Shown here: positions 1 through 64,000 of the stretch, in pieces
Position numbering within the stretch: position 1 is the first letter of the stretch
Layout of the letters: the number at the start of each line of letters is the position of its first letter
Source: Planctomycetaceae bacterium
GTDB lineage: Bacteria; Planctomycetota; Planctomycetia; Planctomycetales; Planctomycetaceae
Direction of reading: 5' to 3'
DNA: 64,000 nt
NCBI GenBank assembly: GCA_019636285.1
Contig: JAHBXV010000014.1
Span: forward strand, 62,001-126,000
The notes under the pieces: model-generated
Database searches by the model: none
The model's input: the letters and a program-made list of their open reading frames with translations, nothing else
What the model was told of the DNA's origin: nothing
Position numbers and translations under genes: made by a program

Positions 1-2
1 CA

Positions 3-809
3 ACCACGACCGGCGAGTCGGCGCAATCGACTGGGGCCCAATCGCACGCGACCGCGTCGATGGCCAAGCCAGCCGTGACCGTTGCCTTGGTGGGCCAGGT
101 GAAAGCCGGGAAATCGAGCCTCATCAATTGCCTGTTGAAAGAAGAGGCGGCGGCCGTGGACGTCCTGCCGCAAACAAGAGCCGTGCAACGGTATGCCCTC
201 AAACGCCCGACCGGCGAACATGAAGTCGTTCTGCTCGACACCACTGGCTACAGCGACGCCGGAGTGACCCCCGCCGAACGGGAAGAGACGCGTCGCGCGG
301 TGCGCGAAGCCGATCTCACCATTCTGGTTCTAGATGCCCGCTCCCCCGCGCGACAGGCCGACCTGGCCATGCTCGACGATCTGGCCGACTACTTCCGACG
401 GAACCCTCAGCTCAAACCGCCGCCACTGATCGCGGTTCTTAACCGTGTCGACGGACTCTCGCCGGCCATGGAGTGGGCTCCTCCGTATGATCTGACGAAC
501 CCGGGCCGTCCGAAGGTTCGCTCCATCCTGGATGCGTGCCAATACGCGCGCGAAGTCTTCGGCGACCGCACGGTCGCCGTGGTTCCGGTCTGCGCGGACA
601 TCGCTCGCGGGCGTGAGTGGAACATCGAGGGAGGGCTGATTCCGGTGATGGCGGAACAGTTGGACGAAGCGCACGGCGGGGCGCTGCTGCGTCTTCTCCA
701 TGCCGATGTTCGTCGCGAACAATGGCGACTGGTGCTCCGCCAGCTTCGCGGAGCCGGAAGAGAACTGATCGAAGGGATTCAACTGGGCCTGGAGCGGCTG
801 TCCCGCTGA
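3..809 (+). CDS. P-loop GTPase, C-terminal part (5' partial)
   Basis: This is a Ras-like/TRAFAC GTPase domain. Counting from the first ATG at 60, the G1 P-loop GQVKAGKSS lies near residues 12-20, a G3-type DTTGY near 60, and the G4 motif NRVD near residue 128. The frame has no stop between that ATG and the left edge, and the upstream codons read as a Ser/Thr/Ala/Gln-rich linker. The ATG at 60 is therefore probably internal and the gene probably starts outside the window. Such GTPases in planctomycetes often carry N-terminal membrane or regulatory segments, but that is inference here. The substrate process is unknown. No downstream partner is translationally coupled; the next gene lies 477 bases away. 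Confidence 0.75.
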   Translation, partial: TTTGESAQSTGAQSHATASMAKPAVTVALVGQVKAGKSSLINCLLKEEAAAVDVLPQTRAVQRYALKRPTGEHEVVLLDTTGYSDAGVTPAEREETRRAVREADLTILVLDARSPARQADLAMLDDLADYFRRNPQLKPPPLIAVLNRVDGLSPAMEWAPPYDLTNPGRPKVRSILDACQYAREVFGDRTVAVVPVCADIARGREWNIEGGLIPVMAEQLDEAHGGALLRLLHADVRREQWRLVLRQLRGAGRELIEGIQLGLERLSR

Positions 810-1286
810 ATTCTGGCGGAATTCGGAAGGAACATTATATTTTTGCAAACAATTGCCAAATAAAGAGTTGCGAACAAAACAACTTTCACTCCCGGAATTC
901 GGCGGGGGGCTACCCCGATTTCGGTAATCCACGCCCGGATCAGATTCGTTTCCACTCATGGAGCTGATGAGAAGAAATGAGAACGGTAATCCGAAGTGTT
1001 GAGGCGACAAAGCAATCCGTCGGCCTCAACCGCGTGACTGCGGCTGCGAGCTTCGGAGTTGTCGACCGTTTCGGGTGGATCGGACGAACGCGACTCGTTG
1101 TCGCGGGATGGCTTTGGACTCGCAGCCGTTTTGATGAAATTCCGACAACGGGCTGGCGAAACAGCCGGGCTGATTTCGGATGTTGATTCGCGAAACGAAT
1201 GGTGGTGAAGAGACGTTGGTGTTGTTTGGGTGACGTCGGGGGCCGTTGCGATGGCTCGCCGACCATGACGAGGAAAGGCGCAAAAA
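810..1286. other. Intergenic region with an A+T-rich island and TTGC iterons
   Basis: I find no convincing gene here. Bases 831-890 are strikingly A+T-rich for this genome. They hold three similar decamers, TTGCAAACAA (843-852), TTGCCAAATA (853-862) and TTGCGAACAA (868-877), and the island is bracketed by two copies of CGGAATTCGG (817-826 and 893-902). The island may be a promoter or protein-binding site serving the HPF-like gene at 1287, about 400 bases downstream. No terminator for the upstream GTPase gene is obvious. Confidence 0.4.
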
Positions 1287-1613
1287 ATGACCTTGCAGAT
1301 CGCCGCTCGTGGAGTTCGGCTGTTGCCTTCTTTCGTGGATGCCGTGGAACGCAAAGCGGCGCAGGCGTTTGACCGCTTTGAACGCAGCTTGATCGATGTC
1401 CGTCTGATGCTGCGCGACCTCAACGGCCCCAAGGGCGGAACCGATAAGCTCTGTCGCGTCGAGATTGCCGTGGTTCATGGTCCGAACATTATCGTCGAAT
1501 CGCGGGGCGACGACGTCCTGTCGGTCGCGGGTCGTGCCATCGACCGCGCGGCGCATGCCGTGTCTCGCCGCCTCGAACGATTGACCAACTCGCGACACGG
1601 CCGGGCGGGTTAA
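1287..1613 (+). CDS. HPF/RaiA-family ribosome-associated protein
   Basis: The 108-residue protein has the length and pattern of the short ribosome hibernation-promoting/sigma-54-modulation family. The middle contains the alternating strand pattern VRLMLRDLNGPKGGTD and VEIAV, followed by a VESRGDD-type turn and a C-terminal amphipathic helix with many Arg residues (AIDRAAHAVSRRLERL). Members bind the decoding region of the 30S subunit when cells are stressed or starved. The start is supported by an AGGAAAGG ribosome binding site 8 bases upstream. The C-terminal dimerisation domain of long HPF is absent. The gene stands alone and ends at a strong terminator. The family call is good; which paralogue this is (HPF versus RaiA) cannot be said. 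Confidence 0.8.
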   Translation: MTLQIAARGVRLLPSFVDAVERKAAQAFDRFERSLIDVRLMLRDLNGPKGGTDKLCRVEIAVVHGPNIIVESRGDDVLSVAGRAIDRAAHAVSRRLERLTNSRHGRAG

Positions 1614-1665
1614 ACCTCGTGGCGGTGATCTGAAACCGGCTTCTTTGCCGACACTCTGAATGGAA

Positions 1666-1701
1666 GGCCGCGTTTTCTCATCGAGGACGCGGCCTTTTTT
1701 T
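1666..1701 (+). terminator. Rho-independent terminator after the HPF-like gene
   Basis: An 8-bp stem, GGCCGCGT (1666-1673) with ACGCGGCC (1687-1694), is followed at once by seven T residues (1695-1701). It lies 52 bases after the stop at 1613 and just beyond the end of the oppositely oriented NAD kinase gene. Confidence 0.9.
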
Positions 1702-2578
1702 AGGCGTGGCCATTTGTCGGGCCGTTGTTGGAAACCAAGTTTCCACCCCAACCAAGTTTGCGATGGAGCGTCGCGTAGTAGCTGTGTTCGGGAAGTCTGG
1801 CCAGGAGAAACGAAACCGGGGCTCGTGAAACCACGACCCTGTCGCCAGGGAGTAGCGGCAACTTCACCTGCCCGTCGATCACCAGCGTCGTGCCAGGCGG
1901 AGGCTCGTCGAGGGAGAGCGTATAAACGCAATCCGCCCGGTCGACGACCGGGCGTTGCGTCAGCGTGTGCGCGCAGATGGGCGTGATGACAAATGCCTGC
2001 AAGTCCTGCCGCAGAATCGGCCCGCCAGCCGCGAGATTGTGCGCGGTCGATCCCACCGGCGTACTCAAGATTAACCCGTCGCAGCCATAGGTGGCCACCG
2101 GCTCGGCGTCCACGGCCAGGTTGACGTGCAACATCGAAAACGCCCCCCCCGACAGGACCGCGGCTTCGTTGAGGCCCAGATGCGTCTCGGTCGTGCCATC
2201 GGCCCGCTCGAGCCGGCACTCGAACATCAGGTGCCGGACAACGTGGTATTCGCCGCCGACGAAACGTCCCAACTGGCTGACAAACCCCTCTTCCGTGAGG
2301 TCGGCGAGAAAACCGAGCCGTCCCAGATTGACTCCCACCATGGGACACTGAAACGCCCCGAGCTGACGACAGGTTCGCAAAATCGTTCCGTCCCCGCCGA
2401 GAACGACGACCAGGTTCGCCGCGAGGCCGTCGCTGGGCAGATCGTCGGGAGAATCGTACCAGTCGACGGCGACGCGAGGTTGTTCCGCGATGGCGGCGGC
2501 CAGGCGATCGCGCGCCTGACGGACCCGTTCAATGGGCTCGCGACTGACGACGGCCAGACGAAACAGGGTGTCCGTCAT
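1700..2578 (-). CDS. nadK: NAD kinase
   Basis: ATP-NAD kinase makes NADP from NAD in the cytoplasm. The 292-residue protein has the family hallmarks: GGDGT at residues 61-65 (phosphate-binding loop with the catalytic Asp), LGRLGF at 85-90, the NE pair near 137-138, and the DGLILSTPVGSTAH block at 167-180 that binds the dinucleotide. The frame continues upstream, but homology begins at the ATG at 2578, which gives a normal family length (about 290). The longer upstream reading overlaps the region in front of nfeD and is not credible. The gene converges on the HPF-like gene; the two ends are separated by the terminator hairpin. Confidence 0.95.
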   Translation of the reverse strand: MTDTLFRLAVVSREPIERVRQARDRLAAAIAEQPRVAVDWYDSPDDLPSDGLAANLVVVLGGDGTILRTCRQLGAFQCPMVGVNLGRLGFLADLTEEGFVSQLGRFVGGEYHVVRHLMFECRLERADGTTETHLGLNEAAVLSGGAFSMLHVNLAVDAEPVATYGCDGLILSTPVGSTAHNLAAGGPILRQDLQAFVITPICAHTLTQRPVVDRADCVYTLSLDEPPPGTTLVIDGQVKLPLLPGDRVVVSRAPVSFLLARLPEHSYYATLHRKLGWGGNLVSNNGPTNGHA

Positions 2579-2917
2579 GAATTCTTCCGAGGGAGCTACT
2601 TCGCGGCTCCTGCCGAGCCGACACGAAGGGATAAGGAGGACGACAGGATGCCTGGCGGCACGCCTCGCTGGACCCCAAAAACACGACCGGAACGAAGTAT
2701 ATCGAGTGGTCAAACCGTTCGCGAAAGCAAGTTCGGTCGGCGTTTCGGCCCCGTCGCCGTCATTGAAGAGAATAATTTGCCGGACGAGTTCCCATCCCGG
2801 AACGATGTGTTGTTGTGGATGGGGGTTCGGCGGAATAATGAGATACACTTGTCGTCGAGCGGCACGCACGAATCGTCGACAGCTTCTTTCCGCTTCCTCC
2901 GGGGAACCAAAGACTTC

Positions 2918-3523
2918 ATGGACGCCTATGCGATCTGGGCCTTTCTGTTGCTGGGTGTCGGCCTGCTGATCCTGCTGGCGGAAATCTTCCTGCCATCGGG
3001 GGGAATATTGGGGGGCATTACCGTTGTCGTGCTGGCATTGGCGCTCTGGTTTGCCTGGGCCGCGTGGGGAAAGTCTCATCCGGCCGTCTGGTGGTCGTTT
3101 TTCGGGGTGACTCTGTTTCTGGTTCCCTGCACCGTGCTATTGGGTTTGTACTGGCTGCCCTATACGCCGCTGGGCCGCAAAATCCTGCTGGAAGCTCCCC
3201 AGGCCGAAGACGTCGCTCCGTACGCCAATGAAGTGGCGCGGCTGGAACGCCAGATCGGCCGGATCGGGCGGACGGCATCGCAATTGAATCCCGGCGGATT
3301 CGTGACCATCGATGGGGAGCGACTGCACGCTTTCACGGAGGGATTGATGGTGGCAGCCGGCACCGATGTGGAAATCGTGGCCGTCCGCGGGTCGCGCGTG
3401 GTGGTGCGGCCGGTCACGTCGGCCTCGCCCCGGCAGTCCGCGGCGAATCTGGAGACCGAGTCTTTGCCGGAATCGGCGACATTGGACTTTGAGATCCCCG
3501 AAGAGAGCGATCGTTCGAGTTGA
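2918..3523 (+). CDS. nfeD: NfeD-family membrane protein
   Basis: The 201-residue protein has three hydrophobic segments (about residues 5-25, 28-50 and 58-80) followed by a soluble part. This ends in a small OB-fold-like region (GFVTIDGERLHAFTEG, GTDVEIVAVRGSRVVVRP), which is the NfeD short-form layout. NfeD proteins sit next to flotillin-like genes and are thought to act with them in membrane microdomains. Here the next plus-strand gene is floA, which supports the call. The start at 2918 is the first ATG giving a membrane-first protein; the frame is open far upstream, but that stretch does not resemble protein of this family. Confidence 0.88.
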   Translation: MDAYAIWAFLLLGVGLLILLAEIFLPSGGILGGITVVVLALALWFAWAAWGKSHPAVWWSFFGVTLFLVPCTVLLGLYWLPYTPLGRKILLEAPQAEDVAPYANEVARLERQIGRIGRTASQLNPGGFVTIDGERLHAFTEGLMVAAGTDVEIVAVRGSRVVVRPVTSASPRQSAANLETESLPESATLDFEIPEESDRSS

Positions 3524-3607
3524 CCCGCGCGGTCGTCAGCGTCAGGATGAGAAGGAAGCGAATCCGATAGACCAGGGTTCGCTGCCCTCCCCTTTCCGCA
3601 AGATTCC

Positions 3608-3679
3608 AACACAACCTCCGTGCAATGACGGTTTGCCTGGCTCCGCGGTTTTTCTGACAGGCACGACCGTTGCGTGAGG
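3608..3679 (-). repeat. Dispersed 72-77 bp element, copy A
   Basis: Read on the minus strand, this block aligns with the copies at 34570-34646 and 61628-61701. Shared parts include the terminal GGAGGTTGTGTT-type end, an inner GCAAACC/CAGGCAAAC block, and CGTGCCTGTC shared with copy B. On the plus strand it starts with AACACAACC and ends near GTTGCGTGAGG, an imperfect terminal inverted repeat. It fills most of the gap between nfeD and floA. Confidence 0.7.
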
Positions 3680-3696
3680 AATTCGAAGGATTTTTC

Positions 3697-4737
3697 ATGC
3701 TCCCGACCGCAGTGTTCGCGGCTCTTAGCCCCGGCGCCCTCATTGGCATTGCCGCGGTCCTGTTTGTTTTCGCGCTGATCGTGCTGGCGGTGCTCGGCAG
3801 CTACATCATGCTATGGATCCAGTGCGTGATGACGGGGGCGAATATTTCGCTGCCGGGTCTCATCATGATGACGATCCGCAAGGTGAATCCGACGGTGATC
3901 GTGCGGGCCAAGATCATGGCCGTTCAGGCGGGGCTGATGGAGGTCTACCCGATCAGCACCCGCGACCTCGAATCGCACTATCTGGCCGGGGGGAACGTGC
4001 CCAACGTGATTCGCGCGCTGGTGGCATCCCAGCGAGCGAGCATCGACCTCGACTGGCAGACCGCCCAGGCGATCGACCTGGCCGGACGCGATGTGCTGGA
4101 AGCCGTGCGGACCAGCGTTTACCCGAAGGTCATCGACTGCCCCGATGGGCGCAAGGGAGTGTCAACCCTGGATGCGGTGGCCGCCGATGGCATTCAGTTG
4201 CGGGCGCGGGCTCGCGTGACCGTGCGGACGAACTTGCAACAGCTCATTGGCGGGGCGACGGAAGAAACGATCATCGCCCGCGTGGGCCAGGGAATCGTGC
4301 AGGCGATTGGCTCGACGGCGAGTTACAAGGAAGTGCTGGAGAATCCCGACCGGATTTCGATGACCGTGCTGAGTCAGGGACTGGAAGCACAGACGGCATT
4401 TGAAATCGTGTCGATCGACATTGCCGATATCGACGTCGGCGAAAACATTGGCGCGAGGCTGATGGCCGACCAGTCGGAAGCGGACATGCGCGTGGCACAA
4501 GCCAAGGCGGAACAGCGCCGCGCGGAGTTCGCGGCTCGCGAACAGGAAATGGTTGCGGCCGTGCAGGCCAATCGCGCCGAAGTGGTGCTCGCCGAATCGG
4601 AGGTTCCGATGGCGATCGCGGCGGCGTTCCGCGAGCAGAAAATGGGGTTGATGGATTACTATGAATTGAAGAACGTCCAGGCCGATACGCAAATGCGGAC
4701 CGCCATCGCGGGCAATGGGATGTCGGTGCGGTCGTAG
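3697..4737 (+). CDS. floA: Flotillin-like protein FloA
   Basis: This 346-residue member of the bacterial flotillin-like FloA family scaffolds functional membrane microdomains. An N-terminal membrane segment lies at about residues 14-36, followed by the SPFH-like region ([52 protein letters not shown]) and a long Ala/Glu/Gln-rich coiled coil ([17 protein letters not shown] onward). The length matches FloA (about 330). I choose the ATG at 3697 because GAAGGA lies 6 bases upstream; a TTG at 3670 is in frame but lies inside a dispersed repeat. It follows nfeD, the usual partner. A small membrane protein gene follows after 89 bases. Confidence 0.93.
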
Positions 4738-4826
4738 AATCCATGCAGTCGCCGATGACAACGGAATCCGATTGATCCCGGCCGCGGCGTTTCGCTCGCG
4801 ACTCTTCCTCGAACGAATTGAGCATC

Positions 4827-5477
4827 ATGCCCGTCCCGCCAATCTTCGCGATCGATTTCGGGCAGGTCGTCGGCCTGATTATTCTCGTTCTGTCGGTCCT
4901 CAGTTGGTTCGTGAATGTTGTCAAGGGGAACGCGGAGCAAGCCGCCCCGAAGGCCAACCCGCAGCCGCCACGCCCCAAGGATGAGCGAGTTCGTCAGGAA
5001 ATCGAAGAGTTCCTGCAGGAAGTGCTGAAACAGCCGGGACGCCCGCACAAAGAACCAATCCAGGATGCAGCGAAGAAAGCGCAACCCGTTCCGGCGCGAG
5101 CCGCGAACCAGCAGTCCTCGCGGCCGAAGGGACAGGGGAAGCAGAACAAAGGGAATAAAGCTCGGGCTCCGCAGCCGGCGAAACGTCCGACCGAACTGAC
5201 GTTTGGCAACGAAAGGCCGCCGGTCGCGACTCCCTCCATGCCGATGCCGCACCTGGCGTCCTCGAACCTGGGCGAGTCGATTCGTGGCTCATCCCTGAAG
5301 CATCTGGAACCGAACGCCCTGGGGCTGGACAGAGGGGTGGCGGGTGTCGTCGGGACCACGGCCGCAAGTCCCCAGTCCGCGATTGCCTTGCGGTCCTTGT
5401 TTGGTGACCGCGACGACATGCGGCGCGCCATTCTGATACAGGAAGTTCTTGGCCGACCGTTGGCCTTGCGGCGATAG
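4827..5477 (+). CDS. Small membrane-anchored protein of unknown function, downstream of floA
   Basis: I do not recognise a named family. The 216-residue protein begins with a membrane segment (about residues 9-30, FGQVVGLIILVLSVLSWFV). It continues with a charged, Pro/Lys/Gln-rich and probably disordered middle, and ends with a short ordered-looking tail containing RRAILIQEVLGRPLALRR. A helix in the middle (VRQEIEEFLQEVLKQPG) may mediate contacts. Its place behind nfeD-floA suggests a microdomain-associated accessory protein; this is inference from neighbourhood. A TTG at 4818 is an alternative start, and neither start has a strong ribosome binding site. Confidence 0.65.
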   Translation: MPVPPIFAIDFGQVVGLIILVLSVLSWFVNVVKGNAEQAAPKANPQPPRPKDERVRQEIEEFLQEVLKQPGRPHKEPIQDAAKKAQPVPARAANQQSSRPKGQGKQNKGNKARAPQPAKRPTELTFGNERPPVATPSMPMPHLASSNLGESIRGSSLKHLEPNALGLDRGVAGVVGTTAASPQSAIALRSLFGDRDDMRRAILIQEVLGRPLALRR

Positions 5478-5498
5478 ACTTCGCCGACTGGATGCAGG

Positions 5499-5584
5499 AC
5501 CGTCAAAACCTTCTAGACGTCCGAAATATCCCTGAATTTATAGAGGTTTCCGAGCCGCCATCCGGGTTTTGACGGAGGCTCATG
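5499..5584 (+). repeat. Dispersed 86-bp element, copy 1
   Basis: It aligns without gaps to 61536-61621, with 71 of 86 positions identical by my count. It begins with CCGTCAAAACC (5500-5510) and ends with the exact reverse complement GGTTTTGACGG (5565-5575), then GAGGCTCATG. An inner dyad GAGCC...GGCTC is kept in both copies. It lies immediately before the glycosyltransferase gene. Confidence 0.8.
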
Positions 5585-5601
5585 GAAAGCAGGCTGTGCC
5601 G

Positions 5602-6732
5602 ATGGCGGCCATCGCCCCCCGCGTGTTATTGCTGGCCGGCCGATTTTCCCTGCGAGGCACGAGCGCCTACACGCTTCGCCTGGCGGAGAAACTTCCCCCG
5701 TACGGTTTTCGCGTCGAGGTGGTTTGTCCCAATTCCAGTCGCGTGTCGCCGGAGCGTCGTCGCAGCCTGGGAATTCTTGAGTATCCCTACTTACAGACGC
5801 CGGTCTGGAGCAGCGTGGTGCTGCGGCTGTTGCGGCGGGAACTCGCGAAGGATCCGCCCGGCCTTATTCACGTTCAGTCGCGCAACGCCCTCCCCCAGGG
5901 AATCTGGCTGGCGCGGCGGCTCAGACGACCGTACATCGTCACGCTGCACGACGTCGTGACGAATCGAGCATCGCTTCCCTACGATCGCAAGTGGTGCGAA
6001 CGCGTGATCGTGGTGAGCGAAGCCGTGCGCCAGAATGTATTGCGAGAATCGCGGATACCCGCGGACCGCGTCACGACGATTCCCAGCGGCGTGAATTGCG
6101 ACCACATCCGCGATGTGATTCCACCCCTGTCGGCGGGCCACCGCCCGGTGATCGGTACGGCGGGTCCGTTGGAAGCCGTGAAGGGGTTTCCGTTCTTTCT
6201 CGGCGCGGCGGCCCGCCTGCTGGAAGCCGGGCGCGACGTGGAGTTTCTGATCGCGGGTGCCGGCCCTGAAGAGCAGAATCTGCGGCGGCTGGCCACCGAA
6301 CTGGGTATCGACGAACGGGTGACGTTCGCCCCGAACCTGTTCGATTTCTCGGAAGCCATCGCGGCGATGGACGTGTTTGTCCTGCCGTCGCTCCAGCAGG
6401 GATTAGGGACCATCATGCTGGAAGCAATGGCCCTTGGCCGACCCGTCATCGCGACGCGGGTGGGGGGCGTCTACCAGGTGGTGACCGACAACGAGACTGG
6501 TCTACTCGTTCCCCCGTCAGACAGCGTGCGACTGGCTGAACGGATCGCGGAGCTTCTCGACAACCCCAAGTTTGCCCAGCGGATTGGCGCGGCCGCCTGC
6601 TGGAAGGTCGAACTCGAATACAGCGTCGACAAAATGATTGAAGAGACAACCGCCGTCTACAACCAGGTGCTGGGTAGCCTTGAGGCCCCCCCGGCAGTCC
6701 CCGTTGTTCCGTTGCAGCGCGTCGGCGGCTGA
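5602..6732 (+). CDS. Glycosyltransferase, GT4 family (GT-B fold)
   Basis: A 376-residue retaining glycosyltransferase of the GT4/group 1 type, expected to transfer a sugar from a nucleotide-sugar donor to a surface glycan or lipid. The N-terminal half has an acceptor-domain pattern (RVLLLAGRFSLRGTSAY, IHVQSRNALPQG, YIVTLHD). The C-terminal half has the donor-binding pattern (PVIGTAGPLEAVKGF, FLIAGAGPEEQNL) and the family signature GLGTIMLEAMALGRPVIAT, with the conserved Glu. I choose the ATG at 5602 because GCAGG lies 8 bases upstream. An in-frame TTG at 5569 falls inside the dispersed repeat. The gene is single and its acceptor is unknown. Confidence 0.88.
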   Translation: MAAIAPRVLLLAGRFSLRGTSAYTLRLAEKLPPYGFRVEVVCPNSSRVSPERRRSLGILEYPYLQTPVWSSVVLRLLRRELAKDPPGLIHVQSRNALPQGIWLARRLRRPYIVTLHDVVTNRASLPYDRKWCERVIVVSEAVRQNVLRESRIPADRVTTIPSGVNCDHIRDVIPPLSAGHRPVIGTAGPLEAVKGFPFFLGAAARLLEAGRDVEFLIAGAGPEEQNLRRLATELGIDERVTFAPNLFDFSEAIAAMDVFVLPSLQQGLGTIMLEAMALGRPVIATRVGGVYQVVTDNETGLLVPPSDSVRLAERIAELLDNPKFAQRIGAAACWKVELEYSVDKMIEETTAVYNQVLGSLEAPPAVPVVPLQRVGG

Positions 6733-6855
6733 TTTTCGCCGCCAGATTCATCGCGCGTTCGGCAGTCTTGCATCGGCAACGATCCCAGCCGACGATGGTC
6801 GGGCCATTCGTGGCGAGACATCTCACGATCGACATTCGTTGGCAAAGGGACGGCA

Positions 6856-9800
6856 ATGGAACACCCAACCGCGCGCAGGGCGGCGACCTGGTCGTCGGGA
6901 TGGATCGCGGCGATCGCCCTCCTCCTGGTGGCTGGCTTTGGGATCGCGCGGGAGCAAGCCGAGAGAACCGGTGCCCCGGAGACTTCGGTCTTGCGTCCCG
7001 AGAATCTGGTGGCGTGGTGCATCGTCCCGTTTGATGCGGCGAAGCGAAGTCCCGCCGAGCGGGCCATGATGCTCGATGAACTCGGGATCAAACGGTGCGC
7101 CTACGACTGGCGAGCCGAGCATGTCCCGACCTTCGAAGCCGAGATCCTCGAATACAAAAAGCATGGGATCGAGTTCTTCGCGTTCTGGGACATTCACGAC
7201 GAAGCGCTGCGGCTGTTCGAGAAATACGATCTGCATCCGCAGATCTGGAAGATGATCCCCGGTGTGGGCGAGGGTTCTCAGGAGGAGCGAGTTCGCGCAG
7301 CAGTCGCCGCGATGACCCCGCTCGCCGCGCGTACGAAAGCGGCGGGCTGCGCGCTGGGTCTCTACAACCATGGCGGCTGGCAAGGCGAGCCGGAGAATCT
7401 GGTCGCGGTCTGCCAGGCGTTGCGCGCGGCGGGCCACGAGCATGTCGGGATTGTCTACAACTTTCACCACGCGCACGACCGTATTGCCGACTGGCCGCGC
7501 GCGCTCGAGCTAATGAAACCGTATCTGTTGTGTCTGAATCTCAACGGGATGAACGACGGGGCTCAGCCGAAGATTCTGGGGATTGCCCAGGGGCAGCACG
7601 AACTGGACATGATCCGTGAGATCGTGAAAAGCGGCTATGCGGGGCCGATCGGCGTTATCGACCACCGCGAGCACCTCGATGCAAAGGAATCGCTCCAGGA
7701 AAACCTGCGGGGCCTGGCCTGGGTTCGCAAGGAGATCGAAGCCCCCGGCAGCGGCGGCCCGCGTCCCGCCCCCGTCGTGCCGTCGCCACCGAAGACTGCC
7801 GAAGGTTCCGCGAAGAAGGCACTCAATGGCGGTCGAATCCTGCCGGGTCAGGATGCCTTTCGCGAATACCCGCTGACGGTCCAGGTCCGGGCGACACTAC
7901 CCAACGCCGCGAGCTACAATATCCTAGTCGCCTCGGATGAAAAGCAGTCGACTTCGCACTGGGAACTGTTCACACCGCCGGGCTCGGGCGTTCTGACCGC
8001 TTACCTTCCCGGCTGTCAGCCCGATCACGTGGTCGCCTCGCAGGCGGTTTGCGATGGTCAACCCCATACGTTGTCGATGGTGCTGGAAGCCGCTCGAGTT
8101 CGATTGTATGTCGACGGCCGCCAGGTGGCCGATCAACGTGTGACACGCAAGCCACCGCGTGTGGTTCCTGGCCAGTTCGCGGTCGGGCGGATCGTCGAAG
8201 GAGGGCTCGAATGTGCCGGCTCAATCGACTGGGTGAGCGTTTCGCGATCGGCGAGCGACCTCAGTGGCGAACCGCTCTTGGCTCCCCAGCGTTCGGACAA
8301 CACCCTGGGGCTTTGGGATTTTACTGCGGCGCGGCCGGCAGAGCCGTTGCCGAACACGACATCGTCACATGGATCAGGACATGGCTTCGGTTCGCCGGTT
8401 CCGGCAGCGGCTCCGCCCTATGATCCCGCGCTGACGAAACAGCTTGTGGAACGGGCGATAGCCGAGGGAGATGCCGCTCGGGGCGCGAAGATCTTCGCGG
8501 CGGCCAAAACTGCTTGCCTGTCGTGTCATCGCGTGGGAGAAGTCGGCGGTCAGGTGGGACCGGAACTGACGGCAACGCTGCGTGAACGCCGCCCCGATCA
8601 GATCGTGGAAGGTCTGCTTTGGCCCAAGCGGGAAGTTCGTCCGGAATATAAGGCCATCAATGTGGTGACCGTCGAGGGTCGTGTCCTGAGCGGCTATCGA
8701 GTTTCCGGGGACGACAAGGCGTTTGAACTCCGCGAGGCGGCCACGGGAGTTGTCCATCGACTCTCCGAAGACGATGTCGACGAGGTGGTGGAAGTGGGCA
8801 CGCTGATGCCCGAGGGGCTCGTTGCAAGTCTGAGCCCGTCTCAACAGGCGGACCTCGTTCGCTTCCTGGACTCGCTGCGAACAGCCCAGCCCAATGACAT
8901 CGCGACCTTGTCAGCTAGTCTGAAACAGGCGATGCAACATGGTCCCGCCGAATTCCCCTTCAGCAAGGGGCCGCTCGTCGCGGCGAATTGGATCAATGCG
9001 ACTCATCGCGTGAATCGCGATCGGCTCTACGACTATTACACCAAGGAAGCCGACTTCTTCGTGCGGCAGAATCCGCGGCCGGCGATCGTTCCCGAGTTTC
9101 CGGGACTGGACGGCGGCGTGGATGGCCATTGGGGCAACCAGAACGAGCAGAGTTGGGCGGATGATCGCTGGAACCAGACGATTCTGGGCACGGTACAGAT
9201 GGGCGTTTTTCGCGGTCCGGGTGTCGCCGTGACGCGTGGCGTCTGCGTGCAGTTGGGCCAGCCCGGCGAACTGTCGGCCTGCTTCAACATCGATACGCTC
9301 TCCTATGACGCCATATGGACGGGCGGTTTCGTGACGTTTTCCAGCGTGCGGCACGGCTTCATGCACGGCTTGCAGATGGCGGGAACACCGGTCAAGGTCG
9401 CGGACGATTTGTCCAAAGGCCACGCCGGGGAGTACCGGGGAATGTTGCGTCGCGGCCGGGAAGTCGCCTTTCGATTTTCGAGTGGCGACGCGGAGTACCT
9501 CGACGTCCCGCGACTGGCCAATGGGGCGCTGACCCGGGAAATCATCCCGGTTGCCTCGGAGGCGGGTGAAGCCTGGCTCAAAGGGGGGCCGACTCGCGAG
9601 ACGGACGTGCTGGAAACGGCCATCACTCCGGGAAGCGGTGCAACGTACGCCGTCGATACGATCGAGCTACCGTTTAACAATCCGTGGAAGGCGCTGCTCT
9701 TCTGCGGAGGTCACGATTTTCTGGCTGATGGCTCGGCCCTGGTTGCCACCATGCAGGGAGATGTCTGGCGAGTGACCGGATTGGAGGCCGATCCCACCAA

Positions 9801-11451
9801 ACCCGCCGTGGCGCGCTGGCGGCGGTTTGCCACGGGACTGCATCATCCCCTGGGGCTGGTCGTCCACGAGGACAACATCTTCGTTCAATGTCGCGATCAG
9901 CTGGTGCAGCTAATTGATCACAACGGCGACTTTGAAGCCGACGAGTACCGTTGCCACAGCATGGCGTTCGTCACCTCGCCAGCTGGTCATGATTTCATCT
10001 GCGGTCTCGAGCGAGACGCCGAGGGGCGGTTCTACACCGCATCAGGGAACCAGGGGCTGATTCGAATCTCTGCCGACGGACGATCCGTCGAAGTGCTGGC
10101 AACCGGCTTTCGCAACCCGGATGGTCTGGGCCTCACTGGCGATGGCTACGTGACCGTCCCCTGCTCGGAAGGCGAATGGACTCCGGCATCGATGATCTGT
10201 GCCGTTCCCACCAACCGGCAAAATCCTGCAGGAAAGATTCCCTTCTATGGTTACGGAGGACCGCGCGATAACCAGCCGCCCGAGCTTCCGCTGGCCTATC
10301 TGCCGCGCGGGCTGGATAACTCGGCTGGCGGTCAGGTGCGGGTGACCAGCCGTCAGTGGGGCCCGCTGGAAGGAAAGATGGTGCACCTGTCGTTCGGACA
10401 GGGATCGCACTTCCTGCTGCTGCGCGACGAAGTTGGCGGACAGCCTCAAGGAGCGATCGTCCCTCTGCCGGGGGACTTTCGGTCGGGCGTCCACCGTGGA
10501 CGATTTCATCCGCAGGACGGGCAGTTGTATGTCAGCGGCATGGCGGGTTGGGGGACCTACACGCCGGATGATGGTTGCTTCCAGCGGGTGCGCTACACCG
10601 GCAGCCCCGTCCAACTCCCCGTTGATTTCCATGTCCACCAGAACGGTGTCTTGTTGCGGTTCTCCGAACCCCTGGACCACACGACCGCCGCAAATGCCGC
10701 AAATCATTTCGCGCAGTGCTGGAACTATCGCTACAGCGTTGCCTACGGCTCGCCGGAATACACTCCCTCGCATCCCGGCGTGAAGGGGCACGACGTGTTG
10801 GAGATCACCTCTTCCACGATGCTGGACGACGGTCGCTCGCTGTTCCTCGAGATTCCGGATCTGCAACCGGTCAACCAGTTGCATGTGCGGGTGAAGACCA
10901 ACGGGGAGGAATCGAAGGAACTGTTTATCACCGTCCACGCGCTCGATGAGCCGTTCACCGCGATCCCCGACTATCGCCCGGTCGCGAAGACAATCGCCGC
11001 GCATCCGCTCTTGGTCGACCTGGCGACGGCCGCGAAACTTGTCCCTAATCCGTGGCGAAAGAAGCAGCCCGGAGCGCGACCGCTGGAAGTCGTGACGGGC
11101 TCAAACTTGACTTACCAGACGCGTGAACTGCGTGCCAAAGCCGGTGAATTGCTGGCGATCACGCTCGTGAATCCGGACGTGGTCCCGCACAACTGGGCAC
11201 TGGTGGCACCCGGATCGCTGCAACGGGTGGGAGAGCTTTCGAATCGCCTGATCGCGGATCCTGAAGCGGTCTCGCGCCATTACATCCCAGCAACCGAAGA
11301 CGTGCTGAACTACATCGACGTCGTCCCCCCGGGCGAGCGATTCACCATTTACGTGCGTGCCCCCGAGGTTCCCGGCCGATATCCCTACCTGTGTACGTTT
11401 CCAGGACACTGGATGGTGATGAACGGCCAGATGATCGTCGAGCCGCGCTGA
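6856..11451 (+). CDS. Giant secreted fusion: TIM barrel, LamG-like, cytochrome c, propeller, cupredoxin
   Basis: This 1531-residue exported protein has several parts. A signal/membrane segment (about 15-35) is followed by an AP-endonuclease/sugar-isomerase-like TIM barrel (about 55-300). Next come a LamG-like sandwich (about 330-500) and a c-type heme site, C554-L-S-C557-H558, followed by GQVGPELT as in the planctomycete heme-binding family. The next part (about 690-1000) has the DUF6797-like pattern beginning FPFSKGPLVAANWINATHRVNRD. A six-bladed propeller (about 930-1330, VMHEDN/ISADGRSVEVLATGFRNPDG-like repeats) follows. The C-terminal azurin/auracyanin-like cupredoxin has H1445, C1513, H1518 and M1522 in azurin spacing. 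It probably moves electrons in the periplasm or acts on a carbohydrate. The substrate is unknown. Confidence 0.85.
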   Translation: MEHPTARRAATWSSGWIAAIALLLVAGFGIAREQAERTGAPETSVLRPENLVAWCIVPFDAAKRSPAERAMMLDELGIKRCAYDWRAEHVPTFEAEILEYKKHGIEFFAFWDIHDEALRLFEKYDLHPQIWKMIPGVGEGSQEERVRAAVAAMTPLAARTKAAGCALGLYNHGGWQGEPENLVAVCQALRAAGHEHVGIVYNFHHAHDRIADWPRALELMKPYLLCLNLNGMNDGAQPKILGIAQGQHELDMIREIVKSGYAGPIGVIDHREHLDAKESLQENLRGLAWVRKEIEAPGSGGPRPAPVVPSPPKTAEGSAKKALNGGRILPGQDAFREYPLTVQVRATLPNAASYNILVASDEKQSTSHWELFTPPGSGVLTAYLPGCQPDHVVASQAVCDGQPHTLSMVLEAARVRLYVDGRQVADQRVTRKPPRVVPGQFAVGRIVEGGLECAGSIDWVSVSRSASDLSGEPLLAPQRSDNTLGLWDFTAARPAEPLPNTTSSHGSGHGFGSPVPAAAPPYDPALTKQLVERAIAEGDAARGAKIFAAAKTACLSCHRVGEVGGQVGPELTATLRERRPDQIVEGLLWPKREVRPEYKAINVVTVEGRVLSGYRVSGDDKAFELREAATGVVHRLSEDDVDEVVEVGTLMPEGLVASLSPSQQADLVRFLDSLRTAQPNDIATLSASLKQAMQHGPAEFPFSKGPLVAANWINATHRVNRDRLYDYYTKEADFFVRQNPRPAIVPEFPGLDGGVDGHWGNQNEQSWADDRWNQTILGTVQMGVFRGPGVAVTRGVCVQLGQPGELSACFNIDTLSYDAIWTGGFVTFSSVRHGFMHGLQMAGTPVKVADDLSKGHAGEYRGMLRRGREVAFRFSSGDAEYLDVPRLANGALTREIIPVASEAGEAWLKGGPTRETDVLETAITPGSGATYAVDTIELPFNNPWKALLFCGGHDFLADGSALVATMQGDVWRVTGLEADPTKPAVARWRRFATGLHHPLGLVVHEDNIFVQCRDQLVQLIDHNGDFEADEYRCHSMAFVTSPAGHDFICGLERDAEGRFYTASGNQGLIRISADGRSVEVLATGFRNPDGLGLTGDGYVTVPCSEGEWTPASMICAVPTNRQNPAGKIPFYGYGGPRDNQPPELPLAYLPRGLDNSAGGQVRVTSRQWGPLEGKMVHLSFGQGSHFLLLRDEVGGQPQGAIVPLPGDFRSGVHRGRFHPQDGQLYVSGMAGWGTYTPDDGCFQRVRYTGSPVQLPVDFHVHQNGVLLRFSEPLDHTTAANAANHFAQCWNYRYSVAYGSPEYTPSHPGVKGHDVLEITSSTMLDDGRSLFLEIPDLQPVNQLHVRVKTNGEESKELFITVHALDEPFTAIPDYRPVAKTIAAHPLLVDLATAAKLVPNPWRKKQPGARPLEVVTGSNLTYQTRELRAKAGELLAITLVNPDVVPHNWALVAPGSLQRVGELSNRLIADPEAVSRHYIPATEDVLNYIDVVPPGERFTIYVRAPEVPGRYPYLCTFPGHWMVMNGQMIVEPR

Positions 11452-11486
11452 GCACCCAGGAAAAGCCGGTGGCACCCTGCACCGTA

Positions 11487-11516
11487 CTTGTTCCCGGACG
11501 GAGCCCTTGGAACAAG
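11487..11516 (+). promoter_or_regulatory. Hairpin between the fusion gene and the symporter gene
   Basis: CTTGTTCC (11487-11494) pairs perfectly with GGAACAAG (11509-11516) around a 14-base loop. No T-run follows, so it is not a classical terminator. It buries the in-frame TTG at 11488, which argues for a later start of the downstream gene. Confidence 0.45.
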
Positions 11517-11559
11517 AAAGACCACGAGAAAACTCGACACTGACGGGGAATCGCCGATC

Positions 11560-12540
11560 TTGTCACAACAACGACTGGTGCTGCTCGGGTTGCTGGCGAG
11601 TTCGGGTTTGGCATGGTTCTGGCCAGCGATCTCGCCCGGATTCGATCCGTTCAAGATGACCGAGCCGTACGTGGGGTGGGGCATCGCGGTCATCATGTTC
11701 GCGATCGGCTGTCTGCTGCTTCCCGAGGAACTCAAGCTGGTCGGGAAAGCCTGGCCGCACGTGATTGCGGGGACGATCGTGCAGTACACGGCCATGCCCG
11801 CTCTCGCGTTTGGAGTGGCAGAGGTTGCCGGGTTCGACCCGATCCTGAAAGTCGGCGTCGTGATGGTGGGGTGCGTGCCGGGGGCGATGGCCTCGAACGT
11901 GCTGACGATTCTGGCCCGCGGCAATGCCAGTTACTCGGTCTGCCTGACAACGATGTCGACACTGTTGTCGCCCATCGCGGTGCCGCTGGCCCTGTGGCTG
12001 ACGCTCGACGCGCAGCATGAGCTGAACGTGCGCAAGGTGAGCGAGCAACTGCTGGGTCAGGTGGTGATTCCGGTCATCGCCGGCTTCGTGCTCTGCCGAT
12101 TCGCCGCGTTCCGCGCGGTCGCCACTCGCGTTGCCGGCCCGCTGGCCAACGTGATGATTCTGTGGATTATCGCGGTCGTGGTGGCGCTGAACCGGGATCG
12201 GCTGGAGGCCGCCACGCCGCTTCTGCTGGCCGCGCTGTTAGTCATCAACGTGGGCGGCTATCTCGCCGGGTATTTTGCCGGTCGGGGGCTGCGTCTTCCG
12301 GAAGGGATGACGCGAGCGCTCACGCTGGAAGTCGGCATGCAGAACTGCGGCCTGGGGACCGTGCTCGTGCTGCAACTCTACCCGTCGTCCGAATACGCGG
12401 CCGCGGCCATCCCGACCGCCGCCTACACGTTTGGCTGCATGTTGACAGGAACAATCCTGGCGAATTGGTGGTCCACGCGGCCGATTGACGACCCCAGAAC
12501 ATTGATCGAGCTGGGGCCGAGCGAAGACGAATCAGCCTGA
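11560..12540 (+). CDS. Bile acid:sodium symporter family (BASS) transporter
   Basis: A polytopic inner-membrane protein of about 326 residues with some nine or ten hydrophobic segments. Features typical of the BASS/SBF fold are present: EPYVGWGIAVIMFAIGCLLLPEE early, the unwound-helix region GCVPGAMASNVLTILARGNASYS, and EVGMQNCGLGTVLV late. Members import organic anions with sodium; the substrate here is not predictable. No ATG is available near the front. The TTG at 11560 has GGGGA upstream and places the first helix near the N terminus. The TTG at 11488 would add 24 polar residues and lies in a hairpin. It follows the giant fusion protein by about 110 bases and may be cotranscribed with it. 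Confidence 0.85.
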   Translation: MSQQRLVLLGLLASSGLAWFWPAISPGFDPFKMTEPYVGWGIAVIMFAIGCLLLPEELKLVGKAWPHVIAGTIVQYTAMPALAFGVAEVAGFDPILKVGVVMVGCVPGAMASNVLTILARGNASYSVCLTTMSTLLSPIAVPLALWLTLDAQHELNVRKVSEQLLGQVVIPVIAGFVLCRFAAFRAVATRVAGPLANVMILWIIAVVVALNRDRLEAATPLLLAALLVINVGGYLAGYFAGRGLRLPEGMTRALTLEVGMQNCGLGTVLVLQLYPSSEYAAAAIPTAAYTFGCMLTGTILANWWSTRPIDDPRTLIELGPSEDESA

Positions 12541-12547
12541 GCGAAAT

Positions 12548-12922
12548 TTAGAGCGGTTCCTGACCGTCGAGTTCCGCTTGCAGAGCGTCGCGCTCGCGTT
12601 TGGTCATTTCGAGGTCGAACATCAGGTATTTGATGTCGAGCCGAAGCTGCGAGAGGGCTTCCTGGACCAGCGACAGAATCCGTCTGCGGCGGCGGATGGA
12701 CTCGACGACTCGATCGAACGAGTTGTCGAGCTCCGCCCGGATTTCGGACGGCTGTTTTTGAATTCTCTGGCCGAGTTCGACGAGTTCCACGGGAAGCTCA
12801 TCTTCAGCGAGATCGGGAAGTCGGCTCTGCACTGGATTTGTCCCAGAGGCGCAGGAATGGGTTCTAAGTGATTGCAGAACACATCGTGTGCCAGTGCGGA
12901 ATCGTTTGCAAGCAAGCCACAC
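12548..12922 (-). CDS. Small coiled-coil protein of unknown function
   Basis: I do not recognise a named family. The C-terminal two thirds read as real protein: ELPVELVELGQRIQKQPSEI, then an Arg-rich turn (ESIRRRRRIL), and a long amphipathic helix ending DIKYLMFDLEMTKRERDALQ, suggesting a coiled coil. The given start is a GTG at 12922; a second GTG at residue 31 (NPVQSRLP) would remove a Cys/Arg-rich N terminus that looks less protein-like. The gene converges on the symporter gene, with only 7 bases between the stop codons. The frame could be chance, but the helix periodicity argues for a gene. Confidence 0.55.
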   Translation of the reverse strand: MWLACKRFRTGTRCVLQSLRTHSCASGTNPVQSRLPDLAEDELPVELVELGQRIQKQPSEIRAELDNSFDRVVESIRRRRRILSLVQEALSQLRLDIKYLMFDLEMTKRERDALQAELDGQEPL

Positions 12923-13212
12923 AACCTGTTTTCCGATAAACAGTTACAACATCCCGACCACATGCAAACCAAGAAACACCATGAGGCTTTTTCGCCTCAC
13001 TCGATCTAGCCCGATTTGCCGGAGAACATTATAAAGACAGGGCTTACGGCGTTGGACACGGGGCATGGCGTTCGGGCAACTTGTGGTGAATCGGCAACGG
13101 CCGATCGCTTGAGGCGAAACGACGAGGAGCGTGAAAATTCGGCGAGAACCGAGATGAACGCGCCGCTCGAACCGATTGAGAAAGCTTTGCGGCTCCGTCC
13201 GGGGGAACGACG

Positions 13213-16122
13213 GTGTCGCGCGATGGCTCGGGCCTGATGACAAGGATGGCTTCGTTGCCAAGGAATTGGCAAAGCGTTGGAATTTTGTCAACGACGCGAC
13301 AGACCTGTCTGACAGGGCTGGTCATTGCGCTTGTCAGCCTTTGCGCGCAGGCCGCTGAGGTTCGCGACGGGCAGTTGACCGATTCTTTCCAAACGCTCGA
13401 ACCAAGCTGGCGGATCGCGCACCTTTCGGATCGTGGTCGCCTCGTCAATCAGATTCGCGCGAACCTGGCGGACAACCAGAACCGTTGCGAACGGTTCTAC
13501 TGGAAAGTCGGATCGGGAGGATCGGCCCTGCGGCTCGAATTGCCGCTGACGCCCGCGGTCGCGGTCGACGACATGCAGGCGTCGCTGGCAATCCGGAGCA
13601 ATAGCGGCGGCTGGCGATTGGGACTGGGACTGGTTTTTCCAGAGGTCAAAGACCCGGCAACCGGCAGCGCGGCGACGGTCGTCATCCAGGGGACGCCCTC
13701 TCCGGCTGCCGCCGGATTTCAGACACTGACCGTCCAGCTCTCGGAGGCCGAGATTCGTGAGAAGGTGGTTCTGCTGCGTGCCCGACTGCGGACGTCGATC
13801 GACCCGCGAGAAGTCCGTGTCGATCGGGTGGTCCTGACCGGTACGCTGGAGCCGGGCGAACCGATCCTCGAACTGGATGACCTGGCGGTCGCGCCCTTCG
13901 TGCCCGTCGATGGCCGGGTCGCGAATGAATCGTCCGACAGCGCTCCGCGCGGGCGAACCGGACAAATCGAATTTCGTCTCGATCGTCTGTACGTCGATGG
14001 ACGTCCGATTTTGCCGCGGATCGTGCCACACCATGGGGAACCCCTCACGGAAATTCGCGCCACCGGGGCCAACGTGGTCTGGATTCCCCGCTGGGACGAC
14101 ACACGGTTGCTCGACGCCATTCAGAGGCAAGGGCTGTGGGCGACGGCCGCCCCTCCGGTCCCCGTCAACCAGACGGGTGAAGCGCTCAATCGCGAATCGG
14201 CCGGCCTGCTTCCCTTCGACGCGGCGACGTCTCCCATTCTGTTCTGGATGCTGGGAACCCGACTGAAGTCGGCTCATCGGGAGATCGTGGAGTCGTGGTC
14301 GGCCCAGGTCGAAGAAGCGGACCGATCGCTCAGACGCCCATTGGCCGCGGAACTGGCGGAGGACGAGCGCTACTATTCCCGCTACCTGGGATTGATCGGA
14401 ACCAGTCGCCATGTGATCGGCAGTTCGCTGGGTCTCGACAACTATGCCAGATGGCTGGAAGAACGGCGGGCCCTGTCGCGACCGGGTGCCGCGATGTGGA
14501 CCTGGATTCAGGTCGAACCAGCGCCGGCACTGGCAGCCCTCCCCTCGGCTCCGGAGACGCTGACCGTCGAGCCGGAACAGATCCGGCAGCAGGTTTACGC
14601 GGCGCTGATGGCCGGCTATCGCGGCGTGGGATACTGGACAACGAAACCCTTCACGCCGGACGATGCGGTTTCGCGCGAACGACAGATTGCGATCGCGCTG
14701 CTCAACCAGGAATTAACGCTGCTGGAGCCATGGCTGGCGACGTCGGGTTCCGCATCGGCTGCCGAAGTGCTTGCTGATGGCCATGTGGTTCCGGGCAGCC
14801 TGTTCCGCAGCCGATCGGCCGGTAAGCCCGAGAGTGACGCGGCGCCCCCTGCGAAGCCGGAGGGAGTGGAAACAGCCGTGCTGCGAACCGATCATGGCAC
14901 GCTACTCCTCGTGCGTGTTTCCGAGCGAAACAGCCAGTTCTGTCCGGGCAAACTGGTCGCTCAGGATCTTCATCTGCTGGTTCCTGGTGGCGACGAAACA
15001 TCCCTGGCTGTTGAACTGACACCGACGCGAGTCTCGTTCGAGCCGCGGAAGGAACGGGCCACGGGAGGACTCAAGATTCATCTGCGGGAAGTCGATGAAA
15101 CCGCGGCGATTCTCATCACGTCGAACCAGCAGGTCATCGATCAGATTCGCGGGCAGGTCGCCGAGCAGGCCCAGCCGTGCGGCGAGGCGTGGGTGGAGCT
15201 GGCGCGATTGAAGCTGGCGCGGGTCATGGCGGTCGACAACGACCTGCGGCGCGGCGGCGGCCCCAGTCCCGAAACATCTTCTGTTCTCGCGGTGGCCCGG
15301 AAACTGGTTGCGGAAGCACAAGCCGCGTTGAACCGTTCCGACTGGCACGGAGCCAGGACTGGCAGCCGACAGGCCCTGCGACTCGTCCGGTCCGTTCAGC
15401 AGGCTCACTGGGAACTGGCGGTCAAGGAGCTGACGTCTCCCGTCGCCAGCCCGTACACCATGTCTTTCGATTCGCTCCCCGCGCATTGGCGACTGATCGA
15501 GCGGTTGGGGCGGCATCGCCCGCGCGGCGAGACAAATCTGCTCCCCTCGGGGAACTTCGAGGACGCCGACTCGCTGCTGCCCGCGGGCTGGGATCACGAC
15601 CAGACTGACGTGGAGGGCGTTGCAGCGGCGTCCGAGCTTTATCCGGAAGGCTATCGCAGCGCGTACTCGCTACGGCTACGAGCAGGTCTGAAACCGGGAG
15701 CGCAGCCGATTCCTTCGCTTCCCGGTCCGGCCATCACTTGGACGAGCCCGGGCATGCCGGTTTATGCGGGCCAACTGGTTCACATCAGCGGTCGGGCAAG
15801 AGTTCCTCAGTCGCTACAGGGTGGCATCGACGGGCTGACCATTCACGATTCGCTGCTGGGAAAAGCCGGAGCGATTCGCCTGCACGCGGAACAGGATTGG
15901 AGACGATTCGAATTGCTGCGTGAAGTACCGGCGAGTCAGGAGTTGCGAATCACCATCTCGCTGACGGGCTTCGGCGAAGTTTACCTGGACGACTTGCAGG
16001 TCGTTCCCCATGAGCCGGAAACAACGGTCGAGCCCGCATCCGGCGAAGTGGCGGGACCGTCGCGCGGGGACTCGCCATTTTCGCTCGACTGGCTGAAGCT
16101 GTCTCGCAAGCGCGCGAAGTGA
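13213..16122 (+). CDS. Large secreted protein of unknown function
   Basis: A 969-residue exported protein. A signal peptide ends near LVSLCAQAAEV (about residue 48). The middle contains a region that may be a degenerate glycosidase-like TIM barrel: RLYVDGRPILPRIVPHHGEP, TEIRATGANVVWIPRWDD and GVGYWTTKPF resemble the way GH2/GH42-like families open and continue. I cannot point to a pair of catalytic acids. The C-terminal part has a jelly-roll/carbohydrate-binding look (NLLPSGNFEDADSLLPAGWD, GEVYLDDLQV). The GTG at 13213 has GGGGGAA 6 bases upstream; ATGs at 13237 and 13246 are alternatives and would still leave a signal peptide. It precedes the cytochrome c peroxidase gene by 166 bases. Confidence 0.75.
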   Translation: MSRDGSGLMTRMASLPRNWQSVGILSTTRQTCLTGLVIALVSLCAQAAEVRDGQLTDSFQTLEPSWRIAHLSDRGRLVNQIRANLADNQNRCERFYWKVGSGGSALRLELPLTPAVAVDDMQASLAIRSNSGGWRLGLGLVFPEVKDPATGSAATVVIQGTPSPAAAGFQTLTVQLSEAEIREKVVLLRARLRTSIDPREVRVDRVVLTGTLEPGEPILELDDLAVAPFVPVDGRVANESSDSAPRGRTGQIEFRLDRLYVDGRPILPRIVPHHGEPLTEIRATGANVVWIPRWDDTRLLDAIQRQGLWATAAPPVPVNQTGEALNRESAGLLPFDAATSPILFWMLGTRLKSAHREIVESWSAQVEEADRSLRRPLAAELAEDERYYSRYLGLIGTSRHVIGSSLGLDNYARWLEERRALSRPGAAMWTWIQVEPAPALAALPSAPETLTVEPEQIRQQVYAALMAGYRGVGYWTTKPFTPDDAVSRERQIAIALLNQELTLLEPWLATSGSASAAEVLADGHVVPGSLFRSRSAGKPESDAAPPAKPEGVETAVLRTDHGTLLLVRVSERNSQFCPGKLVAQDLHLLVPGGDETSLAVELTPTRVSFEPRKERATGGLKIHLREVDETAAILITSNQQVIDQIRGQVAEQAQPCGEAWVELARLKLARVMAVDNDLRRGGGPSPETSSVLAVARKLVAEAQAALNRSDWHGARTGSRQALRLVRSVQQAHWELAVKELTSPVASPYTMSFDSLPAHWRLIERLGRHRPRGETNLLPSGNFEDADSLLPAGWDHDQTDVEGVAAASELYPEGYRSAYSLRLRAGLKPGAQPIPSLPGPAITWTSPGMPVYAGQLVHISGRARVPQSLQGGIDGLTIHDSLLGKAGAIRLHAEQDWRRFELLREVPASQELRITISLTGFGEVYLDDLQVVPHEPETTVEPASGEVAGPSRGDSPFSLDWLKLSRKRAK

Positions 16123-16288
16123 CGGGCAGCCTTCTGGGGAGATCTCCCGCGCAAAGGGGAAACGGCCTTCGAGGAAATTCCGCCGTTCACTGCGATTGTC
16201 GCGGCAGTCGTCTATAATCCAAGAGTTCGGAAACCGACCGATCTCCCGCCCTGAGAATCTGCCGATCTGCCCGCGGAGGATGCTGTCC

Positions 16289-17284
16289 ATGTCAGTGAGC
16301 AAGACGTTCTGTTTTTTCGCCAGCCTGTCTCTCGTTCTTTCGATGGCGATCCCCTGCCCGGCCGATGACGTTCCGGCCGGTTTGCCGCCGCTCCCGTCGC
16401 TGCCGGACAATCCGCAAACCGCCGAGAAGATCGCGCTGGGCCATCAGTTGTATTTCGATCCCCGGTTGTCGGTCGACAACTCGGTCTCGTGCGCGACGTG
16501 TCACGACCCGGAAAAGGGCTACAGCAATGGCGAAGCCGTGGCGACGGGTGTCGGGGGCCAGAAGGGTGGCCGCAGCTCGCCGACGATCATCAACTCGGCC
16601 TATGCGAAGCTGCAATTCTGGGATGGTCGCGCTGGGACACTGGAAGACCAGGCCTTGGGACCGATCGCCAACCCCATTGAAATGAATCTGCCCGTGGAAG
16701 AAGCGGTCGCGAAGCTGAACGCGATTGCCGGATACCGCGAGCAGTTCCAGAAGGTGTTTGGAACCGATGTGACCGCCGAAAACCTCGCCAAGGCCATCGC
16801 CGCCTACGAGCGAACGGTTCTTTGCGGCGACGCGCCATTCGACCGTTACAAGGCTGGCGACATGACCGCTCTTTCGGAGGGGGCTCAACGGGGAATGAAG
16901 CTGTTCTTTGGCAAGGCGAATTGCAGTGCCTGCCACGGCGGACACAGCTTCACCGACTTTGCCTTCCACAATATCGGCCTGCCCGGCGAGGACGAGGGCC
17001 GCAAGGCCATCAGCAAGCTCGATGGCGACAAGGGATCGTTCAAGACGCCGACGCTCAGGGAAATTGCCCGCACCGCCCCCTACATGCACGATGGCAGCCT
17101 GAAGACGCTGGAGGATGTGGTCGAGCACTACAATAAAGGGGGCGATCAGAACCCGCTGATCGACGAAGAAATCTTCCCGCTCAAGCTGACGGCCGAAGAG
17201 AAGGCCGATCTGGTGACCTTCCTGAAAGAGGGACTCGCCAGCTCGAACTATCCGCTGCACTCGAAGCCGGCGTTGCCCGAGTAG
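16289..17284 (+). CDS. Di-heme cytochrome c peroxidase / MauG family protein
   Basis: A periplasmic protein of 331 residues with a clear signal peptide (MSVSKTFCFFASLSLVLS, cleaved near CPADD). Two c-type heme sites are visible, C68-A-T-C71-H72 and C212-S-A-C215-H216. The family blocks GHQLYFDPRLS, NSAYAKLQFWDGRAGTLEDQA, NPIEMN and APYMHDGSLKTLEDVVEHYN are present. Bacterial members reduce hydrogen peroxide or oxidise protein substrates using electrons from small cytochromes or cupredoxins. The ATG at 16289 is preferred because GGAGG ends 9 bases upstream; the ATG at 16280 touches that site. It lies between two other secreted proteins on the same strand. Confidence 0.94.
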   Translation: MSVSKTFCFFASLSLVLSMAIPCPADDVPAGLPPLPSLPDNPQTAEKIALGHQLYFDPRLSVDNSVSCATCHDPEKGYSNGEAVATGVGGQKGGRSSPTIINSAYAKLQFWDGRAGTLEDQALGPIANPIEMNLPVEEAVAKLNAIAGYREQFQKVFGTDVTAENLAKAIAAYERTVLCGDAPFDRYKAGDMTALSEGAQRGMKLFFGKANCSACHGGHSFTDFAFHNIGLPGEDEGRKAISKLDGDKGSFKTPTLREIARTAPYMHDGSLKTLEDVVEHYNKGGDQNPLIDEEIFPLKLTAEEKADLVTFLKEGLASSNYPLHSKPALPE

Positions 17285-17387
17285 CGAGCGAGGGAGTCGC
17301 TCAGTTTGAACTCATTTGCCGACCGGATTACCATTCCGGAAGGTCTTCACCTGGAACTGTTGTAGTCGAATCAAGGATTTGCCGACC

Positions 17388-18623
17388 ATGCGAAAGCTGT
17401 GGAGTCATTGGTCCCTCGCGGCGATTCTGCTGGCCGCGAACAGCCCCGCGCTCATCGCGCAGGATGCCGACAAGCCCGCCGAAGAAAAACCCGCCGCCGA
17501 GGAAAAGAAGGCGGAAGATGCCAAGCCGGCCGCTGAAGCGCCGGCTGCCGAGAAGCCCGCGGAAGAGAAGAAGGAAGCGGCCCCCGCCGAAAAGCCTGCT
17601 GAAAAGCTGGCCGATGACGCCAAGCCCGCCGAAGCGGCTGGTCCGAAGGCGAAGACATCGGTCGTGCACTTGAACAATCCGTCGGGCGTGACGGTTCACC
17701 CGGGAACCGGGCACGTGTTCGTCGCCAGCCAGCAGGGTGTCTTTCGTCTGGTGCCGGGTAAGCCCGGGAAAATCTACCTGGAAGTCGAAGAGTTCCCGAC
17801 CGATCAGTACGGCAAGGGTCCGGTCTACGACATTGGACCGCTCGGCGTCGCCCTGTGGGGAACCGACCGCTTGATCGTCGCCGACGGCAGCCGCAAAGAC
17901 GGCGAAGAACTGGTCCGCGTCTACAAGATCGAAGATGCCGTTCCCGGCAAGCCCCGCAAGGAAGGGGATGCCGAATTTACCCTGGGACCGATCGCCCCCG
18001 GCGATGCCAGCCCCAAGGGCGAAGGGAATTTCTACGGCGTGACGGTTTTCAAAGACGCGATTTACGTCACCTCGAACGGCGACGACACCAAGGGCTGGGT
18101 TGCGAAGGCGGCCATTGCCGATGGCAAGCCGGGTGAGCTGACTCCAACGATCGCCACGAAGGAAGCCACCGAAGTCGACGCGCCGATCGCGATCACGGTT
18201 GGAACCGATGGCGAATCGCTGGTGATTTCTCAGGGTGGCGAAGTCAATGTTCCCGGCGACAGCCTGCTGACGATGTACGATGCCGAAGGCAAGCTGACGA
18301 AGAAATTCACGACCGGCCTGCACGATATCACCGGCCTGGCCTATGGACCGGGCGGCAAGCTGTATGCGGTCGACTTTGCCTGGGCCGATACCACGCAGGG
18401 CGGCCTCTTTGAATTGACGGTTGAAGGGGATACCTGCACCGCGAAGAAGATCGTGGGCCTGGATCGCCCGACGGCATTGGCGTTTGACAAGGATGGCGGC
18501 CTGTACGTGACGGTCTTCGCCGACCCGAATGCCAAGCCGACGACTGAACAAGAAGCTCCGAAGGAAGGCGAAAAGCCGAAGCCGACCGGCGCGCTGGTCT
18601 ACTTCGCTCCGGGTTCCTTCTAG
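17388..18623 (+). CDS. Secreted beta-propeller protein with an Ala/Pro/Glu/Lys-rich N-terminal linker
   Basis: A 411-residue exported protein. The signal peptide (LAAILLAANSPALIAQ) is followed by about 60 residues made of repeating KPAEE/AAEKP words, a flexible charged linker. Then comes an NHL/SMP-30-like propeller with recurring VTVHPGTGHVFVAS, GLAYGPGGKLYAVDFAWAD and ALAFDKDGGLYVTVF blades. The fold suggests a binding or lactonase-type scaffold at the cell surface, but no catalytic residues can be assigned. The ATG at 17388 has AAGGA 10 bases upstream and gives an ordinary signal peptide. The gene ends at a strong terminator and may form one transcript with the peroxidase gene. Confidence 0.82.
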   Translation: MRKLWSHWSLAAILLAANSPALIAQDADKPAEEKPAAEEKKAEDAKPAAEAPAAEKPAEEKKEAAPAEKPAEKLADDAKPAEAAGPKAKTSVVHLNNPSGVTVHPGTGHVFVASQQGVFRLVPGKPGKIYLEVEEFPTDQYGKGPVYDIGPLGVALWGTDRLIVADGSRKDGEELVRVYKIEDAVPGKPRKEGDAEFTLGPIAPGDASPKGEGNFYGVTVFKDAIYVTSNGDDTKGWVAKAAIADGKPGELTPTIATKEATEVDAPIAITVGTDGESLVISQGGEVNVPGDSLLTMYDAEGKLTKKFTTGLHDITGLAYGPGGKLYAVDFAWADTTQGGLFELTVEGDTCTAKKIVGLDRPTALAFDKDGGLYVTVFADPNAKPTTEQEAPKEGEKPKPTGALVYFAPGSF

Positions 18624-18628
18624 AGATC

Positions 18629-18647
18629 GCGGAAAGCTGAGAGCCAG
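18629..18647 (+). repeat. Heptad GCNGAAA-type tandem remnant after a stop codon
   Basis: GCGGAAA, GCTGAGA and GCCAG follow the TAG at 18621-18623 almost directly. The same ending is seen in a longer array after the TAG at 42251-42253. Confidence 0.4.
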
Positions 18648-18663
18648 ACATCAGCTCAAGATC

Positions 18664-18703
18664 AGCAGGCCCGAGGGGGCAACTCCTCGGGCCTGCTTTT
18701 TTT
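18664..18703 (+). terminator. Strong Rho-independent terminator after the propeller gene
   Basis: A perfect 13-bp stem, AGCAGGCCCGAGG (18664-18676) with CCTCGGGCCTGCT (18685-18697), has an 8-base loop. It is followed by a T-run to 18703. Confidence 0.95.
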
Positions 18704-18734
18704 GTGCGACGTCGCAATCAATCAGTTCGGGCTA

Positions 18735-21700
18735 CTACCACCGCAGATCGAGCGTGAACGGGAAGCTGGGGTTGGGCGATTCTTCGGGGAGCCGCAGCGT
18801 TCCCGTGGAGTGTCCCATCTTGAAGAACCTCGCTGCCCGCCGGCTTTCGGCTTCGTAGGCGTTCACCGGAAAGGTGGAATAGCTGCGGCCGCCGGGATGC
18901 GCCACATGGTAGGTGCAGCCGCCGACCGACCGGCGGAGCCAGTTGTCGTAGAGATCGAACACCAGCGGGGTGTGAACGCCAATCGTGGGGTGCAGACACG
19001 ACGGCGGCTGCCAGGCCCGATAACGGACTCCCGCGACGAACTCTCCCTCGACCCCGGTGGGATGGAGGGGCAGATTGCGGCCGTTGCACGTGACCGTGTG
19101 CCGGGTGGACGTCATGCCGCGCACCTTGACCTGCAATCGCTCGACTGAGGAATCGACATAGCGCACGGTGCCGCCTCCACCGGGTTCCTCGCCCAGCACG
19201 TACCAGGGTTCGATGGCGGTCCGGAGTTCGACATGGACATTGTCCTGCACGAATTCGCCCATGAACGGAAAACGGAATTCAAAGTGGGGCGAGAACCAGG
19301 CGTGCTCGAACGGATACCCGCCCAGGCGCAATTCTTCCACGATCGTCCGGAAGTCTTCAGCCAGAAAGTGCGGCAGCATGAAGCGGTCATGGAGCGACGT
19401 TCCCCATTCCACCGGCGTCGCTCGGTAGGGATTTTCCCAGAACAAGTTAACCAGCGCGCGCACCAGGAGCTGCTGAGTGCAGCTCATCTGGTAGTGCGGC
19501 GGCATTTCAAACGCGCGAAGTTCCAGGAGACCCAACCGGCCCGTGCTGCTGTCGGGCGAATACAGCTTGTCGATGCAGAATTCGCTGCGGTGCGTGTTCC
19601 CCGTCCCGTCGGTCAGCAAATGTCGGAAAACGCGATCGACGAGCCACGGCGGACAGGCTCCTCCCTCGGGAATCTGCTGGAACGCGATCCGCAACTCGTA
19701 AATGGCATCGCGGCGACCTTCGTCCACACGCGGCGACTGGCTGGTCGGGCCGATGAACAGGCCAGAAAACAGGTAACTGAGCGAGGGGTGATTGATCCAG
19801 TAGGCCAGGAGGCTGCGCAAGAGATCGGGCCGCCGCAAAAAGGGGCTGTCCGCCGGGGTTGGTCCCCCGAGAACCACGTGGTTGCCCCCGCCGGTTCCGG
19901 AATGGCGTCCATCAAGCATGAACTTCTCGGTCCCCAGCCGGGAGCAGCGGGCTTCGTCGTAAAGGATCGTTGTATTTTCGACGAACTCGTCCCAGTTCGC
20001 GGACGGCTGGGTGTTGACCTCGATGACGCCGGGGTCGGGCGTGACCTTGATCTGCTGGAGACGGTAGTCGAACGGAGCCGGGTAGCCCTCGATGACAACC
20101 GGCATGGAACGGCTGGCGGCCGTGTCTTCGATCGCTGTCACGATTTCGAGATAGTCTTCAATGGTCTCGACCGGCGGCATGAAGACATACAGCCGTCCGT
20201 CGCGTGGCTCGACGCAAAGAGCCGTACGGATGATGTCCGACGGGGGTGGATACGGCGTGTCGGGCGACTGCGGCGGCCGCTTCTTCGGGCGCGGTTCCGG
20301 CTGTCCCTGGCCATACCCCGGATCGCCGAGTCCATGCGCGCGGGCGTATTCGGGGCTCATGCCCGTCGCGAGAAACGGCTGCCGAATCCGCCGCGCGGGC
20401 TTGGGCAATTCGCCCCGCTCGGACCAGGGATCGGTCGCGTGCATCCAGGGATATTCCGCTTCGGAAACATACGGCAGCGAATCGAGCGGCAGCCGCAGCC
20501 CCATGGGGGAGTCGCCGGGCAACAGGTACATGAAATCGCGTCGAACGGGCCAGGGACCACTTTCCCAGCGACCGTTCGCCTGCCACCATTGGCGACGGAT
20601 GGGGAACATCACGCCCGTGGGAGTGCCAAGCCCCTGTTCGAAGACCTTTGCCAGCCTCGCCCGTTCCTCGGCATCGTTCAGCCGGGGATCGCCGGCAATC
20701 AGGTTCACCGGCAGTTTGCGTTCGCGAACCAGGTAGTGCGAAACATCTTCATAGGCGGGAACGACCCACTTGGGGTCGAGCCCGAGTCGCTCGGCCAGAT
20801 CGGTGGCGAACGACTCGGCGTCTTCAATCGTGTAATTGTACGAACGGTCTTCGCGGGCGAAGAGCGTTTCGTCGTGCCAGATCGGAACGCCGTCCTTCCG
20901 CCAGAGCAGCGTAAACGTCCAGCGGGGGAGCGACTCGCCGGGATACCACTTCCCCTGCCCGTAATGCAGGAGGCCGCCAGGGGCGAAACGGTCACGCAGC
21001 CGGCGAATCAGAATATCGGAACGGGCGCGCTTCTGGGGTCCGAGGGCCGCGGTATTCCATTCGTCGCTCTGCATGTCGTCGACTGAGACAAACGTCGGTT
21101 CGCCCCCCATGGTGAGCCGAACATCGTTGCGATCGAGACGGCGGTCGATCGCGCGGCCCAATTGCATGATCGACTGCCATTGGACGTCGGTGTAGGGCTT
21201 CGTGACGCGCGGATCTTCGTGGATGCGCGTGACGCTCATCCGGAAGTCAAATTCGGTCTCGGCATCGTCGACCGTGCCGGTAATGGGAGCGGCGCTGGTG
21301 GGATCGGGTGTACAAGCCAGCGGGATATGACCTTCGCCGCAGAACAGGCCCGAGGTGGGGTCCATCCCCACCCAGCCCGCGCCGGGCAGATAGACTTCGC
21401 ACCAGGCGTGCAGATCGGTGAAGTCGGCTTCGGGACCGGAGGGACCATCGAGCGACTTCACATCGGGGGCAAGCTGAACGAGGTAGCCGGAGGCAAAGCG
21501 GGCGGCGAGCCCGAAATGCCGGAGCATCTGCACCAGCAGCCAGGCCGAATCTCGACACGATCCCGACCCCCGGGAGAGCGTTTCTTCCGGCGTCTGAACG
21601 CCGGGCTCCAGGCGAATCAGGTAGCTGATATCGCGTTGCAGGCGGCTGTTGATATCAACCAGAAAATCAATCGTGGAACGGGGACAGCGATCGACCCCTT

Positions 21701-22094
21701 CGAGATACTCGTTCAGCCGGGGCCCCGCATGGTCGAACTCCAGAAACGGCTTCAGTTCTCGATTTAGCCAGCCTTCGTACTCAAATGGGAACTTGTCAGC
21801 ATACGATTCGAGAAAGAAGTCAAAGGGATTGATCACCGTCATGTCGGCGATCACTTCGACTTCGACGCGAAACTCCTTGGTCTGCTTGGGAAAGACCAGC
21901 CGCGCCAGGTAGTTGCCATGCGGATCCTGCTGCCAGTTGAGAAAGTGCTCGCCCGGCGAGACCTTCAGCGAGTAACCGGGAATGGGGGTTCGGCTGTGAG
22001 GAGCGGGCCGCAGGCGAACGACCTGTGGTCCCAGGTTGACCAGCCGGTCGTAGCGGTAGCTGGTGACGTGCTGCAGGGCGACTCGAATCGTCAT
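18735..22094 (-). CDS. Transglutaminase-like protein with C-terminal DUF2126
   Basis: A 1119-residue two-part protein. The N-terminal transglutaminase-like cysteine-protease fold includes the usual N-terminal strand region (VALQHVTSYRYDR). The triad is visible: C180 in GSGSCRDSAW, H229 in LHAWCEVY, and D245 in WVGMDPTSG. The remaining 800 or so residues are the DUF2126 region (VRLTMGGEPTFVSVDD, GKWYPGE, GHSG/GGGNHVVLGG, FLRRPDLLRSLLAYWINHPS). This fusion is known in many bacteria, often beside DUF403/DUF404 genes in a probable amide-ligase/protease system; those partners are not in this window. Homology begins at the ATG at 22094; the upstream extension of the frame is not family sequence. 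Confidence 0.92.
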   Translation of the reverse strand: MTIRVALQHVTSYRYDRLVNLGPQVVRLRPAPHSRTPIPGYSLKVSPGEHFLNWQQDPHGNYLARLVFPKQTKEFRVEVEVIADMTVINPFDFFLESYADKFPFEYEGWLNRELKPFLEFDHAGPRLNEYLEGVDRCPRSTIDFLVDINSRLQRDISYLIRLEPGVQTPEETLSRGSGSCRDSAWLLVQMLRHFGLAARFASGYLVQLAPDVKSLDGPSGPEADFTDLHAWCEVYLPGAGWVGMDPTSGLFCGEGHIPLACTPDPTSAAPITGTVDDAETEFDFRMSVTRIHEDPRVTKPYTDVQWQSIMQLGRAIDRRLDRNDVRLTMGGEPTFVSVDDMQSDEWNTAALGPQKRARSDILIRRLRDRFAPGGLLHYGQGKWYPGESLPRWTFTLLWRKDGVPIWHDETLFAREDRSYNYTIEDAESFATDLAERLGLDPKWVVPAYEDVSHYLVRERKLPVNLIAGDPRLNDAEERARLAKVFEQGLGTPTGVMFPIRRQWWQANGRWESGPWPVRRDFMYLLPGDSPMGLRLPLDSLPYVSEAEYPWMHATDPWSERGELPKPARRIRQPFLATGMSPEYARAHGLGDPGYGQGQPEPRPKKRPPQSPDTPYPPPSDIIRTALCVEPRDGRLYVFMPPVETIEDYLEIVTAIEDTAASRSMPVVIEGYPAPFDYRLQQIKVTPDPGVIEVNTQPSANWDEFVENTTILYDEARCSRLGTEKFMLDGRHSGTGGGNHVVLGGPTPADSPFLRRPDLLRSLLAYWINHPSLSYLFSGLFIGPTSQSPRVDEGRRDAIYELRIAFQQIPEGGACPPWLVDRVFRHLLTDGTGNTHRSEFCIDKLYSPDSSTGRLGLLELRAFEMPPHYQMSCTQQLLVRALVNLFWENPYRATPVEWGTSLHDRFMLPHFLAEDFRTIVEELRLGGYPFEHAWFSPHFEFRFPFMGEFVQDNVHVELRTAIEPWYVLGEEPGGGGTVRYVDSSVERLQVKVRGMTSTRHTVTCNGRNLPLHPTGVEGEFVAGVRYRAWQPPSCLHPTIGVHTPLVFDLYDNWLRRSVGGCTYHVAHPGGRSYSTFPVNAYEAESRRAARFFKMGHSTGTLRLPEESPNPSFPFTLDLRW

Positions 22095-22605
22095 CGGAGG
22101 ATCGTTTTCCAACAGGAGCGGAGGACTGCAACCGGCATTTGTAGAATGCGAAAACAGTACCCAGTCGCGATGGCTTCTCACCAGTCCCGGTAAAAATGCC
22201 GTTTCGAGACCAGGTTCTGCCGACGTTGTCGACGGTGGCAAAAGCCATCACGAGCTTGCCCGTCGCCTAACTTCATGGTGAGTAGTGTGTTGCGACGGTC
22301 TGCCCCCAGGGACACAGGACTCGTCCGTCGTCGGGCTGAGTGCCCGAAAAGAGCGCGACCCAATTTGAGGGACTGCTCTTTGGCCACTTTCGGGGAGAGT
22401 TCGCCGTGGCCTCGACTGGGGGTCGGTCGCGAGGGCCTCAAAATTCTGCTGATTTTCGCGACAACCGATGCGCGCGAAATCGGCAGAGAGATCCCTGGTC
22501 ACAAGGACCATCGCCTGACTTTCTCCCTTGGTAGCCACCCCGTAGACTTGCTGGTGACAATTCCCGAATTTGGACGTCAACACGGGTTAACAGGACGCCT
22601 CCCGC
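22095..22605. other. Intergenic region between divergent genes
   Basis: The region must hold promoters for the transglutaminase/DUF2126 gene (minus) and the methyltransferase gene (plus), but I see no convincing boxes, repeats or gene in it. A weak AAAAT...ATTTT dyad near 22440-22456 is the only structure and has no supporting context. Confidence 0.4.
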
Positions 22606-23613
22606 GTGAAGCTCCCTTTCGCACTCGACACCATTCACCATCACGATTGCCTCGACGCCCTGCGACAGATGCCCGAGGGGTGCGTCGACCTGGCATTCGC
22701 CGATCCGCCATTCAACATCGGCTACGACTACGACGTGTACGACGACGGCAAAGATCCCGAGACCTACCTGGGGTGGTGCCGACAGTGGATCGAACAGGTC
22801 CATCGGGTTCTGTCGCCGACGGGGGCGTTCTGGCTGGCGATTGGCGACGAGTACGCGGCAGAACTTAAGGTGATGTCGCAGCGGGAAGTCGGCTTCCATT
22901 GCCGCAGTTGGGTCGTCTGGTACTACACGTTCGGCGTGAACTGCAAAGCGAAGTTCACCCGCAGCCACGCCCATCTGTTCTATTTCGTGAAGGACACCAA
23001 GCAGTTCACGTTTCGCGGCGAGGAACTCGAAAACCGGATCCCTTCGGCCCGGCAACTTGTCTACGCCGATAAGCGCGCCAACCCACGCGGGCGCCTGCCG
23101 GATGATACCTGGATTCTGCCCCCCTCCCCGGCCGAAGAGTTGCCGTCAGCGGGAGCCTCGACATGGGTGCTAAGGCCGCAGGATCTGGCCGATCGCTTTA
23201 CCGCCGCTGAAGACACCTGGTACTTCCCCCGCGTGGCAGGGACGTTCAAGGAACGGGAAGGCTTTCACGGCTGCCAGATGCCGGAACAACTGCTCGGGCG
23301 GATCATCCGCCTCTGCTCGAACGAGGGGAACACGGTCCTCGATCCGTTCAGTGGCTCGGCGACGACGCTGGCCGTCGCCAAGAAGCTGAACCGGCGGTTC
23401 CTGGGCTTCGACCTGAGCGAGCAATACATCACCCGGGGCCTGGAGCGGTTGGCCGGTATTCAACCGGGGGATGCGCTCGACGGCAGCCCCGAGCCTACGA
23501 TGAGCGCGCCGACGACGGCGGGTGGGAAACGGCTGAGCGACAAGGAAGCCACGGGAATACCAAGGCGGCGACTGGTGAAGAAAGCGCCCGTGATTCCAGG
23601 GATGGAAGAATAA
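22606..23613 (+). CDS. DNA methyltransferase, N6-adenine/N4-cytosine, beta class, without a partner nuclease
   Basis: A 335-residue SAM-dependent amino-methyltransferase. The catalytic motif IV DPPF (residues 33-36, in [15 protein letters not shown]) precedes the SAM-binding motif [10 protein letters not shown] (from residue 246). That order defines the beta class, and the rest follows the family ([36 protein letters not shown]). The last 45 or so residues are a basic tail ([19 protein letters not shown]). No restriction endonuclease or specificity gene is adjacent, so it may be a solitary regulatory or anti-restriction methylase. The start is a GTG at 22606 with AGGA 10 bases upstream. Confidence 0.92.
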
Positions 23614-23680
23614 CGTCAGTTTCAAAATCCGGTTGGCGTCGTGAGAAGACCGGAAGACCGCCAACGGCGTTGGCGGCTTT

Positions 23681-24943
23681 TCATGGAGTGGATGTGGGTT
23701 GGGGTTTGGGCCAGAACGCCCAGAGGAGGCCGGCTCCGAGGAGGGGCATGACGGCTGCGAGGCCGAGGGCCTGGTCATACGCCTGAGTTCGTTTCACGTA
23801 CTCCCCGAAGATGGGATGAAGGGGTGACGTCGTGAGCCAGGCAATGGTGCCCAGCGTTCCGGTGACCTTGCCTTGATGCCGCATCGTCAGTTCCTGGCTG
23901 AAGGCGTAGTAGCAGGGGAACAATCCCAGGAGACCCATCCCGACGACAAGCATGACCCCGACAAGGACCGGACCGTTCGGGATCCAGGGAAGCAGGCCGG
24001 CCAGACCGGCCGCGACGGCGCAGACGGTGAACACGATCTTGCGGGCAAGCAGCGGCGACAGGCCGCCCTTCTGGTAGAGCCACGCGGTCGCGAACCCCGC
24101 GCTCAGGCAGCCGACGTCGGTGGCGATGTGAAAGGCGAAGTTGAAATCGAGCATCGCGTTTTCGGAGTAACCCCGCGCCTTATTGAGGAACAGCGGGAAC
24201 CACGCGCGGAAGAGATGCCAGCCGGTGTTGATAAAAATCACCACGCCAACGAGAACCAGGAATTCCCGCGAAAGGACCGAATCCCAGAATGAGCGGTCAG
24301 CATTGACGTCGCCGCTGGTGTCGCGGGTGGGAGCCGACTTCGGAGAGAGTTCGTTTCCGCGAATCGTCAACAGCCACAAGACAACCCAACCAATACCGAT
24401 GGCACCGATCCACTGAAACGCGGGTCGCCAGCTTCCGGGTTCGTCGGTCAGCATCAGCTTGATGATCTGAGGCGTGAGGATAGCCCCGATGGCGGTCCCG
24501 CTTTGCAGCACGCTGTTCCCCAGCGTTCGGCGATCGACGGGCAGCAGACGCTGCGTGGTCTTGAGGGCGCAGGGCCAGTGACCCGCTTCGAAGAAGCCGA
24601 GCAACAGCCGACAAAGCAGAAGATTTTCGTACGTTTCCACCAACCCGGTGGCGAACCCCATCACCGACCAGGCCAGCAGCACGGCGGGGTACAGCCAGCG
24701 AATGTTGATCTTGTCGGCCAGGATGCCGAAGAAGAGCGCTCCGGCCGCGAAGGCCCATCCGAAGGCCCACTCCAGATTGCCGTACTGGCGTTCGTCCATC
24801 TGGAATTCGACGAGGATGCGCGGCGCGACGTTGGAGAGCGTCTGACGATCCATGTAGTTGAGCGCGCTGGCCAGCAGCAGCACGAAGCACACCCACCAGA
24901 CCCAGACATTGGAAGTCGATCTGGGGGACAAGTCAGACGTCAT
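23681..24943 (-). CDS. MFS transporter, anion:cation symporter (ACS)-like
   Basis: A polytopic 420-residue protein with about twelve hydrophobic segments. The first helix ends in LNYMDRQTLSNVAPRI, and the loop after helix 2 carries FGILADKINIRW. FFEAGHWPCALKTTQRLLP fits the ACS family that contains hexuronate, glucarate and related sugar-acid carriers. It is the last gene of a minus-strand run with malQ and pgm, so sugar or sugar-acid uptake is a reasonable guess. The ATG at 24943 is chosen because the protein then starts just before helix 1 and GGGAGA lies upstream. Longer frames run back into malQ. Confidence 0.87.
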   Translation of the reverse strand: MTSDLSPRSTSNVWVWWVCFVLLLASALNYMDRQTLSNVAPRILVEFQMDERQYGNLEWAFGWAFAAGALFFGILADKINIRWLYPAVLLAWSVMGFATGLVETYENLLLCRLLLGFFEAGHWPCALKTTQRLLPVDRRTLGNSVLQSGTAIGAILTPQIIKLMLTDEPGSWRPAFQWIGAIGIGWVVLWLLTIRGNELSPKSAPTRDTSGDVNADRSFWDSVLSREFLVLVGVVIFINTGWHLFRAWFPLFLNKARGYSENAMLDFNFAFHIATDVGCLSAGFATAWLYQKGGLSPLLARKIVFTVCAVAAGLAGLLPWIPNGPVLVGVMLVVGMGLLGLFPCYYAFSQELTMRHQGKVTGTLGTIAWLTTSPLHPIFGEYVKRTQAYDQALGLAAVMPLLGAGLLWAFWPKPQPTSTP

Positions 24944-25002
24944 CGAAGCATTCTCCCGTCCGCGAAGTCGCTGGGTTTGCAAGTCTGTGGTGATCGTGGG
25001 AA

Positions 25003-26559
25003 TCAGGCGCGAGCCCGCCCGTGCCGCTCGGTCACTTCCCGCAGTCGACCGGCCAGTTCGGGCGTCAGGCAGCCGGGCTGATACTTCCAGCACCAGTTAC
25101 CGGTCTGGGCTCCAAAGGTTCCGGGAGCGTTCATCCGCGCATCGCCCGGCAACGAAAGGATGTCCTGCAGCGGAGTGATTGCCACGCGGGAACTGGCCGC
25201 CCAGGCGAGCTCGATGAGCTCCCAGGCAATGTTCTCGGTATGGCAGGGAGTCAGCCGCCGCAGGCGTTCGAGCCGATCGGGATAGGGCAGGATGTCGGTC
25301 GAGAACCAGCCGACGGTGGTGTCGTTATCGTGCGTGCCCGTGTAGACAATCGTGTTTTCATCGAACTCACGGGGGTCGGGTTCTTCGTGCGGTTCGCCGG
25401 GAAGAACGAAGTGCAGCACCTGCATGCCGGGCAGCAGAAAGTTCTTGCGCAGGGCATGAACCGGCTCTGTGATGAGCCCCAGGTCTTCGGCGATAATTGG
25501 GAGCCGCTCAAGAATGATGTGGCCCTGGTCATCGCGAGGACAAAATGCTTCGGCGAGTGTCTGCAAGAATGCATCGGCTGGCCCGGGAATCCACTCGCCG
25601 TTGACGGCCGTGGCTTCGCCCGCGGGAACGGACCAGTAGGCCTCGAAGCCGCGAAAATGGTCGAGCCGGACGAGGTCGACCGACTCGAGACAGACCTCGA
25701 GACGTTCGACCCACCAGCGAAAACCATCGCGGGCCATGACGTCCCAGTCGTAGAGCGGATTGTTCCAGAGCTGACCGGTTTCCGAGAAGTAATCGGGAGG
25801 CACGCCGGCGACCCGCGTCGAGCGACCGGCCGGATCGAGTTGGAACAGCGAACGATGCGCCCAGACATCGGCACTATTGTGCGAGACATAAATCGGCAGG
25901 TCGCCGAAAATCCTCAATCCGCGCGACGCGGCATGTGCCTTCAGGTCGCGCCACTGACGGGCGAAGAGAAACTGCAGGAAGCGATGAGCCGCCAATCGAC
26001 CGGCAAGGGTGTGGCGGGCCTCCGCGAGCGGAACCTTCGTTTCTGTGACGTGGTTGCTCCATTCAGTCCAGACGCGACCATCGTTGGCCTCTCGCAATGC
26101 TAGAAACATCGCATGGTTATCGAGCCAGGCCCCGGCTGATTGACAATAGGCCGAATATTCGACGTGGAGCGGATGGTCTTCCGGCCATTGCTGAAAACGG
26201 CTGATGGCCTGTTCCAGGGCCGCCGACTTTCGGGGCGTGACTTCGTCAAACGGGACGCGAGATCGCATTTCACCGTCGGGAATCGCGGCTGCGTTCAACT
26301 CGTCCGCCGTCAAAAGCCCCAGTTCGTGGAGACGATCGAGGCTGATGAGGAGCGGATTTCCCGCGAAAACCGAGGGGGACTGGTACGGCGATTCCCCGAC
26401 ATCCGTCGGGTTGAGCGGAAGAATTTGCCAGAAGGTCTGTCCGGCCTCGGCCAGCCAATCGACAAACTGATAGGCCACTGGCCCCAGATCCCCGATGCCG
26501 AAACGAGTCGGCATGGAGGTGGGGTGCAATAAAACGCCCGCGGCGCGTTCCGTCAGCAT
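25003..26559 (-). CDS. malQ: 4-alpha-glucanotransferase (amylomaltase), GH77
   Basis: This enzyme transfers maltosyl or longer glucan units between alpha-1,4-glucans in the cytoplasm. The 518-residue length fits bacterial amylomaltase. Visible motifs are the opening GVLLHPTSMPTRFGIGDLG, the substrate loop WQILPLNPT, and FGDLPIYVSHNSADVW. The catalytic nucleophile is D300 in VRLDHFRGF, the acid/base E358 in AEDLG, and THDNDT carries the stabilising Asp. It lies between pgm and an MFS transporter on the same strand, a combination that fits breakdown or remodelling of glycogen or maltodextrin. Confidence 0.96.
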   Translation of the reverse strand: MLTERAAGVLLHPTSMPTRFGIGDLGPVAYQFVDWLAEAGQTFWQILPLNPTDVGESPYQSPSVFAGNPLLISLDRLHELGLLTADELNAAAIPDGEMRSRVPFDEVTPRKSAALEQAISRFQQWPEDHPLHVEYSAYCQSAGAWLDNHAMFLALREANDGRVWTEWSNHVTETKVPLAEARHTLAGRLAAHRFLQFLFARQWRDLKAHAASRGLRIFGDLPIYVSHNSADVWAHRSLFQLDPAGRSTRVAGVPPDYFSETGQLWNNPLYDWDVMARDGFRWWVERLEVCLESVDLVRLDHFRGFEAYWSVPAGEATAVNGEWIPGPADAFLQTLAEAFCPRDDQGHIILERLPIIAEDLGLITEPVHALRKNFLLPGMQVLHFVLPGEPHEEPDPREFDENTIVYTGTHDNDTTVGWFSTDILPYPDRLERLRRLTPCHTENIAWELIELAWAASSRVAITPLQDILSLPGDARMNAPGTFGAQTGNWCWKYQPGCLTPELAGRLREVTERHGRARA

Positions 26560-26691
26560 GCGCGGTTCCTATCAGATGTGAGTACGGGGCTGGTTTGCAC
26601 GTTTTGGGCGGGTGGAACTCGGGGGCGTTCTGGAACAGTGGCGGCAGTCACGGCGGGAAAACACGGTCGAGGGACCAATCGAGGTTGAGCA

Positions 26692-28335
26692 TCAGCGGGC
26701 GAGCGCCGCGGCCACGATGGCCCTGGCTTCATTCACAATCGTGTCGAGATGCTCGGGACCGCGAAAGCTCTCTGCGTAAATCTTGTAGATGTTTTCGGTC
26801 CCGGACGGCCGCGCGGCGAACCACCCGAAGTCGGTCGCGACCTTGAGGCCGCCGATTCCGGCATTGTTGCCGGGGGCCTTTGTCAGTCGTTGGGTGATTG
26901 GATCGCCCGCGAGCGTCGAAGCGGAGACGGCTTCCGGCGCGAGCTTTTTGAGGATGGCCTTCTCGGCCGGAGTGGCGGGCTGGTCGATGCGGGTGTAGCA
27001 GGGAGCGCCGAACTCGGCGACCAGTTCCTGATAGTGCTGGCCAGGATCTTTGCCGGTTCTGGCCGTCATTTCCGCGGCCAGCAGCCCCATGATAAGGCCG
27101 TCTTTGTCGGTCGACCAGACGCTGCCATCGCGGCGGAGGAAGCTGGCCCCCGCGCTCTCTTCGCCGCCGAAGCCAAGCTCGCCGGAATACAAACCATCGA
27201 CGAACCATTTGAATCCGACGGGAACCTCGACGACGCGCCGCCCCAGCTTGCGTCCGACACGATCGATGATCGCGCTGCTGACCAAGGTCTTGCCGATCCC
27301 CAGCGTTTTCGGCCACTCGGGTCGATGCGTGAACAAGTAGTTGATGGCGACGGCGAGATAGTGATTCGGGTTCATCAGGCCGGACGAAGGGGTGACGATC
27401 CCATGCCGGTCCGCATCGGGATCGCAGCCGAAGGCGATATCAAACTGGTCTTTGAGAGCGACCAGCCCCGCCATCGCGTGGGGACTGCTGCAGTCCATGC
27501 GGATTTTGCCATCGTGATCGACCGTCATGAACGCGAATCGCGGATCAACGGCTCGATTCACGACCGTGAGGTTCAGGCCATACTTCTTCGCGATCGGTTC
27601 CCAGTAGGGCAAGCTCGCTCCGCCGAGGGGATCGACTCCAATCCGCAAGCCGGAGGAACGGATCACATCGAAGTCGATGATCGATTCCAGATCGTCGACA
27701 TATGGCTGAACCAGGTCGATCTGGCGGACCGTTTCGGAAGCGAGAGCCGCGGGTTGCGAGACACGTTTGACCGATTCGTTGCCGTTCTTCAGCAACATAT
27801 TCGCACGGTCCTGAATGACCTGCGTCACATCGGTATCGGCGGGGCCGCCATTGGGCGGGTTGTACTTGAAGCCCCCGTCCTGGGGCGGATTGTGCGAGGG
27901 GGTGATGACGATGCCATCGGCGAGCCCGGTCGTCTTGCCATGGTTCGCCGTGAGAATGGCGTGCGAGATGACGGGCGTGGGCGTGATGCCGTTATCCTTA
28001 TGGACTCGGACTTCGACCCCATTGGCGGCGAGCACTTCAAGGGCGACCTCCTCGGCCGCCTCGGAGAGCGCGTGTGTGTCCTTCCCGAGAAACAAGGGAC
28101 CGTTCAAACCCAGGCCGGCCCGATACTCGCAGATCGCCTGCGTGATGGCGGCGATGTGAGCGGCGGTAAACGTGCTGTTCGCCGACGTGCCGCGATGCCC
28201 GCTGGTTCCAAAACTGACCTGCTGTTCGGGATTCGAGACATCCGGCCAACGATTCACGAAGTCGTCGACCAGTCGCGACGGATCGATCAGGATATCGGCG
28301 GGAGCCGGCTTTCCGGCAAGCGGATGCAGGGCCAT
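26692..28335 (-). CDS. pgm: Phosphoglucomutase, alpha-D-glucose phosphate-specific
   Basis: It interconverts glucose 1-phosphate and glucose 6-phosphate. The 547-residue length matches the Escherichia coli Pgm type (546). The phosphoserine loop TPSHNPP has S147 as the phosphate carrier, followed by [29 protein letters not shown] is the metal-binding loop, GGEESAG the sugar-binding loop, and [17 protein letters not shown] the C-terminal phosphate-binding loop. The ATG at 28335 begins the family sequence (MALHPLAGK). It is upstream of malQ and the MFS gene on the same strand, with 132 bases to malQ. Confidence 0.97.
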
Positions 28336-28595
28336 ATTTCGAACCCGAAGTGTTTTCGGAGGTCTCGTCACGCCCAACCGGCTCCAGCCGGCCAGGCCGC
28401 AATCGTCGTCGCTGGACTATACCGGCTCGCCCGTGGAATGTCTGCCGGGGGGGGGAGTCGATGGTCTATGGTTGAGGGTTGATGGTCAGAAGAGAACTCC
28501 CGCCGATGCGAACGCTACCGCTGAAAATCGAAAAACGATCTTGAAGCTGCGTCCCGGACTTCGTACACCCAAGTTGTCACGGTGAAAGGATGACC

Positions 28596-28946
28596 ATGAG
28601 CGGCATCAATCCCGGTTCGATTGGGAACGTCCCGTTGACCAGTTCTGTGGCTGGCCTCGCCGGTCAGCAGCGGACGGCCGCAGCGGGAGAAAAAGCGGCC
28701 GAGCAGGCGGCGGTCAAGTTTCAACTCGACCGTAACGCGGCCCGCGAAAAGGCCGTGGGAGATGTCGCGTCGACCGATCAAATCGACGATCGTGACGCCG
28801 ATGGCCGGCTGCCGTGGGGGTTCACCGAAGAGGGGAGCCCGCCGCCCGAAGCACCGGAAAACCCCGGACAGCCGCCTCGCAAGCCCGCCGCGCACCCGCC
28901 CGATCTGGATGGCGAACGGGGCCGGGTGCTGGATATCGACGCGTAG
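28596..28946 (+). CDS. Small hydrophilic protein of unknown function
   Basis: A 116-residue protein rich in Ala, Pro, Asp and Gly, with no membrane segment and no recognisable domain. The N-terminal half looks helical (AAAGEKAAEQAAVKFQL), and the tail is Pro-rich and acidic (EGSPPPEAPENPGQPP). The ATG at 28596 is preferred because AAAGG lies 6 bases upstream; the ATG at 28590 touches that site. It sits alone on the plus strand between pgm and the end of the Tad pilus cluster. It may be an unstructured partner or surface protein; I cannot assign a role. Confidence 0.5.
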   Translation: MSGINPGSIGNVPLTSSVAGLAGQQRTAAAGEKAAEQAAVKFQLDRNAAREKAVGDVASTDQIDDRDADGRLPWGFTEEGSPPPEAPENPGQPPRKPAAHPPDLDGERGRVLDIDA

Positions 28947-28973
28947 GCGCGGTCGAGCAACCGCGGAACTTGA

Positions 28974-30182
28974 TTACTTCGACGTCCCCAGGAAGCTGAA
29001 CAGACCCTTGCGGGACTTTTTGTCGTCCGGCTTGTCGTCGGACACGGCCCCGGGACTGAGCAACTGCGCGAGCTGCTGAATCGACTTGGTCAGCTTGGCG
29101 CGGGGAGCCTGGGTGAGCAGGGGAACCCCGTTGTTGCGCGCCTCCACCATGGTCGCGTAGTCGTTGGGAATCTGCAGAAAGACTTCGTGCCCCAGCGTTT
29201 CCAGGGCCTTGGAAAGGCTGATCTGGTTGTCTTCGAGCCCCAGCCGGTTCACGATGATGCGGACCTTGTCGATCATCCCCTCGTGCTGATGGAGAAATTG
29301 CATCAGGCGGACGGCATTCCGCAATGAGGGCAGATCGAGTTGCGTGACCAACAGAATGTCATCCGACGCCTCCATCGCGGCCAGATCGAGCGGACCATAG
29401 CTCTTGCTGAGATCGATCACCAGGTGGGTGAAGGTGGCCTTGAGCAGCGAGATCACCCGGCGGAGTTCGTCCGGCGCGAGGGGTAGATGATCGGCCATTT
29501 CGACGGGACGCGGGAGCAGGAACGCGCCGCAGTCGTGCCGCGTCAGCGAACGCTTCAGCATCGCGTAGTCGAGCCGGGTGATGTTTTCCGCCACGTCCTG
29601 AATCGTGTAGTCGGGAATAATGTCGAGCCAGACATCGGCGTCGCCCAGGGCGAGATCCAGGTCGATGATGGCCGTCTGGCGATTCATTTCCTGGGCAAGG
29701 CAGCAGCCCAGGTTGATGGCCAGGGAGGTACAGCCCACTCCGCCGCAGACACCGGCGACGGAAACCACCTTGCTGGAACGAACCGGCGCGTCGGTGCTGG
29801 TCCTCTTGGTGACATGGCGGACCCGATCGAGCGCGGCAAGAAAGTCATCCAGTTTGAGCGGCGCCGAGAGGAACTCGCGGGCACCGTTCCGCATTGCCTG
29901 AAGAATCAGGCTCCCTTCGGTCGACCCGCTGAGCACCAGCAACTGGCAACCCGGCTTTTCCTGGTGAATCCGAGCGGTCAGTTCGAGAGCCTTCGCGGGA
30001 TTCGAGTCGAGCGAGATGAGCGCGAGATCGGGTTCGGTCTGGCCGACGACATCCGCGAAGAATTCGTAGCGGGAACAGTCGGCGTCGAGCCAGACGACGT
30101 CGATCCCCAGCAGCATCGTTTTCAGATCCTGGCGCGAGGCGTCGTTGGGATCGCACACGGCCAGTCGCAAAACATTCGTCAT
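28974..30182 (-). CDS. cpaE: TadZ/CpaE-type pilus assembly protein with degenerate Walker A
   Basis: A 402-residue cytoplasmic protein with two parts. The first is an atypical response-regulator receiver-like domain (residues 1-125, LRLAVCDPNDASRQDL, LLVLSGSTEGSLILQAMRNG). The second is a MinD/ParA-like domain (from about 137; AIIDLDLALGDADVWLDI, HLVIDLSKSYGPLDLAAM). CpaE/TadZ localises the Tad machine to its cell site. The Walker A segment reads VCGGVGCTS, so C146 and C151 replace both lysines normally present. It is the last gene of the pilus cluster here, with the stop at 28974. The ATG at 30182 has GAGG 9 bases upstream; a TTG at 30191 is too close to that site. Confidence 0.9.
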   Translation of the reverse strand: MTNVLRLAVCDPNDASRQDLKTMLLGIDVVWLDADCSRYEFFADVVGQTEPDLALISLDSNPAKALELTARIHQEKPGCQLLVLSGSTEGSLILQAMRNGAREFLSAPLKLDDFLAALDRVRHVTKRTSTDAPVRSSKVVSVAGVCGGVGCTSLAINLGCCLAQEMNRQTAIIDLDLALGDADVWLDIIPDYTIQDVAENITRLDYAMLKRSLTRHDCGAFLLPRPVEMADHLPLAPDELRRVISLLKATFTHLVIDLSKSYGPLDLAAMEASDDILLVTQLDLPSLRNAVRLMQFLHQHEGMIDKVRIIVNRLGLEDNQISLSKALETLGHEVFLQIPNDYATMVEARNNGVPLLTQAPRAKLTKSIQQLAQLLSPGAVSDDKPDDKKSRKGLFSFLGTSK

Positions 30183-30279
30183 TTCGATCAACCTCGCGTT
30201 TCGACCGGCCGGCTCGACCGATCGAAACGCCTCTGACCTTTCTGAACTCTAGTCCGAAACAGCATGGGATGGACCGGCA

Positions 30280-32052
30280 TCAGCGCTTCTGAGGGGCCGT
30301 TCCGCCAGCGGGTTCGATCAGTCCGTAGCGGCTCAGGTTCGACTGTGCCGGCGTTTCGTGTCCCACCTGCGTATGCTGCCGCGTCGCGGGGGCCGAGGGC
30401 GGCCGACGAACCGACTGGCTGCCGCCGGATCGACCGGCGAGGGATTCGGCGGGAGGCCCCGCACGTTTTCCCTTCGATGTCACTCCGGGTGGAGGCAACT
30501 GGGGCGACAGCGTGGGCGACGGAGGCAAGTCGGGCTGCGGAATCAACGCCGGCGACATGCTTTCCGGAGCGGCCGGGTAGCCCCCCTGCATGGCCGGGTA
30601 CGAATGGGAACCGAGCCCATTCGTCGCGCAACCTTCGCAGTGGTCGCCGTACTTCGGAATTTCGATGACGCCCTGCCAGTACAGTTCCTTGTCGGTGGGG
30701 GTCTCGGTCCCCAATCCCGGCCCGCCTGGAGGAACCTGGTCGGAAGGAATCGCCTCGACATATTCGGGAGTAATCATCACCAGCAGCTCGGTCTCGGCCT
30801 CGGTATCGCGGACATTGCGGAACGCGGCGCCGATGCCGGGAAGTTCCCCGAAGAACGGCAATTTGTCGGTTTCCGACGTGCGTCGCGTGGTAATCAATCC
30901 GCCGATGACCAGGGTTTCGCCGAAGTTCATTTCGGCCTGGGTTTCAACGGTTCGCTTCGTCAGACCGGGAACGGTGGTGCCGTTCAGAGTGACAGCCGTG
31001 CTGAAGTCGCGTTCGCTGACTTCGGCACGAATGGTCTGGCGGATGCGGGTCGGGCTGATGACGGTCGGCAGCGATTCGAGCACGACGCCAAACTCGCGCC
31101 ATTCGATGGTGACCGTTCCCAGGCTTTGCGGCACTGGGATCGGGAATTCACCCCCGTTGACGAGGCGGGCTGGTTCGCCGCTGCGGGTGACCAGAACCGG
31201 CTCGGCCTGAATCTTGAGCAGTCCTTCTTCCTTCAGCGCATCGAGCAGACCTTCGAAGACAAAGTCGTCCCCCATGATTCCCAAGGCCAGGCTGGGATTG
31301 GCGAGGCTGGCATCCTGGAAGGCGGCGGCAGGCGTACCACCGAACGGCAGCGTGAAGTTGGACAGCGTGCCGACATTGCCCGGCTGGCTGACGACGGCCG
31401 CGTTGCGACCGAGGTAGGCGAAGTTGAATCCGAACTGGCGGATCTTGGAGCGCTGAACTTCCATGATCTTCACTCGCAGCTGCACTTCCTGCGGGCCGCC
31501 GAGTTTCATCTGGTTCAGTACGCGGGGAAAATAGAGCTGAGCAAGTTCCACGATTTGCGAGATCTGTTGCGGTTCGGTGACCCAGCCGCGCAGAAGCACA
31601 CTGTCCTGCACCTTGGTGGCGGTCACTGAAGTATTCGGGAAAGACCGGTTGAGAACCGATTGCAACAGGCGGGCATCGCCTGTCACGAAGACTTCCACCG
31701 TGAAGACTCGATTTTGCTCATCGGTCACCACCACGGTTGTTACGCCCTGGGCGTTACCCTGAATGCGGATCAGATGGGGCGAAAGCGCGGTGACGTGGAG
31801 GACATCCGGATCGAAGCCGTCGACCCGCAGAACTCGTTGCTCGAACTGAACGACTTTGCTGAATCGCTCGGCGAGTTCGAGAGACGTTCTGGGAACGGCG
31901 ATCGGAATCACCTCACCCGAAAGATCGGGAGCCGTCGTCGGAGCGGCCGTCGTGGTCGTCGTCTGGCCAAACGATGGCGCTGGACCGCTTGCCGCGCAGA
32001 TCGCGAGCGTGAGAACCGCGACTGGTCTCAATTTGGACATTAAGGCGGGCAT
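30280..32052 (-). CDS. cpaC: Tad pilus secretin CpaC/RcpA
   Basis: A 590-residue outer-membrane secretin that forms the exit channel for the Flp pilus. A signal peptide (AVLTLAICAASGPAPSFG) is followed by the pilus-assembly N-terminal domain (about 50-130, VPRTSLELAERFSKVVQFEQRV). Next comes an N-domain (LLRGWVTEPQQISQIVELA), then the secretin core (about 190-450). The core carries QVQLRVKIMEV-like strands, GGEFPIPVPQ, and the late TLVIGGLITTRR...LPFFGELPGIGAAFR hallmark. The last 110 or so residues are a Pro/Ser-rich tail, longer than usual. It lies 98 bases upstream of cpaE and 220 bases downstream of cpaB, with two hairpins in that gap. Confidence 0.93.
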   Translation of the reverse strand: MPALMSKLRPVAVLTLAICAASGPAPSFGQTTTTTAAPTTAPDLSGEVIPIAVPRTSLELAERFSKVVQFEQRVLRVDGFDPDVLHVTALSPHLIRIQGNAQGVTTVVVTDEQNRVFTVEVFVTGDARLLQSVLNRSFPNTSVTATKVQDSVLLRGWVTEPQQISQIVELAQLYFPRVLNQMKLGGPQEVQLRVKIMEVQRSKIRQFGFNFAYLGRNAAVVSQPGNVGTLSNFTLPFGGTPAAAFQDASLANPSLALGIMGDDFVFEGLLDALKEEGLLKIQAEPVLVTRSGEPARLVNGGEFPIPVPQSLGTVTIEWREFGVVLESLPTVISPTRIRQTIRAEVSERDFSTAVTLNGTTVPGLTKRTVETQAEMNFGETLVIGGLITTRRTSETDKLPFFGELPGIGAAFRNVRDTEAETELLVMITPEYVEAIPSDQVPPGGPGLGTETPTDKELYWQGVIEIPKYGDHCEGCATNGLGSHSYPAMQGGYPAAPESMSPALIPQPDLPPSPTLSPQLPPPGVTSKGKRAGPPAESLAGRSGGSQSVRRPPSAPATRQHTQVGHETPAQSNLSRYGLIEPAGGTAPQKR

Positions 32053-32103
32053 CCATGCACCTCACAAGACCATCCAGGTTATCGGTCAATTACCGCCGAA
32101 TGC

Positions 32104-32146
32104 GTGTGCAACGTGAGAGCCCGGGTTGGGCCCTCACGTCGCACAC
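32104..32146 (-). promoter_or_regulatory. Intercistronic RNA hairpin 2 (cpaB-cpaC gap)
   Basis: The arms GTGTGC, ACGTGAG and GCCC (32104-32122) face GGGC, CTCACGT and GCACAC (32128-32146) around a 5-base loop: 17 Watson-Crick pairs. The two A/C mismatches seen on the plus strand become G/U wobbles in the minus-strand RNA, giving a continuous 19-pair stem in the pilus transcript. No U-run follows. Confidence 0.75.
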
Positions 32147-32163
32147 TCCCCCCGGCATTTTCT

Positions 32164-32200
32164 GGAATACGCCAACCGGCCGAAGCCGGCTGGCGATTCC
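32164..32200 (-). promoter_or_regulatory. Intercistronic RNA hairpin 1 with UUCG tetraloop (cpaB-cpaC gap)
   Basis: In the minus-strand RNA the arms GGAAT + CGCCAGCCGGC and GCCGGTTGGCG + ATTCC pair around a TTCG loop. The stem has one bulged base and one G/U wobble (A/C on the plus strand). C(UUCG)G is an exceptionally stable tetraloop. It is the first of the two hairpins in the transcript, about 70 bases after the cpaB stop. Confidence 0.75.
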
Positions 32201-32272
32201 GTTCCGCAGTCGCCAACACAAGGACGAATCTCTACTCGGACGCGATGGAGTTCCGTTCCGCCGCATCACTTT

Positions 32273-33313
32273 TCAATTCGCGACAACCGGCGGCACTGCC
32301 AGGTCGTCCGAATGGCCCGCATCCGTCGCATGCATCATTCCCCGCATCAGCTGCGACATCCAATTGGATTTCGGAGCCGTCGCGGACTGTCCGTTCGAGT
32401 GCCCCGCGGCGTTCTCGACGGGAAGCTCAACTTCTTCAACCTTCATTTCCTTGCCGCTGTAAATCTTGATCTGCCAGGTCGGCTTGACGGGGGGCGCGAC
32501 GGGTTCCACCGGCGCGCTGGCGGCGAATTCCGCGAACGATTGCTGGGGAGCCTCCGCGACCGGTTCGGGCTCTTTGGGTTCGGTGTCCGCCAGTTCGTCA
32601 AACAGGGCCTGCGTCGATTCCAGTCGAGCGTCGTCAATGTCCCCCACTTTGGAGGGTGTGTTATCCAGTTTGTTTCGCAGGGTCAGGTGCAGCGGGCCTT
32701 TGCTGATGGCCAGTTGCAACAGATTGGCCTGTTCGGGAGTCACCAGCAGCGACACGTTCTTGGCCTGAACTTCGCTGTCCGGCGTGGCCCCGCCGACTCG
32801 CAGGCTGTCGGTGGCATAAACTTCAATGAATTCGAGAAGCGTTTTCGTGCGCGAAACCGTCCCGAGCTTCGGCTTTGTCGTCTTGTAGGTCACGAGTACG
32901 TCGACACGGTCACCGGGCTTCATCATTCCGCTGTGTGTCATGGTGGCATCCACCGGCACCGTCGCGACACGCATTCCTTCGGGAATGTTGATGGTGGTTC
33001 CGAACTGTCCCTTTTCACCCAGGTTGGCCAGCAGAATGATCTGCCCCGGGTAGCCGCGTTCCTTCAGAGCCCGCTGATCGAAGTCTTCCTTTTTCGTCAC
33101 GGCCCCGGGCGGAATCGCTTCCACCGGAAGAGCCTTGAAACCGACCAATGTTTCGTCCAGCGGAACCCCGGGGTTGATGTCGGCCCGCGCGACCAGCACT
33201 TTGGCCATGGGCGGACCTTCATTGCTCCCCGACAGCACCTGCTGAATTCCCAGCATGGCAACCAGACCACAACAAGCGGCGATGGCCAGCAAAACAATCG
33301 ACTTGGATTTCAT
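32273..33313 (-). CDS. cpaB: Flp pilus assembly protein CpaB/RcpC
   Basis: A 346-residue exported or membrane-anchored periplasmic protein. The N-terminal hydrophobic segment (SIVLLAIAACCGLVAMLGI) is followed by an SAF-like domain (about 38-100, KVLVARADINPGVPLDETLV, GYPGQIILLANLGE). Then comes the CpaB core (GMRVATVPVDAT, MKPGDRVDVLVTYKT, VSLLVTPEQANLLQLA, GPLHLTLRN). The last 100 residues are Pro/Glu-rich. CpaB/RcpC acts between the secretin and the inner-membrane machine. The ATG at 33313 begins with the signal-like helix; the longer frame upstream is not family sequence. Confidence 0.92.
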   Translation of the reverse strand: MKSKSIVLLAIAACCGLVAMLGIQQVLSGSNEGPPMAKVLVARADINPGVPLDETLVGFKALPVEAIPPGAVTKKEDFDQRALKERGYPGQIILLANLGEKGQFGTTINIPEGMRVATVPVDATMTHSGMMKPGDRVDVLVTYKTTKPKLGTVSRTKTLLEFIEVYATDSLRVGGATPDSEVQAKNVSLLVTPEQANLLQLAISKGPLHLTLRNKLDNTPSKVGDIDDARLESTQALFDELADTEPKEPEPVAEAPQQSFAEFAASAPVEPVAPPVKPTWQIKIYSGKEMKVEEVELPVENAAGHSNGQSATAPKSNWMSQLMRGMMHATDAGHSDDLAVPPVVAN

Positions 33314-33562
33314 GGGAGTGAACTCCGGCAGCCAGGGCAGCACCTGCCTGGGCGACACTGTCTCGGGCGAACCCCGCGAGACCTGATCCCGCCGGCTGTT
33401 CCGAGACGGAGACACTCCGTCCTTGCAGGAACATCATCGGCCAGCGGATGGAAAACTCTTCAGCCTTTAACGATTGCAACGGTCACGAAACCCCTGACGA
33501 TCCGTCCGTCTCGGGGGCAGATTTGGTCGAATTACCGTCGTGATCTGGAAATTTGCTCAAGT

Positions 33563-33597
33563 CACCGGACCGGCGGCCGATTGCCGCCGGTCCGGTG
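33563..33597 (-). promoter_or_regulatory. Strong hairpin downstream of cpaA
   Basis: A perfect 15-bp stem, CACCGGACCGGCGGC (33563-33577) with its complement at 33583-33597, has a 5-base loop. It lies 15 bases beyond the cpaA stop on the minus strand and has no U-run, so it may stabilise the cpaA mRNA end or act in factor-dependent termination. Confidence 0.6.
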
Positions 33598-33611
33598 CGA
33601 GTCGCGATGCG

Positions 33612-34163
33612 TTAGATCATGCCCGCGTACAGGAAGTACCCGATCGAACCGATGCAGATCGGAATTCCGTACGGCAGCAGCGTCATGGTGGGTTTGCGTT
33701 CGGCGGCGATGGCCGACAGCTTGCGAGGATCGCGAATGTTCGTCCATTCGAGGAAGATCATCGTGAAGTTGGCGTAGTGCTGCTTGAAGCGGCCATCGAC
33801 GATCGCCATGACGATTGCCATCAGGGCCCCAATCACCACCGACACACAGAAGGCGTGCCACGTGACCGCGGCTCCCAGCCAGGCACCAATGCCCGCCATC
33901 AGCTTGACGTCGCCAGCGCCCATCCCGCCGACCGCGTACAGCGGCAACAGGCAGGCCAGACCGACGAGCATGCCGACCGTGCTGTCACCCAGCCCCGTCC
34001 AGCCCCCGGTTGCCGTGCTATAAATCAGCCCGGCGAACACCATGGGGAAGGTGATCCAGTTCGGAACCCGCAACTGACGACCGTCGATCCAGGCCGCCAG
34101 AATGAGAATCGCCGAGACCAGCTTGACGGGCCAGTTTTCAATCAGAATCTGCTGCCAGTCCAT
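33612..34163 (-). CDS. cpaA: Prepilin peptidase CpaA/TadV (A24 family)
   Basis: A 183-residue integral membrane aspartic peptidase that trims the Flp prepilin. The two catalytic aspartates are visible: D27 in AAWIDGRQLRVPNW and D85 in the GxGD-type GMGAGDVKLM. Several hydrophobic segments surround them, and the N-terminal methylase domain of type IV pilus enzymes is absent, as is normal for TadV. The ATG at 34163 has AAAGG upstream; the extended frame before it is Ser/Pro-rich and not family sequence. It follows the flp pilin gene after a 576-base gap and precedes cpaB. Confidence 0.92.
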   Translation of the reverse strand: MDWQQILIENWPVKLVSAILILAAWIDGRQLRVPNWITFPMVFAGLIYSTATGGWTGLGDSTVGMLVGLACLLPLYAVGGMGAGDVKLMAGIGAWLGAAVTWHAFCVSVVIGALMAIVMAIVDGRFKQHYANFTMIFLEWTNIRDPRKLSAIAAERKPTMTLLPYGIPICIGSIGYFLYAGMI

Positions 34164-34403
34164 TGTCTGTCGCCTTTCGTGAATAGACGGGGAATGCGTG
34201 GGGGAACATCCAGTTCCAGCAACCATTCAACGCGGCGGTCCAAGACCAGTTCCGGACCGCGAAACGATTCCATTAACCGTTTCAAGACCGGGTGGACGAA
34301 CGCCGTGTGCGGAATTCGCCGACCGGGTACTGACAACGTAGGTCACGATTTGGCATCGCGTGCCCAATTCGCAACATTTCAAGCCCTGCCGAGCCGCCCG
34401 CGG

Positions 34404-34511
34404 TTACCGCATGCCCATCAGCCAGTTGGTCACCCAACCGGCCGTGGCAACCGCCGCGACCAGAACCTGGGCCAGATGCTCGACGGACAGTTCGATCCAG
34501 AAGGGGTACAT
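34404..34511 (-). CDS. Candidate 35-residue single-span membrane peptide
   Basis: This short frame lies between flp and cpaA on the same strand. It encodes a peptide with one hydrophobic helix (AQVLVAAVATAGWVTNWLM) and a basic end. AAGG lies 8 bases before the ATG at 34511. The larger frame around it (from 34622) is less likely because its front end runs into a dispersed repeat. Nothing about function can be said; chance occurrence is possible. Confidence 0.35.
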   Translation of the reverse strand: MYPFWIELSVEHLAQVLVAAVATAGWVTNWLMGMR

Positions 34512-34569
34512 GCGAGTTGCCTTGTTTCCGAAGGTTTTGGCCCGCTTCGGGATCATGAAAGTGAGAATT

Positions 34570-34646
34570 CCGAACACAAGCAGTTGTGCCTGTCGGAAAC
34601 CTGCCGAGCACTTGGCAAACACTTCTCGGCACAGAGGTTGTGTGAG
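34570..34646 (+). repeat. Dispersed 72-77 bp element, copy B
   Basis: It aligns without gaps to 61628-61701 with 54 of 74 positions identical by my count, including an exact CACAGAGGTTGTGT end. It begins with ACACAAGC and ends with GGTTGTGT, an imperfect terminal inverted repeat. It lies just downstream of the flp terminator. Confidence 0.75.
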
Positions 34647-34665
34647 AATGCAAAAGACACAGCAG

Positions 34666-34709
34666 AAAAAGGCCGTCCGGTCGCCCGAGGGGCACTGACC
34701 GGACGGCCT
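34666..34709 (-). terminator. Terminator after the Flp pilin gene
   Basis: A perfect 13-bp stem (34670-34682 with 34697-34709, AGGCCGTCCGGTC and complement) is followed on the minus strand by a T-run (plus-strand A residues 34666-34670). It would let pilin mRNA end before the assembly genes, giving pilin in excess. Confidence 0.92.
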
Positions 34710-34739
34710 CGATTCATGCGGTCGTCAAGGCGGCCACGA

Positions 34740-34913
34740 TTACTGCAGAGCGGCGTCGACGGCCTCGAACTTTGCCTTGGCGCTGGTGCCGACAGCCTGC
34801 ACGGCCGTGAGGCAGACGATGATGATCAGGGCGAGCATCACCGCGTATTCAACGGCGGTCGGGCCATCTTCCGAAACCAGGAACTTCTTGACGCTGTTGA
34901 CGAACTGATTCAT
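34740..34913 (-). CDS. flp: Flp/Fap-type major pilin
   Basis: A 57-residue prepilin with the Flp layout: a short basic leader (MNQFVNSVKKFLVSEDG), predicted cleavage after G17, mature residue 5 a glutamate (PTAVE), then the Flp hydrophobic helix (EYAVMLALIIIVCLTAVQAV) and a short Ala/Lys-rich tail. It is the structural subunit of the Tad pilus used for adhesion. The ATG at 34913 follows a GAGAGAGGG purine tract. A terminator follows the gene, separating it from the assembly genes. Confidence 0.95.
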   Translation of the reverse strand: MNQFVNSVKKFLVSEDGPTAVEYAVMLALIIIVCLTAVQAVGTSAKAKFEAVDAALQ

Positions 34914-35439
34914 GAAACACCCTCTCTCTTGATTGCCGTGGTCCGAGAACCGCCGCGCGGCGCCTCTATGCGGACACCTCACACCCGTCGGCCCAGGTTC
35001 TGGTGGCACCCTGAACGGGGGCTGACGTAAGACCCGAACATCCGAGAACGCCGCACACACGGCGTCCGGCTGTCATTCGGCTGCCCGGTCTTTCGGGGGG
35101 CCGTCCGACACGGCAAACCTAGGTCGCGATTGAAGAGCGTCAAATTTCGTCAAAAAAATTCCGACGGATTTTCGCGCGATGCCCCTCTCTTAGTGGATTT
35201 CGGAGGGTCTGTGGCCGATCGGCGGCGGCAACACTGTTGTCACGCTGCAACTGGTTGCCGGTTCGCCACGTGCGGAAGGCGTTCTCCATGCGTTGGCAGG
35301 ACCGGGCAACTGCCGCTACCCTCAATTCAGATCAACCGTTTTCGATCTGTCGGCAGCGGGATGAGAGTCGAAGATTCGAGGGAGGACGCCTCGCCCCCTG
35401 AATCGGGTCTCGCGACACTCCGAGTTCTTCGGTTTCGCA
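34914..35439. other. Intergenic region between flp and the ceramidase-like gene
   Basis: It must hold the divergent promoters. The only marked feature is a direct repeat CGTCAAA at 35138-35144 and 35148-35154, exactly 10 bp apart, beside an A-run; this could be an activator site. I could not place convincing -35/-10 boxes. Frames crossing the region do not look like proteins. Confidence 0.35.
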
Positions 35440-36972
35440 ATGAAAGGTTTTCTGCCCATGTTGATGTCCGCCTGGCGTGTCGTTGCCCTGACGTTACTCA
35501 TCCCTCTGTTTTGGGGAACTTCAGCTCACGCGGCCGAGACGCTGATGGCTGGAATCGCCAAGGCCGACATCACCCATTACGACGCCGGCCCCGTCAACGA
35601 CCCCCTGTTCGCGAAGGTGCTGGTCCTCGGAAACGGCGAGACGCGGTTGGTTCTCATCACGCTCGATGTCGTTGCTGTCGGTGAGATTGGGCCGATCACG
35701 CATGAGTTCTTGCCTGCTGTTCGTGGCGCGATCGAGAGTGAACTTGGGATTCCGCCCTCAAATGTCATTGTGAACGCCAGCCATTGCCATGGGATTGCCC
35801 GAGGCGACTCCGCTCAATTAACCATTCAGGCGGTGCGCGAGGCGGCGGCGAACCTGATTCCCGTCAAAGTGGGGGTCGGCCACGGTCATGAAGACCGGGT
35901 CAGCGAAAATCGGCGGCTGAAACTCAAGAGCGGCCGCGAAGCCGACGTGCGGCATGCCTATTCGCTCCCGCCCGATGAAGAGATTGCCGAGGTCGGGCCG
36001 ATCGATCCGGAAATTGGCGTCGTGCGGTTCGACCGTCTCGACGGGAGCACGCTCGCCGTTGTCTACAACTTCGCCTGCCATCCGATTCAGGGCGCCCCTA
36101 GCGGCGGCAACACGGCCGACATGATCGCGTTTTCGTCGGAGGTCATCGAATCGGCTTACGGCCCGAACTGCCTGGCGCTGTTCGTGCAGGGATGCGGCGG
36201 CGACATCAATCCGGTGCGGTATAAGATCGTCTCGGAACCGCGCGACGCCGAACCGCTCGGGCATCGACTTGGTTTGAGTGCCCTCAAGGCGGCGCAGGCC
36301 ATTACGCCGAAAGAAACGAACACTCTGGTCGTCCTGAACGAGACGCTCCCCCTGCCCCGTTCGGACAACGCCGAGAAGATCGCCTACCTGGAAGACGAAG
36401 TGAAGCGGCTGACGGCCACGCTTCGCGGCACGACGCTGAATGCCCGGACGTTCCTGGAACTGGTCACGAAGTACGGCTTGTTCGACAACTTCCCCACGTA
36501 TTACTCGCACCGCTACCTGCAGGAAGACGCGATCGGGGTCGACTTCCTGAAGAAGCTCGACGCCGCCAATCGCCAGCACGTCATCGCCTACTTGAACAAC
36601 CTCTACACGATGGAAGAGATCACGCGAATTCAGACGAATCTCGCGCTGCTGCGGAAGCACCAGGCCGAAAACATTGCGGCCGGTTCCCGAACGATCAACG
36701 TCGAACTGTCAGCCGTCAAAATTGGCGACTTCCGTCTGCTGACGTTCCCCGGCGAACTGACGGTCCGGATTGGCCTCGGCCTGAAGAAAGCCGCCCCGCA
36801 CGATGACACGTTCATCGCGGGCTACACCAACGGCTACATCTACTACGCCCCCACGACCGAGCAACTGCTGAACGTGGGCTACGCCCAGGAAGACAGCGAC
36901 TGCGTGCTGGCGCCAGAGTGGCAGGGGGTGTTCGAGACGCGGGCGCTGGAGATGCTGCGGAAGCTGGATTGA
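35440..36972 (+). CDS. Neutral/alkaline ceramidase-like secreted hydrolase
   Basis: A 510-residue exported protein whose core resembles the neutral/alkaline non-lysosomal ceramidase superfamily found widely in planctomycetes. After a signal peptide (LTLLIPLFWGTSAHA), the family opening TLMAGIAKADITHY is seen. VIVNASHCHGIARG supplies metal-binding histidines, and VVYNFACHPIQG and LFVQGCGGDINPV follow, all at expected places. The late part (GDFRLLTFPGELTVRIGLGLKK, GYTNGYIYYAPT) also fits. True ceramidases split N-acyl sphingosine; these shorter relatives may act on other amides or esters. ATGs at 35458 and 35464 are possible alternative starts, the former with AAAGG 10 bases upstream. Confidence 0.83.
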   Translation: MKGFLPMLMSAWRVVALTLLIPLFWGTSAHAAETLMAGIAKADITHYDAGPVNDPLFAKVLVLGNGETRLVLITLDVVAVGEIGPITHEFLPAVRGAIESELGIPPSNVIVNASHCHGIARGDSAQLTIQAVREAAANLIPVKVGVGHGHEDRVSENRRLKLKSGREADVRHAYSLPPDEEIAEVGPIDPEIGVVRFDRLDGSTLAVVYNFACHPIQGAPSGGNTADMIAFSSEVIESAYGPNCLALFVQGCGGDINPVRYKIVSEPRDAEPLGHRLGLSALKAAQAITPKETNTLVVLNETLPLPRSDNAEKIAYLEDEVKRLTATLRGTTLNARTFLELVTKYGLFDNFPTYYSHRYLQEDAIGVDFLKKLDAANRQHVIAYLNNLYTMEEITRIQTNLALLRKHQAENIAAGSRTINVELSAVKIGDFRLLTFPGELTVRIGLGLKKAAPHDDTFIAGYTNGYIYYAPTTEQLLNVGYAQEDSDCVLAPEWQGVFETRALEMLRKLD

Positions 36973-36982
36973 GGGATGCTTT

Positions 36983-37007
36983 CGTACCCAGGCTCCATCT
37001 GGGTACG
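36983..37007. repeat. Palindromic intergenic element, CGTACCCAG type
   Basis: CGTACCCAG (36983-36991) and CTGGGTACG (36999-37007) form a perfect 9-bp stem with a 7-base loop, 10 bases after the ceramidase-like stop codon. No T-run follows. Short palindromes of this kind are common as dispersed repeats in planctomycete genomes as far as I recall; only one copy is seen here. Confidence 0.6.
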
Positions 37008-37076
37008 CCACGCGGCGTTGTGTCCGACTCAAACGAGTATGGTGGTACAGTCGCTGTCAGAATCTGGACATTCGAG

Positions 37077-37466
37077 ATGCCAGGTAACCTTAATGATTAC
37101 GACGACCGAGCGGAGCTGACCAGTTACATTTGGCACAACTATTCACAGCTCTTCAATGAGACTGAGCAGCTTGCAAGCCGAACATTGCTAGCAGAGGCAA
37201 AAGCCGCGAATTGCGATTCTGAACCGATGCGGCGGATGCTCTTGGGAAAGTGGTGCCACAGAGGGCTTGAAGAAGTCGACCAGCTATTGGCGGAAGGAGA
37301 GATTGCGTTTCGGATCGCTGCCGCAGCGCGTGTGCTGGCGACGCATCCCGATGAAGTGTTCGTCAATCGGTGCTCGAAATGTCAGTGCATCGTTGCGACC
37401 CCGCGTGCGAAGCAATGCCTTTGGTGCGGGTATGACTGGCACGGTGTACCATCTCTCAATGAGTGA
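37077..37466 (+). CDS. Unknown protein with C-terminal zinc ribbon
   Basis: A 129-residue protein. The helical N-terminal part (DYDDRAELTSYIWHNYSQLF, RRMLLGKWCHRGLEEVDQLL) is followed by a four-cysteine zinc ribbon, CSKCQCIVATPRAKQCLWCG (CxxC pairs 16 residues apart), near the C terminus. I do not recognise a named family. The ATG at 37077 is the first that avoids reading through the palindromic repeat. The stop overlaps the next gene's GTG start (GTGA, 37463-37466), implying translational coupling. Base composition looks lower in G+C than in flanking genes. Confidence 0.6.
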   Translation: MPGNLNDYDDRAELTSYIWHNYSQLFNETEQLASRTLLAEAKAANCDSEPMRRMLLGKWCHRGLEEVDQLLAEGEIAFRIAAAARVLATHPDEVFVNRCSKCQCIVATPRAKQCLWCGYDWHGVPSLNE

Positions 37467-37957
37467 ACGCCCCATGGAAGCCGAGAAACGCGAACGGCCG
37501 AGGCGTGCGAGATGATGGAAAACTCCACGTGAATCCCATCAAGCTCCTTGGAATGGCCGCTTTTTCGCTGGTCGTCCTCGCGGTGGCATTGCCTCCGCTG
37601 GACCAGGGGCGCCAGGAAGCTCGCTTTGCCCAGGCATACTCGCAGGCTCGCGCGATTCAGCAGGGGCAGTTGTCGGCGGAGACGCTTGATCCTTGGGGAT
37701 CGCCATATCTCATCATCGAGGGTAAAGAAACGATCATTCGCGTCGTGTCATCTGGGCCGAATGGAACATCGCACGCGAACGGTTTCGACGACGATATCTG
37801 GTCTGATATGACCGAACCGCCTCATCGTCGATTTGAGCGGGCGAGGAATTGGCGTTTGGCGCTGACATTCGCTTTGGCAGCGAGTCCGTGGTTGATTGTC
37901 ATCGTGCGGCGCGTGGCTCGGGGCGTTCAAAACGGCTCAATTCACGTGACGAAATGA
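37463..37957 (+). CDS. Two-span membrane protein with a pseudopilin GspG-like core
   Basis: A 164-residue protein with a membrane segment near residues 27-45 (KLLGMAAFSLVVLAVALPP) and another near 130-148. The intervening domain resembles the C-terminal part of type II secretion major pseudopilins: DPWGSPYLII and the calcium-loop-like VSSGPNGTSHANGFDDDIW. The usual prepilin leader and Glu-5 are absent and a second membrane span is added, so it is not a normal pseudopilin. The GTG at 37463 overlaps the stop of the upstream gene; a GTG at residue 23 is an alternative. The 3' end overlaps the convergent next gene by 16 bases. Confidence 0.6.
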   Translation: MNAPWKPRNANGRGVRDDGKLHVNPIKLLGMAAFSLVVLAVALPPLDQGRQEARFAQAYSQARAIQQGQLSAETLDPWGSPYLIIEGKETIIRVVSSGPNGTSHANGFDDDIWSDMTEPPHRRFERARNWRLALTFALAASPWLIVIVRRVARGVQNGSIHVTK

Positions 37958-38406
37958 CCGAAACCCGAGCCACTTCGGAATCTCTGCCAAGCGAGAACGG
38001 AAAGCACAGCCGTCACCAAGAGCAGTACAGCAATCAAGTAATGCACTGCTACTTGGCACCAATCAGTTGCAAGCCGGACAGCCCGATACTGATCCGCATC
38101 GCCGCCCGGGTCATCACACGCTTTTCGTGGCAGCACCAGGTAGGTTCCCAGTGGTTTGAACGGAAAATACGCCAGAGTAAACCAGTAGACACTCTGGTAG
38201 ACCACAGGCTCGCACTCAGCGTCTTCTGCGGCCCGCGCCAAATCACCTCTGAGCTTCTGTCTGTATCGGCGGCCGTAGAGCTGGCAATCGGAAACGTCGT
38301 AAACCACGATTTCCTCGACGTCCGATCCTGCAATCAATTGGCGGATCAGCGCTTCGCGATTGACGCTTAGATCTGAGTTGATTTTGTTCAAGCGAGGTTC
38401 ACTCAC
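37942..38406 (-). CDS. Unknown protein with C-terminal membrane anchor
   Basis: A 154-residue protein with a soluble N-terminal domain (REALIRQLIAGSDVEEIVVYDVSDC) and a single hydrophobic segment near the end (VHYLIAVLLLVTAVLSVLAW), so it is probably tail-anchored. I recognise no family. The start is a GTG at 38406 with GGAG 9 bases upstream. Its 3' end overlaps the end of the plus-strand gene before it. It shares the lower G+C look of this block. Confidence 0.5.
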   Translation of the reverse strand: MSEPRLNKINSDLSVNREALIRQLIAGSDVEEIVVYDVSDCQLYGRRYRQKLRGDLARAAEDAECEPVVYQSVYWFTLAYFPFKPLGTYLVLPRKACDDPGGDADQYRAVRLATDWCQVAVHYLIAVLLLVTAVLSVLAWQRFRSGSGFGHFVT

Positions 38407-38527
38407 TCCTGACGACTCCGAGATCTAGCTTGTTCCCGCCCCCCTCCCACTTGAGAGGGCAACACTATGTCCCTGTTCAGGACCGATTGGGCTTCTCTCT
38501 GGCGGAAGTACTTCCTAGTTGAAAACC

Positions 38528-39283
38528 CTACCGAGCATGCCCGGGCTTGAATTGCGAATCGCCGGTTTCCAGCAGGTATCGTAAGCCTTGCTTGAAAGAA
38601 GCTCGTGCATCCATCCGCAGATGCTTGATCCATGCGGGTTTCGGTTCCTGACGAAACCATGCCGCATGGGCCAGGGCGTAGCCGAACATCGGCTGCGTCA
38701 TGTACTCTGGCTTCCGACCGTTCGAGCCAGGCCAGGTGGTGAAATCGCTCGGCCAGGTTCGCGGGACGTTCGCCAGGAAAAGGCCCAACCCGTGAAAGAC
38801 AACGGTCAAGTCCGTCAGCAGTTCGTTGTCGAACACGTCATCGGGAATTCGTCGTTCGCCGAGCAGCCGAAGATGAGCAAGTTCGTGCGCGATCGTCCCC
38901 ACCAACGTCATCGGCTCGTCGAGCTGTGACGTCTCCAGATGAATCACCGTTTTATGGGACCGTTCGTCATACAGGCCCGCGGTGCGCGGCAGATACTGGC
39001 CACGGTCATTAACCAACCATACTTCGTTGCGATCCGTGAACAACTCCAGTTCAACCAGTCGGGGATCGGCATCCATATAACGGCACACACGATCCAGCAG
39101 GACTCGTACCGACTTCAGGGATGCATCGTAGGCGTCGGGGAAGAACTCCTCGAGCGGGAGAATCATGGCGCGACGGACAAAGATGTCGAGCCCGAATTCT
39201 GAAGCGAGCCATTGCAGGCGGCGCTCAACCCAGTTTTTTGCATTGGGATCAACGGGGCATGTCGGGCGGAACCATCCAAACAT
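38528..39283 (-). CDS. Zincin-like putative metallopeptidase
   Basis: A 251-residue cytoplasmic-looking protein with an HExxH motif, H133-E-L-A-H137, in GTIAHELAHLRLLGE. This is followed by DNELLTDLTVVFHGLGLFLAN, in which E154 could be the third zinc ligand. The surrounding pattern fits minimal zincin families annotated only as hypothetical. There is no signal peptide. The substrate is unknown. It is the fourth gene of a block of unfamiliar genes and lies 121 bases upstream of the tail-anchored protein on the same strand, so the two may be cotranscribed. Confidence 0.62.
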   Translation of the reverse strand: MFGWFRPTCPVDPNAKNWVERRLQWLASEFGLDIFVRRAMILPLEEFFPDAYDASLKSVRVLLDRVCRYMDADPRLVELELFTDRNEVWLVNDRGQYLPRTAGLYDERSHKTVIHLETSQLDEPMTLVGTIAHELAHLRLLGERRIPDDVFDNELLTDLTVVFHGLGLFLANVPRTWPSDFTTWPGSNGRKPEYMTQPMFGYALAHAAWFRQEPKPAWIKHLRMDARASFKQGLRYLLETGDSQFKPGHAR

Positions 39284-39301
39284 TGTCGCACGCTGGTCTT
39301 A

Positions 39302-39337
39302 CTAGGCACGGCGATTCTTTCGGAAACGTATGCCTAG
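39302..39337. repeat. Short inverted repeat CTAGGCA/TGCCTAG
   Basis: CTAGGCA (39302-39308) and TGCCTAG (39331-39337) flank 22 bases, just upstream of the zincin gene, with a further ACCTAG at 39343. It could be an operator for that gene or a worn element end. Confidence 0.35.
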
Positions 39338-39433
39338 AAAATACCTAGCGCCGGCAGAATAGCAATCGCCTTCCATCGGAGTGTCGCATTCCGAGGAGTT
39401 AACCAAGGCAGAACCTGAGCGAGAGTGATGGAC

Positions 39434-40936
39434 TCACGTCCCGGAAGTGACATCCGGAATAGCCATCGGAAAGACATCGTTCTCGCCAACTTCCCGGCGA
39501 AGGATGGTGACCGCTTTCTCGATGATTTCGGGGTGCTCCTTGGCCATGTCGTGCGATTCGCCCGGGTCGGCTTTCAGGTCATAGACTTCCCACGGGCCGG
39601 GCTTTTTGGTTTTGAGGCCCTGGCGGACGACTTTGTAGTTGCCCATGCGGACGGCGACCTGGCCGCCGTATTCGGGGAAGACCCAGACCAGGGGCTTGCG
39701 GTCGGCGAGTGTTTCCGTCTCACTCGTAAGGACTGGCCAGAGGCTGTTGCCGTCGAGGTTGGCGGGGGCGTCGAGGCTGCAGGCTTCGCAGAGGGTGGGG
39801 AACCAGTCGGCGAAGTAGCCGGGGGTGTCGTTCACCGCCCCGGCGGGGATGCGGCCGGGAAGGCGGGCCAGTGTGGGGACGCGAATGCCGCCCTCGTAAA
39901 CACTCCCCTTATAGCCGCGCAGATGGCGGGTGCTGTTAAAGAATTTCGCGTCGACGCCGCCGACATGGAACTTCGGGTTCGCGGGGCGGTCGTGCGTGGT
40001 GCCGTTGTCGCTGCTGAAGATGACGAGCGTGCGATTGGCGAGGTTGTTCTGGTCGAGGGCGGTGAGGACGCGGCCGACGTAACCATCGAGATCGCTGATC
40101 ATCGCCGCATAGGCAGCGCGCGGGCGGGGATGCGGCAGGTAGCCGTTCTCGCCCCTGTAAACGTCATTGTCCCACTCAGCCGGGAACTTCCCGACCGAGG
40201 CTCGCGGCGGATGCATGGCGACGTGCGGTTCGGTGAACGGCAGATAGAGGAAGAAGGGTTTCGCGGCGTTGTCAGCGACGAACTTCTCGGCTTCGGCGAC
40301 CATCAGCGTGGGGGCATAGGTCTGGCCGATCCAGTCGTCGAGTTTGACGTCTCCTTCCGGTTGCCGGGCGTTTCCAGGGATGGGCTTTTCGTTGATGATG
40401 ATCTTCTGATCGTTCCGCCAAAGGTGAGGCGGATAAAAACTATGAGCGATGCTCTGGCAGTTATAGCCGAAGAACAGGTCGAAGCCTTTCTTGTTCGGGT
40501 CGCCGGTGCTGCCGACTGGACCCAGGCCCCACTTCCCCATCGCCCCGGTGGTATAGCCGGCCTTCTGGAAGGCCATGGCCACCGTGGGGACTTCGTCGCT
40601 AATCGGGTATTGGCCTTCGTCGAACTGCGGGAGCACCTTCGGAGCCGAGAGGTTGCTGCGGATCTCGGCATGGCCCAGATGTTTGCCGGTCATCAGAACG
40701 CAGCGTGATGGCGCGCAGACTGGAGCCCCGCTGTAGTGCTGGGTGAAGCGCATGCCTTGCGAGGCCAGGCGGTCTAAATTCGGCGTGGGGATTTTCTCCT
40801 GTCCGTAACAACCCAGCTCGCCCCAGCCAAGGTCGTCGGCGAGGATGAAGACGACGTTGAGCGGCTGGTCGGCGGCGGGAAGGTAGCCGGTCAGGCAGCC
40901 GAAGAGAACCAGCAGGACACAGGCGAAGCGGATCAT
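39434..40936 (-). CDS. Secreted arylsulfatase-type sulfatase
   Basis: A 500-residue exported type I sulfatase. The signal peptide (FACVLLVLFGCLTGYLPA) is followed by the metal site NVVFILADDLGWGELGCYG. The formylglycine signature is C74-A-P-S-R with TGKHLGHA, where Cys74 is the residue to be matured. The later blocks TGAMGKWGLG, PFFLYLPFTEPHVAMHPP, FSSDNGTTHD and GYKGSVYEGGIRVP also fit. Such enzymes desulfate polysaccharides or aryl sulfates; planctomycetes carry many. No maturase gene is adjacent. The ATG at 40936 has AGGAG 8 bases upstream. It is divergent from the serine hydrolase gene. Confidence 0.95.
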   Translation of the reverse strand: MIRFACVLLVLFGCLTGYLPAADQPLNVVFILADDLGWGELGCYGQEKIPTPNLDRLASQGMRFTQHYSGAPVCAPSRCVLMTGKHLGHAEIRSNLSAPKVLPQFDEGQYPISDEVPTVAMAFQKAGYTTGAMGKWGLGPVGSTGDPNKKGFDLFFGYNCQSIAHSFYPPHLWRNDQKIIINEKPIPGNARQPEGDVKLDDWIGQTYAPTLMVAEAEKFVADNAAKPFFLYLPFTEPHVAMHPPRASVGKFPAEWDNDVYRGENGYLPHPRPRAAYAAMISDLDGYVGRVLTALDQNNLANRTLVIFSSDNGTTHDRPANPKFHVGGVDAKFFNSTRHLRGYKGSVYEGGIRVPTLARLPGRIPAGAVNDTPGYFADWFPTLCEACSLDAPANLDGNSLWPVLTSETETLADRKPLVWVFPEYGGQVAVRMGNYKVVRQGLKTKKPGPWEVYDLKADPGESHDMAKEHPEIIEKAVTILRREVGENDVFPMAIPDVTSGT

Positions 40937-40983
40937 GCGGGAAACTCCTCGGTCATGGGGCTGTTCGGGAATAGCGAAGATTC

Positions 40984-41028
40984 GCACTGGCAGAGCCAGT
41001 GGCACACAATGCCAAGTCAGTGGCACAC
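40984..41028. repeat. CACTGGC palindromic element plus partial copy
   Basis: GCACTGGCAGAGCCAGTGGCACAC occupies 40984-41007, with CACTGGC/GCCAGTG arms and a 3-base loop. Eleven bases later CAGTGGCACAC (41018-41028) repeats its right end. The same element occurs twice, inverted, at 61435-61512. It lies between the divergent sulfatase and serine hydrolase genes. Confidence 0.75.
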
Positions 41029-41146
41029 GCTCGTTCTCCGTGAATCGTGAATGCGGTCAGCTTCGCCCCTTGCGGCCGAGGGGTCAACAGAGTCGAATCA
41101 GGCAAGCGCTGTTTCCTGCTCGACCATCAGCGAAGCGAGATCACCC

Positions 41147-42253
41147 ATGTTGCACCGACGCGGTTTTCTGGGCTGTCTGGCAGGGTCGCTACTCCTCGCT
41201 TCGCGTTCGGCGCGAGCGGAGATTCCCGGAGCCGATGCGGCTTCCGATGTGCTGGCCAAGGCCGTGCGCGATGGCCAGGTGCGGGCAGCGGCGCTGTGCG
41301 TGATGCGGCGCGACGAAGTTGTCCGCGAACACTTCGGGGCGGGAACGTCGAACGAGTCGATGTTTCTGCTCGGCTCCATTACCAAGCCGATCTGTCTGGC
41401 CGCCGTCATGACGCTGTTCGATCAGAAGAAGTTCTCGCTGGACGATCCGGTCAATCGCTACCTGCCGGCGTTCGCGGGAGAGGGCCGCGAGCAGGTCACC
41501 CTGCGGCATCTGATGACGCACACTTCGGGTCTGCCCGACCAACTCGCGAACAACGCCATGCTGCGCGCCGAACACGCCGGGCTGAGTGAGTTTGTCGCCG
41601 AGACGATGCGGACGCCGCTCAGCTTTCCCGCCGGGTCGAATTACCAGTATTCGAGCATGGGCACCCTGCTGGCGACGCGCGTCGGCGAAGTTCTCTCCGG
41701 CATGGCCATCGACAAACTCGTCGCGGAAACGGTGTTCAAGCCGCTGGAAATGAGGCGTTCCGTACTCGGGCTCGGGAATTACAAACTCGAAGACATGATT
41801 GCCTGCCAGACCGAGCAGGCGGCACCGGAATCGGGTGCGGGAGACCCGTCGGCGAAGAGCTGGGACTGGAACAGCCAATATTGGCGCGGGTTGGGAGCCC
41901 CCTGGGGCGGCGGCCATTCCTCAGCCGAAGATGTCGCGAGATTTCTTGGGGAATTCATGGGGAAGCGCGGGCGCTCGCTCAAACCGTCGACCGCCGAATT
42001 GATGACGACCAACCACAATCCGATGGGCCTGACGCCGCGCGGGCTGGGGTTCGCGGTCGGTCGCGTGGCGGGAAGTCCCGGCTGTTCCGAACAGACCTTT
42101 GGCCACACCGGTTCGACGGGAACGATCTGCTGGGCCGATCCGAAACAGGAAACCATTTGCGTCGTGCTGACATCGCTCCCCGGTCGGGCGATCACGCCCC
42201 ACCCGCGACAACTGGCAGCCGATCGAGTCGCGATGGCATTCGGACCCGCCTAG
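41147..42253 (+). CDS. Exported serine hydrolase, beta-lactamase/class C-like family
   Basis: A 368-residue protein with a twin-arginine-like signal (HRRGFLGCLAGSLLLASRSARA). The core has the penicillin-binding/beta-lactamase-like hydrolase pattern: S77-I-T-K80 as the catalytic SxxK, THTSGLPD, a tyrosine motif YSSMG (Y168), and FGHTGSTG near the end in place of KTG. Relatives include esterases, D-aminopeptidases and penicillin-recognising proteins, so antibiotic resistance should not be assumed. The ATG at 41147 starts the signal peptide. It is followed after 59 bases by another secreted protein gene on the same strand. Confidence 0.88.
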   Translation: MLHRRGFLGCLAGSLLLASRSARAEIPGADAASDVLAKAVRDGQVRAAALCVMRRDEVVREHFGAGTSNESMFLLGSITKPICLAAVMTLFDQKKFSLDDPVNRYLPAFAGEGREQVTLRHLMTHTSGLPDQLANNAMLRAEHAGLSEFVAETMRTPLSFPAGSNYQYSSMGTLLATRVGEVLSGMAIDKLVAETVFKPLEMRRSVLGLGNYKLEDMIACQTEQAAPESGAGDPSAKSWDWNSQYWRGLGAPWGGGHSSAEDVARFLGEFMGKRGRSLKPSTAELMTTNHNPMGLTPRGLGFAVGRVAGSPGCSEQTFGHTGSTGTICWADPKQETICVVLTSLPGRAITPHPRQLAADRVAMAFGPA

Positions 42254-42285
42254 CTGAAAGCGGAAAGTAAAAAGCGGAGAGCCAG
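42253..42285 (+). repeat. Heptad tandem array after the serine hydrolase stop codon
   Basis: Starting with the G of the TAG stop, the sequence reads in 7-base units: GCTGAAA, GCGGAAA, GTAAAAA, GCGGAGA, then GCCAG. The shorter remnant at 18629-18647 has the same end and the same place after a TAG stop. Confidence 0.5.
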
Positions 42286-42312
42286 CGAATGGCAAATACT
42301 CAAGGACACGTC

Positions 42313-42921
42313 ATGGACATTCGAGCGTTTGTGCTGTTGACCAGCAGTATGTTGGCGGTGCCGCAATTGGCACGCGCTGAACAGTTCGTGTTGTTCGATG
42401 CGACGTTTACCTACACGCACGAGGATGCGCTGAATTCGAAGCCGAGCAAGTCGCACTACTATGTGCGCGAGCCGCTCTTGAACCCGGATCGCCCGAAAGA
42501 CTGGACAAGTCCAGTCGACTACCGGAACGGGACGATTCACATCCGGACGGAAGTCCTCGAGAAACCCGCCGGTGGTGAGCCGACGACGTGGTCGATCTGC
42601 TACATCCCGAACAAGGGGCAGAAGAACGGCTACGGCTGCACCGGGACCGTGATCTATCGCGAGAAAGGAGTCTACGAACAGGACGTCCCGATGACGAAGT
42701 TCTGGGAAAACGATTCGATCATCTGGACGGAAGGCATCCGGCAGATGGACCTGGTCATGAAAGACGGCAGCGGCGGCCAGGGCCACGTCCACAAGCGCGG
42801 CGACCCGGAAAAGTTCTTCCCGACCAAAGTCCGCATCACGGTCATCCAGGTCTCGGCCGGCGCGAAGTACGACCCCAGCCTCGTCCCCGGACTTCCAGCA
42901 AAAGAGGCCACAAAGAAGTGA
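42313..42921 (+). CDS. Secreted protein of unknown function
   Basis: A 202-residue exported protein. The signal peptide (FVLLTSSMLAVPQLARA) is followed by a beta-rich domain: FVLFDATFTYTHEDAL, SKSHYYVREPLLNPDRP, DYRNGTIHIRTEVLEKP, SICYIPNKGQKNGYGCTGTVIYREKG. It resembles conserved planctomycete secreted proteins without a named function. ATG 42313 has AAGGA 6 bases upstream, which decides against the ATG at 42289. Its position after the serine hydrolase suggests shared expression. No catalytic residues can be picked out. Confidence 0.65.
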   Translation: MDIRAFVLLTSSMLAVPQLARAEQFVLFDATFTYTHEDALNSKPSKSHYYVREPLLNPDRPKDWTSPVDYRNGTIHIRTEVLEKPAGGEPTTWSICYIPNKGQKNGYGCTGTVIYREKGVYEQDVPMTKFWENDSIIWTEGIRQMDLVMKDGSGGQGHVHKRGDPEKFFPTKVRITVIQVSAGAKYDPSLVPGLPAKEATKK

Positions 42922-43052
42922 ACAACGGTTGCTGGGTTAAGCCGGTCGCACCGAGTCTCCCACCTGTACCGATTATGCGGCCGAGTCGGCTGGGCGGTCG
43001 TGGGGTGGGGATGTTGTTGACGGGCTGCCGATGGACCCATTAAGATTCATTC

Positions 43053-45344
43053 ATGGGTCGAACCTCCGCCCTGCCCGCCCACGCCTCCCGCCGCATTGGC
43101 AGCCGCACCATGCCACACGCCCGCCTGTTTGCTCAAATCCCTGTGTTGCCGGTCGTCATGACACTGGTTGTCGGATTGTCGTCATCCGGACAATCCGCGG
43201 AGCCGGGAAAGGTTGTGAGCTTCCGCAATGACGTGATGCCCGTTCTCACGAAATCGGGCTGCAACATTGGGGTCTGTCACGCCAAGGCGGGGAATGGCCA
43301 GAACGGCTTTCAACTGTCGCTCCTGGGCTTCGAGCCGGACGAAGACTACGAACACCTGGTGAAGGAAGGTCGAGGACGGAGGATTTCGCCCGGTTCGCCC
43401 GACAAGAGTCTCCTGCTTCTCAAGGGGGCCGCCCTGCTCCCGCACGGGGGCGGCGTACGCCTGCCAGCCGATTCGCCCGGCTTCGCGGTCTTGCGAGCGT
43501 GGATCGAACAGGGCGCGGTCAATGATCTGACAACCGCGCCGCAACTGACGAAATTTGAAGTGGAGCCGAGCCGCGGGACCGTCACGTTGGGTTCGAGCCA
43601 GCAATTGAAGGCGGTTGCTCATTTCGCCGACGGATCGACACGGGACGTGACGCCCGAAGCGCTCTATGAATCGAACGACGCGGCGATGGCCGAGGTGAAC
43701 ACGACTGGTCTCGTGAATGTGAAGGACATCTCCGGGAAAGCGTCCGTCATGGTGCGCTACCAGGGGCAGATCGCCGTCTTCGCGGCTTCGATTCCGTTGG
43801 GGGCCCCGGTCGAATCGGTTCCGGCGTCGAAGAACTTCATCGACGATCTGGTCTTCGCCAACCTGCGGGAACTGGGGATTCCGCCCTCAGCCGTGTGCGA
43901 TGACGCGACGTTTCTGCGGCGGGTGACGCTGGACGTTTGCGGCCGGTTGCCGACGGAAGCAGAAACGACTGCTTTTCTGACCAACACGGCAGCCGACAAG
44001 CGAGAGGTGCTGGTCGACGAACTGTTGCGCAGTCCGGAGTATGCCGACTTTTTCGCAGGAAAATGGGCGGCGATCCTCAAGAATCGCCGAGACGATACGG
44101 GCGACCTGCCGGTCAACTTTGCCTTCCATGCCTGGGTCCGCGACAGCCTGCTCGCCAACAAACCGTACGACCAGTTCGTGCGGGAATTGCTGGCGGCCAC
44201 GGGAACCGTGCTGGGGAATCCGCCGGTCGCCTGGTACAAGCGCGTCAAAGACCCCAAGTCGCAACTGGAAGATGTGGCACAGTTGTTCCTCGGCGTTCGC
44301 ATGCAATGCGCTCAGTGCCACCATCACCCGTTCGAGCGCTGGAGCCAGGACGATTATTACGCGCTTGGGGCCTTCTTTGCGCAGGTGGGTCGCAAGCCCT
44401 CCGGCAAGCGGGATGAAGACCTGATTTTCCACAATCGGGGCGTGGCGACATTCGCCAACATGAAAACGGGTGAACCGAAGAAGCCCGCCGCGCTGGGCGA
44501 CTCGGTGGGAGAGATCGTGGCCGATGAAGACCCCCGGCTGCGCCTGGCCGACTGGATGGCCAATCCCAACAACCCCTTCTTCGCGAAGGCCCTTGTCAAT
44601 CGGTACTGGAAGCACTTCTTCGCGCGGGGGCTGATCGAGCCGGAAGACGACATCCGCGACTCGAACCCGCCGACCAATCCCGAACTGCTCGCGGCTCTCG
44701 AAAAGTCATTCATTGAAAGCGGCTTCGACCTCAAGAACCTCGTGCGGATGATGGTCACGTCGAATGCGTATCAACTGAGCGCGATGCCGAACGAGTACAA
44801 CGGCGTCGATCGCCAGAACTACTCACGCTACTACCCGCGCCGGCTACCCGCCGAAGTGCTGCTGGATTCGCTCGATCGCCTCGCCGAAACGCAGACCGAT
44901 TTCGCGAACCTGCCGCCGGGAACTCGGGCGATCGCCCTTCCCGACAACAGCTACAACCGCAGCAATCCTTTTCTGCGGGTCTTCGGACGGCCGGAAGGGG
45001 AAAGCGTGTGCGAGTGCGAGCGGGTCCAGTCGTCGAGCCTGGCCCAGAGCCTGTACCTGATTAATTCGGGAGAGGTCAAACAGAAGCTGGCGAACGGCAA
45101 CGGCCGGGCGGCGCGACTGGCCAAGGACGAACGCCCCGTCGAGGAGAAGATTCGCGAGTTGTACGTCGCGGCTTTTTCGCGGGAGCCGCGTCCGGACGAA
45201 TTGCAGACCGCGAAGGAATTCCTGGCCGAGGTGCGGTTGGGAGCCGACGGAAAACCGATCGACAGCACTCAGGCGGTGCGCGAGAATTTCCAGGATCTGA
45301 TCTGGGCCCTCGCGAACACCAAGGAGTTTCTGTTCAATCATTGA
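43053..45344 (+). CDS. Exported DUF1549/DUF1553 protein with heme-type motifs and an Ig-like domain
   Basis: A 763-residue protein of the type expanded in the Planctomycetes-Verrucomicrobia-Chlamydiae group. After a signal segment (about 25-48), the order is a cytochrome-like region with an unusual C70-N-I-G-V-C75-H76 motif. A bacterial Ig-like (BIG2) domain follows (about 165-248, LTKFEVEPSRGTVTLGSSQQLKAVA). DUF1549 comes next (about 262-470, IDDLVFANLRELGIPPSAVCDD) and holds a standard C419-A-Q-C422-H423 site. The last part is DUF1553 (about 510-760, LADWMANPNNPFFAKALVNRYWKHFF). The biochemical role is unproven; redox and polysaccharide-related roles have been suggested. It begins a three-gene set. 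An ATG at 43110 is an alternative start. Confidence 0.93.
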   Translation: MGRTSALPAHASRRIGSRTMPHARLFAQIPVLPVVMTLVVGLSSSGQSAEPGKVVSFRNDVMPVLTKSGCNIGVCHAKAGNGQNGFQLSLLGFEPDEDYEHLVKEGRGRRISPGSPDKSLLLLKGAALLPHGGGVRLPADSPGFAVLRAWIEQGAVNDLTTAPQLTKFEVEPSRGTVTLGSSQQLKAVAHFADGSTRDVTPEALYESNDAAMAEVNTTGLVNVKDISGKASVMVRYQGQIAVFAASIPLGAPVESVPASKNFIDDLVFANLRELGIPPSAVCDDATFLRRVTLDVCGRLPTEAETTAFLTNTAADKREVLVDELLRSPEYADFFAGKWAAILKNRRDDTGDLPVNFAFHAWVRDSLLANKPYDQFVRELLAATGTVLGNPPVAWYKRVKDPKSQLEDVAQLFLGVRMQCAQCHHHPFERWSQDDYYALGAFFAQVGRKPSGKRDEDLIFHNRGVATFANMKTGEPKKPAALGDSVGEIVADEDPRLRLADWMANPNNPFFAKALVNRYWKHFFARGLIEPEDDIRDSNPPTNPELLAALEKSFIESGFDLKNLVRMMVTSNAYQLSAMPNEYNGVDRQNYSRYYPRRLPAEVLLDSLDRLAETQTDFANLPPGTRAIALPDNSYNRSNPFLRVFGRPEGESVCECERVQSSSLAQSLYLINSGEVKQKLANGNGRAARLAKDERPVEEKIRELYVAAFSREPRPDELQTAKEFLAEVRLGADGKPIDSTQAVRENFQDLIWALANTKEFLFNH

Positions 45345-45414
45345 GATCTGGCCGCGCAAGATGACGAGATCAGCCAGACTTCAGGATCGACATTTCGACG
45401 AAGGCGAACGTTCG

Positions 45415-47664
45415 ATGCGAATCTCTCAACGAATGCTCTACTCGCTGGTCGCGGGAATCTGCGGGCTCGTCGTCACGTCGGGTGCGTGGGGTCAGTCCGT
45501 CTGCCTGCCGCAGGCGCGGTTGTTGACGGTCGTCCCGTACGGCGGCAAAGCCGGAACAACGGTTGAGGTGACGATCACCGGCGAGCATCTCGACGACGCG
45601 AAGGAGATGCTGTTCTCGGATCCACGGCTGTCGGCGACGCCGAAGCTGAAGGATTCGGGCGAGGTCGAACCCAATAAGTACGTGATTTCCATCGCCGCCG
45701 ATTGCCCGGCCGGCGTCTATGAAACGCGTCTGATGACCCGACTGGGGCTTTCGTCCTCGCGGATTTTTTCCGTGGGTACGCTGGAGGAAGTCCAGCAGGC
45801 CAAGCCCAATACGTCGTTGCAGACGGCGATGCTGGTGCCGCTGAATTCAGTCTGCAATGCGTCGATGACGCCGCGATTGATCGACCACTACGCCTTTGAA
45901 GCCAAACAAGGCCAGCGGGTGATCGTCGACTGCGCGACGCGCGGAATCGATTCCAAACTTGACGCCACCGTGATCGTCGCCGATGCCCAGGGACGCGACC
46001 TGATCGTGAACCGCGGCGGCGGGGCTGTCGACTTCACCGCACCGGCCGACGGGCGGTACATCGTCAAGCTGCACGAACTGACGTTCAAAGGGGGAGCCGA
46101 GTACTACTACCGCCTGGGAATCTGGGAACAACCGGCCGGTACGCCGATCGTTCGTCAGGCGTCGACGCGCGGCGTGAGCTCTTTTTCCTGGCCGCCGACC
46201 GGGTTGCCGGAACAGGCCGCGGTGGCCGAAGTCGACACGGCCGACGGCAAGTCGCCGCCTCAGCAGGTGACTCTGCCGCTCGATGTCGCCGGGCGATTCT
46301 TCCCCGCCGCCGACGTCGATGTCTACGAGTTCACGGCCAAGAAGGGCGAAGAGTGGTGGGTTGAAGTCGCCTCCGAGCGACTCGGACGTCCAACCGATCC
46401 GTCGGTCATTGTTCAGCAGGTGATTGTTCAGGACGGCCAGGAGACGCTGAAGGATGTTGTCCAACTGAGCGATATCCCCAGCCCGGTGAAGGTCTCCAGC
46501 AACGGGTATGCCTACGATGGCCCTCCCTACAACGCCGGCAGTCCAGACGTACTTGGCAAGGTGACAATTCCGGAAGATGGAACCTACCGCGTGCGGCTTT
46601 CCGATCTGTTCGGCGGCACGCGCAGCGATCCCGAGAATGTCTATCGTCTGGTCATGCGCCCTGCCGCTCCCGACTTCGCCCTGGTGGCCTGGGCGCTGCA
46701 CATGGAACTGCGGAACGGCGACCGCAATGCCCTTTCGAAGCCCATCTCGCTCCGAGGTGGGCAAACGATGGCACTGGAAGTTGTCGCCATTCGTCGCGAT
46801 GGCTTCGACGGCCCGATCCAGTTGACGCTGGATGGGCTTCCCGAGGGAGTCACCGCCAGCGGACTGACGATTGCCGCCGGCCAGTCTCGCGGACTTCTAC
46901 TGGTCACCGCCAACCAGAATGCCCCGCGAGGGTCGACGTCGGCCAACTTCCTGGGCAAAGCCGAAATCAACGGGCAGGCGGTCACCCGGCCATGCCATCT
47001 GGCCTCGATGACCTGGCCCGTTCCCGATGCGTGGGGCGAATTCCCGATTCCGCGGTTGCTCGCGGACGTTCCGGTTTCGGTCGGAGGCGTTGATTTCGCA
47101 CCGGTTTCGATCGCCGCCGCATCCACGGAGCCGTTCGTCGTGAAGGCCGGTCAACCTGTGAAGATCCCGCTGGTCCTGACACGGCGGAGCGAATTCTCGG
47201 GAGCCACGCTGCAACTGAAGACCATCGGAGCCGGTTTTGAACGAGTTCCGCAGTTCGATGCCTCGCTGAACGGCGATACGGCCGAAGCGACCATCGATAC
47301 GGCCGCCCTCAAGACGGCTCCCGGCGACTATGTGATCGCCTTCATGGGGAGCGCGGTCGCCAAGTATCGTCACCACCCCGAGAAGGTCGAACAGGCTGAA
47401 GTTGCCAAGAAGGCTGCTGACGAAGCGCTCGTGAAGGCCGACGAGGAGCTCAAAAAGGCGATGGAAGCCGCCTCGGCGGCCGATGCGACAGACGAAGTGA
47501 AGAAAGAGCTCGAAGCGGCGACGGCCCGTCAGAAGGCCGCCGCGCAAGGAGTGCAGGATGCGGCGAACAAGCTGAAGTCGGCCACCGACACCGCCGCTCC
47601 CCGAGACATTGTCGACATTGTTGTGTCCGAACCGATTACGATTCGCGTTCAACCCGCGGAGTGA
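45415..47664 (+). CDS. Secreted pre-peptidase-type beta-sandwich protein with C-terminal coiled coil
   Basis: A 749-residue exported protein lying between the DUF1549/DUF1553 and DUF1501 genes, the usual planctomycete arrangement. The signal peptide is LVAGICGLVVTSGAWG. An IPT/TIG-like domain follows (ARLLTVVPYGGKAGTTVEVTITGEHL), then two bacterial pre-peptidase C-terminal-like domains (IDHYAFEAKQGQRVIVDC; VDVYEFTAKKGEEWWVEV). The last part before the tail is DGPIQLTLDGLPEGVTASG. The end is an Ala/Lys/Glu-rich coiled coil of about 70 residues. It has no catalytic residues and probably serves a structural or binding role. The ATG at 45415 has AAGG 11 bases upstream. The next gene starts 3 bases after its stop. 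Confidence 0.85.
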   Translation: MRISQRMLYSLVAGICGLVVTSGAWGQSVCLPQARLLTVVPYGGKAGTTVEVTITGEHLDDAKEMLFSDPRLSATPKLKDSGEVEPNKYVISIAADCPAGVYETRLMTRLGLSSSRIFSVGTLEEVQQAKPNTSLQTAMLVPLNSVCNASMTPRLIDHYAFEAKQGQRVIVDCATRGIDSKLDATVIVADAQGRDLIVNRGGGAVDFTAPADGRYIVKLHELTFKGGAEYYYRLGIWEQPAGTPIVRQASTRGVSSFSWPPTGLPEQAAVAEVDTADGKSPPQQVTLPLDVAGRFFPAADVDVYEFTAKKGEEWWVEVASERLGRPTDPSVIVQQVIVQDGQETLKDVVQLSDIPSPVKVSSNGYAYDGPPYNAGSPDVLGKVTIPEDGTYRVRLSDLFGGTRSDPENVYRLVMRPAAPDFALVAWALHMELRNGDRNALSKPISLRGGQTMALEVVAIRRDGFDGPIQLTLDGLPEGVTASGLTIAAGQSRGLLLVTANQNAPRGSTSANFLGKAEINGQAVTRPCHLASMTWPVPDAWGEFPIPRLLADVPVSVGGVDFAPVSIAAASTEPFVVKAGQPVKIPLVLTRRSEFSGATLQLKTIGAGFERVPQFDASLNGDTAEATIDTAALKTAPGDYVIAFMGSAVAKYRHHPEKVEQAEVAKKAADEALVKADEELKKAMEAASAADATDEVKKELEAATARQKAAAQGVQDAANKLKSATDTAAPRDIVDIVVSEPITIRVQPAE

Positions 47665-47666
47665 CC

Positions 47667-49118
47667 ATGAGCCGTCAGCAACTGTCCACAACCCGATTCT
47701 GCCCGGGACCGTCGGGATTGGCGTCGTCCAATCGACGGGCTTTCATGCAGATGGGACTTGCCGGTTTCACCAGCCTCAGCCTCCCCGGGCTATTGCGGCT
47801 GCGTGCCCAAAATGAAGTCTTTGGCGAAACGACTTCCCTCAAGGGTCGTGAGAAGAATTCGGTGATCATGGTGTGGCAACCCGGCGGGTTGTCACACATC
47901 GATTCGTACGACCCGAAGCCCAATTCGGGCAGCGAATATCGTGGGCCGTTCGGATTGATTCCGACCAAGGTTCCCGGCATGCAGTTCACCGAACTGCTCC
48001 CCATGCAGGCGGCGATCGCCGACAAGTTCACGGTGCTGCGGTCGATGCGGCAGAACGCGGGCGGACACCCCGCCGGTTCGATGCAGCTCCTCTCGGGCGA
48101 CCCCGATACTCGCGACAAGCCGAAGCCCAAGTATCCCGACTGGATGTCGATTGCCAACTATCTGCGTTCGCAGGCGGGCCCCCGTGAATGCCCCCTGCCC
48201 GCGTATGTCGGCATCAATCCACCGCTTGAATACAACGGCCCTGCTTACCTGGGCGATGCGTACTCTCCCTTCACGGTTTCCGGCGATCCGAGCGCCCCGA
48301 ATTTCTCGGTTCCCAACATCGGTATCACCGATGCCGGTGAGGTCGGCCGGTTGAATCGGCGATCGACACTGCGGCAGCGGCTGGACACGCTGGAGCGAGC
48401 CTTCGACCAGGCCGGCGAATTGGCCGCGCTCGATGAATTCGAGACGCAGGCGATGACGTTGCTGACCAATTCGAAGACGAAAGAGGCTTTCGATCTTTCG
48501 CAGGAAGACGACGCGACACGCGACCGTTATGGCCGCAACCAATGGGGCCAGGAACTGCTCCTCGCGCGGCGGCTAGTGGAAGCCGGTGTCGATGTAGTAA
48601 CGACCAGCCTGCACGGCCCCCTGTGCGGCCGGGTGCAGAACTGGGACGACCATGCGGTCAACCACAACGTCTTCGAAGGCATGAAATTCCGGGCTAAGGC
48701 CTACGATCAGGCGGTCTCCGCGCTGATCGAGGACATTTACGCACGGGGTCTCGACAAGCAGGTGCTGGTCGTTGTCACCGGCGAATTCGGGCGAACTCCC
48801 AAGATCAGCTACGCGGCCAGCACGGGCGAAGGCAACGCCAGCGCGCCGGCGGGAACGCAGCAGCCCGGTCGCGACCACTGGCCAAGGGCCTTCTCCAACA
48901 TCTGGGCTGGCGGCGGTCTCGATACGGGACGCTTCATCGGCGGGACCGACAAGCGCGGCGAAGACTCGGTCGAACGCATCTGCGGCCCCGGCGACTTCCT
49001 CGCGACGATCTACCATCACCTGGGAATCGATTCGGCGAACACGCTGATCGAAGACTTCAACGGCCGCCCGACACCGATCGTCGATCACGGCAAGCCGATT
49101 CCGGAGTTGATCGGGTAA
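47667..49118 (+). CDS. DUF1501 exported protein (sulfatase/alkaline phosphatase-like fold)
   Basis: A 483-residue protein with a Tat-type signal (NRRAFMQMGLAGFTSLSLPG). The DUF1501 blocks are SVIMVWQPGGLSHIDSYDPKP, GMQFTELLPMQAAIADKFTVLRSM, HPAGSMQLLSG, and a late VLVVVTGEFGRTPKI followed by DHWPRAFSNIWAGGGL. The fold is distantly like alkaline phosphatases and sulfatases but lacks the sulfatase cysteine motif; the activity is unknown. The ATG at 47667 has GGAG 6 bases upstream. It is almost certainly cotranscribed with the gene before it (gap of 2 bases) and forms a set with the DUF1549/DUF1553 gene. Confidence 0.93.
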   Translation: MSRQQLSTTRFCPGPSGLASSNRRAFMQMGLAGFTSLSLPGLLRLRAQNEVFGETTSLKGREKNSVIMVWQPGGLSHIDSYDPKPNSGSEYRGPFGLIPTKVPGMQFTELLPMQAAIADKFTVLRSMRQNAGGHPAGSMQLLSGDPDTRDKPKPKYPDWMSIANYLRSQAGPRECPLPAYVGINPPLEYNGPAYLGDAYSPFTVSGDPSAPNFSVPNIGITDAGEVGRLNRRSTLRQRLDTLERAFDQAGELAALDEFETQAMTLLTNSKTKEAFDLSQEDDATRDRYGRNQWGQELLLARRLVEAGVDVVTTSLHGPLCGRVQNWDDHAVNHNVFEGMKFRAKAYDQAVSALIEDIYARGLDKQVLVVVTGEFGRTPKISYAASTGEGNASAPAGTQQPGRDHWPRAFSNIWAGGGLDTGRFIGGTDKRGEDSVERICGPGDFLATIYHHLGIDSANTLIEDFNGRPTPIVDHGKPIPELIG

Positions 49119-49190
49119 GGGAGCGATGTTCCTGGGAGTTTTTGACACGAACGCGGTTATCCTGCGTGGGCTGATGTCCCCCCAGTATCG

Positions 49191-49215
49191 CCCTCGCTGA
49201 CGCTTCGGGTTACAA
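49191..49215 (+). repeat. REP copy 1
   Basis: A 25-bp element, CCCTCGCTGACGCTTCGG followed by GTTACAA, 23 bases beyond the 3' end of the transposase gene. Read on the minus strand, the same sequence gives the peptide word NPKRQRG, which I recall as frequent in planctomycete spurious translations. Confidence 0.85.
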
Positions 49216-49237
49216 AAAACGTGCAAGACGCGTCGGC

Positions 49238-49732
49238 TTAATTGGTGGTCACACACGAGCGAGGGCCGGTTTTTCGATCTTGGGCCTGAGTCGTGTAGCG
49301 GATGCACGTTTCCAGCGTCGTCGCACTGTCGATGTGGCGAATGCTGCCCCGCTGGGCCCACCAGTTCTTCCGATTTGACTCAAGATCGTGGTTCAGGCAA
49401 CGCGTCGCCCAAGCCTTCAGGTCGCAGCGAAGCTTTCTTGGCGAAGTGTTCGGAGCTGAAACAACCACATGAACGTGGTTCGAGCGACAATTGACGGCAT
49501 GCAGATGCCACTGTCGATGCTGACAGGTTTCCGCGATCTGCCGCTCGACGGCAACTCGCTGTTCTGCGGTGAGGCGGCAGGCATCCTCGGTCATGCGTGC
49601 CACGTTTTCCCGTTCCAGAACTGGATCGGGGAGCTGCCAACCGCGCCGATACTCGACCCATCCCCGACTATCGCCCGGAAGCCACGTTCCGTAGGTGTTC
49701 CACGTCAGGAAGAACGCGATCGGCTCGGCCAT
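49238..49732 (-). CDS. REP-associated tyrosine transposase (RAYT, Y1/IS200-like)
   Basis: A 164-residue HUH endonuclease-type transposase. The opening FFLTWNTYGTWLPGDSRGWVE is typical of the planctomycete branch of the family. The HUH motif is H86-V-H88 in SNHVHVVVSAP. The probable catalytic tyrosine is Y146 in ETCIRYTTQAQD on the last helix. Such enzymes nick and join single-stranded DNA at REP hairpins and are thought to have spread REP elements. The gene appears intact, with an ATG at 49732. The presence of exact REP copies on both sides supports the assignment and suggests it is, or recently was, active. Confidence 0.88.
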   Translation of the reverse strand: MAEPIAFFLTWNTYGTWLPGDSRGWVEYRRGWQLPDPVLERENVARMTEDACRLTAEQRVAVERQIAETCQHRQWHLHAVNCRSNHVHVVVSAPNTSPRKLRCDLKAWATRCLNHDLESNRKNWWAQRGSIRHIDSATTLETCIRYTTQAQDRKTGPRSCVTTN

Positions 49733-49762
49733 GACTAATGCTGTCGAGATGACAATTAGGGA

Positions 49763-49829
49763 TTGTAACCCGAAGCGTCAGCGAGGGCTGCTTAGGAAGA
49801 AAGCCCCTCGCTGACGCTTCGGGTTACAA
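49763..49829. repeat. Inverted pair of REP copies 2 and 3
   Basis: TTGTAACCCGAAGCG...GAGGG (49763-49787) is the exact reverse complement of CCCTCG...TTACAA (49805-49829). They are separated by 17 bases that themselves extend the dyad by GCT/AGC. The pair can fold into a stem of at least 25 bp, the REP doublet layout, between the transposase gene and the end of the kinase gene. Confidence 0.88.
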
Positions 49830-49873
49830 GATATCGCGTCGCATCCACTTAAGCATTTGCTGAGACTGCCAAT

Positions 49874-52800
49874 CTACGGTGCTGTAGCTTGCGGCTCGGG
49901 GACGGCCATGTAGTCAACCGGAACGTCCCCGGCATCGGTATTGAGATGGCAACCGGGGACGGCACGATGAAAGGCCGCGATGCCTTCCGCCGTCACCTTC
50001 GTGCCGTTCAGGCTCACCAAACGCAAACCCGTCAGTCGCTGTAGCGAACGAAGTCCCGCATCCGTCAAATCCGAATTGACCAGGTTCAGGATTTCAACAT
50101 CTTCTCGATCCTTCAGGGTGTCGACCAGCGCGTCAGCCTGCTGATGCCCGACTGCGTGGACGTTCTGGAGTTCAACATGCGTCAGCAGGCCACGCAATTC
50201 GTCGGTGAGGGTCACTTCGCGAGGGATTGACGGCACTGTGTAAATCGGTGCGATCTTCTGATCGACCTCATCAATCGCCAGAGCACTACTTAAGGTCCCA
50301 TCCCAAGCCGTGCTTGAGACGGGGACTCCCGCTTCCAACAGCCGCCTGACTGCCGCCTTGGCCGGATCTGTGCCCAAGGTTGTGAGTTTTTGACCCATGT
50401 CCAATAAGACGCGCAGATACGAATTGTCCGTCTGGACTTCGCGGATCTGTGCGAGATCGGGAGCAGTCCCCCAGGTCGTAATCACAAGACGCCGTAAATG
50501 TCTCGCTTCCCCCAGCGGGCGCAGATCGGGGACGGGCGAGCCATAGAGCGAAATAACTCTCAATGCGGGAAACTTCTTCAAAAACCTCCACTCATCGTCT
50601 ACTTGCTCCGTGGAGAGCCATAGTAAGTGGACATGGGGCATCACAGGCAACTCGGCAAGGTCCGAGGTCTTCAGCTTGATGTGCCCAAGCCCGAGTTCCT
50701 TCAGCGATGACCGGACCGCGCCAATCCTGGGAACGCACCCGGCGTCGAGTCCACTCTTTGCCATGACGTTCAGGTTCAGCAGATGACGCAAGCCCGCCAG
50801 AACTTCGAGATCGTTGCTGGAAACGTCGGTGGCATTCTTGACGGACCATTGGCGGACGACGAACGGTTCTTCCGGAAGCTTCTGACCGGCGGTGATACGC
50901 CTCCATTCAAAAAGTTGCGAGATCTCCACGACAACATCCGAAGAATCGCTGGCAACCGCCAGCGCTCGCTCCGCGGCCCGGCGATTACGGGCATAGTAGT
51001 CAGAGAGGGTTTCCTGCCCCGTGGGGAGGGAACCAGTTAACTTGAGAGACTCTCGCACGGCTTCGACCGACAGAGTCACTCGCATTCCTTGCAGCGAGTT
51101 ACGTGCGTCGCAGGGCCAGGGAATGCGAGACGCCGCGCGGCAGAAGTGTTCGAAAGCGGGCCAGGTGCCGGTCTTCATCATCGCGACGGGCTGATCGGTC
51201 AGCGGGCAGATGGGATTGACGGCCACAGTGTCCGCGAACTGCTGATACCAGGATTCGTCCCAGCCGTCGGCCGTCCATTCCCAGGCATTGCCGTGGACGT
51301 CGAAGAGGCCGAACGGATTCGCCAGGAGTTCGCCGACGGCGTGGGTTCGCCCGCCATCGTTGACCTGAAACCAGCCGGCTTTCAGCACCGAGTCGACATC
51401 GTGGCCGGTCCAGTATCTTGAGGTCGTTCCGGCACGGCAGGCGAACTCCCACTCGGCCTCCGTCGGAAGTCGATACCCAGTTCCCGTGTCGGACAGCGTG
51501 GGCGGCATGGTCGCGAGGTGTCGATTCGAACGCTGCTCGCGTTCGTTGAGGCGATTGCAGAACTGGACCGCGTCGTGCCAGCTGAGGAATTCGACCGGAA
51601 AGTTCGCGGTCTCGAGCCCAGCCACGCGTTCCCGGTTCGGCCCGGTCGGCGAATTCTCGGACGGGTTCTCGCCAATGATCTCCTGGTATTGCCGCTGAGT
51701 GACCTCATGCGCGCCGAGATAGAAGGGGCGAGTGAGCCGCACTCGATGTCGCGGGCCTTCACTTTGCAGGCATGCGGACCACCAGTCGAAGTTGCCATTG
51801 AAGGGCGTCAGGTCCGCTTCCAGCGCCGCCGCGATTTCCTCGGGCGTTCCTCCCATCAGAAACTCACCCGGCGGAATCAGGCGGAACTTCATGCCAATGC
51901 TGTTGGTGTATTCCACCGGCACCTTGAGGTACGCCGCCCATTGCTCCTGATGCTTCTTCGCCTGGTCGGCGTCGAAGGGGGCAATCGCGGGTGGAGGAGC
52001 ATCGGCGGGCCAGCCATGCCAGTCGCCGCTTTGCGAGACATTCCGTGGCCGACCTGGATAGGCAGGCTCCGCGGCATAATCGGGTTCGAGCGTGCCGGTC
52101 GAGGTGTGGAGAATGCAGCCCGGAACCGCGGCTCGAAACGCCTTCACCCCTTCTTCAGTGACTTTCGTCCCGCTGATGTCCAGATATTGCAGCCCGATGA
52201 GCGCCTCAAGTTTCTTCAGCCCGGTATCAGTCAGATCGGAGTCCTGAAGATACAGCGTCTGCATGTCGTGCCGATCGGCCAAGACCTCGGCGAGCCGATC
52301 AGCGTCCTGATGGCCCGTGGCCACGAGTAATTGCAAGCCGAGCAACGTCAATTGTCCTCGCACGGCATCACTCAGTCGAACGCCGGCCGGAATCGCATCC
52401 AGCTTCACGGACATCACGCCCTCGTCGAAAGTTGTTTCGACGTTTTCGTTGTTCAGAGGGTTCAAGGTGCCATCGAATCGAACCGCGAGGAGGGGGAGTC
52501 CAGCCGCGAGCAAATCCGGGACAGCCGCGCGCAACGGATCCTGTCCGACGACCCGATGATTCGTGCCGACCTGCACAGTGACACGCAATCGCGGATTCTG
52601 CTGCTGCAATTCGGGCACTGCCGAGAGGTCGGGCTCTTCGGTGACCGTCAAGGCGAGAGACCGGAGTTGGGGATATTTTGAGAGCGATGCCAGACTGGGA
52701 ATGGGCCCCTGGTTGATGTTGAGAGATCGGAGATGGGGAAACTTTTCGAGACATGCCCAGTCGTCGTCGACATCGTGCCCCAACACCCAGAGAAAGGTCA

Positions 52801-55579
52801 GTTCTTCGAGCGTGGGGAGTGCCGCGAGATCCGAGGTTTTGATGGGATGGTGAAAGCTGAGGAATTGCAGTGGAGCCCGGACGGCCGCGATGTGGGGAAT
52901 GGCGGCGGCATCCAGGCGGTTGAATGAGGCGCTCGCGGAAATCTCACGGATGTGGCGCAAGCCACGCAGCACGTCCAAGTCCGCGTTTGTCACCGTGGAG
53001 GAGTTGAAGACTGACCAAATCCGCACCAGGAACGGACCGTCCGGGAGGGCGTCTCCCCCTCCAAGGCCGATAAATTCATGATCGGGCAAGCGCTCGAGCA
53101 AGACACTGCCGCCCACACTCAGGGCCTTCTCGGCCGCGCGGCGGTTGACGGCGTAATACTCGGCGAGCACGGCTTCACGGTCGGCAGCAGGATTCGTCCC
53201 CGAAGGGGTGATTGCGGGTTTAGGGGCGTTCGCTGGCAAGCCAGTAGTGGTTTGGGACTCTGAGTAACGGACGGCATCAATATTCAGAACTGCGCGAAAG
53301 CCTATCCAATGGCTGCTATCGGTGACAACAAATCGTGGAAACGAGCCACATAATTCTTTCAGCGCGTTAAAGCCCCCGCCTCGTACGATCCGCGAGGGAT
53401 TATCTTCAATCGGCCCTCGTGGGTCGATGGAATGGGTCTTCTCAAACTGCCTGTAATAATCTTGACGCCAGTGGTCATTCACAAACTCGCCTACGTTTCC
53501 GTGAATGTCGTGCAACCCGAACGGATTGGCTGCCAATTCTCCTACGGAGTGCAGACGGCTCCGGACGTTTGGCATAAAATGCCAGCCAATCCCCTGAATA
53601 TCTTCCGCAACATCACCGCTCCAGTAACGCGTTTGGGTTCCAGCTCGGCAGGCGAATTCCCATTCCGCTTCCGAAGGCAAACGATAACCTGTGATTGCTG
53701 ACTCGCCGTTCGAAGACAAAGATTCCAGCTTCGAAAGCCGCCTTAGAAAATCTGTACAGTCTTCCCATCTGGCCGATTCCACAGGAAAAGTGCTCGTGTC
53801 CATATTCTTGACGATGTCCTTTTTGCTCCCAGCGGAGGAGAATGCCGATGGATTGCGGTCAGTGACGCGTAGGAATTGAGATTGCGTGACTTCATGAACT
53901 CCGAGAAAAAAAGGCTTCGTCAATAGGACCCGATGCTGCGGGACTGACGCTTCAAGGCTTCTTCTGATCCACTCATCGGCACGAGAATCATCGGGGAGGT
54001 CGCGCACGATCTGCGCGATCTCTTCCGGCGTGCTCCCCATCAGAAACTCGCCCGGCGGAATCAGGCGGAACTTCATGCCGATGCTATTGGTGTATTCCAC
54101 AGGCACCTTGAGATACGCGGCCCATTCTTCCTGATGCTTCTTCGCCTGCTCCGCGTCGAAGGGGGCGATCGCCGGTTTCGGAGCATCGGCGGGCCAGCCA
54201 TGCCAGCCAACAGCCTCGGACGGCTTTTGCGCGGTGGCTTCCATTGGTAAAGGCATGACCGTCGTGGTGACAGGGTTGGTTTTGTCAGGTTCTGGCGCCT
54301 GTTTGCCGCCGTTCATCACCACGAAGCCGACAAGCAGAACCAGCGAGGTCACTCCCGCAATCAGCCTGGCGAGGACGTTTCTGCGTGAAACAGAATTTGG
54401 CAGCGTGTCGCGTTGGAGCACCTGTGTTCCGGGTGCCGTGAAGACGCTCGTGACTCGTCCGTTATGACGGAGTTCGGTTTCGCAGCGTTCCAGCAGTTCC
54501 GCGACCTCTTCAGCCGACTGGTAGCGGTTCCCCGGGTCTTTCTCCATCAGGCGGAAAATGATCGTCTGCAGCCACTCGGGCGCTCCGGGCATCACATCGT
54601 CCAGGGGACGCGGGCGGTCTTCGCAGACCCGCTTGAGAACGGCGATGGTGTTCGCCGCGCGAAACGGCGGCCGACCGCTGGCCATCTGGTAGAGGACGCT
54701 TCCCAGGCTGAACAAGTCCGTCCGATGGTCGAGCGTCTCGCCACGGGCCTGTTCGGGGGACATGTACATCGGCGTCCCGGCAATGAGTCCGCTCGAAGTC
54801 AGGCTGGCGTCATCAACGGCCCGCGCGAGTCCGAAGTCCGAGATCTTCGCCCGCTCGTTCGTGCCCCCCGTCAGCAGGATGTTCGCGGGCTTGATGTCGC
54901 GATGGATCAGGTTGGCGGCATGCGCGGCCGCCAGACCAGACGCGATCTGGCGACCAAGTTTCAGTATTTCCGGGACATCGAACGGCCCGTTGGCATCCAT
55001 CCGCTGTTGCAGCGTCTGGCCGGGAATGTACTCCATGACCAAGTAGGGGATCGGTTCTTCTTCGACCGCGTAAATGGCCACGATGTTTTCATGTGTCACC
55101 GCAGCCGCGGTCCGGGCTTCTCGCAAAAATCGCTTGCGCGGGGGTGACGTCGCGGCGAGCGTCGGGTTCATGAACTTGATGGCGACGACACGGTGCAGTT
55201 TGTCGTCAAATGCCTTGGCAACGATGCCGAAGGCTCCGCGGCCGAGAATCTGTTCAATCTCGTAATGCCCGAGCCGGCCAATCCAACCGGGTCGGGTGGC
55301 CGGTGCGAGGTATCGACTGAATTCGGTTAAATCCGACGGTGGTCCGTCAGAGTCGTCATCCTCGATGGACGAATTGCCGATCACGGTCTTTTCGACGACG
55401 GCGTTCGTGGCCGTAGCGGGGGTCTCCAGAAACTGGCTTGTCTCATCGTGTGTCCGCAACAGTTCCTCGACCTCGGCCCGCAGCGCGGGGTTGTCGCCGC
55501 AGGCCTTCGCCACATACGCGGCGCGAGCAGCGGGATCGCCGAGTTCGAGAGCGGCCTGGAAGATCTCGCGTTCGGTCAT
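49874..55579 (-). CDS. Giant Ser/Thr protein kinase with duplicated sulfatase-modifying-factor-like and LRR module
   Basis: A 1901-residue membrane protein. Residues 1-50 are the helical domain common in planctomycete kinases (REIFQAALELGDPAARAAYV). The Hanks-type kinase (104-370) has G-loop 112-120, K135, HRDIKPAN 226-233, DFG 248-250 and SPE 274-276, so all key residues are present. One membrane segment lies at about 403-423. The extracytoplasmic part is two similar units, 459-1160 and 1187-1901. Each has a formylglycine-generating-enzyme-like domain (GYRLPSEAEWEFACRAGT; GYRLPTEAEWEFACRAGT) followed by leucine-rich-repeat-like segments. The first 64 residues of the units differ at only four positions. 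It follows the ECF sigma gene. Confidence 0.93.
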   Translation of the reverse strand: MTEREIFQAALELGDPAARAAYVAKACGDNPALRAEVEELLRTHDETSQFLETPATATNAVVEKTVIGNSSIEDDDSDGPPSDLTEFSRYLAPATRPGWIGRLGHYEIEQILGRGAFGIVAKAFDDKLHRVVAIKFMNPTLAATSPPRKRFLREARTAAAVTHENIVAIYAVEEEPIPYLVMEYIPGQTLQQRMDANGPFDVPEILKLGRQIASGLAAAHAANLIHRDIKPANILLTGGTNERAKISDFGLARAVDDASLTSSGLIAGTPMYMSPEQARGETLDHRTDLFSLGSVLYQMASGRPPFRAANTIAVLKRVCEDRPRPLDDVMPGAPEWLQTIIFRLMEKDPGNRYQSAEEVAELLERCETELRHNGRVTSVFTAPGTQVLQRDTLPNSVSRRNVLARLIAGVTSLVLLVGFVVMNGGKQAPEPDKTNPVTTTVMPLPMEATAQKPSEAVGWHGWPADAPKPAIAPFDAEQAKKHQEEWAAYLKVPVEYTNSIGMKFRLIPPGEFLMGSTPEEIAQIVRDLPDDSRADEWIRRSLEASVPQHRVLLTKPFFLGVHEVTQSQFLRVTDRNPSAFSSAGSKKDIVKNMDTSTFPVESARWEDCTDFLRRLSKLESLSSNGESAITGYRLPSEAEWEFACRAGTQTRYWSGDVAEDIQGIGWHFMPNVRSRLHSVGELAANPFGLHDIHGNVGEFVNDHWRQDYYRQFEKTHSIDPRGPIEDNPSRIVRGGGFNALKELCGSFPRFVVTDSSHWIGFRAVLNIDAVRYSESQTTTGLPANAPKPAITPSGTNPAADREAVLAEYYAVNRRAAEKALSVGGSVLLERLPDHEFIGLGGGDALPDGPFLVRIWSVFNSSTVTNADLDVLRGLRHIREISASASFNRLDAAAIPHIAAVRAPLQFLSFHHPIKTSDLAALPTLEELTFLWVLGHDVDDDWACLEKFPHLRSLNINQGPIPSLASLSKYPQLRSLALTVTEEPDLSAVPELQQQNPRLRVTVQVGTNHRVVGQDPLRAAVPDLLAAGLPLLAVRFDGTLNPLNNENVETTFDEGVMSVKLDAIPAGVRLSDAVRGQLTLLGLQLLVATGHQDADRLAEVLADRHDMQTLYLQDSDLTDTGLKKLEALIGLQYLDISGTKVTEEGVKAFRAAVPGCILHTSTGTLEPDYAAEPAYPGRPRNVSQSGDWHGWPADAPPPAIAPFDADQAKKHQEQWAAYLKVPVEYTNSIGMKFRLIPPGEFLMGGTPEEIAAALEADLTPFNGNFDWWSACLQSEGPRHRVRLTRPFYLGAHEVTQRQYQEIIGENPSENSPTGPNRERVAGLETANFPVEFLSWHDAVQFCNRLNEREQRSNRHLATMPPTLSDTGTGYRLPTEAEWEFACRAGTTSRYWTGHDVDSVLKAGWFQVNDGGRTHAVGELLANPFGLFDVHGNAWEWTADGWDESWYQQFADTVAVNPICPLTDQPVAMMKTGTWPAFEHFCRAASRIPWPCDARNSLQGMRVTLSVEAVRESLKLTGSLPTGQETLSDYYARNRRAAERALAVASDSSDVVVEISQLFEWRRITAGQKLPEEPFVVRQWSVKNATDVSSNDLEVLAGLRHLLNLNVMAKSGLDAGCVPRIGAVRSSLKELGLGHIKLKTSDLAELPVMPHVHLLWLSTEQVDDEWRFLKKFPALRVISLYGSPVPDLRPLGEARHLRRLVITTWGTAPDLAQIREVQTDNSYLRVLLDMGQKLTTLGTDPAKAAVRRLLEAGVPVSSTAWDGTLSSALAIDEVDQKIAPIYTVPSIPREVTLTDELRGLLTHVELQNVHAVGHQQADALVDTLKDREDVEILNLVNSDLTDAGLRSLQRLTGLRLVSLNGTKVTAEGIAAFHRAVPGCHLNTDAGDVPVDYMAVPEPQATAP

Positions 55580-55749
55580 ATTTGCGGCTCACCGGAAAAT
55601 CGCCGATCACCAACCGTGCGCTGCGACGGCGGTCGCGACGGGGTCACTTGGAGAGACGAACGCCCTCCTCTCGATAAGACGTGGCGATTTTGCGCGTTCC
55701 TGTCCGCCAAAAAAATGGAGCGGCGCACAATTTCAGCCGTGCAAAGGCG

Positions 55750-56325
55750 TTAGATGTCGGACGCGCGCCGGATTTCGCGGAGCAGCCAGGCCTTGGCGTA
55801 AGCCCACATGCGGTCGGCCGTTCTTTCCGAGAGATCGAGTGTCTTCGCCGCCTCGGCTGCGGTCAGACCGGCGAAATACCGCAGCTTGACCAGTTCGGCC
55901 GTCGCCGCGTCTTTCCGTTCGAGTTTTTCGAGGGCCTCGTGTAGCGAGAGCAGTTGCTCATCCGGCGGCGCGTCGGGAATGTCCGCCAGATTGACGGTGA
56001 TGCGTTCCCACTCGGACCCATGCTTTTCGCGATTCCGGCGACGCGCCTTGTCGACAAGGATCCTGCGCATCGCTTCGGCGGCGGCTCCGAAGAAGTGACG
56101 CCGGCCCGACCAGTGCTGCGAATAATCGACATCGACCAGCCGAAGCCAGGCTTCGTGAACCAGCGCAGTCGCCTGGAGCGTCTGCCCCGGCTGTTCCTGA
56201 GCCAGTTTGCTGGCGGCCAGTTGACGGAGCTCGTCATAGACCAGCGGCAGAAGTTTGTCGGCCGCTGCCGGGTCACCCTGCTCGATCTGTCCCAGAAGCT
56301 GCGTGACGTGGTGCGGCGAACTCAT
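55750..56325 (-). CDS. ECF-type RNA polymerase sigma factor
   Basis: A 191-residue sigma-70 family ECF factor of the planctomycete/Acidobacteria type. Region 2 reads LVYDELRQLAASKLAQ and HEAWLRLVD, continuing to RRHFFGAAAEAMRRILVDKARRR. Region 4 reads LVKLRYFAGLTAAEAAKTLDLSERTADRMWAYAKAWLLREI with a recognisable helix-turn-helix. It lies 170 bases upstream of the giant kinase gene on the same strand. Sigma-kinase pairs of this kind are common in planctomycetes, and the kinase may control the sigma factor by phosphorylation (inference). The ATG at 56325 begins family sequence; the frame is open further upstream. Confidence 0.93.
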   Translation of the reverse strand: MSSPHHVTQLLGQIEQGDPAAADKLLPLVYDELRQLAASKLAQEQPGQTLQATALVHEAWLRLVDVDYSQHWSGRRHFFGAAAEAMRRILVDKARRRNREKHGSEWERITVNLADIPDAPPDEQLLSLHEALEKLERKDAATAELVKLRYFAGLTAAEAAKTLDLSERTADRMWAYAKAWLLREIRRASDI

Positions 56326-56466
56326 GGGCAACGTGACTCCGGTCGGACGAATGAACTTGATAGCGACCGCTAGCGTATCATTGTCATGAAGCTGGAGTGC
56401 CGACAATCCGACTGATTGGGTCGGTATCGCAACCACGACTTCCTTCTCACCCGTCCGGCGGAGAGG

Positions 56467-56486
56467 GCTGAGCTTTCAAGCTCAGC
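56467..56486. repeat. Palindromic hairpin GCTGAGCT/AGCTCAGC
   Basis: A perfect 8-bp stem (56467-56474 with 56479-56486) and 4-base loop lie between the antiporter gene end and the sigma gene start, with no T-run. It may be a further small intergenic palindrome; only one copy was found. Confidence 0.45.
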
Positions 56487-56559
56487 GTATCGACAGGAGG
56501 CTCGTCCGCCCGGACGGCCCTTATCGTCGAATCCGATTCCCCGAAATCAGGAAGCCGCC

Positions 56560-57969
56560 TTAGCGAGCGGGGACAAGTCGATTCAAGACGGGCGCCGTGG
56601 CTGCGGTCGTGACGAGAGCCATGAGGACCATCATCGCATAGAGCCGCGGCGAGATGACTCCCAGCGAGAGGCCGATATTGAGGACGATCAGTTCCATCAG
56701 CCCGCGCGTATTCATCAAGACGCCCAAGGCCCCGGAGGTGGTCCAGGAAAGTCCGGCGAATCGGCTGGCAATCATCGTCCCGCCGACTTTCCCCAATGTG
56801 GCAACCAGAATGATGACCATGCAAATGAGCCAGTCCTCGACACCGCTGATGAGGCCAATTTCCGTGTTCATACCCGTGATCGCGAAGAATGCCGGCAAAA
56901 ATACGACTGTCACAATCATCCGCAGGCTCTCGGCTGCCCGGCGAGCAACCTCGCTGTCATGAGGGATGAGCGCGCCGAACAGAAATGCGCCAAAGGCAGC
57001 GTGTATTCCGATCGCCTCTGTCGTCAGTGCCGAAAACAACGCCCCGACGACCAGGATCGAAACGTGACTTGGCGAGACCGGTAACGAATCGCAACGAGCG
57101 ATCCAGCGGCGCAGGATGGGGCGAACGACAAGAATCATGAAGACCACGTATGCGACTGTCAGGATAGCGACGGCCAGAGCATTGCCGACTTGCGACTGTG
57201 CGACACCCACCACGACGGCGAGGAGACACCACGCGGTAGCATCGTCCGTCGCCGCGCAGCTCAGCGCCACGATTCCCAGGTCGGACTTTTCCAGGCCTCG
57301 GTCCGTCAAGATTCTTGCCAGAACCGGGAAAGCCGTTATCGACATCGCCGTTCCCAGAAACAGGGCAAAGTTGGTGAACGACACATGGGAAGGCGAGAGA
57401 GTGGGATAGATCCAGAGGGCCAGCCCCGCTCCCAACACGAATGGCAGAACGATGCTGGCATGAGAGATCGCAATCGCGGCATGAGCGTGCCGGCCGACCT
57501 TCTCGACATTCAGGTCAAGCCCGACCACGAACAGATAGAGCGCCACTCCCAGTTGAGCAATCATCCCGAGTGCCATCACCACCAGGCGATTCGGATCCTC
57601 GGCTGGCCCTGGGATCAGCCAGTGCATCGCATCAGGCGAGATGGCACCGAGCAGGGACGGCCCCAGCACGATACCGGCAACCACTTCGCCAATAACGGCT
57701 GGTTGGCCAATTCGACGGAAGAACTGGCCCAGGAGATTCCCGACGGCGATAACAGCCGCAAGCGTGCCAAAGACATGCAGCACAACATGGACATTGCCGC
57801 CTGGTTTTGCCGCGACTACCGCTGCGGCCGTAGCCTCCGCGGTCGAGCCCTCGCCTTCGCCGTAGTGAATGATTGCCAGAAAAACGGCAGCCGCCGCCGC
57901 CAACAGGACAACGTAGCCGAACAGGAGGGACCAACTCGCGGATGACCCACGAACAGCGTGCTGCATCAT
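56560..57969 (-). CDS. Cation:proton antiporter, CPA2 family
   Basis: A 469-residue polytopic membrane protein. After a first helix and a short Ala-rich segment, the CPA2/KefB-like core starts (NLLGQFFRRIGQPAVIGEVVAGIVLGPSLLG). It continues with LYLFVVGLDL, FLGTAMSITAFPVLARIL and the ion-binding ATDDATAW with two adjacent aspartates. Later blocks are HAAFGAFLFGALIP and LPAFFAITGMNTEIG. The family exchanges Na+ or K+ for protons and supports pH or salt balance. No C-terminal TrkA domain is present. The ATG at 57969 is followed by a second ATG. The gene seems to be transcribed alone. Confidence 0.92.
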   Translation of the reverse strand: MMQHAVRGSSASWSLLFGYVVLLAAAAAVFLAIIHYGEGEGSTAEATAAAVVAAKPGGNVHVVLHVFGTLAAVIAVGNLLGQFFRRIGQPAVIGEVVAGIVLGPSLLGAISPDAMHWLIPGPAEDPNRLVVMALGMIAQLGVALYLFVVGLDLNVEKVGRHAHAAIAISHASIVLPFVLGAGLALWIYPTLSPSHVSFTNFALFLGTAMSITAFPVLARILTDRGLEKSDLGIVALSCAATDDATAWCLLAVVVGVAQSQVGNALAVAILTVAYVVFMILVVRPILRRWIARCDSLPVSPSHVSILVVGALFSALTTEAIGIHAAFGAFLFGALIPHDSEVARRAAESLRMIVTVVFLPAFFAITGMNTEIGLISGVEDWLICMVIILVATLGKVGGTMIASRFAGLSWTTSGALGVLMNTRGLMELIVLNIGLSLGVISPRLYAMMVLMALVTTAATAPVLNRLVPAR

Positions 57970-58179
57970 ATCGCTTCCAAACCTTCAGTGGAAAATCGCT
58001 GTCAAGACAATACTTGTCGAAACATGTGTTGTCAACGGCGACGTTTCCATAGCGATTCGGCAGAGGCAGCCCCTACTGAAGGTGAATCGATCCCACAGCA
58101 GCAGTACGCAACAGAGTGGCCGTCTCGTCGCGCATCGTGTTCAATTCCGCCTGGGCGCGCCGACAAGAGAGTGGACCGC

Positions 58180-61100
58180 TCATATCATCGAAACCGGCCC
58201 TGGCAGAGCAGGTTGTGACGGCTTTTCTTCGTGCTGCATTTCCACCGGTTTGGCATCGGGACGTTTGCGCCATTCCGCCAGCCGCTGCATGAGGACATAG
58301 AACACGGGAACGAAGAAGACGGCCAGAACCGTGGCGGCGATCATGCCGCCGAATACGGCGGTACCCAGCGCCCGGCGGCTCGCGGCCCCGGCTCCGGTCG
58401 CGCGAATCAGCGGGACAATGCCGAGGATGAACGCGAACGAGGTCATCAGAATGGGGCGGAAGCGCAGCCGCGAGGCTTCGACGGCGGCTTCGAGAATCGG
58501 CCGGCCCTGGGCCCGAAGTTCGCGCGCGAATTCCACGATTAGAATCGCGTTCTTACTCGCGAGGGCAATAATCAGCACGATGCCGATTTGCGTATAGATG
58601 TTGTTGTCCATGCCGCGAACCGCGACGGCAATCACGGTTCCCAGGAGCGCGAGAGGGACGACCATGATCACGGCGGCGGGCATCAGCCAGCTTTCGTACT
58701 GGGCCGCCAGCACCAGGTAGACCATCAACACTCCCAGGGCAAAGACATAGAGCGCCTGCGAGCCGACCCGCTTTTCCTGGAACGACATGCCCGTCCATTC
58801 ATAGCCCATGGAGTCCGGGAGCGTGGCGGCGGCCAGTTGCTCCATCAGTTGGAGAGACTGACCGGAACTGACTCCCGGCGCGGCGGCCCCGTTGATGGTC
58901 GCGGACGGATACAGGTTGTAGCGGGGTACGATCTGCGGGCCGAGCGTCTTGTGGACCTTCGCGAGAGAACCGATCGGGATCATCTGTCCGTCCCGGTTCC
59001 GAACTTCGAGCCGCGCGATGTCTTCGGGTTGCAGCCGAAATTTTTGCTCGGCCTGCACGCGCACCTGGTAGGTCTTGCCGAACTTGTTGAAGTCGTTGAC
59101 ATAGGCGGAGCCGAGCGCCGCCTGCATGGTTCCGAAAACCGAATCGAGCGGCACGCCGAGCGTCTTCGCCTTTACGCGATCGATATCGACATAGATCTGC
59201 GGCACTCCGGCGCGAAACGTCGACTGCACGCCGGCCAGGCTGGTCTGGCCGTTGGCATTGCGGACCATCTCGCCCACGACCTGCTGCAGCGCCTGGAGCC
59301 CGGTTCCCCCTCGGTCTTCGATTTTCATCTCGAAGCCCCCCGCGACACCCAGGCCGCGAATTGCCGGGGGCGGAAAGGCGAAGACCATGGCCTCGCGCAC
59401 CGATTGAAACTTCATCATCAAACCGCCGAGGATCGCGTCCTGCGACAGTTCCGAGTGCTTGGCCCGCTCTTCGAAGGGCGTGTAGGTGATGAACATCGTG
59501 GCGGCGTTCGACGTCACCGACGAGTCGAGCAGCGACATCCCGCCCAGTAGAAACCATGACTGAACGCCGGGCGTTTCCTTGAGAATCGCGTTCACCTTCC
59601 GCGTGACGTCGCGAGTCCGCTCCTGCGAAGCCGCGTCGGGCAACTGGATCGCGATGATCGCATAGCCCTGGTCTTCGGACGGCACGAACCCCGTCGGCAG
59701 GCGGAGGAACCACCACCCCGTCAGACTGACCAGTCCCAGAAACAGCAGCATGACCAGCGCGGTCTGGCGGACCGCTACGCTGACGATGCGGGTGTAGATC
59801 CCCTCGACCCAGTCGTAGACCCGGTTAAACCCGCGATAGAAAAAGTTCTTCTTCTCGGGGGTTGGCCGCAAATAGACCGCGCACTGCGCCGGCTTGAGAG
59901 TCACGGCATTGAGGGCGCTGATGACCGCCGTCGCGGCGATCGTCAACGCGAACTGGCGGTAAAGCTGCCCGGTGATCCCCCCCAGAAAGGCCGTCGGGAG
60001 AAACACGGCCATCAAGACGAGCGTGATCCCCATGATGGGGCCAATCACTTCGCCCATGGCCTTGATCGTGGCCGTCTTGGGATCGAGCTTGCCGCGGTCA
60101 ATATGATGCACGGCGTTTTCGACGATCACGATCGCGTCGTCAACGACGATCCCGATGGCAAGCACCAGCCCGAACAAGGTCAGCATATTGATCGAGAAGC
60201 CGAGCGCGGCCATCGCCGCGAAGGCACCGACAATCGTCACGGGGACGGTCGTCGCGGGAATCAGCGTAGCCCGCCAGTCCTGCAGGAAGACGAGAATCAC
60301 GACGAGAACCAGCAGCCCGGCTTCCATCAACGTCTTATAGACTTCGTGAATCGACTCTTCGACGAAAATTGTCGTGTCGAACGGAATGATGGCATCGATC
60401 CCCTCGGGAAACGTCCGCTCCAGTTCGTGCATGGCGTGTTTGACGTTCTCGGCGACCTGCAGCGCGTTCGCGCCAGGCAACTGATAGACCAGCAGGCTCG
60501 CCGCCGGCATGCCCGCGATTTCGCACCACTGGTCGTACGTTTGCGCGCCGAGTTCCACGCGGGCGACGTCTTTAACACGAGTGACGCGCATGCCCGACTG
60601 ACTGTCGTTAACGGTCTTGACAATGATCTCGGCGAACTGCCCGGGATCGCTCAGCCGCCCCTGGACCGACACATTGAACTGAAAGCCCTGATCCCGGGGA
60701 GTGGGCGCCTGGCCGACCTGGCCGGCGGCGACCTGGACGTTCTGTTCGCGAATCGCGGCCAGCAGGTCTTCCATCGTGAGGTTGCGGGCTTTGAGCGCTT
60801 CCGGGTCGACCCAGATGCGCATGCCATACACGCCGCCGCCAATCACCTGGACGTCGCCCACGCCGGGGACGCGTGTCAAAGCGTCCTTCACCCTCAAAGT
60901 GGCGAAGTTACTCAGGTACAAGTCGTCGAATTTGTTGTCGGGAGAAACCAGCGACGCCACGAGCGTGATGTTCGTCGACTGCTTCTTGGTGGTGACCCCC
61001 TGCCGCTGCACTTCCTGCGGCAATCGCGGCAGGGCCACCGCGACGCGGTTCTGAACGAGCACCTGCGCGTCGTCGAGATTCGTGCCGACCTCGAATGTCA

Positions 61101-61377
61101 CCGTCAGCGTGTACGAGCCGTTGCTCGAACAGGTCGAGGACATGTAGAGCATGTTCTCGACACCGTTGATCTCCTGCTCGATCGGGCCGGCAACGGTGTC
61201 GGAGAGAACTTCGGCGTTCGCGCCGGGATAGACGGCGGCGACCTGGACCGTGGGGGGCGTGATCTCGGGATACTGCTCGATCGGCAGAACCTGGAGCGCC
61301 ACGATGCCCACCAGCATCGTCACGATGGCGATGACATTCGCGAAGATCGGCCGTTCGATGAAGAACTTGGAAAACAT
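58180..61377 (-). CDS. RND efflux transporter, HAE1/AcrB-like
   Basis: A 1065-residue inner-membrane pump. The family opening FIERPIFANVIAIVTMLVGI is followed by the PPTVQVAAVYPGANAEVLSDTVAGPIEQEINGV porter start. The proton-relay helix is GIVVDDAIVIVENAVHHID with two aspartates. The docking-domain pattern is FGKTYQVRVQAEQKFRLQPEDI, and the late LMTSFAFILGIVPL is present. Length and order match tripartite pumps that export drugs, solvents or lipids. Its partner fusion lipoprotein is the next gene upstream on the strand; no outer-membrane TolC-like gene follows. The ATG at 61377 begins the family sequence. A repeat-rich 343-base gap separates it from the partner. Confidence 0.96.
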   Translation of the reverse strand: MFSKFFIERPIFANVIAIVTMLVGIVALQVLPIEQYPEITPPTVQVAAVYPGANAEVLSDTVAGPIEQEINGVENMLYMSSTCSSNGSYTLTVTFEVGTNLDDAQVLVQNRVAVALPRLPQEVQRQGVTTKKQSTNITLVASLVSPDNKFDDLYLSNFATLRVKDALTRVPGVGDVQVIGGGVYGMRIWVDPEALKARNLTMEDLLAAIREQNVQVAAGQVGQAPTPRDQGFQFNVSVQGRLSDPGQFAEIIVKTVNDSQSGMRVTRVKDVARVELGAQTYDQWCEIAGMPAASLLVYQLPGANALQVAENVKHAMHELERTFPEGIDAIIPFDTTIFVEESIHEVYKTLMEAGLLVLVVILVFLQDWRATLIPATTVPVTIVGAFAAMAALGFSINMLTLFGLVLAIGIVVDDAIVIVENAVHHIDRGKLDPKTATIKAMGEVIGPIMGITLVLMAVFLPTAFLGGITGQLYRQFALTIAATAVISALNAVTLKPAQCAVYLRPTPEKKNFFYRGFNRVYDWVEGIYTRIVSVAVRQTALVMLLFLGLVSLTGWWFLRLPTGFVPSEDQGYAIIAIQLPDAASQERTRDVTRKVNAILKETPGVQSWFLLGGMSLLDSSVTSNAATMFITYTPFEERAKHSELSQDAILGGLMMKFQSVREAMVFAFPPPAIRGLGVAGGFEMKIEDRGGTGLQALQQVVGEMVRNANGQTSLAGVQSTFRAGVPQIYVDIDRVKAKTLGVPLDSVFGTMQAALGSAYVNDFNKFGKTYQVRVQAEQKFRLQPEDIARLEVRNRDGQMIPIGSLAKVHKTLGPQIVPRYNLYPSATINGAAAPGVSSGQSLQLMEQLAAATLPDSMGYEWTGMSFQEKRVGSQALYVFALGVLMVYLVLAAQYESWLMPAAVIMVVPLALLGTVIAVAVRGMDNNIYTQIGIVLIIALASKNAILIVEFARELRAQGRPILEAAVEASRLRFRPILMTSFAFILGIVPLIRATGAGAASRRALGTAVFGGMIAATVLAVFFVPVFYVLMQRLAEWRKRPDAKPVEMQHEEKPSQPALPGPVSMI

Positions 61378-61434
61378 GATATCCCGATCTCGATTCCCGT
61401 CACGCGGCGGCGGCCCTGGCAAGCTGCTCGCTTC

Positions 61435-61512
61435 GTGTGCCACCGGCTATGCCAGTGGGCCCGTTTAGCTGATCGTTCCTAACAATAGGCACTGGCGGAG
61501 CCAGTGGCACAC
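61435..61512. repeat. Inverted pair of CACTGGC palindromic elements
   Basis: GTGTGCCACCGGC...GCCAGTG (61435-61458) is an inverted, slightly diverged copy of CACTGGCGGAGCCAGTG + GCACAC (61489-61512). Each copy is itself a palindrome, and the two can pair over about 23 bases. A further copy lies at 40984-41007. Confidence 0.75.
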
Positions 61513-61535
61513 GACCCATATCTCTATCGTGTAGT

Positions 61536-61621
61536 ACCGTCAATACCCTCTGGACGTCCGATATGTTCCTGAGCTTGCAGGGGTCTTCGAGCCGCCAACC
61601 GAGTTTTGACGGAGGCTCATG
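61536..61621 (+). repeat. Dispersed 86-bp element, copy 2
   Basis: The partner of 5499-5584. The last 19 bases, from TTTTGACGG to CTCATG, are identical in both. Terminal repeats CCGTCAATACC (61537-61547) and AGTTTTGACGG (61602-61612) are diverged (9 of 11 paired). A CCTG/CAGG inner stem is present at 61568-61581. Confidence 0.8.
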
Positions 61622-61627
61622 AGAAAC

Positions 61628-61701
61628 CCTGACACAACCGATTGCGCCGGTTAGCAACCTGCGGAAGACCAGGCAAACGCTTGATTGCACAGAGGTTGTG
61701 T
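61628..61701 (+). repeat. Dispersed 72-77 bp element, copy C
   Basis: It has perfect terminal repeats ACACAACC (61632-61639) and GGTTGTGT (61694-61701), plus an inner GGTT-AGC-AACC stem. It lies 6 bases after the 86-bp element and 19 bases from the stop of the fusion-protein gene. Confidence 0.78.
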
Positions 61702-61720
61702 TAAGACTTCTAACAGAATA

Positions 61721-63037
61721 TTAGCGGCGGCCCGCCAGATCGTGGGAGTTCGCGAGCGAGGCTGGCGAAGACATCAATTCAGGCGAGACTTCCTCGCCAG
61801 GCCGAGCCCGCAACAGGCCATCGACAATCACGTGGTCGGACACCGCCAGGTTCCCTTCCACCACGCGGTATCCATCAATTGTCACGCTGGTTTTGACGAT
61901 TCGCTGTTCGACAACATTGTCCGGCCGGACCACCAGCACGAATTCGCCCGACTGGTCGGTTCCCAGCGCCCGCTCCGGAACGAGCAGTGAATTCGGCTTT
62001 TCCGCGACGGGAATGCGCATCCGCACGAACATGCCGGGAAGCAGCGAGCCAGCGGCATTCGGAAACAGGCCGCGAGTTCGCAATGTTCCCGTTTCTCCAT
62101 CGAAACGGGGATCGGCATAGTCGATCTTTCCAACGACGGGAAAGCCAGGCTGGCCGGGGATTCCAAGTTCCACCGGGATCGGATCGGGGTTCTCGACCGC
62201 TCCCACCTGCCGCAGGGCAGGCGTCTTGAGAACATCGTTCTCGCTGATCGTCGCGTACGCATGGATGGGGTCGACCTTGACGATCGTCGCCAGAACGGAC
62301 GATTCTCCGTCGCCGACGAGGTTGCCAATGTCGTAATTGACGCGGCTGATGCGGCCGCCGATGGGGGCATGCATTCGGCAATAACTCAGGTCGAGATCGG
62401 CGTTCCGGACGGCGATCCTGGCCGACTCGACCGCCGCTTCGCACGACAGGATCGTGGTGTCATAACTGGCGGTCTCCTGCTCCAGGCGGGCCTTGGCCGA
62501 TTCGACTTCTGCCTCGCGTGCCTGCCGGGTCGCCACGGCCTGATCCATTTCAGCATCGGTGGCGACCTTCCTCGCGATCAGATTGCTCAGCCGCTGTTCT
62601 TCCTGATTCGCCAGGTGAAGCTGCGACTCGGCGAGCTTAACCTGAGCCCGGGCCACCTCGCGGGCCTTGGACACGGTCGCCTGTTCGAGAGCCGCCTCCG
62701 CTTCCCTCAGCCGGGTGCGGGCGGCTTCCAGTTGAATCTGGAACGGCTCTTCGTCGATCACCAGGAGCAGTTGCCCCTGGGTCACGATTCCCCCCTCGAC
62801 GAAGTGCCGCTCTTCCAGAAAGCCTTTCACGCGGGCGCGGATTTCCACTGTCTCCATCGGCTGTGTCATGCCGCTGAATTCGAGATATTCCGTCACCGAT
62901 TTTTGCACCGGAGCCATCACCGACACCTGGGGAGGCGGCGGTTTCTGATACTGGTTGGGCTGACCGCAGCCGACAATCAGAAGCCCCGCGACGCCAGCCA
63001 GCACCACAAGCCGGCCTGGCAACCATGACGGCATCAT
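61721..63037 (-). CDS. RND efflux membrane fusion lipoprotein (HlyD/AcrA-like)
   Basis: A 438-residue periplasmic adaptor. The N terminus is a lipoprotein signal with lipobox LIVGC (Cys24), so it is anchored in a membrane. The order is: hairpin barrel start (VTEYLEFSGMTQPMETVEIRARVKGFLEE), lipoyl half (GQLLLVIDEEPFQ), a long Ala/Glu-rich alpha-helical hairpin (about 105-195), a second lipoyl half (MHAPIGGRISRVNYDIGNLV), beta-barrel (PIHAYATISENDVL) and membrane-proximal domain (GTDQSGEFVLVVRPDNVVEQRIV). It delivers substrates between the RND pump and an outer-membrane channel. AAGGGGAAAG lies before the ATG at 63037. Expression is probably repressed by the divergent TetR protein. Confidence 0.95.
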   Translation of the reverse strand: MMPSWLPGRLVVLAGVAGLLIVGCGQPNQYQKPPPPQVSVMAPVQKSVTEYLEFSGMTQPMETVEIRARVKGFLEERHFVEGGIVTQGQLLLVIDEEPFQIQLEAARTRLREAEAALEQATVSKAREVARAQVKLAESQLHLANQEEQRLSNLIARKVATDAEMDQAVATRQAREAEVESAKARLEQETASYDTTILSCEAAVESARIAVRNADLDLSYCRMHAPIGGRISRVNYDIGNLVGDGESSVLATIVKVDPIHAYATISENDVLKTPALRQVGAVENPDPIPVELGIPGQPGFPVVGKIDYADPRFDGETGTLRTRGLFPNAAGSLLPGMFVRMRIPVAEKPNSLLVPERALGTDQSGEFVLVVRPDNVVEQRIVKTSVTIDGYRVVEGNLAVSDHVIVDGLLRARPGEEVSPELMSSPASLANSHDLAGRR

Positions 63038-63048
63038 TATCTTTCCCC

Positions 63049-63092
63049 TTGGCTACTTACCAAATGGTCAATATAATTGACCGAATGGTCAA
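63049..63092 (+). promoter_or_regulatory. tetR promoter with two operator palindromes in the divergent efflux control region
   Basis: A TTGGCT (-35, 63049-63054), 17-base spacer and perfect TATAAT (-10, 63072-63077) point toward the TetR gene. Two dyads of the form ACC-NAAT-GGT, at 63059-63068 and 63080-63089, are exactly 21 bp apart. The second sits in TTGACC-GAAT-GGTCAA (63077-63092), and GGTCAA (63066) with TTGACC (63077) forms a third overlapping dyad. Repressor bound here would cover the -10 box and the efflux promoter region. Confidence 0.8.
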
Positions 63093-63332
63093 ATCATAGC
63101 GGCGAACCGGGAGGCGTCAATTCCAGCCTGTCACGATTGCCCGAGTCGGCTGGTCAGTCCCCTTCTGGAACGGTACTCTGGACGGAAATCCAGCGATCTT
63201 CGGGAGTACGATCCACCCTCCCGGCCTTCACGCAAATACAGCCTTCCCAAGCACTTGCCAGAATTTCTCGGGTTTCCGGATTGGCTCGGAATCCGCGCGA
63301 TCGACACCCTGTTTTCCCATCGGAGCGATTTG

Positions 63333-63938
63333 ATGACACAGCTCCAACGCCGGACACGAGACCCCGTTGCCGTGCGGACCACAGTCCTGGATGCGGCCCT
63401 GGAACTCTTTGCCCAACACGGCTTCGCCGATACGTCGCTCCGCGATATCTCGCGAAAGTCGGGGGTCGCGCACCCGCTGATTCTGCATCACTTCGGCAGC
63501 AAGGAATCGCTGTACGCGGAAGTGAAACGCCGCGTCGTCGAAGGGTACGCCCAGCGCTTTCCCGCCGCCGCGCGGGCCGTCAACCGGCCCATCAATCTGC
63601 GGGCCGAACTTCGGCGAATCATGACCTATGTCGGTGAAAACGAACTGGCCCTGCGATTGTGCGCCCGCACCCGCGTCGATGGCGACTATCAGGTCTGGCC
63701 TGGAGAACCCAACCTGTTCGATCTGCTCGAGCGACGAATGAAAGTCGCCCAGGAACAGGGTCTTTTGCGCGACGATCTGGACCCCCGCCAGCTTAGCGTC
63801 ATGATCATGGGCATTGTCTTCTTCTGGCTTGAGAACCGGAAGCATTTCGCCGAACGCTTCGGCAAGCCGCTCGACAACAATTCGTACCTGAATACCGCGA
63901 TCAAGATGATTGAAGAAGGGCTTCTCCCTCGGAAGTAA
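63333..63938 (+). CDS. TetR/AcrR-family transcriptional regulator
   Basis: A 201-residue repressor. The N-terminal helix-turn-helix (about 15-60) reads TTVLDAALELFAQHGFADTSLRDISRKSGVAHPLILHHFGSKESLY, with the usual YxHF-type HHFGSKE end. The rest is an all-helical ligand-binding and dimer domain (PINLRAELRRIMTYVGEN, LLERRMKVAQEQGLL). It is divergent from the efflux lipoprotein gene, with palindromic operators between, so it should repress the pump and itself until a ligand binds. The ATG at 63333 has GGAG 8 bases upstream and starts 14 residues before the DNA-binding domain; the longer frame from 63255 is unlikely. The 62 bases after it hold nothing recognisable. Confidence 0.94.
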   Translation: MTQLQRRTRDPVAVRTTVLDAALELFAQHGFADTSLRDISRKSGVAHPLILHHFGSKESLYAEVKRRVVEGYAQRFPAAARAVNRPINLRAELRRIMTYVGENELALRLCARTRVDGDYQVWPGEPNLFDLLERRMKVAQEQGLLRDDLDPRQLSVMIMGIVFFWLENRKHFAERFGKPLDNNSYLNTAIKMIEEGLLPRK

Positions 63939-64000
63939 CCGTCTTTACGCGGCTTACCGGGTCTCGGCAAAACGCCGCGAATGTCTGGCGGACACCGGAT

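Follow-up and report, generated by a model that had tools for sequence, protein, structure and literature searches.

Miniature mobile hairpins dispersed in the genomes of one planctomycete family

What kind of sequence is a gene-less stretch of fewer than one hundred bases that recurs in a planctomycete genome with inverted ends and conserved pairing? The question is raised by a 64,000-nucleotide window, the whole stretch of DNA analysed here and part of a 6.37-Mb, 113-contig planctomycete genome (G000), in which a sequence-only reading had matched two 86-bp sites (5499-5584 and 61536-61621) as copies of an undescribed dispersed element, interpreted as either a structured RNA or a non-autonomous mobile element. 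The two sites do align without gaps, with 15 mismatches over 86 positions and 19 identical bases at their right ends, and the arms of copy 1, CCGTCAAAACC and GGTTTTGACGG, are perfect, those of copy 2 carrying one A-to-T and one G-to-A change. The term undescribed is consistent with the absence of any account in the accessible literature, a body that left out most subscription papers, and with a covariance-model search in which no Rfam family matched the element.

A BLAST search of the whole genome with the 86-mer, as had been proposed, yielded further copies (40 scored places among 112 candidates, every E value being 5e-20 or better), and the similarity among repeats is not due to chance. Patterns describing the right and left ends matched 88 and 81 times, respectively, against about nine matches for a reversed control, and for the exact 14-mer KTCAAAACCCTCTG there were 78 occurrences and no match in the control. 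The genome therefore carries roughly 80 copies, on many contigs and in both orientations. They lie mostly outside predicted open reading frames in every orientation relative to genes and, within the resolution of crude gene calls, no consistent neighbouring gene or orientation was found among the copies in this genome. Copies seem to be clustered on some contigs (C50, C69 and C92).

The boundaries of the unit were set from 57-67 aligned copies with their flanks and from a 2-bp duplication. The repeat originally delimited is real, and its extent required correction from 86 to 88 bp, starting five bases further to the left, where flank alignment adds a GT[A/C]G tag plus one base, and ending three bases earlier, because the ATG common to both sites is target sequence and not element. 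Beyond these boundaries, flanks are otherwise unique among copies. Copy 1 occupies 5494-5581 on the forward strand between AT dinucleotides at 5492-5493 and 5582-5583, as established by flank comparison; it contains no gene and comprises the tag (here GCAG), an outer stem, an internal loop, an inner stem, a variable apex and the right end GGAGGCTC. Copy 2 occupies 61531-61618, also on the forward strand, and is flanked by GT and AT, without an intact duplication. The tag at the foot of the hairpin reads GTAG in 22 and GTCG in 16 of 56 copies in this genome, GTGG in some relatives and GTTC in all five scored copies of genome G094.

The fold is built from a 12-pair outer stem, a nearly invariant internal loop with TCTGN opposite CAACC, a 3-pair inner stem and the apex, in that order. 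In copy 1, the outer arms (5500-5511 pairing with 5564-5575, supported by covariance model alignment and paired substitutions) enclose the two sides of the loop at 5512-5516 (TCTAG here) and 5559-5563 (CATCC here), followed inwards by the inner stem, 5517-5519 with 5556-5558, which in this lineage opens with an A.C pair; all of these lie on the forward strand. This inner stem replaces a GAGCC/GGCTC dyad put forward earlier, which is incompatible with pairing of the outer arms and is not conserved in other genera. Between the arms, 128 of 145 copies have a core of 69 nt, whose middle is unrelated between genera, and in gap-free coordinates all pairs fall on one diagonal. Of the 56 copies retrieved by BLAST from this genome, 47 keep TCTG intact and 47 keep CAACC intact, although several searches used the loop and its invariance is partly ascertainment. 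The inner stem has few independent lineages behind it and fails in genome G110.

Flanking dinucleotides match in 36 of 57 copies in this genome, compared to 12.1 after shuffling, and in 34 of the 56 copies of a stricter set, and these matches are a 2-bp target duplication of varied sequence (AT, TT, CT, AA, GT, AC, TC). A duplication of 3 bp was rejected, since the third base is the element's own G on the left, whatever the target. Five of six scored copies in genus g60 (G094) also carry the 2-bp duplication (p 0.017), and in G018 and the genus comprising G023, G175 and G176 TA predominates on either side, as a TA target would give, a pattern beyond the reach of shuffling. Direct evidence of insertion comes from locus L019, where a copy is nested within another dispersed repeat: joined minus 2 bp, its flanks match uninterrupted copies of that repeat without gaps in BLAST, including 61622-61716 and 34569-34646 of the window. 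With some 80 copies, target duplications and an empty site, the interpretation as a non-autonomous mobile element is supported.

The BLAST search with the L019 flanks, and not the loop motif, also led to a second, related family sharing the TCTG/CAACC loop on a different outer stem (CACAACC/GGTTGTG). Two members lie on the reverse strand of the window, detected by both covariance model and BLAST: one at 61628-61705 (27.4 bits, E 1.2e-4) and a degraded one at 34570-34647 (22.3 bits, E 0.0024). The former and copy 2 stand in opposite orientations, 9 bp apart (61618-61628).

Loose searches, a pattern scan and the covariance model trace related elements to some ten genera within the family of this genome. 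Across 170 genomes of the family, the pattern scan found multiple copies in G000 (78), G175 (63), G023 (45), G176 (41) and G110 (33), and lower counts in G018 and G116 (9 each) and in G094 and G126 (7 each). G004 gave a weak signal (5), and of the remaining genomes most lacked matches altogether, with one or two in a few. Some of the related genomes are recorded publicly as Planctomycetales or Planctomycetaceae metagenome bins. When the covariance model was applied to 297 genomes of the class, matches were confined to this one family, adding genus g68 (G119) and single matches in G034, G029 and G123. An exact 24-mer had no match in named genomes. G175 and G176 have copies at the same sites (L289/L301, L290/L300 and L287/L302), and some insertions are therefore old. 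The outer stem differs among these genomes: this one has CCGTCAAAACC, G119 has GTTTCATAACC and G094 has GTCCGAAAACC, a tRNA array of G023 shows TTTCCAGACCC, and GTTTCAAAACC occurs elsewhere. Among the new outer stems found by the covariance model are CATAACC/GGTTATG in G119, GTCCGAAAACC/GGTTTTCGGAC in G094 and those of G029 and G123. The tRNA array (L190:3345-7432; G023 contig C39, about 117.8-121.9 kb) holds around 14 tRNA genes with at least five copies of the element between them, their stems diverged and mostly compensated, and it also gives sub-threshold Y-RNA-like matches (YrlA, 46.9 bits against a gathering score of 69).

Covariation was assessed on a 41-sequence alignment, in which 89.0% of cells pair, compared to 73.8% after shuffling, 12 of 16 pairs have changed on both sides, compared to 7.9, and the covariation score is 0.361, compared to 0.109. 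None of 500 shuffles matches any of these values, but related sequences are non-independent and the shuffle counts are hence not probabilities. In slid registers, pairing falls to 51% or less. The structural half of the structured-RNA proposal is thus supported across lineages. Its functional half, an RNA at work in each locus, is not supported: within this genome, stem pairs are broken in 44 cases and compensated in 3, and G.T mispairs (11) do not exceed A.C mispairs (16), in a count that excludes a larger anchored set, since the anchor introduces a bias in the left arm. Resident copies thus appear to be under no selection, and the source of the covariation must be the lineages that spread; because copies within the genome decay uncompensated, pairing appears to be important for spreading and not for each resident copy. 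Single copies fold no better than their shuffles (z of -1.4 and 0.0). A structured RNA retained for its function at each locus, as a regulatory element or small RNA, could account for the strong covariation between lineages and for copies near gene ends and among the tRNA genes of G023, yet it is highly improbable in the face of pairs breaking without G-U preference, no Rfam match, no consistent gene neighbour or orientation, and the mobility denoted by target duplication and nested insertion.

MITEs of bacteria, Correia/NEMIS, RUP and Nezha among them, are non-coding, have inverted ends and a short target duplication, and reach high copy numbers. In general terms the element is like them, and with terminal inverted repeats, a target-site duplication and no gene it falls within the general definition of a MITE; it departs from them in having arms that covary around a kept loop, a fixed length across genera and no parent insertion sequence in the searches made here. 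The element might be a classical MITE, a relic left by internal deletion of a DDE insertion sequence and moved via double-stranded terminal inverted repeats. Such a relic would explain the inverted ends, the high copy number and a 2-bp duplication, with a Tc1/IS630-like target in the genera where TA stands on both sides. We nevertheless consider it rather unlikely. The fixed difference between the arms, TCTGN versus GGTTG, is best kept while the arms themselves vary, the opposite of what terminal-repeat binding would entail; this pattern of a kept loop and free arms is the reverse of a MITE's. Target dinucleotides in this genome (AT, TT, CT, AA and others) are not the TA of IS630/Tc1-type elements, which appears only in some other genera. 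Nor do the ends match those of an autonomous insertion sequence in this genome or at the loci examined in G175. A longer, transposase-bearing element was rejected here, as scans with left- and right-end patterns resolve to the short unit, and likewise at the loci examined in G175, a complete genome in which the ends are paired about 71 bp apart and truncated solo ends are few. None of the IS630 (DDE_3) genes checked shares the ends of the element, and G094 has no such gene; an IS630 parent was rejected. A composite element made of neighbouring copies was rejected on the one pair examined (C40, L089), which has ordinary genes in between.

REP elements are hairpins with a GTAG or GTGG tetranucleotide at their foot, in which a bulge matters for recognition and cleavage takes place at a CT on one side of the hairpin, 5' or 3' (PMC8266576, PMC6006769). 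Planctomycetes are known to carry GTAG repeats, and around some Y1 genes long inverted repeats stand instead (PMC3733652). Like REP or GTAG-tagged repeats and the REPINs that go with RAYT (TnpA-REP), the element is a short, intergenic, imperfect hairpin present in many copies, with a conserved mismatch (the TCTGN/CAACC loop) between a basal and an upper stem, CT near both ends and, in many copies, a GT[A/C]G-like or GTGG tag at its foot, where the REP signature would be GT[AG]G lying 0-2 nt 5' of the foot. Unlike them, it spans 88 nt, beyond the 21-65 nt given for REP, and generates a 2-bp duplication where REP elements have none; its tag is not universal, being absent in G094 and variable elsewhere, and a single invariant internal loop is common to families with different stems. 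The imperfect subterminal hairpins of IS200/IS605 elements (PATE-like ends) are similar in their unpaired bases and guide-like tetranucleotide at the foot, and different in that the element has no transposase-bearing copy, duplicates its target and forms one hairpin across the whole unit.

All nine genomes searched encode Y1 proteins, with nine Y1 (IS200-like) matches in this genome, one of them in the window at 49238-49732. The loci scanned were those of all nine hits in this genome and of as many as 30 top hits in eight related genomes; none was flanked by the element, three have a copy within 1.5 kb, and several lie between pairs of hairpins of other sequence, some of 60-80 nt. Linkage to a RAYT was rejected, and where Y1 genes have clear flanking hairpins, these differ from the element. 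That the element is a long REP, mobilised by a RAYT or TIRYT (Y1 HUH) enzyme from whose gene it has become separated, agrees with the tag present in many copies, the CT near both ends and the stem-bulge-stem architecture (PMC8266576, PMC6006769) and with the occurrence of Y1 proteins in all nine genomes, but the absence of the element around the tnpA-REP (Y1) genes scanned, the inconstant tag, the length and the target duplication make it quite unlikely.

Three observations concern the Y1 genes themselves. The gene in the window (IS200-like, RAYT-type Y1_Tnp, reverse strand) has its own inverted repeats of the TTGTAACCCGAAGCGTCAGCGAGGGC type, at about 49190-49266 and 49763-49829, which bear no relation to the 88-bp element. 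In G116, one Y1 gene sits between stem-mismatch-stem hairpins of about 80 nt (AAAAGGGGACATTC..; L397:934-1013 and 1765-1843), the same size class as the element. Finally, a dispersed palindrome, GTGTGCCACTGGC..GCCAGTGGCACAC, occurs at 61440-61520 of the window, in the flanks of L023, L111 and L115, and near several copies and Y1 genes; it is probably a separate, RAYT-linked repeat.

The element is real, widespread and mobile, and it is likely to be a non-autonomous mobile hairpin moved in trans by an enzyme encoded elsewhere, best read as an intermediate between REP elements and MITEs. From the conservation pattern, the mobilising enzyme probably recognises the folded strand. Its contact with this single strand, more probably DNA than RNA, would be made at the internal loop; it would cut close to the GT[A/C]G tag and to the right end with its CT, and join the unit to a target that would be NT in this genome and TA in some relatives; new copies would then decay neutrally, and each genus would hold its own amplified subfamilies. 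Several points weigh against this explanation: a 2-bp target duplication is unexpected for known single-strand (Y1/HUH) transposition, ordinary terminal inverted repeats would also give paired change in the outer arms, single copies do not outfold their shuffles, and the enzyme was not found by linkage or end scans, which is the main gap in the account. The stronger proposition of a fold-defined mobile element, in which an enzyme class reads an invariant loop on free stems in the folded form of DNA or RNA and integrates the element with a 2-bp stagger, is tentative, and we hold it to be possible but doubtful.

These hairpins constitute a new, well-bounded family of miniature mobile elements in one planctomycete family, whose members a covariance model can find. 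The conserved loop and the 2-bp duplication place specific, testable demands on the mobilising enzyme and make the line between REP elements and MITEs less sharp. If true, recognition defined by the fold, coupled to a 2-bp staggered cut, would be a combination absent from both RAYT/REP and DDE/MITE systems.

Follow-up and report, generated by a model that had tools for sequence, protein, structure and literature searches.

An exported planctomycete protein family joining heme c and blue-copper domains to a DUF6797-propeller core, probably a self-wired oxidoreductase

The window analysed here, a 64,000-nucleotide stretch of contig JAHBXV010000014.1 from a Planctomycetaceae bacterium (assembly GCA_019636285.1), carries on its forward strand an open frame of 1531 codons with no stop, which translates to 1531 residues (Table 1). 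A stop-free run of this length would be expected by chance with a probability of about 2e-20 at the base composition of the frame, and the GC content of its three codon positions is 68/47/72% (GC3 72%). The long stop-free run, together with the existence of full-length homologues, indicated that the frame is real. Its product is predicted to be exported, as judged from a hydropathy peak near the N-terminus. Sequence profiles and AlphaFold2 models gave the domain order TIM barrel, LamG sandwich, TIGR02603 c-type heme domain, DUF6797, beta propeller and blue-copper domain. In searches of the protein with Pfam and NCBIfam profiles at curated cut-offs, LamG, TIGR02603, DUF6797 and Copper-bind (residues 1414-1529) scored above the cut-off, and AP_endonuc_2 (residues 133-285) fell below it with 20.5 bits vs 31.1. 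The AlphaFold2 model of residues 520-1531 had a pLDDT of 84.7 and a pTM of 0.80. A sequence-only reading of this DNA had described a single exported frame with a heme motif, a copper-ligand set, a barrel, a LamG-like sandwich and a propeller. The profiles and models agreed with this description, the residues C554xxC557H558 and H1445/C1513/H1518/M1522 were found exactly at the positions it gave, and the TIM, LamG, propeller and cupredoxin folds were all supported by the AlphaFold2 models. The features it had missed were the putative distal heme ligand M651, DUF6797 and the replaced metal ligands of the TIM barrel.

Table 1. Features of the 1531-residue protein and their positions in the window
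Feature	Residues	Position	Strand	Evidence
Whole gene, 1531 aa		6856-11451	+	Open frame, full-length homologues
N-terminal hydrophobic export signal or anchor (predicted)	12-33	6889-6954	+	Hydropathy peak at residues 12-31
TIM barrel, sugar isomerase/epimerase fold	~50-300	7003-7755	+	AlphaFold2 pLDDT 87.5, VIA Z ~20, hhalign
LamG/ConA-like beta sandwich	334-465	7855-8250	+	Laminin_G_3 above cut-off; model strands
TIGR02603 c-type heme domain with inserted beta 'nose'	538-673	8467-8874	+	TIGR02603 profile, 7zs0 profile match
Heme attachment motif C554-L-S-C557-H558	554-558	8515-8529	+	40/40 homologues
Distal heme ligand M651 (inferred)	651	8806-8808	+	40/40; aligned to Met292 of Kustd1711
DUF6797	808-882	9277-9501	+	Pfam above cut-off; 38/38 members match
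Beta propeller, aldose-dehydrogenase-like	~927-1248	9634-10599	+	AlphaFold2 model; Foldseek, VIA to 2ism, 3a9g, 3das
Ca-loop-like motif D1021xNxDxExDxY1031 in propeller	1021-1031	9916-9948	+	Kept in at least 57/60 sequences
H1045, counterpart of sGDH/YliI catalytic His	1045	9988-9990	+	60/60; hhalign to E. coli YliI
R1086-N1087, counterpart of sGDH Arg228-Asn229	1086-1087	10111-10116	+	60/60 and 56/60; hhalign
Type 1 copper cupredoxin, auracyanin-like	1406-1529	11071-11442	+	VIA to 2aan, profile match
Cu ligand H1445	1445	11188-11190	+	39/39 homologues
Cu loop C1513-TFPG-H1518-WMV-M1522	1513-1522	11392-11421	+	38/38 homologues

An SBF/BASS transporter frame begins 36 bases downstream of the gene, and it had been proposed that this symporter imports the product. 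This proposal was not borne out, as an SBF gene was found beside none of the homologue loci, most of which have just 1.5 to 8 kb of flanking sequence. Likewise, no conserved operon partner or substrate-pointing neighbourhood was found at these loci. Further along the window, positions 13213-16122 (+) encode a 969-aa, probably exported product that matched no Pfam or NCBIfam profile and was conserved at about 28-43% identity in 30/30 genomes searched, some of them from other families of the class; it appears to represent an undescribed conserved planctomycete family. A MauG/cytochrome c peroxidase-type di-heme protein (16196-17284, +) followed by an NHL-repeat protein (17316-18623, +) forms a second, separate redox/propeller pair nearby, and the frame at 18735-22241 (-) encodes a 1168-aa transglutaminase fused to a DUF2126 putative amidoligase.

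The heme domain scored 82.8 bits with the NCBIfam TIGR02603 profile (cut-off 68.15), and its own profile matched PDB 7zs0 (Kustd1711) along the entire domain with an E-value of 4e-27, placing M651 opposite Met292. In the ligand alignment of 40 sequences (46-60% identity; absent cells at ligand columns are contig ends), C554, C557, H558 and M651 were each invariant. With the profile above its cut-off and both the CxxCH motif and the distal Met present, the domain belongs to the TIGR02603/Kustd1711 type. The hemes of Kustd1711 are His/Met-ligated, with potentials of about +355 to +385 mV; the protein has Ca bound and carries an inserted beta 'nose' (PMC11791136). The five strands found between CxxCH and M651 in the model of residues 520-1531 probably correspond to such an insertion. 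The resemblance is thus to the C-terminal cytochrome of Kustd1711 with its nose and distal Met; whereas Kustd1711 is a free, unfused diheme carrier of anammox, the heme domain here sits inside a multi-module chain.

The cupredoxin model superposed on auracyanin A (2aan) with a VIA Z-score of 18.6 and an rmsd of 1.4 Å over 118 residues, and the cupredoxin profile match had an E-value of 4e-18. Its loop, C-x4-H-x3-M, has the spacing of azurin, and H1445 (39/39) as well as C1513, H1518 and M1522 (38/38) were invariant in the homologue alignment. The fold and the His, Cys, His, Met ligand set of type 1 copper proteins are therefore present, the copper site is predicted, and the C-terminal blue-copper domain is, as modelled, closest to auracyanin. 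It shares the fold and all four ligands with auracyanin and azurin; unlike these free carriers, it ends a 1531-residue chain. Homologues lacking the heme cysteines or copper ligands would have spoken against the sequence-only reading, and these ligands proved invariant in the 38-40 close homologues. That reading had also held that heme c and type 1 copper usually sit on separate carriers. The covalent joining in this family is supported and conserved, and the rule itself has exceptions elsewhere, namely heme-tethered Cu nitrite reductases and cupredoxin-NirS fusions (PMC8756737). Two known copper enzymes were rejected as identities of the protein. A three-domain Cu nitrite reductase needs a type 2 Cu lying between two cupredoxins, and there is just one cupredoxin here. 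Nitrous oxide reductase likewise has a propeller followed by a cupredoxin, as the Foldseek matches indicated, but the single Cys of the Cu loop is the type 1 pattern and not that of the two-Cys CuA, and the seven-His CuZ set is missing, H1045 being the sole His invariant in all 60 propellers.

For the front half of the protein, the AlphaFold2 model of barrel and LamG had a mean pLDDT of 87.5 with a clear TIM fold; Foldseek and VIA placed the barrel in the AP_endonuc_2-type fold, with VIA Z-scores of about 20 to UlaE, Art22 and IolI. The top Foldseek match was the 3-keto-D-glucoside 4-epimerase YcjR. The genome (6.4 Mb) holds 32 AP_endonuc_2 matches, and 14 AP_endonuc_2 family proteins from it were aligned to the barrel by hhalign (E 3.5e-10). 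The results showed that the canonical Glu-Asp-His-Glu metal tetrad is replaced by Y170, N202, N228 and I/L268 in 28/28 sequences, in which N171, H172, H204, H205, H207, N230 and H270 are also invariant. The classic metal site is thus lost, and a new Asn/His-rich polar pocket is strongly constrained.

The central part of the chain consists of DUF6797, for which a literature search returned no paper, and the propeller. The best structural match of the propeller in Foldseek and VIA was the glucose-dehydrogenase-like 2ism, followed by 3a9g, 3das and YliI. NHL and gluconolactonase propellers tied with the dehydrogenases in VIA Z-scores, a PDB search with the propeller profile returned NHL-type matches only, and the TIGR02604 propeller profile gave 20 bits vs a cut-off of 122. 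Conservation was counted over 60 propellers from five architectures: H1045, R1086 and R1214 were present in all 60, and N1087 in 56. When the propeller was aligned by hhalign with E. coli YliI and with three GSDH proteins encoded in this genome, H1045 lay opposite the YliI His and R1086-N1087 opposite the YliI RNPQG (E 2e-4, modest probability). By the alignment to YliI, the propeller retains the catalytic residues of sGDH, in which His144 is the base and acts with Arg228 and Asn229 (PMC6881810). The D1021xNxDxExDxY1031 motif is EF-hand-like and possibly a Ca site. The propeller may work like a PQQ sugar dehydrogenase, with which it shares fold and His/Arg/Asn set, but the GSDH profile (PF07995) matched 0/38 members at E<=0.1. 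In the 60-sequence alignment, the positions matching the PQQ contacts Lys377 and Arg406 of sGDH are not basic, so that these two contacts appear to be lost. PQQ synthesis genes were absent or below the cut-off in the same genome and nearly the whole family: pqqC was found in 1/150 family genomes, which was not the present one, and PqqB and PqqE gave generic matches only, below the cut-off. The profile match, part of the PQQ contacts and the PQQ genes are thus all missing, and PQQ may or may not be the primary electron-accepting cofactor of the propeller. The fungal AA12 enzyme CcPDH offers a parallel in that a cytochrome is joined to a propeller dehydrogenase; its heme is of type b, in contrast to the heme c plus Cu found here.

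Homologues of this exported multi-module family occur in many Planctomycetota. Some part of the protein was matched at E<=1e-30 in 136/150 genomes of the same family and was present in 57/294 genomes of a wider phylum sample, the relatives by name belonging to the Planctomicrobium, Roseimaritima and Pirellula lineages. A match extending from the heme domain as far as the Cu loop was found in 35 of the 150 family genomes, its own included, and in 20 of those 35 the barrel lay within the same match, giving full-length homologues in about 20 genomes of the family. A search of the same genome for a full-length paralogue found none; the matches were confined to the heme domain, which is shared, and a single weak propeller. 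Comparison of the relatives revealed five architectures. Type A, TIM-LamG-heme-DUF6797-propeller-Cu, has variants without LamG, without TIM, or with the TIM barrel encoded by an adjacent gene (L037, L040); a TIM barrel fused to the core or encoded next to it in different genomes argues for a functional link between the two. In type B (DUF6797-propeller-Cu-heme) the heme domain stands at the C-terminus. Type C combines TIM/LamG-DUF6797-propeller with five C-terminal CxxCH motifs and no Cu domain (L089, L090, L095 and L098, about 2,100-2,200 residues), type D has Cu without heme (L093, L094), and type E comprises six more distant core proteins without any redox motif. In a quickly built propeller tree with many open forks, all Cu-bearing sequences formed one group (SH-aLRT 100) with types C and E outside it, and the heme-free L094 nested within type A. 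In the simplest reading of this tree, the Cu domain was fused once, and heme would have joined at either end and dropped out in some cases. Heme as an indispensable module is ruled out by L093 and L094, and a redox module as an obligatory part is ruled out for the distant type E cores. The swapping of redox modules around the DUF6797-propeller core is the main new point of this study.

Taken together, the protein likely belongs to a real enzyme family with its redox wiring in the same chain, its activity being predicted. In the mechanism we propose, the DUF6797-propeller unit would be the catalytic core, and a small polar, probably carbohydrate-type substrate would be oxidised in the propeller pocket with the PQQ-dehydrogenase His/Arg/Asn set. 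From there, electrons would pass to the respiratory chain by way of the heme c (His/Met, high-potential) and blue-copper domains of the same polypeptide; the pairing of a high-potential carrier with blue copper would suit such a relay. Substrate binding, or a second step on the substrate, may fall to the LamG sandwich and to the TIM barrel with its re-tooled, His/Asn-rich pocket. The invariant heme and Cu ligands, the homology to Kustd1711, the auracyanin match, the dehydrogenase-like pocket and the interchangeable redox modules favour an oxidoreductase. It is weakened by the missing GSDH match, the NHL-type PDB matches, the VIA ties and the missing PQQ genes, and also by the six redox-free cores, the two heme-free Cu relatives and the lack of a substrate-pointing neighbourhood. 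We regard this reading as a whole, from carbohydrate oxidation to electron exit, as evenly poised between right and wrong. The self-contained periplasmic oxidoreductase suggested from sequence thus remains likely as a prediction, given the constant core, the dehydrogenase-like pocket and the swapped redox modules, with the type E cores standing against it; a sugar as its substrate is our inference. The covalent link of heme c and Cu to a sugar-type front end, part of the same suggestion, is supported and conserved among homologues.

A different role would be that of a binding or scaffold protein, in which propeller and TIM barrel hold a polysaccharide and the heme and Cu domains relay electrons, the sugar not being oxidised by the protein. 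The lost TIM metal site and the distant cores without redox modules are consistent with it, as are the NHL-type propellers, which often serve for binding and reach equal VIA Z-scores, but the dehydrogenase-like His/Arg pocket is strictly conserved, and in most relatives one carrier type replaces another rather than simply being lost; we consider this role unlikely, though to be taken seriously. Alternatively, the protein could be a true sugar dehydrogenase of the PQQ-dependent kind, a bacterial counterpart related to the AA12 quinohemoproteins, that scavenges its PQQ. E. coli and other bacteria are able to use PQQ supplied from outside, and the match to 3a9g, 3das and YliI and the kept catalytic residues agree with this; the absent GSDH match, the non-basic counterparts of Lys377 and Arg406 and above all the missing PQQ genes weaken it as a leading explanation and make it quite improbable. 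That the TIM barrel is the sugar-active centre, an epimerase/lyase-like unit with YcjR-type 3-keto-glucoside chemistry on a keto-sugar first made by propeller and carriers, is very improbable despite the top match to YcjR, the invariant pocket suggestive of a retained active site and the fused or adjacent TIM barrels, since all four canonical metal ligands are replaced in 28/28 sequences and many isomerases tie in VIA Z, YcjR not standing out.

Returning to the proposed oxidoreductase, planctomycete-specific cytochromes fused to LamG-type modules have been reported, with unknown function and a suggested carbohydrate role (He et al., PMC5615132). By domain content, compared with that description, the present protein qualifies as such a PSCyt, a PVC protein combining cytochrome c with carbohydrate-binding-type domains. 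It shares with the PSCyt/PSD fusions (TIGR02603/TIGR02604) a c-type cytochrome, LamG modules and further domains, and differs from them in its extra C-terminal auracyanin-like Cu domain, N-terminal TIM barrel and DUF6797. It is accordingly a variant of these known fusions and not a categorically new system. A bolder proposal, a new class of self-wired periplasmic carbohydrate oxidoreductases having a DUF6797-propeller core that combines a PQQ-enzyme-like triad with a different or no quinone cofactor, swapped heme c, pentaheme and blue-copper relays, and, coupled in cis, a TIM barrel whose metal site is of a new His/Asn type, is in our judgement doubtful.

Dozens of 'planctomycete-specific' cytochrome fusions with no known function occur in Planctomycetes, and about 20 TIGR02603-type heme-domain places were found in this genome. 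The present family gives an unusually informative handle on them: its pocket is of the dehydrogenase type, its heme domain has a relative of solved structure and known potential, its Cu site is modelled well, and its domains are swapped naturally among relatives. With these four features together, a single polypeptide allows a direct test of the long-standing question of what these cytochromes oxidise. Should the substrate prove to be a sugar, the family would point to a way of using sugars, in a phylum that is abundant, by oxidation and independently of hydrolases.

Follow-up and report, generated by a model that had tools for sequence, protein, structure and literature searches.

Short intergenic repeats of a Planctomycetaceae genome with features of IS5-type MITEs and a conserved two-part core on different ends

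What are the related short stretches of DNA that lie between genes at three places in a 64,000-nucleotide segment of a Planctomycetaceae genome (the window, meaning the whole stretch of DNA that was analysed), and how did they come to be dispersed? The original prediction described them as a dispersed family of three copies (A, B and C) of 72-77 bp and left a choice between MITE-like elements, REP-like elements and a structured RNA. We confirmed that the three copies exist and are relatives, with B and C on the forward strand and A on the reverse strand; B and C align with each other without gaps over the whole element and have GCACAGAGGTTGTGT in common. The stated extents were too short, as the full coordinates below show. 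Within what we call the main subfamily these three copies belong to the more decayed ones, and two window members of a sister subfamily had been overlooked. The features of the window are as follows.

61621-61713, + strand: copy C, main subfamily (96.1 bits with model R1, 77.8 bits with model R2)
61620-61622 and 61711-61713: target-site positions of copy C, TGA and TAA, a duplication decayed at one base
61623-61710, + strand: copy C, element proper
61628-61639, + strand: copy C, left stem arm (TIR), alignment A3 columns 10-21
61638-61646, + strand: copy C, left core piece, consensus CCGGTTGTG, here decayed to CCGATTGCG; 98% identity between subfamily consensuses
61690-61695, + strand: copy C, right core piece CAGAGG; 100% identity between subfamily consensuses
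61694-61705, + strand: copy C, right stem arm (TIR), alignment A3 columns 79-90
34563-34655, + strand: copy B, main subfamily (62.2 bits with model R2)
3597-3686, - strand: copy A, main subfamily, strongly decayed (36.3 bits with model R2, 64.9 bits with model R1)
61529-61619, - strand: subfamily 3 element, TIR GAGCCTCCGTCAAAACTCGG, head to head with copy C (96.1 bits with model R3)
5491-5583, - strand: subfamily 3 element, TIR GAGCCTCCGTCAAAACCCGG (98.2 bits with model R3)
61432-61509, no strand assigned: another dispersed repeat, uninterrupted (GTGCCACTGGC ... GCCGGTGGCAC), an empty site; elsewhere in the genome this repeat is split by main-subfamily elements

The family is far larger than three copies. 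With copy C as query, 40 further places in the genome were found at 75-88% identity, and the palindrome CACAACCGGTTGTG occurs 95 times with at most one mismatch, compared with no occurrence of its reversed control. A profile search of the genome, proposed beforehand as the test of the family, gave a number of copies far above chance: a covariance model built from 44 copies recovered about 108-110 distinct copies of the main subfamily in the 6.37-Mb genome (G000). The main element, with a consensus of roughly CTTAGAAnCCCTAACACAACCGGTTGTGCCTGTCAGAAACCTGCGGAACACCGGGCAAACACTTCATTGCACAGAGGTTGTGTTAGAATCTCTAAG, is about 88 bp long, below the 300-bp limit for MITEs, and like them lacks coding capacity and has a high copy number. 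Two sister subfamilies, 2 and 3, account for about 115 further copies in G000, two of them within the window. Copies of subfamilies 2 and 3 are mutually more alike than those of the main subfamily, and one subfamily 3 copy is nested in a main-subfamily element, which points to more recent activity of subfamily 3.

Restriction of the element to its source genome was ruled out by relatives in other genera. Model searches detected diverged and often high-copy relatives in 14 of 170 genomes of the same bacterial family, representing 10 genera. Of 397 genomes of the class, 19 matched a cross-genus model, every strong match lying within the same family, and the core pattern gave 26 matches among 84,980 genomes, all in records labelled as planctomycete bacteria. 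Viral contigs and plasmids held no match to the patterns or query used. We found no description of this element family in the open-access literature, and Planctomycetes are absent from a 2024 review of prokaryotic MITEs (PMC10969869).

These repeats are very probably non-autonomous DNA transposons (MITEs) of the IS5 kind, as indicated by their TIRs, target duplication and empty sites and by the match of sister-subfamily TIRs to IS5-family elements, and would be moved in trans. The TIRs are imperfect, 17-19 bp long, and bound the ~88-bp element; the arms are perfect over 11 pairs in 44 of the 108 copies in G000. The target duplication for which the original prediction had proposed to look is a 3-bp TNA. 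Its central base is the same on the left and right in 68 of 108 copies, while 40.9 are expected by permutation (z 6.3), and in two other genera (G095; G099, G101, G102) it agrees in 38 of 52 cases compared with 21.8 expected (z 5.3). Left and right agree far less at the positions adjoining the TNA centre. This sets the length of the element at about 88 bp, with a 3-bp copy of TNA on either side. The target mostly lies in a CTNAG context, and the left TNA is unrecognisable in 58 of the 108 G000 copies because ends have decayed or borders were misplaced.

Empty sites, as used here, are uninterrupted copies of a host repeat within the same genome together with one nested insertion. Five copies of the element lie inside another dispersed repeat (GTGCCACTGGC ... 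GCCAGTGGCAC), and when the element and one TNA are removed, the flanks align across the junction to uninterrupted repeats including the one at 61432-61509 of the window. In locus L303 (G000 C63), at about 301-391, a subfamily 3 copy with AAG on either side is nested in a main-subfamily copy, and its excision in silico restores a normal main element. Two insertions, together with their flanks, are common to G099 and G101. The host repeat itself is a pair of GTGCCACTGGC-type hairpins separated by about 30 bp (window 61432-61509, L026 1705-1800, L149 9535-9632, L140 2535-2625), and has received at least five independent-looking insertions at almost one position between its hairpins. A copy in L105 (G101), at 1501-1600, sits inside yet another palindromic repeat (GTGTCTCCGTGGTG ... 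CACCACGGAGACAC).

Gene calls were made with a simple codon-usage predictor and the statistics cover the fetched regions; by this measure 104 of 108 copies are intergenic. The 3' ends of genes facing the element are near (medians 21 and 30 bp) and 5' ends are farther away (66 and 100 bp). Reconstruction of empty sites places the insertion exactly at a stop codon in 16 of the 50 copies with a scorable left TNA. The background in the same sequences is 7.7% of non-coding TNA sites, 6.7% for YTNAR and 17.9% for CTNAG. The stop is kept after insertion because TAA and TGA are themselves TNA and are duplicated. Selection against gene damage may be sufficient to produce this preference. Action as a Rho-independent terminator was rejected, since inspection of aligned copies revealed no T-tract after the stem.

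Head-to-tail pairs of main-subfamily copies about 90 bp apart were seen in four G000 loci (L037, L035, L139 and L122). Such pairs could have arisen because the ends of the element are similar to its own target site (CTTAG/CTAAG). Read on the opposite strand, the right flank of the pair in L035 (G000 C27) looks like the 3' portion of a tRNA gene (GGACTTGAACC).

Potential partner transposons were sought through PF13340 transposases and relatives of one of them, and their ends were then examined. A 925-bp IS in L247 (G116) has a TTA/TTA duplication and the TIR GAACCTATCCGAAAACCGG, matching the ends of elements in G095 (GAGCCTATCCGAAAACCGG). IS in L267 and L268 (G143, G153), with TAA/TAA and the TIR GAACGCCTAACAAAACC, match the element ends in G099, G101 and G102 (GAACCCCTAACAAAACC). 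In two cases the TIRs of element and IS agree almost letter for letter, and the IS is flanked by a perfect TNA duplication. L171, in this genome, has the TIR GAGGCGGTTTCAAAAC and a TA in CTAG and matches subfamily 2, and L179 (G107), with the TIR GAGCCGCCGTCAAAACC, matches subfamily 3, the duplication of which seems to be 3 bp (CAT, CAA, CTT). The best IS matches for two subfamilies were found in other genomes of the bacterial family and not in the element's own genome, which counts against this reading. The transposase in L247 belongs to the IS5 family (NF033580 at 231 bits, cut-off 110; PF13340; PF01609), and the identity of its TIR suggests that this IS is a partner of the elements. L268 has an ORF of 268 aa within its TIRs, and L171 has two overlapping ORFs.

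Neither this genome nor the fetched relatives yielded an IS with the main-subfamily TIR (CTRACACAACC); we infer its partner from the sister subfamilies for this reason, while movement by IS5-family transposases is well supported for the superfamily as a whole. A crude pattern scan of about 1 Mb of fetched loci gave no evident autonomous form, in which the core would flank a transposase gene. DDE_Tnp_4 (PF13359) was rejected as the transposase since it had no match in seven genomes.

In the mechanism that we propose from these sequence comparisons, an IS5-family DDE transposase encoded elsewhere would recognise the paired TIRs and, working in trans, would insert the ~88-bp unit at TNA, with a preference for CTNAG, and duplicate the TNA. 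The insertions that survive would mostly be intergenic ones or ones falling exactly on a stop codon, which the duplication of TAA or TGA would restore. The main subfamily would have an IS5-type partner, as its sisters appear to do. A two-part core would be needed for amplification of the element and not for regulation of host genes, perhaps because a host or transposition factor binds it or because it folds at the base of the hairpin. Different TIR classes would have carried it, which would imply movement by different IS5 transposases.

This core is the unusual part of the elements. When ten subfamily consensuses were compared, CCGGTTGTG was 98% identical and CAGAGG 100%, compared with 49% for the outer stem and 38% for the middle. 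One core was found on at least four TIR classes, and in this genome alone its pieces occur with three: CTRACACAACC (about 108 copies), and GTTTCAAAACCC and CCGTCAAAACCC (about 115 together). Our search models include the core, so that elements having lost it would escape, and our claim is confined to the recurrence of the core on different TIRs; other elements may exist. Small elements with the same kinds of TIR (GAGCCTATCCGAAAACCG; GAACCCCTGACACAACC), unrelated interiors and no core were seen at about position 1501 in L194 (G033) and L195 (G192), from other families of the class.

These findings suggest a modular element that changed partner transposases, and a core that has a job of its own, for which we favour a role in amplification. 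Selfishness alone leaves unexplained why the core has outlasted the TIR sequence. The core might be an independent functional module, either RNA or single-stranded DNA folded into a motif or a site bound by a dedicated factor, near-invariant over about 10 genera, with ends replaced to fit resident IS5 transposases; we advance such an "end-swapping" MITE superfamily tentatively, as less than an even prospect. Another possibility within the MITE reading, which we give a real though minority chance, is that no swap took place: starting from a single ancestral MITE-IS pair, TIRs and transposases drifted together over a long time, and the core was retained. Such co-divergence would account for the loose pattern common to the TIR classes (GAnnnn ... 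AAAACC), and it agrees with all the partner IS found being of one kind (PF13340/IS5) and with AACCGGTT adjoining the TIR of the L247 IS as it does in the elements. It fits less well with the coexistence in one genome of three TIR classes with core pieces, with similar TIRs on the small elements of L194 and L195 having other interiors, and with the IS ends that were checked, in which the core words CCGGTTGTG, GGTTGTGC and GCATCAGAGG are missing.

The core pieces, distant in sequence, face each other in the predicted fold, and one could imagine an RNA transcribed with neighbouring genes, in which a protein or ligand binds a conserved internal loop (CGGUU / CAGAG) closed by the stem, mobility being a mere route of spreading. 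We regard this as improbable: possible but unsupported. The RNA covariance test suggested beforehand did return strong covariation. The 12-pair stem is 93.9% paired across 45 sequences, 10 of its 12 pairs have changes on both sides, and its score of 0.594 compares with 0.153 when shuffled and at most 0.125 when slid; folding z-scores were -2.7 and -2.0. However, each arm is also a transposon end matching IS TIRs, which explains the covariation and deprives it of force as proof of RNA function. Among single G000 copies there are 32 G-U-type and 28 A-C-type mismatches in all, and G-U being no commoner than A-C, there is no visible strand-specific constraint on pairing in that genome; the excess of G-U-type over A-C-type in other genera (19 to 3) falls mostly at one column. 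Rfam gave no match in the window at the gathering threshold and none on the elements of seven loci at E <= 5, and no tRNA was detected in the window. Orientation in co-directional contexts is weakly biased (42 to 26), and interior structure is not conserved between genera. Dispersal of REP/BIME-like palindromes by a RAYT (Y1) transposase is very improbable: the repeats are palindromic, intergenic, high in copy number, tend to lie just after genes and occasionally form tandem pairs, yet they form units of about 88 bp, bounded by TIRs and a TNA duplication, and not 20-40-bp palindromes, and their ends are of the DDE-transposase type and match IS5 elements.

As IS5-type MITEs, the repeats can be compared with several known systems. 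IS5-family IS (NF033580; PF13340 with DDE_Tnp_1) have the TIRs of the sister subfamilies and the TNA target (or TA in CTAG), but are about 870-930 bp long with a transposase, whereas the elements here are about 88 bp and noncoding with a core that the IS lack. The closest mechanistic parallel is RUP of Streptococcus pneumoniae, an element of about 107 bp with about 108 intergenic copies and TIRs that match a resident IS (PMC2229807), which is similar in size, copy number, intergenic location and IS-matched TIRs. RUP differs in its IS630-type partner and TA target, and no conserved core on different TIRs is reported for it. Correia/NEMIS elements of Neisseria are likewise short, high-copy elements with TIRs, and their internal site for a host protein (IHF) is a possible parallel for the core here; their TA target, unrelated sequence and occurrence in one genus set them apart (PMC2229807). 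For QMITE1 of Coxiella burnetii the ends have been described as variable and the core as conserved, but in one species (PMC5896051), while here about 10 genera retain the core, on several TIR classes with matches to different IS.

The usual definition of a MITE rests on its ends, and the interior is treated as disposable; in the elements described here it is the ends that vary and a small interior motif that stays. Several end types now have a matching IS5 element, which opens to direct test the proposal that a MITE may change its transposase and retain a functional core. For this planctomycete, the element superfamily accounts for well over 200 dispersed intergenic repeats of the genome and reveals an insertion habit that preserves stop codons.
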